NCBI GenBank assembly: GCA_903870815.1
Contig: CAIQEI010000144.1
Location: 1 to 33,866 of the forward strand
Length of the DNA stretch: 33,866 nt
DNA from: an uncultured Verrucomicrobia subdivision 3 bacterium
GTDB taxonomy: Bacteria > Verrucomicrobiota > Verrucomicrobiia > Limisphaerales > UBA11358
Direction: 5' to 3'
Position 1 is the stretch's first letter; every line of letters begins with the position of its first letter. The notes below the pieces were generated by a model. That model searched no databases. It saw only the letters and a program-made list of their open reading frames with translations, and had not been told where the DNA came from. Both the position numbers and the translations under genes were made by a program. Below are positions 1 through 33,866 of the stretch, one piece after another.

Positions 1-51
1 CTCCCGCAGGATGCGAATCTTGTCTTCCGTCGTGTATCGTTTGCCTTTCAT
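1..51 (-). CDS. IS3-family transposase OrfA, N-terminal 17 residues (runs off the window)
   Basis: Reading the minus strand from the ATG at 51-49 gives MKGKRYTTEDKIRILRE, open to the window edge. This is the typical start of the small helix-turn-helix OrfA protein of IS3-family elements, which binds the IS ends and is normally joined to the OrfB integrase by frameshifting. An AAAGGA motif lies about a dozen bases upstream of the ATG, unlike the host genes here, which lack such motifs. Only the N-terminus is visible, so the subgroup and the integrity of the element cannot be judged. Confidence 0.7.
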   Translation of the reverse strand, partial: MKGKRYTTEDKIRILRE

Positions 52-117
52 GCGTCTGGTCCTTTCTTGCGTCTCAGACTAACACATCAGGTGGCCCGAA
101 AAAGTGAAGTCACGTCA
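1..117 (-). mobile_element. terminal part of an IS3-like insertion sequence
   Basis: The left edge of the window holds the upstream end and first codons of a transposase gene read on the minus strand. The end contains a CACTTTTTCGGGCCACC stretch of the kind common at IS3-family termini. Two outer boundaries are possible, both starting with TGA on the minus strand: position 117 or position 112. The other end and the target duplication lie outside the window, so the boundary is inferred. The element abuts the last codon of the GH16 protein gene. Confidence 0.65.
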
Positions 118-2904
118 GAGTCTGACCTGGTTGGTTCCGGCGGCGGCGGCCAGCCCGGTCGGGGGAAGGGGAGATCGATCATAAACCCGCACATAATCCA
201 CCTGCATTTCGCTCGGGAAGGTTGTGTTCACGATGGTGCCGTTGTTGACGGCGAGGTCCAGCAGGAAGAAAAACGGCTGGTTGAAGGGAACCGGGTAGGC
301 AAAGGGGCCATTGGTGGCGCCCCAATTGATCCAGTTCAGGATATTCAAGCCATCCACCTGCCAGATGATCGAGTTGCTCGTCCACTGCACGGAGTAGGTG
401 TGGTAGTTGGCGGTGGTGTCACCGGGAGTCGGCAAGGTGTAATAGTTGCCTTGAGAAGTATTCTGGCCGTTGATGTCGGCATAATGAAGCGATCCTAGAA
501 TATGGGTCGGGTCTCCGAAACATTCCATAATGTCCATCTCGCCGCAATAGGGCCAGCCGGTGGTGTCATAGTTCTGCCCCAGCATCCACCACGCCGGCCA
601 GAAGCCCGAACCGACCGGTTGGCGGATCCGCGCCACGATCAGTCCATACTGCTTGGAATACAGCCCATCGCTCCGCAATTGGGCGGAGGTGTAGGAAAAC
701 CCGCCGAGGGCCTCCTGCTGGGCAACGAGATGCGCCGCGCCGTTCGCAACGTAAAGGTTATTGGTCCGGCCGGTGTACCAGACATCGCCGCCGGTGTCGT
801 TCCCGACGAATGGAGCCCACTTGGTGGTGTCCAGGTTGGTGCCGTTAAATTCGTCATTCCACACCATGTACCACCCGGCTGGCACGGTCAGCGTGGCCAC
901 CGCACTGGTGGCGGAGCCGTAAATATTGGTCACAATCACCCGGTAATCCAGCGACCAAATGTCGGTCACGTTGGTGATGGTTAGGTTGTTGCCGGTCGTT
1001 CCCGATAGCGGGGGACCATTCAACAGGTTGGTAAAAACCCCGCTGCCCAACGCGCCAGCCTGCCATTGGTAGCTGATGGGCAAAGTCCCCGCGGCATTCG
1101 CGCTGAGCGTAACCGCGTCCCCGGGATAGGCATATTGGGAAGCGGGCTGAGCCGTGATGAACGGAGCGCCGAACACCCAGAGCGCGGCGGGCGGTGCGCT
1201 GGTGACCGAGCCGTTGGCATTCGTCACAATCACCTGATAGATCAGCGAATTATTCGCGGTCACACCTGTGAGGGTCAGCGTAGTGGTGGCGGAACCGGAA
1301 ACGTTGCCGGCATCGGTCAGGTTGGTGAAACCGGTTCCGCCGCTGGCCTGCCATTGGTAGCTCAATGGCACTGAACCGGTGGCGCTAACGGTGAACGTAA
1401 CCGTGCTGCCGGCACCGTTCGTTTGCGAAATCGGCTGGGTTGTGATCACCGGTGGCAGCGTGGTGGAGTAATGCAACAACACCTGGGTAGGGGTGTTGGT
1501 GATCAGGAAACCGCCCGCATTCAGCGGCATCACCTCCCAAACCGGCGCGCTGGATGGGTTGCCGTAGATGGTCGCTGCCGTCATGAGGACATAGTCGGCG
1601 TTCGTGTCCAAATTGACGGAAGGACCCGGTGCCCGGAGGTGGAAAACCGTGCCGTTCAACGTGAGTGCGCCCGTCACCTTGATCAAGTCGTTGCTGCCAT
1701 TATAAACCGTGCCAATGCCCAGATCGATTAACGCTCCGGCCGTGTTGGTCAGGTTATTGTTGAAGGTGTTGGTGGCATAGATCCCGTTCGCAAAAATGCC
1801 CGCTCCCACCTGCGCTCCCGCCGAGGCGCTGACGGTGCCGTTGACCGTGCCGCCCCCGTACAATGACTGGTTGCCACCGAGCTTGTAGCCGATTTTACCG
1901 GAAACATCGTAGATGGCGTTTGCGGACACGGTGATGTTGGTGGTGCCGGAAAGATAGGCGGGACCGCCCAGCAGGGCCAATGTCCCCGCGGTGATCAGGG
2001 TGGCCCCAGAGTAAGTGTTGGTGCGATTTAGAGTCAGCTTACCAGCCCCCAGCTTGGTCAGTCCGCCCGTGCTGGACCCGGACTGGTTCAAGCCCACGCC
2101 GATAACGATGTTGTGCGCGGTCGTGCCGTCAAAGGTGTTGATGATGGCCCCACCGTTGCCCACGTAGGTGTATTGCGAGCCACCGTAAAGCGTGACGAAG
2201 GAGCCCGTGTTAAGCGTGGCCACCACCGTGCTGCCGTTCCAGTTGAGCAGGGCGTTGCCGCCCGACTCGCGGTCGGCCACCGTCAGGAAGGGCGTATAAA
2301 GCGTGCCCCCATTCAAATCCAGTTGAAAGGTGGTCACGGTGTTCGCATTTCCAATCACGCCGTTGGTCAGCCACACCGTGCCCCCCGAGAGGATTACATC
2401 CGCCCAGTCCGCGCTCCCGGCGGCGGAGATGATCCGGTTGGCGTACAGGCTGCCGCCGGTGATTTGCAGCGTCGCCCGGCCCACGGCAACGTCGCCCGCC
2501 ACCGTCATGGTCGGAATATTGAGCGTCGTCGCGGGATTGCCGGCATAGTTGCCACCGTTGCCGGAACTTCCCTGGAGCGTGAAGGAGCTGGCGCTGAGAC
2601 TGCTGCCGCCGGTGATCGTATAGTTCGCAAAATTGTTGGCTGTGGTGTCACCGACGGTGACGGCACCCGCCGTCCGGCTGCCGCTCAAGGTGATGGTCGT
2701 GGCCGCGGCCGTGTTGTCAAAGTTGGCCGTGTTGCCGGCGCCATCCACCCAGATGCTCCCGGCCCCGGTCCAGTTGGGGGTGACGGTATCCCACGCGCCG
2801 CTAGTGCCGTTCCAATTATAGGTCTGCGCCGTGCCGTTCAGCAAAGTGAACGCCGCCAGCACGAGCCCTGAGGCCAGTTGCTTTAGGAGTTGGAGGTTAT
2901 TCAT
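115..2904 (-). CDS. secreted GH16-type glycan hydrolase with autotransporter-type repeats and Ig-like domains, C-terminus truncated
   Basis: The 929-residue protein begins with a signal peptide ending near NGTAQ. The ATG at 2904 is preferred over the upstream ATG at 2967 because it places this signal at the N-terminus. A long Gly/Thr/Asn-rich beta-helical region follows, with a passenger-associated repeat (GGLTKLGAGKLTL). Two Ig-like domains occupy roughly residues 480-670, each starting with an ITxQP motif. A GH16 beta-glucanase domain starts near residue 678. Its catalytic signature EMDIME is at 789-794, with Glu789 as probable nucleophile and Glu794 as acid/base. GH16 enzymes cleave beta-1,3 or beta-1,4 glucans and galactans, so an extracellular laminarinase- or agarase-like role is likely. 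The substrate cannot be read from the sequence. After the GH16 domain the chain starts a fibronectin-III-like motif (PPTGLAAAAGTNQVRL) and stops where the IS3-like element begins, so the original C-terminus is lost. Confidence 0.85.
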   Translation of the reverse strand: MNNLQLLKQLASGLVLAAFTLLNGTAQTYNWNGTSGAWDTVTPNWTGAGSIWVDGAGNTANFDNTAAATTITLSGSRTAGAVTVGDTTANNFANYTITGGSSLSASSFTLQGSSGNGGNYAGNPATTLNIPTMTVAGDVAVGRATLQITGGSLYANRIISAAGSADWADVILSGGTVWLTNGVIGNANTVTTFQLDLNGGTLYTPFLTVADRESGGNALLNWNGSTVVATLNTGSFVTLYGGSQYTYVGNGGAIINTFDGTTAHNIVIGVGLNQSGSSTGGLTKLGAGKLTLNRTNTYSGATLITAGTLALLGGPAYLSGTTNITVSANAIYDVSGKIGYKLGGNQSLYGGGTVNGTVSASAGAQVGAGIFANGIYATNTFNNNLTNTAGALIDLGIGTVYNGSNDLIKVTGALTLNGTVFHLRAPGPSVNLDTNADYVLMTAATIYGNPSSAPVWEVMPLNAGGFLITNTPTQVLLHYSTTLPPVITTQPISQTNGAGSTVTFTVSATGSVPLSYQWQASGGTGFTNLTDAGNVSGSATTTLTLTGVTANNSLIYQVIVTNANGSVTSAPPAALWVFGAPFITAQPASQYAYPGDAVTLSANAAGTLPISYQWQAGALGSGVFTNLLNGPPLSGTTGNNLTITNVTDIWSLDYRVIVTNIYGSATSAVATLTVPAGWYMVWNDEFNGTNLDTTKWAPFVGNDTGGDVWYTGRTNNLYVANGAAHLVAQQEALGGFSYTSAQLRSDGLYSKQYGLIVARIRQPVGSGFWPAWWMLGQNYDTTGWPYCGEMDIMECFGDPTHILGSLHYADINGQNTSQGNYYTLPTPGDTTANYHTYSVQWTSNSIIWQVDGLNILNWINWGATNGPFAYPVPFNQPFFFLLDLAVNNGTIVNTTFPSEMQVDYVRVYDRSPLPPTGLAAAAGTNQVRL

Positions 2905-3286
2905 ATATTCTTTGGGGAGGCAAAACCGGAAGAAAAGCCTTCGGAAACCAGAGGGTGCAAAGAGCATGAAGGGGATGTTTGGCTTTCAAGTTTCGTGCAA
3001 TTCCGTTTGCAGATTGTTTCCCATAATTGGCCGGATAGAAATATTATGCCAACCCAATCTTGGCGAGTTTTATCGCAAAAAAGGGTGAGGCCTTACAGTA
3101 GAAACGCTAACTAAGGTCCTTTTTTTAAAGTTTACCGCGTATTTCCTATAAGCCTAAAAAATTGTTTCGGTCAGGTTAGTTCGTTTCCCTAAACCGCGAA
3201 AGCGGTCGGTCGATTATTTAGCTGATACAAGGCATAAATAATTCCGCGCTTGCCGCCGGGCTGGAAACGGTTAAATAAAGCGACGA
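2905..3286. other. divergent intergenic region between the GH16 and GH63 genes
   Basis: This AT-rich spacer of about 380 bases carries no convincing gene. It must hold the promoters of both divergent genes. I see a possible plus-strand terminator at 3089-3126 and a small hairpin with a GAAA tetraloop at 3193-3206 (ACCGC/GCGGT). No sigma-70 boxes stand out clearly. Confidence 0.5.
3089..3126 (+). terminator. possible intrinsic terminator or attenuator upstream of the GH63 gene
   Basis: GGCCTTA at 3089-3095 can pair with TAAGGTCC at 3112-3119 (one bulged T), across a 16-base loop, and is followed directly by seven T residues. The large loop makes it weak. No gene on the plus strand lies upstream of it, so it would end either a short unannotated transcript or the leader of the GH63 gene. 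Confidence 0.35.
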
Positions 3287-6028
3287 ATGTGTGCTGCTGT
3301 CAGTGCTGAAAAAGCCCGGCTGGGTGCCGCCGGCGGGTTGAAAAATCCATGGCGGGCGTGGGGGCCGTATCTCTCCGAACGCCAGTGGGGCACCGTGCGC
3401 GAAGATTATTCGCCCGGCGGCACGGCGTGGGAATATTTTCCGCACGACCACGCCCGCAGCCGCGCCTACCGCTGGGGCGAGGACGGCATCGCCGGCGTCA
3501 GCGACGGCCTGCAACTGCTCTGCCTTTCGCTCGGGCTTTGGAACGGGAAGGATCCGATTTTGAAGGAGCGTTTTTTCGGCCTCACCAACGAGCAGGGCAA
3601 CCACGGCGAGGACGTGAAGGAACTTTATTTCTATCTCGACGCCACGCCGACGCATTCTTATCTGAAGGCGCTCTACAAGTATCCGCAAGGGGAGTTTCCC
3701 TACGCGCAGCTCTTGCAGGAGAATGCGCAGCGCGGCAAGAACCAGCCGGAATTTGAGCTGCTGGACACGGGGGTTTTCGACGATGACCGCTATTTTGACG
3801 TGTTCGTGGAATATGCCAAGGCCGCGCCCGAGGACATTTTGATGCGCGTGACGGTCCACAATCGCGGACCGGAGGCGGCGACGATCCATGTCCTGCCGCA
3901 CCTCTGGTTTCGCAACACCTGGTCCTGGGATAAGGAGCATCCGAAACCCAAGCTGCGCGCGGTGCGCGGCGGCTCGGCGGTGCTGGTGGAACATGAGGAC
4001 CTTGGCACCTTTGAATTTCACCCGGGCACGCTCAACGACGGGAAAATTCTGCCGGAACTCTTATTCACCGAAAACGAGACCAATACCCGGCGGATATTTG
4101 GAGACGAAACGGCCGCCGGTTTTTTCAAGGACGCGTTCCACGAGTATTTGGTCAACGGAAACCGTGAGGCGGTGAGTCCCAAGCGCGCCGGCACCAAAAT
4201 GTGCGCGCACTACGAACTGGAGGTTCCCGCCGGCGGCTCGCGCGAGCTCCGGCTGCGGCTCGCGCGCCAGTCCGGGGTGAAACCGTTCACGGACTTCGAC
4301 GCCGTTTTTTCCCGGCGCATCGCCGAGGCGGATGAATTTTACGCGGAGTTGCAGCAAGGTTTGGCGGATGACGACGTGCGCTCGGTCCAGCGGCAGGCGC
4401 TCGCGGGCATGATCTGGTCGAAACAGTTTTATCATTTCAACGTGCGGACGTGGTTGAACGGCGACCCGGCCCAGCCGCCGCCGCCGCGCGAACGCAAGCG
4501 CGGCCGCAATTCCGAATGGACGCACCTGAACAACGCCAACATCATTTCCATGCCGGACAAATGGGAATACCCGTGGTACGCCGCGTGGGACCTGGCCTTC
4601 CATTGCATACCCCTCGCGCTGGTGGACGCGGGGTTTGCCAAGCAGCAACTCGATTTGCTCACGCGCGAATGGTACATGCACCCGAACGGCCAGCTGCCCG
4701 CCTACGAATGGGCGTTCGGCGATGTCAACCCGCCGGTTCATGCCTGGGCGACCTGGCGCGTGTTCCAGATGGACCGCAAGCAGCGGCGCGAAACCGACGA
4801 ACACGACATGGGCGACGTGGAATTCCTTGAGCGCGTTTTCCACAAGCTGCTGTTGAATTTCACCTGGTGGGTCAACCGCAAGGATGCGCAGGGCCGGAAC
4901 ATTTTCCAGGGCGGATTCCTCGGCCTCGACAATATCGGCGTGTTCGATCGCAGCCAGCCGCTGCCCACCGGCGGCTTTATCAACCAGGCTGACGGCACGA
5001 GCTGGATGGCGATGTATTGCCTGAACCTACTCCGCATCTCGCTCGAACTGGCGCAGCACAACAAGGTTTATGAGGACATTGCGACGAAATTCTTCGAGCA
5101 TTTCCTGAGCATCGCCGCCGCCATCAACGGCGTGAGCGATGGCCACGGGGTCCTGCCCGAAGAGGGGCTCGCCCTTTGGGACGAGGTGGATGAATTTTAC
5201 TACGATGAACTGTGCCTGCCGGACGGCAAAAAAATTCCGCTCAAAGTCCGTTCCATGGTGGGGCTGGTCCCGCTGTTTGCCGTCGAGACCCTCGAGCCGG
5301 AATTATTGAAGCGCCTGCCCGACTTCACCGCGCGCATGGAATGGTTCCTCTCGCACCGGCCCGATCTGGCGAACCTGGTCTCGCGCTGGCAGGTGCACGG
5401 CGTGGGTGAGCGCCATCTGCTCTCGCTCCTACGCGGTCACCGGATGAAATGCCTGCTCCAACGCGCGCTCGACGCCTCGGAATTCCTGAGCGACTACGGC
5501 ATCCGCGCCCTTTCCAAGATTCACGAACAGAATCCGTTCCGGCTGGAATTCGGCGGGGTGGTCAATGAAGTCAGCTATTGGCCGGGCGAATCTGCCGGCG
5601 GGTTATTCGGCGGCAACTCCAACTGGCGCGGCCCGGTCTGGCTGCCGATGAATTTTCTGCTGATCGAGTCGCTCCAGAAATTTCACCATTACTACGGCGA
5701 TGAATTCAAGATCGAATGCCCGGTCGGCTCGGGAAAAATGCTCAACCTGGACGAAGCCGCTGAGGAGATTTCCAGCCGGCTCACGCGACTTTTCCTGAAG
5801 GATGAGAGTGGCCAGCGGCCGGCGCTGAAAAATTATCCCAAGTTCGCCGCCGATCCGCACTTTCGCAACTACGTGCTCTTCCATGAGTATTTTCACGGCG
5901 ACACCGGCCATGGTCTCGGGGCCGCCCACCAGACCGGCTGGACCGGCCTCGTCGCCAAACTCATCATGCCGCGCGCCGGCCTCCACCATCCATTTGACAC
6001 GATCCTTTTGAACCGGCCCAATCGCTGA
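3287..6028 (+). CDS. GH63-type glucosidase (MGH1-like glycoside hydrolase)
   Basis: This 913-residue protein matches the large bacterial GH63-like 'glucosidase' group in length and in its signature blocks. These are an N-terminal beta-sandwich region (WGPYLSERQWGTVREDYS, then LPHLWFRNTWSW near residue 205) and an (alpha/alpha)6 barrel. The barrel contains YPWYAAWDLAFH, with Asp435 in the position of the family general acid, and NSNWRGPVWLPMNFLLIE near residue 780. The tail HQTGWTGLVAKLI is also typical. The family acts by inversion on alpha-glucosidic or mannosylglycerate-type linkages. No signal peptide is evident, so it is probably cytoplasmic. The ATG at 3287 gives the conserved N-terminus; no ribosome binding site precedes it. 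The exact substrate is unknown. The gene stands alone and is not in an operon. Confidence 0.85.
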   Translation: MCAAVSAEKARLGAAGGLKNPWRAWGPYLSERQWGTVREDYSPGGTAWEYFPHDHARSRAYRWGEDGIAGVSDGLQLLCLSLGLWNGKDPILKERFFGLTNEQGNHGEDVKELYFYLDATPTHSYLKALYKYPQGEFPYAQLLQENAQRGKNQPEFELLDTGVFDDDRYFDVFVEYAKAAPEDILMRVTVHNRGPEAATIHVLPHLWFRNTWSWDKEHPKPKLRAVRGGSAVLVEHEDLGTFEFHPGTLNDGKILPELLFTENETNTRRIFGDETAAGFFKDAFHEYLVNGNREAVSPKRAGTKMCAHYELEVPAGGSRELRLRLARQSGVKPFTDFDAVFSRRIAEADEFYAELQQGLADDDVRSVQRQALAGMIWSKQFYHFNVRTWLNGDPAQPPPPRERKRGRNSEWTHLNNANIISMPDKWEYPWYAAWDLAFHCIPLALVDAGFAKQQLDLLTREWYMHPNGQLPAYEWAFGDVNPPVHAWATWRVFQMDRKQRRETDEHDMGDVEFLERVFHKLLLNFTWWVNRKDAQGRNIFQGGFLGLDNIGVFDRSQPLPTGGFINQADGTSWMAMYCLNLLRISLELAQHNKVYEDIATKFFEHFLSIAAAINGVSDGHGVLPEEGLALWDEVDEFYYDELCLPDGKKIPLKVRSMVGLVPLFAVETLEPELLKRLPDFTARMEWFLSHRPDLANLVSRWQVHGVGERHLLSLLRGHRMKCLLQRALDASEFLSDYGIRALSKIHEQNPFRLEFGGVVNEVSYWPGESAGGLFGGNSNWRGPVWLPMNFLLIESLQKFHHYYGDEFKIECPVGSGKMLNLDEAAEEISSRLTRLFLKDESGQRPALKNYPKFAADPHFRNYVLFHEYFHGDTGHGLGAAHQTGWTGLVAKLIMPRAGLHHPFDTILLNRPNR

Positions 6029-6044
6029 GCCGGGACGGCGAGAA

Positions 6045-6293
6045 TCAATTAAGCCGCAGCACCCGGTAAATCCGCATTCCGTCCGTCGCCTGGTCCGTCA
6101 CGCTCAAACTCAAACTTGTGGCCGTGACGGCAGCGCCGGGATTCGACCACGCCGCCGTCAGGTTTGACTTGTACTGCACCTGATAGGTTCGGCCGACGAC
6201 CGTGTCCCACGCGATGGTCGCCGTCGGCATTGCGCCGGAAACCCGCAGCGACACCATGAACGGCACCAGCAGCACGCGGTAGCCCTTCGCCAA
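6045..6293 (-). pseudogene. fragment of a secreted-protein C-terminal beta domain
   Basis: The 82-codon frame has no ATG start (TTG at 6293 at best), and the frame stays open upstream into the neighbouring gene. It contains VVGRTYQVQYKSNLTAAW followed by SLSVTDQATDGMRIYRVLRL. In family knowledge, this pattern is the extreme C-terminal domain of many large secreted Verrucomicrobiota proteins (ITW...GRTYQVQY...FYRV). Here it stands without the rest of such a protein, between the GH63 gene and eboE. I read it as the leftover tail of a deleted gene. It could also be a small expressed protein, but it has no signal peptide. Confidence 0.45.
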
Positions 6294-6340
6294 ATCCCCG
6301 CGTAACCCGGTGCTGGAGTAATCCCGCTGCCGGTATGATA

Positions 6341-7516
6341 TTATTCCGAATAAAGTCCGCGTTCGCCGAGGCGGGCGAGCGTCCAGCCGTACTCCGCCGC
6401 GAGCTGCTCGACAACGGTTTTCGATTTAAATTCCGGCGGCAGCACTTCCCAGGTGTAGGTTTCCATTTCGAGGTGGGTGCAGATTTCAGGAGTCTGCGCC
6501 AGCAGGTCAAGCACGCCGAGCAGATGGTCGTTCGTATTCTCAAAGGGCGGGGCGGCGGGCGCATGGAGCGGAACGTGGAAGTGGATGCGCCATTCCTCCG
6601 GGTGGTGGTTGGCGGGCGACGGGTGACGGGTGAGCGCCTCGGGCAGATCGCGGTAAAAAGTACGTTGGCCGGATCCGTCGCGGACGATGACCTGGTGGAG
6701 ATAAACATCGTCGGAATATTTTTTCAATTCCGCGCGGACGGCCAATGTCGGCGAAACTTTGAGCGCGGAGCTCAAATGGATTTTGCTGATCGTGACGCCG
6801 TGGTTCACCAGGCCGGCGAGCGCGGTTTGCGGTTCCTCGAATTCCAGAGCGAAATGGCAGGTGTCGTAATTCACGCCCAGGTGTTCGTCTAGACGCGGGT
6901 CGTGCGGGTGTTCGGCGCGCAGTTGATCGAAGAAACGGATTGTCTCCGCAGTGTTTTCGAGCAGGCAAAGTGGTTCGGGTTCGAGTCCAAGATGCAATTG
7001 GCGTCCGGTTTTTTCGCTGACGCGGGCGATGTGCTCGACGCTGCGCCAGAGGTTTTCGCGGATGATTTTGAGGGCGGTTTCGTCGGGTTGGAATTCCTTG
7101 AAGGAGCCGGGCAGGGTGCTAACGCTACCGGCGACGCCGGCGGGCAGCAGTTCCGCGAGCAGGTCGAACAGCCGGTTGGTGTAGGTCACGCGATCGGGTG
7201 AAGTCCAGTCGGGTCGGTAAACTTGCTCCTTGACGCGCTGACCGTGGAACCGGCCGTAGGGGAATCCGTTGAGGGTGAAAACGTAGCAGTAATTTTTTTC
7301 GAGCCAGCGCTGAAACTGCAGCCGCTTGGCGCGGTCGCTCAGTTCGCCGGCGGCGCATTCGCTCAGTCGCAAACCGATGGCGAAGGGTTTTTTCGGACAG
7401 ACTTTTCCCCGGACGGCCAGTGTATGATTTTGGAGCGAATGAAACGTTTCATCCCAGGTTTCTCCGCGATGGATGTTGGTGCAGTAGGCGAGATGGAGCG
7501 AATGATTCAGTTGCAT
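6341..7516 (-). CDS. eboE: EboE-like TIM-barrel protein (metabolite traffic protein)
   Basis: The 391-residue protein starts MQLNHSLHLAYCTNIHRGETW and contains FAIGLRLS, FTLNGFPYGRFHG, VSTLPGSFK, LGLEPEP and VNYDTCHFALEFE. These blocks are characteristic of EboE, a xylose-isomerase-like TIM-barrel protein of the ebo/edb clusters. Such clusters in cyanobacteria and other bacteria are linked to moving a precursor metabolite to the periplasm. EboE's own reaction is unknown. The ATG at 7516 was chosen over the first possible codon at 7576 because homology begins there. No eboA, B, C, D or F gene is visible in the window, so the gene is an orphan here. It has no recognisable ribosome binding site. 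Confidence 0.8.
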   Translation of the reverse strand: MQLNHSLHLAYCTNIHRGETWDETFHSLQNHTLAVRGKVCPKKPFAIGLRLSECAAGELSDRAKRLQFQRWLEKNYCYVFTLNGFPYGRFHGQRVKEQVYRPDWTSPDRVTYTNRLFDLLAELLPAGVAGSVSTLPGSFKEFQPDETALKIIRENLWRSVEHIARVSEKTGRQLHLGLEPEPLCLLENTAETIRFFDQLRAEHPHDPRLDEHLGVNYDTCHFALEFEEPQTALAGLVNHGVTISKIHLSSALKVSPTLAVRAELKKYSDDVYLHQVIVRDGSGQRTFYRDLPEALTRHPSPANHHPEEWRIHFHVPLHAPAAPPFENTNDHLLGVLDLLAQTPEICTHLEMETYTWEVLPPEFKSKTVVEQLAAEYGWTLARLGERGLYSE

Positions 7517-7618
7517 GCCGGCAAAACAGGATGCGGACCGGGCGGCGGTTTGCAAGGCGCAAACGGGCGTTGACACTCGGGTGACGCGGGTTTAATCTTT
7601 AAAAAACTGCAAAAGAAA

Positions 7619-8386
7619 ATGTTGCTTCGCATCAGTTTAATCGTGGCCATCATGGCCGGACTCGCCGCTGGCGTGGTTTCTTATCTGGAAATCTCCGACA
7701 AGATTCCCGCGCTGGTCCAGCAACGTGATGATGAACATACTGCCAAGAAGAACGCGCTCACCAAACTCGATACCACCGAGAAGAATCTGAAGAAGACTCA
7801 GGGCGAACTGGCGCAGACGCAGCAGGACCTGGCTGACACCCAGGCTGACCGCGACAAGGCCGTGGCCCGCGCCGACGCCCAAGCCAAGCGGGCGGACATG
7901 CTTTCGGACAAATTGACCGCGGTCACTCAGGAACGCGACGATGCGCAAAACTCCCTCGCCCAATACAAGGCGACGGATATGACGCCGGATCAAGTTCTCA
8001 AACTGGGCAAAGATCTCAAGAACGCCCGCGCCGAGGTTGAAGTCGTCAATGGCGAGAAAGTTGTTCTGCTCCACAACATCACCCGACTTAAAACCGAGCT
8101 AAAAAAATTCGTCGGGCCGGATGAGTTTGTAAAACTGCCCTCCGATTTGCATGGCAAAATTGTTTGCGTGGATCCTAAATGGGATTTCGTCGTGCTGAAC
8201 GTCGGTGAAGATCAGGGCGTGATATCCGATGGCGAACTCCTCGTCAGCCGACAGGGCAAGCTGGTGGCCAAAGTCATTGTGCGTAGTGTTCAAAAAGATC
8301 GCTGCATTGCCAATCTCATCCCCGGCTGGAAGCTCGGCGAGATGATTGAAGGCGACGACGTTTCGCCGGCGCACCCAGCCTCTTGA
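7619..8386 (+). CDS. membrane-anchored coiled-coil protein with C-terminal beta domain
   Basis: The 255-residue protein has one N-terminal membrane segment (about residues 4-24). A long coiled coil follows (about 30-165), rich in K/E/Q/D with repeated AQTQQDLADTQADRDKA-type heptads. The C-terminal globular part of about 85 residues contains GKIVCVDPKWDFVVLNVGED and ends DDVSPAHPAS. The closing domain, with its 'what you see as a property of an intrinsic value, with reset' beta pattern (LNVGEDQGVISDGELLVSRQGKLVAKVIV), resembles small barrel domains of envelope proteins such as MreC or FlgT, but I cannot assign a family. It probably sits in the inner membrane facing the periplasm. A lipoprotein gene follows after two bases, which suggests that they are made together and work at the envelope. 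Confidence 0.7.
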   Translation: MLLRISLIVAIMAGLAAGVVSYLEISDKIPALVQQRDDEHTAKKNALTKLDTTEKNLKKTQGELAQTQQDLADTQADRDKAVARADAQAKRADMLSDKLTAVTQERDDAQNSLAQYKATDMTPDQVLKLGKDLKNARAEVEVVNGEKVVLLHNITRLKTELKKFVGPDEFVKLPSDLHGKIVCVDPKWDFVVLNVGEDQGVISDGELLVSRQGKLVAKVIVRSVQKDRCIANLIPGWKLGEMIEGDDVSPAHPAS

Positions 8387-8388
8387 AG

Positions 8389-8556
8389 ATGAAGCCCGGC
8401 CTCGCCAACTGGCTTTTATTGTTGCTGCTGGCAATGGCGGCCCTGTTTATTTCCGGCTGTGCATCCGCTGATCCGGACAACGCTTCCGTCCGTCCGTGGA
8501 ATACGCCGCAGGGCTGGGAAAACGGGCTGGGCGGGATGGACACACAGCATCGTTAA
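8389..8556 (+). CDS. small lipoprotein, 55 residues
   Basis: The ATG at 8389 starts two bases after the stop of the coiled-coil protein. The product begins MKPGLANWLLLLLLAMAALF and has a good lipobox, ISGC, with the lipidated Cys at position 24. The mature part is only 32 residues and contains RPWNTPQGWENGLGGM. I recall similar short lipoproteins with an RPWN...W motif in Verrucomicrobiota; their role is unknown. The spacing points to co-translation with the upstream gene. Its TAA stop (8554-8556) overlaps the stop codon of the opposing cyclo-ligase gene, sharing TTAA. Confidence 0.75.
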   Translation: MKPGLANWLLLLLLAMAALFISGCASADPDNASVRPWNTPQGWENGLGGMDTQHR

Positions 8557-9125
8557 GTCTTTCGGCGCACCCCGCGCGTCGGCGTGAAAATAAAATCCAC
8601 CTTCGCGTCGTGTGGTTCCATCGGGATTTTTTCCAGTAATTGAAAATCATGGCACACGCCGCATTTTATCCCGCTCGCTTCCGCCAAAATCCGGTCATAA
8701 AAACCCTGTCCGCGACCGAGCCGGTTGCCGCTTAAATCGAACGCCAAACCCGGCACGAGAATCAGATCAAATCTGTTCAAAGGAATTTCCGCACAGCTTG
8801 TCGCTGGTTCGCGCACACCGAATTTTCCGACAACAATGTCCGCCGCCAGGTTTTGCAATTGGCGCGCGCCGTAAGTTTTTTTCGCACTGTCGAAAAAGGG
8901 CAGCGCGCAATTGGTTCCCAGCGCGAGCGACAGTTCCAGCATGGGCCAGACATCCAGCTCGTCCGGCATCGGCGCGAAAAACAAAATAGTGTGTGCGCTC
9001 GGTATCTGTGCCTTCAGCCGCTCGCACAGGTCAATGGATTCTACCGCCCGAACTGCCGGCGAAATCTTTTCCAGCCGGGAGCGGATTATGACCCGCAAGT
9101 TGGATTTGGCATCTGGCATGTTCAT
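8553..9125 (-). CDS. ygfA: 5-formyltetrahydrofolate cyclo-ligase
   Basis: The 190-residue protein carries the family's nucleotide and folate signature, VPGLAFDLSGNRLGRGQGFYDR, at about 124-145, and the upstream blocks ILFFAPMPDELD and CALPFFD. The enzyme uses ATP to convert 5-formyl-THF to 5,10-methenyl-THF in the cytoplasm, salvaging an inhibitory folate. The ATG at 9125 was chosen because it overlaps the TGA of rarA in an ATGA arrangement, the hallmark of translational coupling. A longer frame reaches 9167, and another ATG lies at 9119. Its position after rarA and a structured RNA recalls the 6S RNA-ygfA arrangement of proteobacteria. The length is normal. Confidence 0.92.
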   Translation of the reverse strand: MNMPDAKSNLRVIIRSRLEKISPAVRAVESIDLCERLKAQIPSAHTILFFAPMPDELDVWPMLELSLALGTNCALPFFDSAKKTYGARQLQNLAADIVVGKFGVREPATSCAEIPLNRFDLILVPGLAFDLSGNRLGRGQGFYDRILAEASGIKCGVCHDFQLLEKIPMEPHDAKVDFIFTPTRGVRRKT

Positions 9126-10501
9126 TTCGACGCTATTCTGGACAGTTTGGCGAATTCTGCCCGCCATTTTACCACGCGCTCTTTGATTTTCTTTTCTACG
9201 CCCTGTTCGGACGGCTCGTAATAAATCTTGTCCACGCCCAGATAATCCTGCGCGACAAAATGATCCTTGCCGTCGTGCGCGTATTGATAGCCTTGGCCAT
9301 GGCCGAGGCGTTCCGCGCCTTGATAATGTTTATCGCGCAGATGTTCCGGCACGGCGATGGTGCGGCCGGAACGCACGTCTTCCAGGGCGGCGTCAATGGC
9401 GCAAATCGCGCTATTGCTCTTATTCGCGGTGGCGATATAAATCGTCGCTTCGGCCAGCGGAATCCGTGCCTCCGGCCAGCCGACGAATTCAGATGCTGCG
9501 AGGCAGGCATTGGCCAAAACCAGCGCCATCGGATCGGCGAGACCGACATCTTCTGCCGCGCAGATCACAATCCGGCGGGCGATGAAGCGCGGGTCTTCGC
9601 CGGCATGGATCATCTTCGCGAGCCAGTAAAGCGCCGCGTCGGGATCGCTGCCGCGCATGGACTTGATGAAGGCGGAAATCGTGTCGTAATGTGCGTCGCC
9701 GTCGCCGTCATAAACCACGGCTTTTTTCTGGATGCTCTGCTCTGCGACGTTGAGTGTGATGTGGACAACCCCGCCGGCGTCCGGTGCGGTGGTGAGCGCC
9801 GCGATTTCCAGCGAGTTCAGCGCCTTGCGCGCGTCGCCGTCGGCAATTTTGGCGAGGTGGCGCAGGGCGTTGTCTTCAATGGAAATATTCAGATAGGCCA
9901 GTCCGCGTTCCGCATCTTTCACGGCTCTTTGCAAAAGTGAATACAATTCATCCTCGGTCAGCGGGCGCAGTTCAAAAATCTGCGAGCGCGAAACGAGCGG
10001 CGAGTTGACGAAGAAAAAGGGATTATGCGTGGTCGCGCCGATGAGCTTGATGACGCCGCTTTCCACATCCGGCAGCAAAACGTCCTGCTGCGCCTTGTTA
10101 AAACGGTGGATTTCGTCGATGAACAGGATCGTGGAAGCCCCGGTGTTTTCGAGGCGATTTGCCGCTGCTGACAAAACCCGCCGCATGTCGGCGACGTTAG
10201 ATTCCACGCCGCTCAGGCGTTCGAACTTGCTTTTGGTTTGGCGGGCGATGATCTGTGCCAGTGAGGTTTTCCCGGTGCCGGGCGGGCCATAAAATATGAG
10301 CGACTGGATGCGATCGGCCTCGATGGCGCGGCGGAGCAAGTGGCCGGGCCCGAGGATGTGCGACTGTCCGGCATATTCATCAAGGCTGCGGGGGCGCATC
10401 CGCGCGGCGAGCGGACGACTGCGGAATGAGTCGGGCGTGGGCGTAGAGTTCTCCTCCGGTAATTTTTCTGCCGGGTCGGAAAACAAATCGTTGCGCGCCA
10501 T
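9122..10501 (-). CDS. rarA: replication-associated recombination protein RarA/MgsA (AAA+ ATPase)
   Basis: The 459-residue protein has Walker A (YGPPGTGKTS, residues 71-80), Walker B (ILFIDE, 125-130), a sensor-1 block LIGATTHNPFF, and the C-terminal tetramerisation region with YQYAHDGKDHFVAQDYL. RarA acts at stalled replication forks with SSB and the clamp-loader network. The family is normally about 430-450 residues, so this is full length. The ATG at 10501 has no ribosome binding site. An intrinsic terminator and structured RNA end about 40 bases upstream, so rarA is either read from its own short promoter or by readthrough. Its stop overlaps the start of the cyclo-ligase gene. Confidence 0.95.
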   Translation of the reverse strand: MARNDLFSDPAEKLPEENSTPTPDSFRSRPLAARMRPRSLDEYAGQSHILGPGHLLRRAIEADRIQSLIFYGPPGTGKTSLAQIIARQTKSKFERLSGVESNVADMRRVLSAAANRLENTGASTILFIDEIHRFNKAQQDVLLPDVESGVIKLIGATTHNPFFFVNSPLVSRSQIFELRPLTEDELYSLLQRAVKDAERGLAYLNISIEDNALRHLAKIADGDARKALNSLEIAALTTAPDAGGVVHITLNVAEQSIQKKAVVYDGDGDAHYDTISAFIKSMRGSDPDAALYWLAKMIHAGEDPRFIARRIVICAAEDVGLADPMALVLANACLAASEFVGWPEARIPLAEATIYIATANKSNSAICAIDAALEDVRSGRTIAVPEHLRDKHYQGAERLGHGQGYQYAHDGKDHFVAQDYLGVDKIYYEPSEQGVEKKIKERVVKWRAEFAKLSRIASK

Positions 10502-10539
10502 GAAGGAAGGTTAGCACCGGGTAAATTGTTTGCCCAAAA

Positions 10540-10735
10540 GAAAAAAGCCCGCAACGGGTGGCGGGCTTTGATTTCAACCGTGAAAATCACCGTTGAAATC
10601 TTGAAAGAACCCCACCCTTGCCGTGTGGAACTCGATTCTTTGAACATGTATCGCTACATGTGGAACTTGCTCGGCGGCTTTCGACTTCCATTGAAGGCAT
10701 GTCGGCCGCCACCGGAACTCGTCCCGTGATCGTTT
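10540..10735 (-). ncRNA. structured small RNA, candidate 6S RNA
   Basis: About 195 bases with no coding sign can be folded into a series of hairpins on the minus strand, ending in an intrinsic terminator. Visible elements are GGCGGC/GCCGCC enclosing an inner hairpin (about 10674-10709), and a perfect 7-bp stem ACATGTA/TACATGT closed by a GCGA (GNRA) tetraloop at 10644-10661. There is also AAAGAATC pairing with GGTTCTTT, and a stem GATTTCAAC/GTTGAAATC at 10569-10599. The GNRA loop exists only on the minus strand. Three spaced copies of GAGTTCC/AAGTTCC occur. A TTGGCA box, 17 bases and ATTAAA upstream could be a promoter. Length and position ahead of rarA and ygfA suggest 6S RNA, but the rod-like 6S fold is not clear to me. 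A leader RNA of rarA is the alternative. Confidence 0.5.
10544..10569 (-). terminator. strong intrinsic terminator ending the small RNA
   Basis: AAAGCCCGC and GCGGGCTTT form a perfect 9-bp stem with an 8-base loop. On the minus strand the stem runs directly into further T residues (TTTTTTCTTTT counting from the stem). It therefore terminates minus-strand transcription about 40 bases before rarA. Confidence 0.8.
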
Positions 10736-10972
10736 TAATTACGGTTCAAGGACTGTTGCCAATCACGAACAGGGCAGGAAAATTGTTTTTTGCAAAGAGC
10801 GATCTGAACTGATTAGAAAATCGGCCGTGTCCGGTCTTTTCTCAAGTGAAATTTTCAAAAAAAATTGCGCGTTTCCGCAACTAAAACTTGCGTTCGTACC
10901 GCTGATGGCGGGTAATTAAATTTCGGCCACGTATTTCCGGGTGTTCGGCAGACCCGTTTCCGCGGAGAATGG

Positions 10973-11962
10973 TTAGAATTTCCGGAGCCCCACCATCTGC
11001 TGCGCTTCCACGTCCCAGACCTTCAAGTTCAGGCAGCGGATGATGGTGAGCGGATGCAGCGAAGTGGTCTTGGGCTTAGCCAGTTCGGGGATTTTCTTCA
11101 GGGCCTCCGGCAGGCGATAAAATGGAATGCGGTGGTTGAGGTGATGGATGTGATGGTAGCCGATGTTTCCGGTGAACCATGCTGTGATGGGATCCGTCTT
11201 CAAAAAACTTGAAGATTCCAGCGCGGCCTTTTCGTAAGCCCAGCCCGCCCGGTCATAAAAGGAGACGCCGGGGAAATTATGCTGCGCATAAAACAAGTAT
11301 GCCCCGACCGCGCTGGCGATGAAATGAGGGATGATCAAGGTTAGGAACAGCGCTGGCCAGCCGAAGAACCAAGTCAGCAGCACTGCCAGCGTCAGGTGAA
11401 TCACGGAGGCGATCAGACAATCGTAGTGTTCCTTCGGCTGGTTGAAGAAGGGATAGATGCACATGCCCCAGAGGAACACGAACAGGTAGCCGAACAAGAT
11501 GGTCAGCGGATGCCGCATGAACAGATAGCCAAACCGCGTGGCCTTCGACGACTTGAGATACTCGGCTTTGGTCATCACCGGGTAGGAGCCAATATGGGTG
11601 CTGCGGAGCTTGGAATTATGTTTGTGATGATAATTGTGCGACGCGCGCCAGATGCTGCTGGGACTGAGGGAGAGCACGCCAAACGCCCGCATCAAGACCT
11701 CGGCCAGCCGGGATTTGGCCAGAATCGCATGGTGCTGCTGGTCGTGGTAGATCACGAACAGCCGCAGCATCAGCAGCCCGGCGAAGACGCTGCAGACGAT
11801 GCGGCCCGCCAGCGAAAAATTCGCCCCCAGGAAATGCGGCAGCGTCCCCACCACGCAGGCCCCCAGCAGTAAGGCCGTGGACACTACGTACCACCAGCTT
11901 TTCGCCCAGTGATCCGCCGCGAAAGGCTTGGTGGCCAGTATGAGTTCTTTTCCAGTGCGCAT
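10973..11962 (-). CDS. membrane fatty acid desaturase
   Basis: The 329-residue protein is a membrane di-iron desaturase. Its three histidine boxes are HDQQHH (73-78), HNYHHKH (109-115) and HHIHHLNH (270-277), with an additional His in AQHNF (228). Four or more hydrophobic segments surround them, including residues 28-45, 53-71, 151-172 and 186-225. Such enzymes introduce double bases-of-unsaturation (double bonds) into acyl chains in the inner membrane, using O2 and an electron donor. Regioselectivity cannot be read. The ATG at 11962 is preferred to the codon at 12073, because the upstream 37 residues are basic, low in homology-like features and would precede the normal N-terminus. It is a single gene; the 240-base gap to the small RNA downstream holds no gene. 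Confidence 0.85.
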   Translation of the reverse strand: MRTGKELILATKPFAADHWAKSWWYVVSTALLLGACVVGTLPHFLGANFSLAGRIVCSVFAGLLMLRLFVIYHDQQHHAILAKSRLAEVLMRAFGVLSLSPSSIWRASHNYHHKHNSKLRSTHIGSYPVMTKAEYLKSSKATRFGYLFMRHPLTILFGYLFVFLWGMCIYPFFNQPKEHYDCLIASVIHLTLAVLLTWFFGWPALFLTLIIPHFIASAVGAYLFYAQHNFPGVSFYDRAGWAYEKAALESSSFLKTDPITAWFTGNIGYHHIHHLNHRIPFYRLPEALKKIPELAKPKTTSLHPLTIIRCLNLKVWDVEAQQMVGLRKF

Positions 11963-12191
11963 GTGTTTCAAGGATATCCTAGGATGCTGGCTAATGGTCT
12001 GCCGAATCCGTCCCAATGTCCAATAATGTCTTGAACATTTTTCCCGGACCGTCCGCCGCGCCCAAACTTCCAACTCGCCTTGATTGCCCGGTTAGGGCTA
12101 TGCTCAATGCCTTGTCGTGGAAGAATCCTGGTGGATTATGGGTTTTTTCCGGCAATTTTATATTTTACATTTTTAATTTTGAATTGAACCG

Positions 12192-15092
12192 ATGACCTCC
12201 ACCCAAATCCGCCAGTCGTTCCTCGATTTCTTCAAATCGAAGTCGCACACCATCGTGCCGTCTTCCAGCCTCCTGCCTGATTCGCCGAACCTCCTGTTCA
12301 CGAACGCCGGCATGAACCAGTTCGTCCCCATCTTCCTCGGCCAGACCAAATGCCCGTACACGCCCGGCCGTGCCGCCGACACCCAGAAATGCATCCGCGC
12401 CGGCGGCAAGCACAACGACCTCGACGACGTCGGCCTCGACACCTATCACCACACCTTCTTCGAAATGCTCGGCAACTGGTCCTTTGGCGACTACTTCAAG
12501 CGGGAAGCCATCGAATGGGCGTGGGAACTCGTCGTCGGCGTCTGGAAGTTTCCACCGCAACGCCTTTATGCCACCGTTTACGCGCCGGATAAAATTAAGA
12601 ACGACCCGAGCGAATTTGATCAGGACGCGTGGAATTTCTGGGCGGAAAAATTCCGTTCCGTCGGCCTCGATCCCGCCGTCCACATCGTCAACGGCAACAA
12701 GAAGGACAACTTTTGGATGATGGGTGAAACCGGCCCGTGCGGCCCGTGCTCTGAACTCCACGTGGATCTGACGCCCGCTGGCGACACGCACGGTCGCCTC
12801 GTGAACCAGGGCGATGCCCGCTGCATCGAGATCTGGAATCTGGTCTTCATCCAGTTCAATGCCAATCCCGACGGCACCTTCACGCCGCTGCCCGCGCAGC
12901 ACGTGGACACCGGCATGGGTTTCGAGCGCGTCACCAGCATCATTCAAGGAACGAAAAATCTGACGGATTTTGCCACCGCCAGAATTTCCAACTACGAGAC
13001 CGACATTTTCCGCCCGATCTTCGACGCGTTGGAAAAGATGAGCGGCAAGCAGTATGGGAGCACGTTGCCCGGCGACCCGGTGCTCAAAGTGGCTTCCGGC
13101 GAGCCCATCAAAACCAGCGGCGAATGTCCCAGTGAGAATATCGTCGAAGTTGATTCCGGTGTGCCGACCACGTCCGAGGATGACGACGAAGTCATCACGA
13201 CGGCGGAACAAGTCCAGCTGGACATTGCTTTCCGCGTCATTGCCGACCATATCCGGACGCTCTCCTTTGCCATCGCCGACGGCATTCAGCCCGGCAACAA
13301 CGACCGCAATTACGTCCTGCGCCGCATCCTGCGCCGCGCCGTGCGCTACGGACGTACGCTCGGCTTCAAGGAACCGTTCTTCTACAAACTCGTGGACGTC
13401 CTTGCCGACACCATGGGCGACGTCTTCCCCGAAATCAGATCGCGTAAAAAGTTGGTACAGGAAACCATCCGCATCGAGGAAGAGGCATTTAACAAGACGC
13501 TGGATCGGGGGATTGAGTTGTTCAACGAGGTTGTGACGGGCGTCTCGGGAGGCCGCGAAAGTGAGATTCCTTTCAATCAAATTATCGTTGATGAGAAAAA
13601 TCCTAACCACATCATCGGTGCCGCGTACACTTGGAAGGGTCAACCCGTTACTGTGACGGGTGACTTTGCGTTTAAACTCTACGACACCTATGGTTTCCCA
13701 CTCGACCTCACCGAATTGATGGCGCGCGAACGCGGTATGAACGTGGATACCGCCGGCTTTGAAAAGTTGATGGAAGAACAGCGCGCCCGCGCCCGCGGCG
13801 CCCAGAAAAAGGAAGTCATTTCCCTCTCACAAATCGAGACCACCACGCCCACTAAATTCATCGGCTACGAGGACCTGGCAGTCAAGGCTAAGGTTCTTGA
13901 AGTCGTTTCTCTGAAAGATAAGACCGCCGTTATTCTCGACAGCAGCGTCTGTTACGCCGAGATGGGCGGCCAAGTCGGCGACACCGGCGAGTTGACCGGC
14001 AACGGTCAGCTCTGGCGCGTTGTTAATACCCAGAAATCCGGCAATACCTTTTTGCACTTCGTCGAGGGTGGCGACGCACCGGTGTTGGGCGCTGGCGTCA
14101 CGCTCGCCGTCGAGAAGTCGCGGCGCGATGCGATTCAACGGCATCATACCGTCACGCATCTGCTCCACTGGGCGCTACACGAAGTGGCTAGCCGCGAGGC
14201 GTCCCAAAAGGGCTCCTTTGTTGGGCCGGACAAACTGACTTTCGATTTCAACAGTGCACCGCTTACGCCTCTGCAGGTCGCAGACATCGAGAAGCTCGTC
14301 AATGAGCGCATCCTTGAAAACGCCGGCGTCTCCTGGACGGAAGTTTCGCACACCGACGTGAAAAATCGCAAGGACGTCATGCAATTCTTCGGTGACAAAT
14401 ATGGCGAGACCGTGCGCGTCGTCCAAATCGGCGGCGGGGCAGGGAAGCTTGACGGTTATTCGATGGAGTTGTGCGGCGGCACACACGCGCGCGCAACCGG
14501 GGAGATCGGCTTGTTCCGCATCGTCAGCGAAGCCGCCGTGGCGGCGGGGGTCCGGCGCATCGAGGCCGTGGCCGGCTTGACGGCCTACGACTTGGCCAAT
14601 GAACAGTTGCAGCTCATCAAAAGCATCGCGGGCAAAATCAATTCACCCGTCGGCGAGCTGGAAAAGAAAGTCGAAGCTCTGCTTACGCATCAAAAGGAAC
14701 TGGAGAGGTCATTACGTGCGGCCACTATGAGGGAAGCCTCAAATGTTGCGAGCAATTTGCTCGAACAGGTTCACGCCATCAATGGTACGCCCTCCATCAT
14801 CCACAACGTCGGCGGCATGGATGGAGACTTCTTGCAAGCGGTCGTGGACGTCCTGAAATCGCAGTTCAAAGGCGTGGTGGTGCTAGGCGGTGCTGCGAAT
14901 GGTGCGGTTGCACTCGTGGCGGCAGTGTCATCCGATTTTACGGCAAGGATTCAAGCCGGAAAAATCATCCAGACTATCGCCCCCATCGTCGGTGGCAAGG
15001 GCGGCGGCAAGCCGGACAATGCGCGCGGCGGCGGCAAGGAAGCGTCAAAGCTGGACGAGGCGCTGGCCAAAGCGAAATCGCTTTTAGGCTAG
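12192..15092 (+). CDS. alaS: alanyl-tRNA synthetase
   Basis: The 966-residue enzyme charges tRNA-Ala in the cytoplasm. The N-terminal class II catalytic domain starts with RQSFLDFFKSKSHTIVPSSS and includes LFTNAGMNQF. The editing domain has the zinc/editing motif HxxxH at 652-656 (HTVTH) and CxxxH at 761-765 (CGGTH). The C-terminal domain ends with the glycine-rich GKGGGKPDNARGGGK typical of the family. It is about 90 residues longer than the E. coli enzyme. One insertion of about 60 acidic and polar residues lies around 285-345, before QLDIAFRVIADHIRTLSFAI; others lie near residues 450-480. The leader is very AT-rich (12150-12191) and has no Shine-Dalgarno motif. The stop is two bases from that of convergent pckG. 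Confidence 0.96.
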   Translation: MTSTQIRQSFLDFFKSKSHTIVPSSSLLPDSPNLLFTNAGMNQFVPIFLGQTKCPYTPGRAADTQKCIRAGGKHNDLDDVGLDTYHHTFFEMLGNWSFGDYFKREAIEWAWELVVGVWKFPPQRLYATVYAPDKIKNDPSEFDQDAWNFWAEKFRSVGLDPAVHIVNGNKKDNFWMMGETGPCGPCSELHVDLTPAGDTHGRLVNQGDARCIEIWNLVFIQFNANPDGTFTPLPAQHVDTGMGFERVTSIIQGTKNLTDFATARISNYETDIFRPIFDALEKMSGKQYGSTLPGDPVLKVASGEPIKTSGECPSENIVEVDSGVPTTSEDDDEVITTAEQVQLDIAFRVIADHIRTLSFAIADGIQPGNNDRNYVLRRILRRAVRYGRTLGFKEPFFYKLVDVLADTMGDVFPEIRSRKKLVQETIRIEEEAFNKTLDRGIELFNEVVTGVSGGRESEIPFNQIIVDEKNPNHIIGAAYTWKGQPVTVTGDFAFKLYDTYGFPLDLTELMARERGMNVDTAGFEKLMEEQRARARGAQKKEVISLSQIETTTPTKFIGYEDLAVKAKVLEVVSLKDKTAVILDSSVCYAEMGGQVGDTGELTGNGQLWRVVNTQKSGNTFLHFVEGGDAPVLGAGVTLAVEKSRRDAIQRHHTVTHLLHWALHEVASREASQKGSFVGPDKLTFDFNSAPLTPLQVADIEKLVNERILENAGVSWTEVSHTDVKNRKDVMQFFGDKYGETVRVVQIGGGAGKLDGYSMELCGGTHARATGEIGLFRIVSEAAVAAGVRRIEAVAGLTAYDLANEQLQLIKSIAGKINSPVGELEKKVEALLTHQKELERSLRAATMREASNVASNLLEQVHAINGTPSIIHNVGGMDGDFLQAVVDVLKSQFKGVVVLGGAANGAVALVAAVSSDFTARIQAGKIIQTIAPIVGGKGGGKPDNARGGGKEASKLDEALAKAKSLLG

Positions 15093-15094
15093 TT

Positions 15095-16870
15095 TTACAA
15101 CCGCGCCACCAGGAGTTCACGCTGGAAGATAAGCTCCTTGGGCAGGTGCGTGTAAATCTTCATGAACAATTCGTCCTGTTGCAGCAATTCGCGGCGCCAG
15201 TCGTCGTAATTAATGTTTTGCACCTGGTCGAATTTCTCCGCCGAATAATTCTTCAGACCGGTCAGGTCGAAATCCTTCGCATAAGGCACCCAGCCGAGTT
15301 GGGTTTCCACGGCGTTGGAATGGCCGTTACAACGATCCACGATCCATTTCAGGACGCGCATGTTCTCGCCGTAGCCGGGCCAGAGGAACTGGCCGTCGCT
15401 GTCCTTGCGGAACCAGTTGACGTGGAAAATGCGCGGCGGAACCTTGATGAGCTTGCGCATGGAAATCCAGTGGCGGAAATAGTCGCCCATGTTGTAGCCG
15501 CAGAAGGGCAGCATCGCCATCGGGTCGCGCCGGACCTGGCCGTGGCCGCCGACGGCGGCGGCCGTCATCTCCGAACCCATCGTCGCGCCGATATAGACGC
15601 CGTGAATCCAATTAAACGCCTGATACACCAGCGGCATCGTGTCCGCGCGGCGCCCGCCGAAAATGATCGCGCTGATCGGCACGCCGTGCGGGTCGTTAGC
15701 CATCGGGTCCAGCATGGGATTATTGCTCATGGGCGCGGCGAACCGGGAATTGGGATGCGCGGCTTTTTCTTTCGAATCCGGCGTCCATTTTTGGCCGCGC
15801 CAGTCGAGACATTCCTTCGGCACTTCACCGTCCTTGCCTTCCCACCAGACATCGCCGTCGGGGGTGAGGGCGACATTGGTGAAAATCGTGTCACGGCAGA
15901 TCGTCTGCACGGCGGTGGGATTCGATTTGGAATTCGTGCCCGGCACGACGCCGAAATAGCCGGCCTCGGGATTGATCGCGTAAAGTCGTCCATCCGGGCC
16001 GGGCTTCATCCAAGCGATGTCGTCGCCGATGGTCCAGATTTTCCAGCCCTTGAAATGGGCCGGCGGCACGAGCATCGCGAAATTCGTCTTGCCGCACGCG
16101 CTCGGAAACGCCGCCGCCACGTAGGTTTTTTCTCCCGTCGGAGATTCCACGCCCAGAATCAACATGTGCTCGGCCATCCAGCCTTCATTCCGGCCGAGAT
16201 ACGAGCCGATGCGCAGCGCCAGGCATTTCTTCCCAAGCAGCACGTTGCCGCCGTAGTTCGAGCCGACGGAGATGACGGCGTTGTCCTGCGGAAAATGCGC
16301 GATGAATCGGTGGTCGGGACTCACATTCAACATGCAATGCAGGCCGCGGTTGAAATCGTCGTCGTCGCCCAGTTGGTCATAGGCCACCCGGCCCATGCGC
16401 GCCATGATCCGCATGCTCAAGACGACGTAAATCGAGTCGGTCAATTCCACGCCCACTTTCGTGAGCGGTGAGCCGGGCGGCCCCATCAGGTAGGGGACGA
16501 CATACATCGTGCGCCCCTTCATTCCGCCGGCACACAGTGCGTGCAGCTTGGCGTACATTTCTTTTGGCGGCATCCAGTTGTTGGTTGGCCCGGCCTCCTC
16601 CTGCATCGGTGTGCAGATGTAGGTGAATTGCTCGACGCGCGCCACGTCGTTTGCATTGGAGCGGTGATAATAGCAGCCCGGCAATTTCTTCTGGTTCAAC
16701 TTCACCAGGATACCGGCGTCGACCGCGGCGGCGGTGAGCAGTTCCTTTTCCGCCTCCGATCCGTCGCACCAAAAGATTTTCTCCGGCTGGCACAGTTTGG
16801 CTTGTTCCTCGACCCAGCGGATGACCGACTGATTGCTGGTGTTGCGTTGTCCGGAAGTGGTATGGCTCAT
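15095..16870 (-). CDS. pckG: phosphoenolpyruvate carboxykinase (GTP)
   Basis: The 591-residue enzyme interconverts oxaloacetate + GTP and PEP + CO2 + GDP, the entry step of gluconeogenesis. It carries the GTP-type P-loop FPSACGKTNFAM (Cys259, Lys261), the metal/substrate region DDIAWMK, IIFGGRRADTMPLV and the FHVNWFRKDSDGQFLWPG block. Length matches the family (about 590-620). The ATG at 16870 (MSHTTSGQRN) was chosen because an extra 30 residues from 16960 look like untranslated leader; no Shine-Dalgarno motif precedes it. The gene is divergent from the metal ATPase and convergent with alaS, with two bases between the stops. Confidence 0.96.
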   Translation of the reverse strand: MSHTTSGQRNTSNQSVIRWVEEQAKLCQPEKIFWCDGSEAEKELLTAAAVDAGILVKLNQKKLPGCYYHRSNANDVARVEQFTYICTPMQEEAGPTNNWMPPKEMYAKLHALCAGGMKGRTMYVVPYLMGPPGSPLTKVGVELTDSIYVVLSMRIMARMGRVAYDQLGDDDDFNRGLHCMLNVSPDHRFIAHFPQDNAVISVGSNYGGNVLLGKKCLALRIGSYLGRNEGWMAEHMLILGVESPTGEKTYVAAAFPSACGKTNFAMLVPPAHFKGWKIWTIGDDIAWMKPGPDGRLYAINPEAGYFGVVPGTNSKSNPTAVQTICRDTIFTNVALTPDGDVWWEGKDGEVPKECLDWRGQKWTPDSKEKAAHPNSRFAAPMSNNPMLDPMANDPHGVPISAIIFGGRRADTMPLVYQAFNWIHGVYIGATMGSEMTAAAVGGHGQVRRDPMAMLPFCGYNMGDYFRHWISMRKLIKVPPRIFHVNWFRKDSDGQFLWPGYGENMRVLKWIVDRCNGHSNAVETQLGWVPYAKDFDLTGLKNYSAEKFDQVQNINYDDWRRELLQQDELFMKIYTHLPKELIFQRELLVARL

Positions 16871-17045
16871 GGTTGTATTTCTATGGTAAAATTTAAACGG
16901 TACCAGCGTAGCCGGCGGATTCCTTCGAAGCTTTGCAGATTTTGTCGAACTATCAACCATTTTACCGGTGCGATCCGGGGACTGATTCCGGCAAAAAACA
17001 ATAAATGTTTAGCGCGGAAATCGCCCCTGTGCTAATACTGAGCCA

Positions 17046-19409
17046 TTGAGTACAGACCATCAACCGCGTCAACCGGAAACGGCCGCCACCTGCCTGGCGC
17101 GCTGCGTTGCCGACGCGTTAGCTGAGGAACCGGGGCTGGAAGCGGTGACGGTGGACGCTACGCATCAGAAAATCTCCGTCGCCACCCTTGGTCGCGCCGA
17201 CGTGGAAAAGCTCACGCAAAAAATTTCCGCCAAGATCCAGTCCGCGCAAAATTCCCCCGCCAGCGAATCCTGCTCGCTTTTTTCCGGCCAGCCGGATTGT
17301 TCGGTCTGCTCTGCGCCGCTCTCCGCAATCGAGCAAAAAAAAATCACCATCCGCCGCGACGCCACGGCCACGACCATTGCCCGCGTCACCTGTCCGACCG
17401 CGCCAAAATTCTGGCGCTGGCGGGACATTCCGTTTCCCAAGGTCGCGCCGCGCGAAATCGAGTTGCACGACGACGACCAGCATATCAACGAGTGGAAAGG
17501 GCAGCTGGTGCTCGCGGTCGCGTGCGGCGTATTTGGTCTGATCGCGGCATTTTTTGTGCCGGCGGAATTCAAAGTATTTGCGTATGCCGCCGCCTATCTC
17601 GCCGGCGCGTATTTTGCCTCCGAGGAAGTGTTGGAGCGGCTTCATAAACGCATCCTCGACGTTCATTTTCTCATGCTCGCGGTCGCTTTTGGCGCGGCCA
17701 GCATCGGCGCCTGGGCGGAAGGCACGACGCTGCTCTTCCTTTTTTCGTTCTCCGGCGCGCTGGAGCATTACGCCTTTGGCCGCACCCAGAAGGAAATCCG
17801 CTCGCTCTTCCGCGACGCGCCCAAAACCGCGACGACGATTGATGCCAACGGGAACGAGACCGAAGTTCCCGTCGAAGAAATTTCCAAGGGTGCACGTTTG
17901 CTTATCAAGCCCGGGGCGCAATTCCCCGTGGATGCGGAAATCGTCAAGGGCAGCACGGGTGCCGACGAATCCAACCTCACTGGCGAGGCCGCGCCGGTGG
18001 AAAAAGCCATCGGCGATACCGCGCTGGCCGGCACTCTCAATCTGTGGGGCGCGGTTGAGGTCATCGTCACGCGGCCGGCGGCGGAAAGCTCGCTGCAAAA
18101 AATCATCACCCTCATCCGCGAGGCGCAGCATCAGAAAGCGCCGGCCCAGCAGTTTGCCGACAAGTTCAGCACGTACTACACCTACGGTGTGCTGGGCCTG
18201 TCGCTGTCGATGTTTTTTGTGTGGTGGCTGGGCTTCCGGCTCGCGCCGTTCACCTCCGTCGTGGCGGAGCATAGCGCCTTCTACCGCACCATGACCCTGC
18301 TGGTCGTGTCGTCGCCGTGCGCGCTGGTGCTGTCCATTCCGTCGGCGGTGCTGGCGGCCATCGCCTGGGCGGCGCGGCACGGCATCCTGTTCCGGGGCGG
18401 CGCGGCGGTGGAAAAACTGGCCGAGATCAACGTCGTCGCCCTCGACAAGACCGGAACGCTCACCACTGGCGAACTGCGCGTGGAGCAGGTGGAAAGCTTT
18501 CCGCCCGGCCGCGAAAACGAGATCGCGCAACTGGCTTACTCGCTGGAAAAACTTTCCACGCATCCGCTTGCCCGCGCCATCACGCGTTACGGCAAGCAAC
18601 AGGCGGTGGTGACGCTGGATTTTTCCCAGTTTGAATCCGTCACCGGCCAGGGCTTGAAGGCGAAGCGCGATGGCAAAGACGTTTTCCTCGGCAAACGCGA
18701 ATGGGTTTTAAACCAATCGCGAAGTGGCGAGCTTACCGAGTTAAAAAATATAATGGCCAAAGTTGGGGACTCGCAGAACTCCTCCCTCAGAACCGATTCC
18801 GAACCCGGCACCTCGGAAGTATGGATCGCCGCCGATGGTTTGCTGGGTCGAGTCGTTTTGCGCGACGACATCCGGCCGCAGTCGGCGGATGTGATGGCGG
18901 AGTTGCGCCGGGAGGGGTTGCACATCGTGGTGTTGACCGGCGACCGCCAGGCCGCCGCCGAACATCTGCGGGTGGAATTAAAGCTCGACGATGTGCGTGC
19001 CGAGCTCAAGCCGGAGCAGAAAGTCGCGGCGATTCAGGAATTTACCGCCGGCGGCAAAAAAGTTGCGATGGTGGGCGACGGCGTGAACGATGCGCCCAGC
19101 TTGGCAGTGGCGCACATCGGCGTGGCGATGGGCGCGCGCGGAGCGGACGCCGCCCTGGAGCAGGCGGATGTGGTGCTGATGAACGACAAGCTGGAAAACT
19201 TTCTCGCCGCCTTCCGTTTGAGTCACCGCGCGCGGAGTATTATCCGGCAGAACTTGTTCATCTCGCTCGGCACGGTCGTGGTGCTGGTGACGTTTGCCCT
19301 GCTCGGCAAAATCCCTCTGACCCTTGGTGTGGTCGGGCACGAAGGCAGCACAGTGGTGGTGGTAATGAACAGCCTGCGCCTCCTCTTTGGCGGTGGGAAG
19401 AAGCTTTAG
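17046..19409 (+). CDS. P1B-4-type metal-exporting P-type ATPase (probable Co/Fe/Zn exporter)
   Basis: The 787-residue protein has the P-type core: actuator loop LTGE, phosphorylation motif DKTGTLT with Asp467, HP motif STHPLARAI, and hinge GDGVNDAPS. The transport-site motifs are SPC (423-425) in the fourth core helix and HEGST (765-769) in the last. The combination SPC plus HEGxT is the P1B-4 signature, known for cobalt and iron(II) export, and differs from CPC copper pumps. The N-terminus is unusual: about 120 soluble residues with C16xxxC20 and a second cluster C-x8-C-x2-C near residues 76-89, possibly a metal sensor. The start is TTG at 17046, as no ATG is available in this frame nearby. 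It is divergent from pckG and has no linked regulator. Confidence 0.88.
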   Translation: MSTDHQPRQPETAATCLARCVADALAEEPGLEAVTVDATHQKISVATLGRADVEKLTQKISAKIQSAQNSPASESCSLFSGQPDCSVCSAPLSAIEQKKITIRRDATATTIARVTCPTAPKFWRWRDIPFPKVAPREIELHDDDQHINEWKGQLVLAVACGVFGLIAAFFVPAEFKVFAYAAAYLAGAYFASEEVLERLHKRILDVHFLMLAVAFGAASIGAWAEGTTLLFLFSFSGALEHYAFGRTQKEIRSLFRDAPKTATTIDANGNETEVPVEEISKGARLLIKPGAQFPVDAEIVKGSTGADESNLTGEAAPVEKAIGDTALAGTLNLWGAVEVIVTRPAAESSLQKIITLIREAQHQKAPAQQFADKFSTYYTYGVLGLSLSMFFVWWLGFRLAPFTSVVAEHSAFYRTMTLLVVSSPCALVLSIPSAVLAAIAWAARHGILFRGGAAVEKLAEINVVALDKTGTLTTGELRVEQVESFPPGRENEIAQLAYSLEKLSTHPLARAITRYGKQQAVVTLDFSQFESVTGQGLKAKRDGKDVFLGKREWVLNQSRSGELTELKNIMAKVGDSQNSSLRTDSEPGTSEVWIAADGLLGRVVLRDDIRPQSADVMAELRREGLHIVVLTGDRQAAAEHLRVELKLDDVRAELKPEQKVAAIQEFTAGGKKVAMVGDGVNDAPSLAVAHIGVAMGARGADAALEQADVVLMNDKLENFLAAFRLSHRARSIIRQNLFISLGTVVVLVTFALLGKIPLTLGVVGHEGSTVVVVMNSLRLLFGGGKKL

Positions 19410-19640
19410 CTGGATTTCTGGTTGCTGGCTGGCAGGATGCGCCGGTGCGAGCGAGGGATATTGGCACCAATAAACCTTGCCACTCGCATTGTCGCCCGCT
19501 AGTCTATTCGCCGATTCGGGACGAATTTTTTCCAATCAGAACATTTGTTCAATTGGCGAACTTATTTTCAATTTCTTGGCTTTGGCGGCTTGCACAAGTT
19601 TATTGAAGGCAATTTGCAAGCATTTGAATTTAAATAGGTT

Positions 19641-19715
19641 GCGCGGTTAGCTCAGTGGTAGAGCATTACCTTGACACGGTAGGGGTCGGAGGTTCGAAAC
19701 CTCCACCGCGCACCA
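19641..19715 (+). tRNA. tRNA-Val (anticodon GAC)
   Basis: The acceptor stem GCGCGGT/ACCGCGC closes perfectly. The D-arm is GCTC...GAGC. The anticodon arm TTACC-TTGACAC-GGTAG gives GAC at 19673-19675. The T-arm is GGAGG-TTCGAAA-CCTCC. Discriminator A is followed by an encoded CCA. It reads GUC/GUU valine codons. Confidence 0.97.
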
Positions 19716-19842
19716 TCTTTTTTATAAGGTTCAGAAACGTTTTCAACACCCGAAAAATTCTAGCTTCCGTCGATATAGCGAATCCGCCCACCTTACGATT
19801 TCCGGGAGATTAATTCATCACTGCAAGGGGAGTTACTTGGAA

Positions 19843-20400
19843 TCAGCCCGCCTTCAAAAATGCGACGATAATCAAACCGACAATGACCAGGCCTACCAAG
19901 ATGCCGATGATAAGGAAGTATTTGTTGGCCTTGTTGGATTTTTTTGAGAAGGCGGCGTTGGTGTCAAAACCAGACGGACGGCCGCCGCCTTGTTCAAGGT
20001 CATTAAGGCTGACACCGCGCGGGATGATCATGGTGGCATCCACCGATTTTTTCGTTTCAGCGGCTTCCGGTCCGCGTGCCTGAGCCGGTGCCTGGGCGGG
20101 GGCGGAATGGGGTTGGCCGTCGTCTATTTTCAACTCAACCTGGCCGAAGCGGAGCATCTGGCCGGGTCGCAAAACAGCCTCAGAAATTTTTTCGCCGTTG
20201 ATGAACGTGCCGTTGGTGGAATTAAGGTCGCGGACCAGGATGTCGGAGCCGTGCAGGAGAATTTCGGCGTGCCGGCTGGAAACGGAGGCATCGGCGATGT
20301 GAAAAGTATTATCCTCCACCCGGCCGACAGTGGTGCGCTCCACATTCAGGTCGAAGGTGCGGCCCGTCATGCCCTGGTTCAGGATAACAAGTTTGGCCAT
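19843..20400 (-). CDS. FHA-domain protein with C-terminal membrane anchor
   Basis: The 185-residue protein has an N-terminal forkhead-associated domain (about 3-92) with the phosphothreonine-binding residues in place: G26-R27, S42-R43-H44 and N63-G64 (STNGTFING). A Pro/Ala-rich linker (about 95-115) contains a short TKKSVDATMIIP segment with a candidate threonine. One transmembrane helix near 158-182 makes it a tail-anchored protein with the FHA domain in the cytoplasm. FHA domains read phosphothreonine marks made by Ser/Thr kinases, but no kinase gene is nearby. The partner is unknown. The start ATG at 20400 has no ribosome binding site. It stands alone between tRNA-Val and carA. Confidence 0.85.
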   Translation of the reverse strand: MAKLVILNQGMTGRTFDLNVERTTVGRVEDNTFHIADASVSSRHAEILLHGSDILVRDLNSTNGTFINGEKISEAVLRPGQMLRFGQVELKIDDGQPHSAPAQAPAQARGPEAAETKKSVDATMIIPRGVSLNDLEQGGGRPSGFDTNAAFSKKSNKANKYFLIIGILVGLVIVGLIIVAFLKAG

Positions 20401-20460
20401 AGATTATTTGAATTGATTATGGGCGCGGCGCGAGTCAAGTCAAACGTAAATCCGGAACGC

Positions 20461-21618
20461 TCATCCACGGCGCTCGATCAGTTGCCGGAATTCCGCGAAT
20501 AGCGGTGTGGAATCATGCGGTCCGGGCGAGGCTTCGGGATGATATTGCACGCAGAACACCGGCTTGGTCTTGTGCCGCAACCCCTCGACCGTCTGGTCAT
20601 TCAAGTTGATCCGATGCACGGCGACGTCCGAGGGCAATGTGTTTGCGTCCACGGCGAACCCGTGGTTCTGTGAGGTGATCTCGACCCGGCCGGATTCCAA
20701 GTCCTTCACCGGCTGGTTGCCGCCGCGATGACCGAATTTGAGCTTAAAGGTTTTCCCGCCGAGCGCCTGGCCGAGAATCTGGTGGCCGAGGCAGATGCCG
20801 AAAATAGGTATCCCGGTATCGAGCAGCAACTTCACTTCGCGGACGATGTAGTTCAGCGCCGCCGGGTCGCCGGGGCCGTTCGAGAGGAAGATTCCCGCCG
20901 GTTTGTGCTTGAGCGCGTCGGCGGCGGTGGCGGTCGCGGGGAGCACTTGCGTGGCGAATCCGTGCTGCCGCAGGCGGCGCAGGATGTTGTATTTCATGCC
21001 GTAGTCGAACGCCACAATCGGAATGTCCGCCACCGGCATCGGCTTGCGGAGGTTGCGCGCTTCGGCGATTTTGTTGCCCCGCACGAGGTCAAACGCGCCG
21101 CTTTGCTCATCCTTTTCGTCCCACTTGAACGCCTGCGGGTGCGTCACTTCCTTCACGTAGTCCACGCCGACGAAGACGAAGTCATTCGCACGTCGGACGG
21201 CCTCGGCGTCAGAAATTGCCTCGGTGGAAATGAAACCGTTGAGCGCGCCGCGCACCCGGAGCTTTTTTGTAAGCGACCGCGTATCAATGCCTTGGATGCC
21301 GGGGATGCCGTTTTTCTCCAGATAATCGGCGAGTGACCAGTCCGCGCGCCAGTTGCTGACGACCGGCGACAGTTCGCGGATGACGAAGCCCGCCGCGTGC
21401 GGCCGCCATGACTCGATGTCCTGCGCGTTGACGCCATAATTGCCGATGAGCGGATAGGTCATCGTCACGATCTGTCCCTTGTAGGACGGGTCGGTGAGGA
21501 TTTCCTGGTAGCCCGTCATGGAAGTGTTGAAACAGACTTCGCCGCACGCCGAGGCGCGTGCGCCAAAACCGGTGCCGTGAAAAATGGAGCCGTCTTCGAG
21601 GGCCAGAATCGCTTTCAT
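20461..21618 (-). CDS. carA: carbamoyl-phosphate synthase small subunit
   Basis: The 385-residue protein is the glutaminase subunit that supplies ammonia to CarB for carbamoyl phosphate, feeding pyrimidine and arginine synthesis. It begins [19 protein letters not shown], with the family block [12 protein letters not shown]. The class I amidotransferase triad is Cys276 (FGICLGHQ), His360 and Glu362 ([12 protein letters not shown]). Length is normal (about 380). No carB follows: the next minus-strand gene is the separate FHA gene after a 60-base gap. The large subunit must therefore be encoded elsewhere. The gene is divergent from the SRPBCC gene, with about 90 bases between them. Confidence 0.96.
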
Positions 21619-21707
21619 TAAATTCCACGGATGTTAAAGTCGCGCCGCCGCCGGTTCAAGCGCGAAGCGGTTGGCACAAGGGGAATTTTGAGCTACGTTG
21701 TGTGCTT

Positions 21708-22169
21708 GTGACGACGCACATTTTTGAAACCGAACTCTGGCTGCCCGTGCCGCGCGAAAAAGTCTTCCCGTTTTTTGCCGACGCCCGCAATCTGGAAATT
21801 CTCACCCCCCCGTGGCTGAATTTCAAGGTGCTCACGGCCGGTGAAATAGAGATGCGCGTCGGGGCGGTCATCGACTACCAGTTGCGCATCCACGGCCTGC
21901 CCGTTCGGTGGCGCACAGAAATCACCGGCTGGGATCCGCCGTATAGCTTCACCGACGAGCAGCGACGCGGGCCTTATCGCCGCTGGAGCCACACCCACAC
22001 ATTCTCGGAAAAAGATGGCGGCACGCTCTGCCGGGATGAAGTGATCTATGCCGTGCCGGGTGGCGCGGTGGTGAACTGGTTTTTTGTCCGGCACGATGTG
22101 AAAAAGATATTCGCCTACCGCGTCGGGGCCCTGAGAAAATATTTCGAGGTGAAAGCTCAAATCCCATGA
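21708..22169 (+). CDS. SRPBCC-superfamily ligand-binding protein
   Basis: From the GTG at 21708 the 153-residue product (reading VTTHIFETELWLPVPREKVF) matches short bacterial SRPBCC/START-like proteins. Further blocks are FFADARNLEILTPPWLNF, WRTEITGWDPPYSFTDEQ, GPYRRWSHTHTF and VIYAVPGGAV. These are one-domain beta-clamp folds that bind hydrophobic ligands; this subgroup has no assigned reaction. No ATG exists near this N-terminus; a GTG at 21702 is equally possible. The frame upstream to 21558 overlaps carA in antisense and is rejected. The stop overlaps the start of the SOUL gene as ATGA, so the two are probably translated together. No signal peptide is seen. Confidence 0.8.
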   Translation: MTTHIFETELWLPVPREKVFPFFADARNLEILTPPWLNFKVLTAGEIEMRVGAVIDYQLRIHGLPVRWRTEITGWDPPYSFTDEQRRGPYRRWSHTHTFSEKDGGTLCRDEVIYAVPGGAVVNWFFVRHDVKKIFAYRVGALRKYFEVKAQIP

Positions 22170-22744
22170 AAATAATCCTGGCCGTCATTGTCGTGGTCAC
22201 GTTGCTGGCATGGTTGAAAATCGGTTGTGCCAGCGCCCGGGCCGATTATGCCACCGCGCCGTACAAGGTAGTCCGACAGGGTGGAAAATTTGAATTGCGC
22301 GATTACCCGGCGCTGGTCGTGGCCGAAACCACGATGCGCGGCAGGGACAACGGCTTCATGCGGCTGTTCCATTTCATCGGGGGTGAAAACGCCGCCAAGC
22401 AAAAAATCGCCATGACCACGCCGGTGTTCATCAGCCACGCCGACCGTACCAACGCGACCATGGCCTTTGTCATGCCCGCCAATCTGAGTGCCAGCGGCAC
22501 CCCCAAGCCGGACCGGCCGGGTGTGACCGTAAAACAAATCCCCGCCGGACGCTTTGCGGTGCTGCGATTCACCGGCTGGCGCAGCGCCGGCAATTCCGCC
22601 GCCGCCGCTGCGAAGCTGACCGCCTGGGTGGCCCAGGAAAAAATTACGTCGGTGGGTGACCCCATGTTCGCCTATTTCGATCCGCCGTGGACGCTGCCTT
22701 TCCTGCGCCGGAATGAAGTAATGTTTCGAGTGGCGCAGCCGTGA
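22166..22744 (+). CDS. SOUL-family heme-binding-type protein, membrane-anchored or secreted
   Basis: The 192-residue protein has an N-terminal hydrophobic segment (residues 3-18) followed by the SOUL/HEBP fold. Its blocks are YKVVRQGGKFELRDYPALVVAE, FIGGENAAKQKIAMTTPVF, FVMPANL, IPAGRFAVLRFTGW and a closing FAYFDPPWTLPFLRRNEVMF. Members bind heme or related tetrapyrroles, but the bacterial role is uncertain. The segment ends IGC, a poor lipobox because Lys is at -3, so a signal anchor is more likely. Its ATG overlaps the upstream stop (ATGA), linking it with the SRPBCC protein. The region after the stop is the putative island boundary. Confidence 0.85.
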   Translation: MKIILAVIVVVTLLAWLKIGCASARADYATAPYKVVRQGGKFELRDYPALVVAETTMRGRDNGFMRLFHFIGGENAAKQKIAMTTPVFISHADRTNATMAFVMPANLSASGTPKPDRPGVTVKQIPAGRFAVLRFTGWRSAGNSAAAAAKLTAWVAQEKITSVGDPMFAYFDPPWTLPFLRRNEVMFRVAQP

Positions 22745-22753
22745 TGAATTTTG

Positions 22754-22778
22754 ATTGGAGCGGGTGATGGTAATCGAA
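22754..22778. repeat. att-like copy of the tRNA-Gly 3' end (distal)
   Basis: ATTGGAGCGGGTGATGG followed by T and AATCGAA matches 24 of 25 bases of the tRNA-Gly 3' end, including the CCA end and the T-arm side. Similarity stops sharply afterwards. No tRNA can be formed here. Confidence 0.7.
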
Positions 22779-22820
22779 TTCTTGTTAAGGTCTTGTCGCC
22801 ATTAAGCCCCTCGAGATTCA

Positions 22821-22976
22821 ATGTCCAGTCTGCCTGCGTTTTTGAAAAGCAAAAGCATCTGGGCGAGTGAGCCGGGACGCAACAATGTCACAAATTTTTC
22901 CGGACCCGGCAAAATAACGGAACTTCCGCCTGCCATCACCAGAGAGTTTCTTGCAGAATTATTTACTAGGTGCTGA
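22821..22976 (+). CDS. unrecognised 51-codon open frame
   Basis: ATG at 22821 to TGA at 22974-22976 encodes 51 residues starting MSSLPAFLKSKSIW. I recognise no family, signal peptide or membrane segment. It lies inside the putative island, upstream of the kinase gene. It may be chance or a decayed gene. The surrounding 22779-23038 shows nothing else. Confidence 0.15.
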   Translation: MSSLPAFLKSKSIWASEPGRNNVTNFSGPGKITELPPAITREFLAELFTRC

Positions 22977-23038
22977 AAGTAGGTATATTAAGTAATTCGC
23001 GTGACGTGACAAAGGCAACGGCATGAAAAAGAAACTAA

Positions 23039-23396
23039 ATGGAACATCATGAAAACCAAACCGCCCCGGCGCCAGCGACGCTGGTCGCCGCCTCGCGATC
23101 GCCGGTGTTCACTTATGGCGTGGCCGTTCTGATGACGGGGCTGACGCTGCTCGCGCGCCTGGGTCTTTCACCGTGGATTGGCGACGGCCGGCCTTTGCTA
23201 ATCATTTTTTTCGTTCCCATCCTTCTCAGCGCCTATCTTGGCGGGCTGGGACCGGGCTTGGTGGCGACGGCATTGGCCGCCCTCGGCGCGGATTATTATT
23301 TGATTCCAGTCATCCACAGTTTTTCTTTCGAGCGGCCGGTGGATTTTGTGCAATGGGTGTTGCTGGTCGTCTGCGGGGCTCTGGCCAGCGCGCTAA
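23039..23396 (+). pseudogene. 5' part of a split hybrid histidine kinase gene (DUF4118 membrane domain)
   Basis: The ATG at 23039 starts a protein with three to four membrane helices matching the KdpD-type DUF4118 sensor domain: ILLSAYLGGLGPGLVATALAA, then DYYLIPVIHSFSFE and a last helix ending CGALASAL. The kinase frame is broken at 23396, where an IS5-type element enters. Reading then continues through the IS end to a stop at 23476, adding 25 foreign residues and giving a 145-residue product without a catalytic part. Joining the sequence before the IS with that after it restores a continuous frame (…ASALNEALHRARR…). It may still yield a membrane fragment but no kinase. Confidence 0.88.
23394..23396. 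repeat. left target-site duplication TAA of the IS5-type element
   Basis: TAA precedes the left inverted repeat and is repeated at 24356-24358. A 3-bp TNA duplication is typical of the IS1031 group of the IS5 family. Confidence 0.75.
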
Positions 23397-24355
23397 GAGT
23401 CAGTCTGAATAATCCATTTTTCCGGATTGGGGTGCGGTGCACGGAACTGTTGGCTGGTTCGAGAAAGATTTGTTGAAGGAGGGGTTGACATCCGACTGGG
23501 AGTTTGGCGACTCATTTTAAGCGCAGCTTCCGTTGGGGCGTGAAAAACGCCATATATGACACCAGTCTCACGGATGCCCAATGGGCTTACCTCAAACCAA
23601 TGCTGCCCAAACCGGCCAAACGCGGACGCCCGCCAGTGGATCGGCGGCGAATCATCGATGCCATCCTGTATTTGGTTAAGTGTGGTTGCCCGTGGCGTTA
23701 TCTGCCCACAGACTTCCCCCATTGGAAAACGGTTTATCATGTCTTCCGGCAATGGATCGTTAACCATCAGTGGGCGGCGCTCAACGATGCGCTGCGCACG
23801 CTCGTCCGAAAAACTCACAATAAGCGCAGCCGGCCGACGGCGGCGATTCTGGACAGTCAAAGCGTTAAGTCCGCTGGTCACGGCGGCAGCGTCGGCTATG
23901 ACGCCGGCAAGCGGATCAAGGGACGGAAGCGCCATCTGCTGGTGGATACTTTGGGACTGGTGCTCGGCGTGGCTGTGACCCCAGCCAGTACCACCGAACG
24001 CGACGGAGCCCAAATGGTTCTGAGCCGGGTGTTGGGCTGGTTCACTTGGCTTCGCATTCTGTGGGTGGATGGCGGCTACACTGGCGAGTCCTTCGCCAAA
24101 TGGGTCAAAGGACTTCGTCCCAAGCTGGTCGTCACGGTCGTCAAACGCTCCGACTCCACCGTGGGTTTCAAAGTTTTGCCGCGCCGCTGGATTGTGGAAC
24201 GAACCTTCGGCTGGTTGATGCGTCAGCGCCGCCTGGTGCGCGATTATGAAACCACCGCAGCCAGCGCCGAGGCTTGGATCTATATCGCGATGATACGAAT
24301 CCAACTCCGCCGACTGGCTTGATTCCTTATCATTCATGAATTTTCAGACTGACTC
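23397..24355 (+). mobile_element. complete IS5-family insertion sequence, 959 bp
   Basis: The element has 13-bp perfect terminal inverted repeats, GAGTCAGTCTGAA at 23397-23409 and TTCAGACTGACTC at 24343-24355, with partial matching further in. It is flanked by TAA duplications. It contains one intact transposase gene. The GAG start and 3-bp TNA target fit the IS1031 group. Perfect ends and intact target duplications point to a recent insertion. It splits a histidine kinase gene. Confidence 0.93.
23504..24322 (+). CDS. IS5-family DDE transposase
   Basis: The 272-residue transposase carries the N-terminal DUF4096-type block (LTDAQWAYLKPMLPK, GRPPVDRRRIIDAILYLVK). The DDE residues lie in AILDSQSVKS (first Asp), WVDGGYTGE (second Asp) and RRWIVERTFGWLMRQRRLVRDYE (Glu). 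It cuts and joins the IS ends during transposition. The frame is full length. The only in-frame start is TTG at 23504, since a stop lies 18 bases upstream. A GGAGG motif near 23478 is too distant to be decisive. No frameshift is needed, in contrast to some IS5 subgroups. Confidence 0.93.
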   Translation: MATHFKRSFRWGVKNAIYDTSLTDAQWAYLKPMLPKPAKRGRPPVDRRRIIDAILYLVKCGCPWRYLPTDFPHWKTVYHVFRQWIVNHQWAALNDALRTLVRKTHNKRSRPTAAILDSQSVKSAGHGGSVGYDAGKRIKGRKRHLLVDTLGLVLGVAVTPASTTERDGAQMVLSRVLGWFTWLRILWVDGGYTGESFAKWVKGLRPKLVVTVVKRSDSTVGFKVLPRRWIVERTFGWLMRQRRLVRDYETTAASAEAWIYIAMIRIQLRRLA

Positions 24356-24358
24356 TAA
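24356..24358. repeat. right target-site duplication TAA of the IS5-type element
   Basis: TAA directly follows the right inverted repeat and matches the left copy at 23394-23396. Removing the IS and one copy restores the kinase reading frame. Confidence 0.75.
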
Positions 24359-27300
24359 ACGAGGCGTTGCATCGCGCGCGACGGCGTGCGGACACCAACC
24401 AAGCCTTGAATGCGGTGACCCTGGCGAGCATCGGCGATGCGGTGATCACGACGGATGCTCAGGGCCGCGTGACGTTTTTGAACGACGAAGCCGAGCGTTT
24501 GACGGGCTGGAAGAATGCCGACGCCGCCGGCCAGCCGCTGCCGACGGTGTACCATATCATCAATGAGGAGACGCGGGCGACGGTGGAGGATGCGGTAAAA
24601 AAGGTTTTCCGCACCGGGGCGGTCGTGGGGCTGGCGAACCACACGGTGTTGATCGCCCGCGATGGACGGGAATTTATCATTGACGACAGCGGTGCGCCAA
24701 TCCGGCAGGGGGATGGAAAAATCATCGGCGTGGTGCTGGTATTCCGGGATAACACGGAGAAAAAAAGAGCGGAGGATGCGCTTCGCATCAGCGGAGAGCG
24801 GCTGTGTTTTGCTCTGGAAACCATCCGCACCGGGGCGTGGGATCTGGATTTGGCTACCCACACGGCCTTCCGTTCCATCGAACATGACCGCATCTTCGGC
24901 TACCCGGAACTACTGCCGGAATGGACCTACGAGAAGTTCCTCGAGCACGTGCTGCCGGAAGACCGGGCGGCGGTGGCCGGCAAATTCCAGCGCGCTCTGG
25001 AGAGCCACAGTGATTGGAGCTTTGAATGCCAAATCCGCCGCGTTGACGGGGAGATCCGCTGGATCTGGGCCGCCGGGCGACACCGGCAGGATGCCGCCGG
25101 CACCCCGCGACACATGGCGGGGATTGTTCAGGACATCACCGAACGCAAGCGGGTGGAAGCGTCTATGCTCCGCGACGAACTTTTCCTGAAAAACACCGGG
25201 CATATCGCCAAGGTGGGTGGCTGGGAATTTGATCCAGTCACCGGTGCCGGGCATTGGAGCGAAGAGGTGGCTCGCATCCATGACTTGGATCCGAACCTCC
25301 AGCCCACCAAGGAAATTGGATTAACATTTTACCCGGGTGAGTCCCGCACGAAGATTGAAGCCGCAGTCAAAGCGGTGATTGAACACGGCACGCCCTACGA
25401 CTTGGAACTGGAGTTCGTCTCCGCAAGCGGCACCCATAAATGGGTTCGCACCATCGGCCAGGCCGTGGTGGAAAATGGAAGAGTGGTGCGCGTCTGCGGT
25501 GCGCTACAAGACGTCACCGGGCAAAAGGCAAACGAAATGCGTTATCGCGACCAGCACGCCCTGCTCCGCACCTTGATTGATTTGGCGCCAGATTATATTT
25601 TCGTCAAGGACCTGGATGGCCGATTTATGGTGGCCAATGAAGCGCTCGCCAAATGTTACGGCCGACAGCCGGCGGAACTTCTGAGCCACACGGATGCAGA
25701 TTTCCTGCCGCCGGAACTAGCGGCCCGTTTTCGCGCGAGCGAAATCCAGGTGCTGGCGGCGGATTCGTTCGTTACCATCGAAGATACGATCACCTTGCTT
25801 GACGGCCAGCCGCGTCGGGTAGTGACCAACATGATGGCCTTTCGCAATCCGCAGGGAAAGGTCAGCGGACTGGTAGGTATCGGTCGCGACATCACCAAGC
25901 AACAGGACGCGGAGGAGAACAGTGCCCGCGAGCAGGCGCGATTAAAACTGATTTTTGACACGATTCCCATTGGTATTGCGTTTCACACGGTCTACCCGGA
26001 CGGAACCCAGAAGCGCACCGTCAACGAGGCGCACATCCGCCTCTGCGGACTGACCCGCGAGCAGCACGACGAGCCGGAAGTCTATCGGAAAATAACCCAT
26101 CCGGACGACCGGACCGTTCAGCAACGGTTCGCCAGCCAGGTCGACGCGGGCGTCATCAAACAATATTCAATGGAGAAGCGCTATCTCCATCCCGAGGACA
26201 AGGTGATCTGGGTCAATTTTTCCTACCAGCGGGAGATTTATCCTGACGGCACAACCGAAGAATTGACCACAGTGGTGGATATCACCGAACGCAAGCGGCT
26301 GGAGGAACAACTTCGCCAGTCCCAAAAAATGGAGGCCATTGGCCAGCTTGCCGGCGGCGTGGCGCATGACTTCAACAACATCCTGGCAATCATCCAGCTC
26401 CAGATTGGTTTGTTGGAGTCATCGGGCAAACTGTTGCCATTGCAGAAGGATTTTACCGAAGAGATTGGCAAAGCCACCCAGCGGGCGGCGAATCTGACCC
26501 GTCAACTGCTCCTGTTCAGCCGCAAGCAGGCGCTCCAGCCGCAAGACCTTGATCTGAACGAAATCGTCACCCACATCACCAAGATGCTCCAGCGCACCTT
26601 GGGCGAAGTTGTGCATTTGCAGCTCAACTATTTCCCCGAACCGCTGTTCCTCCGCGCCGACCTCGGCATGATGGAACAAATCCTGGTTAATCTGGCGGTG
26701 AATTCCCGCGACGCCATGCCGCAAGGTGGGCGGCTCATCATCGAAACTTCGGCGGTGGTATTTGACGAAGCGACCACCCGGCACTCACCCCAGACACGGC
26801 CGGGCGCGTTCGTCTGCCTGAGTGTAAGCGACACCGGTTCGGGCATTCCGCCGCACATATTACCAAGAATTTTTGAGCCCTTCTTCACGACCAAGGATGT
26901 TGGCAAAGGCACCGGCCTCGGACTGGCCACGGTCTTCGGCATCGTCCAGCAGCATCAAGGATGGATCAACGTCTCCAGCAACCCCGGACTCGGGACCACC
27001 TTCCAGATTTATTTCCCCCGTTTGGCCGAAACCGTCAGCCAGCCAGCCGCGACAGCACCGCTCATGGAAGTGCGCGGCGGTCACGAAACTATCCTCGTCG
27101 TCGAGGACGAACCTTCCTTATGCGCTCTTATCCACACCGTTCTCACGGGCCATGGTTACCGGGTGATTGAGGCGTCCAACGGCGAGAGTGCCTTGAACGT
27201 CTGGGAAAAGCACCGCGGCGAAATCCAGTTGCTCCTCACCGACATGGTGCTGCCGGACGGCATGAATGGAAAGGAACTCGCCCGGCGTCTCCGCCTGGAA

Positions 27301-27453
27301 AATCCCAGGCTGAAAGTCATCTATGCCAGCGGTTACAGCGTCGAAGTGGCCGGAAAAGACCTGGCCTTGCAGGAAGGCGTCAATTTTATGTCCAAGCCAT
27401 TCCAGATTCATAAGCTCACGCAAACGGTCCGGAACTGTCTGGACAGTAATTGA
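24356..27453 (+). pseudogene. 3' part of the split hybrid histidine kinase gene (multi-PAS, HisKA, HATPase, receiver)
   Basis: After the IS, the kinase frame resumes and runs about 1,030 codons. Counting from the TTG at 24367, about five PAS domains occupy residues 15-650. These are PAS, two PAS_3-like, then two more, each closing with a DIT.RK-type end. The histidine kinase core follows, with phospho-acceptor His667 in [10 protein letters not shown]. The N box is NLAVNSRDAMPQGG and the G boxes are DTGSGIPP and GKGTGLGLATVFG. A C-terminal receiver has acidic VVEDE and phospho-acceptor Asp959 (LLTDMVLPDG). The original gene encoded a membrane-tethered hybrid kinase for an unknown signal. Its upstream membrane domain is now separated. 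A soluble protein could only be made from an internal start. No response-regulator gene follows. Confidence 0.88.
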
Positions 27454-27708
27454 ATCGTTAAAATTCGTAAAATGCGTCTATGACAAGTGAGTATGATGCA
27501 AGACGAACTGTTCAACGAAACTGGTGAAAATTCTAGCTGGGGAATTTACATAACGGAATTAGATCAGCGGTTTGAAGCGGATTCTAATCAGGCAGAGAAG
27601 TTGTGGAAACAATAGCCGAAAGGAAAATCTAATGAAAAATCTGCCGCCTCTGTTCTTACTTTACCAGGTGTGAAGATCTAAAAAATTACAATTTTTTAAA
27701 TAAAGTAT
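27454..27708. other. AT-rich island edge between kinase and tRNA-Gly
   Basis: This 255-base stretch lies where an integrase gene would normally sit next to the tRNA. It holds no recognisable integrase. It has one 40-codon frame (27493-27615) and is noticeably AT-rich compared with the genes on both sides. Confidence 0.5.
27493..27615 (+). CDS. unrecognised 40-codon open frame
   Basis: ATG at 27493 (or 27496) to TAG at 27613-27615 encodes 40 residues beginning MMQDELFNETGENSSWGIYI. The composition looks protein-like, with many acidic residues. I recognise no family. It could be a remnant of an island gene. Confidence 0.25.
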   Translation: MMQDELFNETGENSSWGIYITELDQRFEADSNQAEKLWKQ

Positions 27709-27731
27709 TGGAGCGGGTGATGGGAATCGAA
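27707..27731. repeat. att-like repeat within tRNA-Gly (proximal)
   Basis: This is the copy of the 25-bp repeat that forms the 3' end of tRNA-Gly. It differs from the distal copy at 22754-22778 at one base only (G for T). Confidence 0.7.
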
Positions 27732-27782
27732 CCCACGTATGCAGCTTGGAAGGTTGCCGTTCTACCATTGAACTACACCCGC
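27709..27782 (-). tRNA. tRNA-Gly (anticodon TCC)
   Basis: On the minus strand the acceptor stem GCGGGTG/CACCCGC closes perfectly, with discriminator T and an encoded CCA. The anticodon loop CTTCCAA gives TCC, and the T-loop is TTCGATT. The whole cloverleaf is intact. It reads GGA and GGG glycine codons. Its 3' end is duplicated at 22754-22778. Confidence 0.97.
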
Positions 27783-27844
27783 GCTGCGACAAATGATAAC
27801 GCCCGCGCTTGCCTTGTCAATCCGCCGCCGCTAGACTCGACGCG

Positions 27845-29239
27845 ATGAATTCGCTGCTTCTTTCCGGCGGGCGCGTGATTGATCCCGCCAATCATTTTGA
27901 TTCCATCGCCGACGTATTGATCCTCAACGGCAAGATTTCTGCCATCGGCAAAAAACTTTCCGCACCGGCAGGCGTGGAGACGTTCGCCGCCAAGGGGAAA
28001 ATCGTCTCGCCCGGCTTGATTGACCTCCATGTCCACTTTCGCGAACCGGGCCAGACGGCCAAGGAAAACATCGCGTCCGGCACGGCGGCGGCGGCGCGCG
28101 GCGGTTTCACCTCCGTCGTCTGCATGCCGAACACGTCGCCGGCCATCGATTCCGCGGGCACGGTCGCGCTCATCCATGAACGCGCCCAGCGCGAGGGGGT
28201 GGTGAATGTCTTTGTCACCGGCGCGATCACCAAGGGCATCGCGGGCGAGGAAATGGCGCCCATCGGCGGCTTGAAAAAAGCCGGTGTGGTTGCCATCACC
28301 GACGACGGACATTGCGTGCAAAACAACGAACTCATGCGGCGCGCCTGCGAATATGCGAAGATGTTCGACCTGCCGATCTTCGACCACTGCCAGGACTACT
28401 CGCTCGTGAGCGAGGGCGTGATGCATGAAGGTTTTTGGAACCTCGCGCTCGGCCTGCGCGGCTGGCCGGCGGCGGGCGAGGAAATGATTGTGGCGCGGAA
28501 TATTCTGCTCGCGGAGCTGACCGGCGCGAAGATCCACTGCCAGCACCTGAGTGCGGCGGGCAGCGTGGCCCTGATCCGCGAAGCCAAAAAACGCGGCGTC
28601 ACCATCTCTGGCGAAGCGTGCCCGCACCACTTCACGCTCACCGACGCGGCGGTGGCGGGCAGTGAAAAATTCTGGGCGGAAGACGGAAAAGAAATCCTTT
28701 CAATTCAAAGTTCAAAATCCAAAGTTCAAAATTCCGTTCCCGAATGGCCCGCCTATGACACGAATTTCAAGATGAATCCACCGCTCCGCTCCGCCCGGGA
28801 CCGCGAAGCGGTTCTCGAAGGCCTGGCGGATGGCACGATTGAGATTTTGTGCAGCGACCACGCGCCGCATTGCGACTACGAAAAAGAGGTCGAGTTCGAC
28901 TATGCGCCGTTCGGCATCACCGGCTTGGAAACGGAACTCGCGCTCTCGCTGATGCAGCTGGTCCACCCGAAGCGGCTCTCGCTGGCGGACCTGATCGCGA
29001 AGTTCACCGTGAACCCCGCGCGGCTGCTGAACCTGCCGAAAGGCACTTTGAGCGTCGGCGCGGACGCGGACGTGACGGTATTTGACCCGGAGCAGGAATG
29101 GGTTTACCAGCGCGAAGATTCCGCTAGCAAATCCAGGAACAACCCGTTCTTTGGCTGGAAACTCAAAGGCCAGGTCGCGGCCACGATTGTCGCCGGCAAG
29201 GTGGTTTTTACTGAACAGCCGGCGCTGGCGACGGTCTAA
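27845..29239 (+). CDS. pyrC: dihydroorotase
   Basis: The 464-residue enzyme closes carbamoyl-aspartate to dihydroorotate, the third step of pyrimidine synthesis. It has the zinc site HVH at 62-64 (LIDLHVHFREPG), His in FDHCQDYS and IHCQHLSAAG, and Asp338 in CSDHAPHCDYEKE. This is the pattern of class I dihydroorotases. The ATG at 27845 was chosen because the family start (LLLSGGRVIDPAN) follows. The frame extends to 27809 without an ATG that fits better. Around codons 286-298 it contains an in-frame insertion made of a repeat element. The gene starts 62 bases after tRNA-Gly, is divergent from it, and has no ribosome binding site. Confidence 0.95.
   Translation: MNSLLLSGGRVIDPANHFDSIADVLILNGKISAIGKKLSAPAGVETFAAKGKIVSPGLIDLHVHFREPGQTAKENIASGTAAAARGGFTSVVCMPNTSPAIDSAGTVALIHERAQREGVVNVFVTGAITKGIAGEEMAPIGGLKKAGVVAITDDGHCVQNNELMRRACEYAKMFDLPIFDHCQDYSLVSEGVMHEGFWNLALGLRGWPAAGEEMIVARNILLAELTGAKIHCQHLSAAGSVALIREAKKRGVTISGEACPHHFTLTDAAVAGSEKFWAEDGKEILSIQSSKSKVQNSVPEWPAYDTNFKMNPPLRSARDREAVLEGLADGTIEILCSDHAPHCDYEKEVEFDYAPFGITGLETELALSLMQLVHPKRLSLADLIAKFTVNPARLLNLPKGTLSVGADADVTVFDPEQEWVYQREDSASKSRNNPFFGWKLKGQVAATIVAGKVVFTEQPALATV
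28700..28735 (+). repeat. short direct repeat inserted inside pyrC
   Basis: CAAAGTTCAAAAT occurs twice (28706-28718 and 28720-28732), period 14. The surrounding AT-rich stretch encodes SIQSSKSKVQNS, unlike the rest of the protein. Similar CAAAGTTCAAAA repeats are known to me from intergenic regions of several bacteria. Here it is in frame. Confidence 0.6.
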
Positions 29240-29284
29240 GCTTCGTACCAATGGTCTAACGGTCAAATTAAACCAAACAAACAT

Positions 29285-29722
29285 ATGAAAAAAATCATTA
29301 TTACCATGCTGGCGGCCACGTTGCTCTGGCAAGCGTACGCCGCGGAATCCACCTGGCTAACCGACCTGCCTAAGGCGGAGGCGCAGGCGAAAGCCGAAGG
29401 CAAAATCGTGCTCATGGACTTCACCGGATCAGACTGGTGCGGCTGGTGCATAAAGTTCAAAAAAGAGGTGCTCGACACGCCGGAGTTCCAGGCTTACGCC
29501 GCGAAAAACGTGGTGCTGGTGGAGGTGGATTATCCGAACAAGAAAGAACAGTCGGACGACTTGAAAAAGGCCAATGCCGCCTTGAAAGACCATTACGACG
29601 TCCAAGGTTTTCCGACGCTCGTGGTGCTGGACAAGAACGGCAAGGAAATCGGCCGGCAGGTCGGATATGCCGAGGGCGGGCCGAAGGCGTTCATCGCCAA
29701 GCTCGAAGGGTACCAGAAATAA
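29285..29722 (+). CDS. periplasmic thioredoxin-like protein
   Basis: The 145-residue protein has a signal peptide (MKKIIITMLAATLLWQAYA, cleavage before AES) and a thioredoxin fold with active site WCGWC (Cys52, Cys55). A cis-proline loop QGFPTLVV is followed by the closing KEIGRQVGYAEGG. It resembles thioredoxin-7/DsbD-gamma-like proteins that keep envelope thiols in the right redox state. No DsbD or cytochrome biogenesis gene is nearby. It follows pyrC on the same strand after 45 bases, and its own AT-rich leader lacks a ribosome binding site. Specific client proteins are unknown. Confidence 0.87.
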   Translation: MKKIIITMLAATLLWQAYAAESTWLTDLPKAEAQAKAEGKIVLMDFTGSDWCGWCIKFKKEVLDTPEFQAYAAKNVVLVEVDYPNKKEQSDDLKKANAALKDHYDVQGFPTLVVLDKNGKEIGRQVGYAEGGPKAFIAKLEGYQK

Positions 29723-29787
29723 TCCGGGCCGGGGCGGCTTTCAGGCGCGTCGCACGGGATGCGCCGTCAGGCGAACCAGAAGAGTTT

Positions 29788-29828
29788 GGTGGCAACGGCG
29801 GCGGGCAGGGGACTGCCCGCGCGCCACC
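29788..29828. terminator. GC-rich hairpin between convergent trx and scpB
   Basis: GGTGGC (29788-29793) pairs with GCCACC (29823-29828), and inside it GCGGGCAG pairs with CTGCCCGC around a GGGA loop. No T-run follows on either strand. It may be a transcription barrier for both convergent genes or an unrelated structure. Confidence 0.35.
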
Positions 29829-29899
29829 AGCCGATGTGCCAAGGTTAATTTAACTGTCGAGCGGATCCGGAAAAACCGAACCGGGAAGTAAAAGGTATT

Positions 29900-30607
29900 T
29901 CAGACCGCAGCCGAAGATTCGGATGGCGTGGCGGGAGATTCTTCACTCTTCGATTTTTCAGCTTCATCCAGCTGCAGTTGCTCCGGCGGCACGGTGGCCA
30001 GGCCGGCATCGGCCGTGACGGGCGCGGGCGGCCGTTCCACGGGAATCCGCCGCAGTTCATCCGCCGCCGGCAGATCCTCCAGACCGCGCAGGCCGAAGTA
30101 TTCCAGAAACAACGGCGTGGTGCTGTACAGCGCGGGCCGGCCGACGACTTCCGCGCGGCCGCTCTGCACGACCAGGTTGCGCTCAAGCAGGGTTTGCATC
30201 GTGCCGTCCACGTTCACGCCGCGCACCTGTTCCACCTCGGCGCGCGTCACCGGCTGGCGGTAGGCGATGATGGAGAGCGTCTCCAGCGCCGCCTGCGAGA
30301 GGCGCGAGGGGCGGTTTTTCACCCCGACCAAAGCCTTGAGCCACGGCGCAAATTCCGGCTGCGTAACGAACTGCCAGGCCCCCGCGACGCAAACGAGCCG
30401 GAAGCTGCGCGCGGCAGTTTCATGTTCCCGCGCCAGCTCCTCAAGCGCGGCGGTGACGTCGTCTTCCTTGGTCTTCTTGAACGGCTTGGCGGACTCGTGC
30501 GCCTCCTCCGCCGTGGCGGCGGTGGCCAGGATGTCGCGCAGTTCCTTTGCGGTCATCGGCTTTTGGGCGGAGAACAGCAGCGGCTCGAGAATGAATTTCA
30601 GTTCCAT
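29900..30607 (-). CDS. scpB: segregation and condensation protein B
   Basis: The 235-residue protein matches ScpB: MELKFILEPLLFSAQKPMTA, the winged-helix block LSQAALETLSIIAYRQPVTRAEVEQVRGVN and the second winged helix LLERNLVVQSGRAEVVGRPALY. With ScpA it bridges the SMC ATPase ring to compact chromosomes. The protein is slightly longer than usual because of an acidic C-terminal tail from about residue 195, ending PSESSAAV. It lies nine bases after scpA on the same strand, so they form an operon. The ATG at 30607 follows an A/T-rich leader with no ribosome binding site. Confidence 0.95.
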   Translation of the reverse strand: MELKFILEPLLFSAQKPMTAKELRDILATAATAEEAHESAKPFKKTKEDDVTAALEELAREHETAARSFRLVCVAGAWQFVTQPEFAPWLKALVGVKNRPSRLSQAALETLSIIAYRQPVTRAEVEQVRGVNVDGTMQTLLERNLVVQSGRAEVVGRPALYSTTPLFLEYFGLRGLEDLPAADELRRIPVERPPAPVTADAGLATVPPEQLQLDEAEKSKSEESPATPSESSAAV

Positions 30608-30616
30608 TTTTAAAAT

Positions 30617-31444
30617 TTACGATGGGCTCCCCGCGGGATTTTCCGGCTTGGGCGCGGCTGGCGGGGCTGCCACCGGTTCCGGGGCGGTCGGAGGGTCTGC
30701 CGGCGGATTCGCCGGGGCAACGGCGCGGCTGATTTCAATCTCCGCAAACGGCTCCGGCTGCAGGCAGGCAAGCTGCTTGAGGCGGATCAATTCCAGCAGC
30801 GCGAGAAAGGTGCAGACGACTTCGGCGCGGTTCGCGGCGGTTTCGAACAGTTGGGAAAATTTCACCGAACCGCGTTCGGTAATGAGCTTGAGCAAGTACT
30901 CGATTTTCTCGCTGACCGTCCAGCGGTCCTCGAAAATTTCGCGGGCCGCACCGGTGCGTTTTTGGAAGCGCTGGAGCACTCCGTTGACGGCGTTGAGCAG
31001 ATCAAAAATGGAAACATCCGGCTTGGCGGCGGGCTCGGCGGATTCAAATTCGAGTTTTCCCGGCCGGCGCGGGTAGACATTTTCCTGGCGCTCCTCCAGC
31101 GACTGCAATTTCGCGGCGGCATCCTTGAATTTCTTGTATTCGACGAGCTGACGGATGAGTTCCCAGCGCGGATCTTCGCCCTCCTCCTCGTCCTCGACGG
31201 CGACCTGCTGTTCGGCGGGCAGCAGTTCACGGCTCTTGATGTACATCAGAGTCGAGGCCATCACCAGGAATTCGCCGGCGACTTCGAGGTCGAACGCGCG
31301 CATCAGGTCAATGTATTCGATGAATTGCGTGGCGAGCCGGGTGAGGTTGACCTCATAAATGTCCACCTCCTCCTTCTTGATGAGGTAAAGAAGGAGGTCA
31401 AGCGGGCCTTCGAAGACCTCAAACTGGACTTTGTATTCGGCCAT
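30617..31444 (-). CDS. scpA: segregation and condensation protein A
   Basis: The 275-residue kleisin starts with the conserved MAEYKVQFEVFEGPLDLLLY and includes EVDIYEVNLTRLATQFIEYI and FLVMASTLMYIKSRELLP. A C-terminal winged helix follows (TAANRAEVVCTFLALLELIRLKQ). The ATG at 31444 was chosen because this motif is the family's N-terminus; the frame to 31654 would add 70 non-conserved residues. The last 35 residues are Pro/Ala-rich and unusual for ScpA. It is followed by scpB after nine bases. The gene is divergent from the small protein at 31547. Confidence 0.95.
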   Translation of the reverse strand: MAEYKVQFEVFEGPLDLLLYLIKKEEVDIYEVNLTRLATQFIEYIDLMRAFDLEVAGEFLVMASTLMYIKSRELLPAEQQVAVEDEEEGEDPRWELIRQLVEYKKFKDAAAKLQSLEERQENVYPRRPGKLEFESAEPAAKPDVSIFDLLNAVNGVLQRFQKRTGAAREIFEDRWTVSEKIEYLLKLITERGSVKFSQLFETAANRAEVVCTFLALLELIRLKQLACLQPEPFAEIEISRAVAPANPPADPPTAPEPVAAPPAAPKPENPAGSPS

Positions 31445-31546
31445 GAAACGGATGTGAATCCTAGATTGAACCGGTCCGCTTGGCAATGCAGGAACGCGAC
31501 CAGCTAAAAGCTCGACGCGATTTGCTTTTTGGGGCAAATTACCGGC

Positions 31547-31882
31547 ATGAGTTCGGACGAGCGCGAAATTTTTCATTATCTCAAGACCTGGGGCGCAGAA
31601 TTCACCGGGGCCAAGGAAGTCAGCCGCCGGGCCGGCACCAAGCAGCGTTTTCATGAAGATCCCGACTGGGCCAAGCCGTTATTAATGGCCATGACTGAAC
31701 GCGGTGTGCTTGAGGTTGATTCGATGGGGCGTTACCGCATCAAACCCGAACGCAAAAAGGGCGGCAAACAGCGTTGGGTCTCCCCGGACATCGAAAAAAT
31801 TCTCAAGGAAAAGGGCGTCGAGGTGGAAGGCGCCGGCAGTGAAGGCGGCCTGGCTCCCGACGAACATTACGAGCAACTCTGA
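31547..31882 (+). CDS. small winged-helix-like protein of unknown function
   Basis: The 111-residue protein reads MSSDEREIFHYLKTWGAEFTG at its start (first 20 shown in part), then KEVSRRAG. Its shape (helix, helix with AKEVSRRAG, then beta-hairpin LEVDSMGRYRIKP) looks like a winged-helix DNA-binding fold. The end is charged (KEKGVEVEG). I recognise similar hypothetical proteins in Verrucomicrobiota but no assigned function. ATG at 31547 is preferred over 31529. The stop overlaps the start of the transporter gene by one base (TGATG), so expression is coupled. It could regulate DNA-related or transporter functions, but this is a guess. Confidence 0.65.
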   Translation: MSSDEREIFHYLKTWGAEFTGAKEVSRRAGTKQRFHEDPDWAKPLLMAMTERGVLEVDSMGRYRIKPERKKGGKQRWVSPDIEKILKEKGVEVEGAGSEGGLAPDEHYEQL

Positions 31883-32799
31883 TGCTCGCCGCGCTGGTCA
31901 CGACGCTGCTTTTCGCCACCTCCGCCGTGTGCGGCTACCGGACGGCGAAACAAATCGGCGGCCTGGAGGCTAATTTCTGGCGCATCACGCTGGCCACGGT
32001 ATTTCTGACCGTCTGGGCATGGACATTCGGCGCGGGTTTTGCCGGCGCGCCGGAATGGTTCATGTGGAGCGGGCTTTTCGGGATCGGCCTCGGGGATTCC
32101 GCGTATTTTCAGGCCCTGCCCCGGCTGGGCAGCCGCCGGACCGTGTTGATCACGCAGTGCCTCACCGCGCCGTTCGCCGCGTTGATTGAATGGCTCTGGC
32201 TCGGCACCAAAATGAACGTGCCGGAATTGCTTTGCGTGGCCGTGATCCTCACCGGGGTCGCCATCGCGTTGGCGCCCGGCGACCACCTGAAGATTTCCAC
32301 GCGCGACTGGCAAATCGGCCTCACTGCCAGCCTATTTGCCGCGCTGGGCGGCGCGCTGGGTGCCGTCATCATCCGCAAAGGTTACGCCGCCATCCAAGCC
32401 GCCGGCATGGACATTGACGCCGGCACCACCGGCTACCAGCGCGTGCTGGGCGGAATTCTTATCCCCACCATCGCATTGTTCATTTTCAAATGGCGCTCCG
32501 CGCCCACGCACGGCGGCTGGCGGGAGGGAAAAACCTGGCGGGTCTCCCGCGAGAAATGGTTGCGGCTCTGGCCCTGGGTGCTGGCCAACGCGCTGGCCGG
32601 CCAGACGCTCGGGGTGACCTGCATGCAGTGGGCGCTCAAGACCACGCCGGCCGGCATCGTGACCGCCATCATCGCCACCACGCCGATTGTGCTGCTGCCG
32701 ATGACCCGCATCGTCGAAGGCGAAAAGATCGGGTTCCGCTCCCTGGCCGGCGCGCTCATCGCGGTCGGCGGTGTGATCGGCCTGACCCTATTCCGCTGA
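31882..32799 (+). CDS. EamA-family (DMT superfamily) transporter
   Basis: The 305-residue protein has about ten membrane helices arranged as two EamA repeats. Helices begin at LAALVTTLLFATSAVCGY, and the second half closes with WALKTTPAGIVTAIIATTPIVLLPM and IAVGGVIGLTLF. The loop pattern, including LGDSAYFQALPRLGSRRTVLI, fits drug/metabolite exporters of the inner membrane. The substrate cannot be inferred. The start overlaps the stop of the upstream gene by one base. Immediately after its TGA begins an IS481-type remnant, so the 3' neighbourhood has been rearranged. The protein itself appears complete. Confidence 0.85.
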   Translation: MLAALVTTLLFATSAVCGYRTAKQIGGLEANFWRITLATVFLTVWAWTFGAGFAGAPEWFMWSGLFGIGLGDSAYFQALPRLGSRRTVLITQCLTAPFAALIEWLWLGTKMNVPELLCVAVILTGVAIALAPGDHLKISTRDWQIGLTASLFAALGGALGAVIIRKGYAAIQAAGMDIDAGTTGYQRVLGGILIPTIALFIFKWRSAPTHGGWREGKTWRVSREKWLRLWPWVLANALAGQTLGVTCMQWALKTTPAGIVTAIIATTPIVLLPMTRIVEGEKIGFRSLAGALIAVGGVIGLTLFR

Positions 32800-32800
32800 A

Positions 32801-32929
32801 TCATTTCCAGCCGGTCTTGCGGCTGATCCCAAACAGTTCACACGGTTCGCTCACCGTAAAGCGCTCACCCAGCGCCAACATCACAAATCGAATGATTACT
32901 TCCATCGGGGTTACATTTTTCCACGACAT
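32801..32929 (-). pseudogene. IS481-family transposase, N-terminal remnant
   Basis: The minus-strand ATG at 32929 begins a 42-codon frame, MSWKNVTPMEVIIRF and later CELFGISRKTGWK, ending in TGA at 32801-32803. This is the helix-turn-helix N-terminus of IS481-type transposases (MPWKE...F..L...GISRKTGYKW). The rest of the protein is missing. The frame ends one base after the stop of the EamA gene, so a deletion or recombination joined the two. Confidence 0.75.
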
Positions 32930-32942
32930 ATTGTCGGGAAGT

Positions 32943-32987
32943 GTAATCCATCACTCTGGTTCGTTTGTTACCTATCACTTCGGTTCG
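32943..32987. repeat. tandem subterminal repeats of the IS481-type element
   Basis: The 21-base units at 32943-32963 and 32967-32987 match at 16 positions with a 24-base period; the shared core is ATCACT and GGTTCG. Such subterminal repeats are probably transposase-binding sites. Confidence 0.6.
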
Positions 32988-33169
32988 CACCCATGCCGAA
33001 AAACCACGGCAGGAAGTGTACAAAGTAAAGAACCCTTTCGGGAAAACCGTGAATGGACACGCGACCTGAGCTATTGAGCAACGCGAACACAATTCGTTCA
33101 AGCCTGGCCGGCGATTGAGGCGCGGGTGGTGGGGATTTTTACGGGGACTGGTTGGCTCTAACTTGCCAT

Positions 33170-33180
33170 GTTAGGCGGCT
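33170..33180. repeat. inverted repeat, left (GTTAGGCGGCT)
   Basis: This 11-bp sequence is the exact reverse complement of 33631-33641. It includes a GTTRRRY-type motif that integron integrases use as a crossover site. Confidence 0.65.
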
Positions 33181-33183
33181 GGT

Positions 33184-33621
33184 TCATTTATCACCTAGAA
33201 ACTGCTCGTTTGGCAATGGTTGCCTGACTGATTCGATAATGTATGTCCCGTTGGCTGGGTGACTTTTGAATCGCTCGGGCTTTCCTGGCTCTGACACAAT
33301 CCGCCTCATCATCACTTTCACGCGACTGTGCTCGCGATCTAACGTAATGGTGCCAACGCAACGAATGTCTGGAGGATTGTCTTGGAATAATGGATTTGTG
33401 AATGTCGGGCCGCTGCCTCGGAGGTCAGCATAGTAGCTTGTATTCTGATAACCAATAAACCCGTCTGAACTCCAAAACCCTTCCCACCGACGAGCCGTAA
33501 TGTCTAGGTTCAAATGGTCTGGGGTTCTTACAACCAAGACTGCGTGGTCTTTCGGTGTCGTGGTGCAACCAGAAAGCAACACCATGAAAAAACCAACAAA
33601 AAGAATGAGTCTGATTTTCAT
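33184..33621 (-). CDS. putative lipoprotein of unknown function
   Basis: The ATG at 33621 gives 145 residues with a lipoprotein signal MKIRLILFVGFFMVLLSGC, lipobox LSGC at Cys19, followed by TTTPKDH. The rest forms a beta-rich domain with WEGFWSSDGFIGYQN and IRCVGTITLDREHSRVKVMM. I recognise no family. Codon and base use is more AT-rich than in neighbouring core genes, which suggests acquisition. An alternative TTG start at 33630 adds three residues. The gene is framed by an 11-bp inverted repeat and neighbours an attC-like sequence, as an integron cassette gene would be. Confidence 0.7.
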   Translation of the reverse strand: MKIRLILFVGFFMVLLSGCTTTPKDHAVLVVRTPDHLNLDITARRWEGFWSSDGFIGYQNTSYYADLRGSGPTFTNPLFQDNPPDIRCVGTITLDREHSRVKVMMRRIVSEPGKPERFKSHPANGTYIIESVRQPLPNEQFLGDK

Positions 33622-33630
33622 CACACGCAA

Positions 33631-33641
33631 AGCCGCCTAAC
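33631..33641. repeat. inverted repeat, right (AGCCGCCTAAC)
   Basis: The exact reverse complement of 33170-33180. It contains GCCTAAC, which fits the RYYYAAC simple site of attC. Confidence 0.65.
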
Positions 33642-33732
33642 GCCCAGTAATGAGCCACGCCGGGCCTGCGACGCCGCCCGCGCACGCGGACTTACTGCGT
33701 CAATCGGCGACGGCTCCGGCGCATTGTTGGAC
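33635..33732 (+). other. attC-like recombination site
   Basis: RYYYAAC (GCCTAAC, 33635-33641) and GTTRRRY (GTTGGAC, 33726-33732) bound a 98-bp imperfect palindrome. AATG pairs with CATT, AGCC with GGCT and CGCCG with CGGCG, with extra-helical bases on one side, as in attC hairpins. The size is within the known attC range (57-141 bp). Confidence 0.45.
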
Positions 33733-33866
33733 GAAGCCGCTGCGCGGCGTGGGGCTGGGGCTTTCAGGCTTCGCATGATTGGACGCTTTGGTGATTTGTT
33801 TCGGTTGGGTTTTCGCTGACCTTGGTAAAAGGCGATGCCAGCTAACGGGCTGGCACCGCGTTTTAA
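33733..33866. other. window end, no gene seen
   Basis: After GTTGGAC, 134 bases run to the window edge without a start-to-stop frame that looks like a gene. It may be the beginning of a further cassette. Confidence 0.4.

Follow-up and report, generated by a model that had tools for sequence, protein, structure and literature searches.

Integron integrases (IntI) recombine the folded bottom strand of an attC site, at its R' box, with attI or with another attC, and the attC heptamers follow the consensus RYYYAAC/GTTRRRY. In PMC2727003, attC sites are described as 57-142 nt long with complementary R'' and R' boxes at their boundaries, the extra-helical bases sit on the R''-L'' arm, and most cassettes show self-pairing past the R boxes that amounts to 9-11 nt. 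Clusters of attC sites that lack an integron integrase are called CALINs, for which IntegronFinder 2.0 asks by default for at least two attC sites (available text of PMC9024848). Insertion of cassettes at attG sites across a genome is described in PMC12901181, with reference to Loot et al. 2024.

The window analysed here comprises contig C144 in full (33866 bp). It comes from a genome bin of an uncultured Verrucomicrobia subdivision 3 bacterium that is 96% complete and totals 3.17 Mb over 176 contigs. We are highly confident that the end of the window carries the final part of an integron cassette array for which no integrase has been found, that is, an array of the CALIN type. The likeness to CALINs lies in attC sites between short cassette genes with no intI found beside them; the difference is that the window contig carries one attC, the array partners being inferred from ends shared with contigs C43 and C145. 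Chromosomal integrons of the same genus (G011, G014, G001 and G016) have the same attC sequence and structure, and the same cassette ends made of a box plus an extension, but they possess an integrase over the cut-off, whereas the window genome holds only degenerate fragments. With attG-mediated insertion, as described in PMC12901181, the window genome has in common that cassettes occur in many places of one genome.

Table 1. Features of the window and related repeats in other contigs (positions in the window unless a contig is named).
Feature	Position	Strand	Remarks
attC site	33635..33732	-	found by models R1 and R2, window in neither
attC boxes	R'' 33732-33726; R' 33641-33635	-	R'' GTCCAAC; R' GTTAGGC
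3' end of preceding cassette R (inferred)	33733..33866	-	reads into R'' GTCCAAC; reaches contig end
Gene cassette	33170..33641	-	R' GTTAGGC (+GGCT) at 33641 to R'' (AGCC+) GCCTAAC at 33170
Lipoprotein-type gene	33184..33621	-	ATG start, 145 aa, LLSGC
Expected own attC of cassette	33086..33176 (extent is a guess)	-	R'' GCCTAAC and attC-like GAGCCAACC
EamA-family transporter	31882..32799	+	PF00892, E = 1.1e-23; ordinary chromosomal neighbour beyond the array
Leader repeats, group 1 (G000)	C136 1180-1470; C145 2988-3212; C82 589-634; C137 25156-25201		
Leader repeats, group 2 (G000)	C134 47519-47689, 47998-48108; C30 17406-17555, 17968-18066; C44 12666-12808		
Leader repeats, group 3 (G000)	C32 46040-46209; C132 9887-10056		
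Terminal segments	L070 (C134) about 5935-5985, 6535-6585; L211 (C30); L058 (C43) about 5775-5795		
Terminal segments, further	C32 44986-45110; C132 8897-9023; C56 14792-14912		

The original prediction had drawn attention to GTTAGGC and GCCTAAC boxes that frame an AT-rich lipoprotein gene as part of an 11-bp inverted repeat. The letters of the window agree, with GTTAGGC at 33170-33176, GCCTAAC at 33635-33641 and an exact repeat at 33170-33180 and 33631-33641; the lipoprotein-type open reading frame between the boxes is indeed AT-rich (G+C 0.476, versus 0.583 for the window). By itself the 11-bp repeat is common in the window and not rare: nine 11-mer inverted pairs spaced 250-700 bp are present, this one included, and two of them overlap. 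GTTRRRY and RYYYAAC occur at 24 and 21 sites, and the 33170/33635 pair is the sole box pair in the window complementary at seven of seven positions with a spacing of 130-1500 bp. A 98-bp palindrome bounded by GCCTAAC and GTTGGAC had also been proposed; its span, 33635-33732, stood, but folding beyond that of shuffled DNA did not, as the DNA folding energy of the 98-mer lies at the shuffle mean (z = 0.23 on the plus strand and -0.25 on the minus strand). Single-strand folding was dropped as evidence for that reason; the attC claim rests on homology and covariance models. Also discarded was a strict box pattern, which in the window genome found the window site only, versus 11 matches for the reversed control, and which carries no weight; the genome count of GCCTAAC (62, versus 996 for the reversed pattern, an unfair control) served solely to locate places. 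At the gathering threshold an Rfam scan of the window gave three matches, all of them ordinary and none at the attC site: two tRNA genes (19641-19712 and 27712-27782) and a 6S RNA (10605-10783).

Two covariance models, neither of which contains the window, bear on the candidate site. R1 was built from 15 attC-like sites, ten from other contigs of the same genome and five from the same genus (G011 and G014); a site called A, the C56 site, C145 3904-4025 and two sites of G022 were dropped as odd or poorly aligned. In the R1 training alignment 84.9% of the cells pair under the attC structure, as against 24-38% with the partners slid by one to three columns and a mean of 77.2% in shuffles, none of 500 of which was as high. 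Eight of the 18 pairs vary on both sides; further pair types in this alignment were not above shuffles (188 of 500). R1 aligns at full length to 33732-33635 on the minus strand (82.1 bits, E = 7.7e-25) and finds nothing further in the window at E ≤ 10. R2, made from the 22 matches that R1 gave at E ≤ 0.01 in 91 regions of other genomes surrounding intI matches, has the same site on the same strand as its sole match in the window (51.3 bits, E = 1.8e-11), a result not wholly independent of the first, since the R2 sites were gathered with the partly own-genome-trained R1 and five of the 22 are in R1. The covariance-model match that had been called for is therefore present with our own models. 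On the minus strand the 98-nt site is bounded by GTCCAAC and GTTAGGC, which pair at six of seven positions, one of these as G-T, and a comparison of the arms GAGCCGTCGCCG and GAGCCACGCCG gives one extra base on the R''-L'' arm. Judged from sequence, the stretch 33635-33732 very probably represents a true attC.

Sites of this kind are not confined to the window. With 150 of 2319 candidates scored, R1 has at least 26 matches in the genome at E ≤ 1, ten of the 26 being training sites, and at least 19 on 12 contigs under E 0.01; R2 has 13 matches at E ≤ 1. The sequence and strand of the attC, the cassette boundaries and the further sites in the same genome are all computed results.

The cassette itself is bounded by boxes of its own, which pair at seven of seven positions within a cassette-specific 11-bp inverted repeat. 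Its gene product has no Pfam family, and searches of 48 further genomes from the genus and of 72,556 plasmid records gave no match to the gene; neither did a pattern scan of viral contigs, a method that picks up close relatives only. We take the LLSGC motif to be a lipobox; the protein may be membrane-anchored, a candidate role drawn from this one motif. Downstream of the gene there is an R'' box, and the best model match with filters off in 33000-33640 reached 4.7 bits (E = 0.94). We read the cassette's own attC as degenerate or lost, and the lipoprotein cassette as the last of the array.

How far does the pairing of cassette ends extend past the boxes? Among 16 cassettes of the window genome inspected by hand, 14 have at least three extra complementary bases (mean 3.75), as compared with 20 of 240 swapped end pairs and a maximum of 2.69 among the means of 20,000 permutations; the cassettes and box positions were picked by eye, which favours this result. 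Left out were at least eight cassettes on C145 and C136 with unassignable ends, a second on C56, and those of C82:7210-8700, C30, C112, C109, C103 and C74. In 80 intI loci from many phyla the array side shows the extension in 32 of 179 box pairs and the other side in one of 96, these being pairs and not proven cassettes. In an uncontrolled count, ends with a box plus extension occur in seven of 12 loci around intI matches and in eight of 20 loci of relatives. Two automatic detectors found 12 and 8 cassettes in the 80 loci, too few to lean on, with mean own-end extensions of 1.83 and 1.88, versus 1.17 and 1.25 for the next cassette and 0.42 and 0.57 when permuted. When thresholds were compared, a score of 9 gave 60 real versus 5 shuffled sites on both strands, a comparison in which palindromes may count twice and the box filter was slightly stricter than that of the second detector. 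That the repeat is extended in a cassette-specific way had seemed to us a possible novelty, an idea dropped because such extension is general across phyla and already stated in PMC2727003. On the minus strand the window fits both features given there, the extra base on the R''-L'' arm and the extended pairing.

What lies beyond the contig end, 134 bases past the attC? The last 141 bases of C43 and of the window are identical, with three mismatches in the last 155; both break off at one and the same position, and the beginning of C145 falls within this sequence. C145, which shares the junction sequence, holds two arrays of short co-directional genes with attC sites between them, and seven of the at least 19 R1 matches under E 0.01 (150 of 2319 candidates scored) lie on it. 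The additional sites that the original prediction had sought to the right of 33866 could thus be looked for on these other contigs only. An identical 140-bp stretch that holds site A lies at an end of each of C44, C82 and C137. We infer that GTTGGACGAAACCGC, on the side of A, and GCGGCTTCGTCCAAC, on the side of the window, would be the ends of one repeated cassette, R, collapsed by the assembler. R may be present in three copies or more, and its interior was not found in the bin. Contig C16 of G022 (L094) also begins with an R-like end.

No integron integrase passes the TIGR02249 cut-off in the bin, in which seven matches fall short of it. Two Xer-like recombinases, one on C66 and one on C94, account for four of these, and their best NCBIfam families are of the Xer type; two more matches fall in a C86 recombinase with an interrupted frame, and one in a C85 fragment. 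Because all 14 control genomes give matches at the lax limit, and none of them passes the cut-off, only the cut-off counts. An integrase over it is present in seven of 24 other genomes of the genus and in 11 of the 40 genomes searched, the window genome included; that of G011 scores 434.7 bits. The presence of integron integrases beside matching cassettes in the same genus is also a computed result. In place of intI and attI beside an array, the window genome yielded solely degenerate intI-like fragments, at C82:7206-7078 (about 43 residues) and C85:37629-37892 (63-73 residues). Near the window site no intI is found, as seen on one side, the contig ending 134 bases beyond the site. We note that the C82 fragment directly adjoins a cassette array recognised by eye, C82:7210-8700, where there is one model match (8591-8688).

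On which strand does the array lie? Both models place the R'' box on the 33732 side of the site and the R' box on the 33635 side. On this reading the lipoprotein gene is assigned the normal direction, in an array read on the minus strand, with the attC at 33635-33732 assigned to the preceding cassette R and not to the lipoprotein cassette. The original prediction of an integron cassette with an attC and no nearby integrase in a Verrucomicrobiota chromosome is borne out, but not its orientation: it had the gene pointing away from the attC, which it called unusual, by reading the site on the wrong strand. A palindromic site so read makes a normal cassette appear reversed. We consider it very unlikely that the array is instead on the plus strand, with the gene reversed in its cassette and 33635-33732 as the cassette's own attC. 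That layout would be suited by the complementary boxes at both cassette ends, and by a flank shared with C6, which would place the leader on the left; yet both models align the site solely on the minus strand, the extra base falls on the R''-L'' arm in the minus reading only, the homologous C145 sites come after genes in the minus reading, and R' is separated from the ATG by 13 bases. The flank in question, left of 33090 (33030-33090), recurs by eye on C6 (L066) at about 6420-6500 and so adjoins two unlike cassettes, but on contrary sides with respect to the assigned array directions. On C6 it lies outward of a cassette yet on the presumed leader side, an observation that does not agree with the minus-strand reading and would suit the opposite orientation.

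Is an integron needed at all? An orphan gene next to a palindrome that is REP-like or arose by chance would account for fold z-scores near zero and for 11-bp inverted repeats being common in the window, but the E-values of R1 and R2, the arrays of C145, and the intI-linked loci of the genus with the same kind of cassette ends make such an explanation scarcely credible. A different origin, compatible with an array of the CALIN type, is that the group began with an attG-type insertion at one of the dispersed secondary sites and was never headed by a true attI and intI. The many short cassette groups across contigs would suit this, and attG insertion has a precedent in the work cited at the outset. 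We nevertheless regard it as rather unlikely, as a cassette end and an attC precede the gene, so that the group has at least two cassettes, and as the C82 array lies beside a degenerate intI-like fragment that points to a former true integron.

For an integrase-less array on the minus strand, the order would be the preceding cassette R, the attC at 33732-33635, the lipoprotein cassette at 33641-33170, and then the chromosome. The lipoprotein cassette may have been placed by an IntI since lost from the lineage, or the intI gene may be missing from the assembly; the cassette could still be moved in trans.

The many short arrays behind repeated leaders are the least ordinary feature of this genome, and are worth a further look. 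Three leader families, Y, X and Z, are repeats that run up to the first cassette's R' box in separate short arrays (Table 1). By eye, the leaders that were read have a short hairpin 6-20 bp before the box, and G011 has a similar hairpin before the first cassette beside intI. In several last cassettes a cassette-specific box is followed by a repeated terminal segment (T or T2) with no recognisable attC. In sharing repeated leaders among several places the window genome is unlike attG insertion; we know of no such shared leader sequences there. One scenario is a dispersed system of short arrays, several of them behind a few repeated attI-like leaders and some closed by repeated terminal segments in place of an attC, in which intI has decayed and copying of leaders, as opposed to the growth of a single array, spread the landing sites. 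At present we hold this to be quite doubtful.

The locus is very probably an ordinary integrase-less array, a known kind of element. Among the papers listed in our literature searches none is titled on the integrons of Verrucomicrobia subdivision 3, though PMC7923331 mentions Verrucomicrobia once; the locus adds an integrase-less cassette array for this group. If copying of leaders did spread the landing sites, the arrays of this genome would bear on how one genome gains many places at which cassettes can land.
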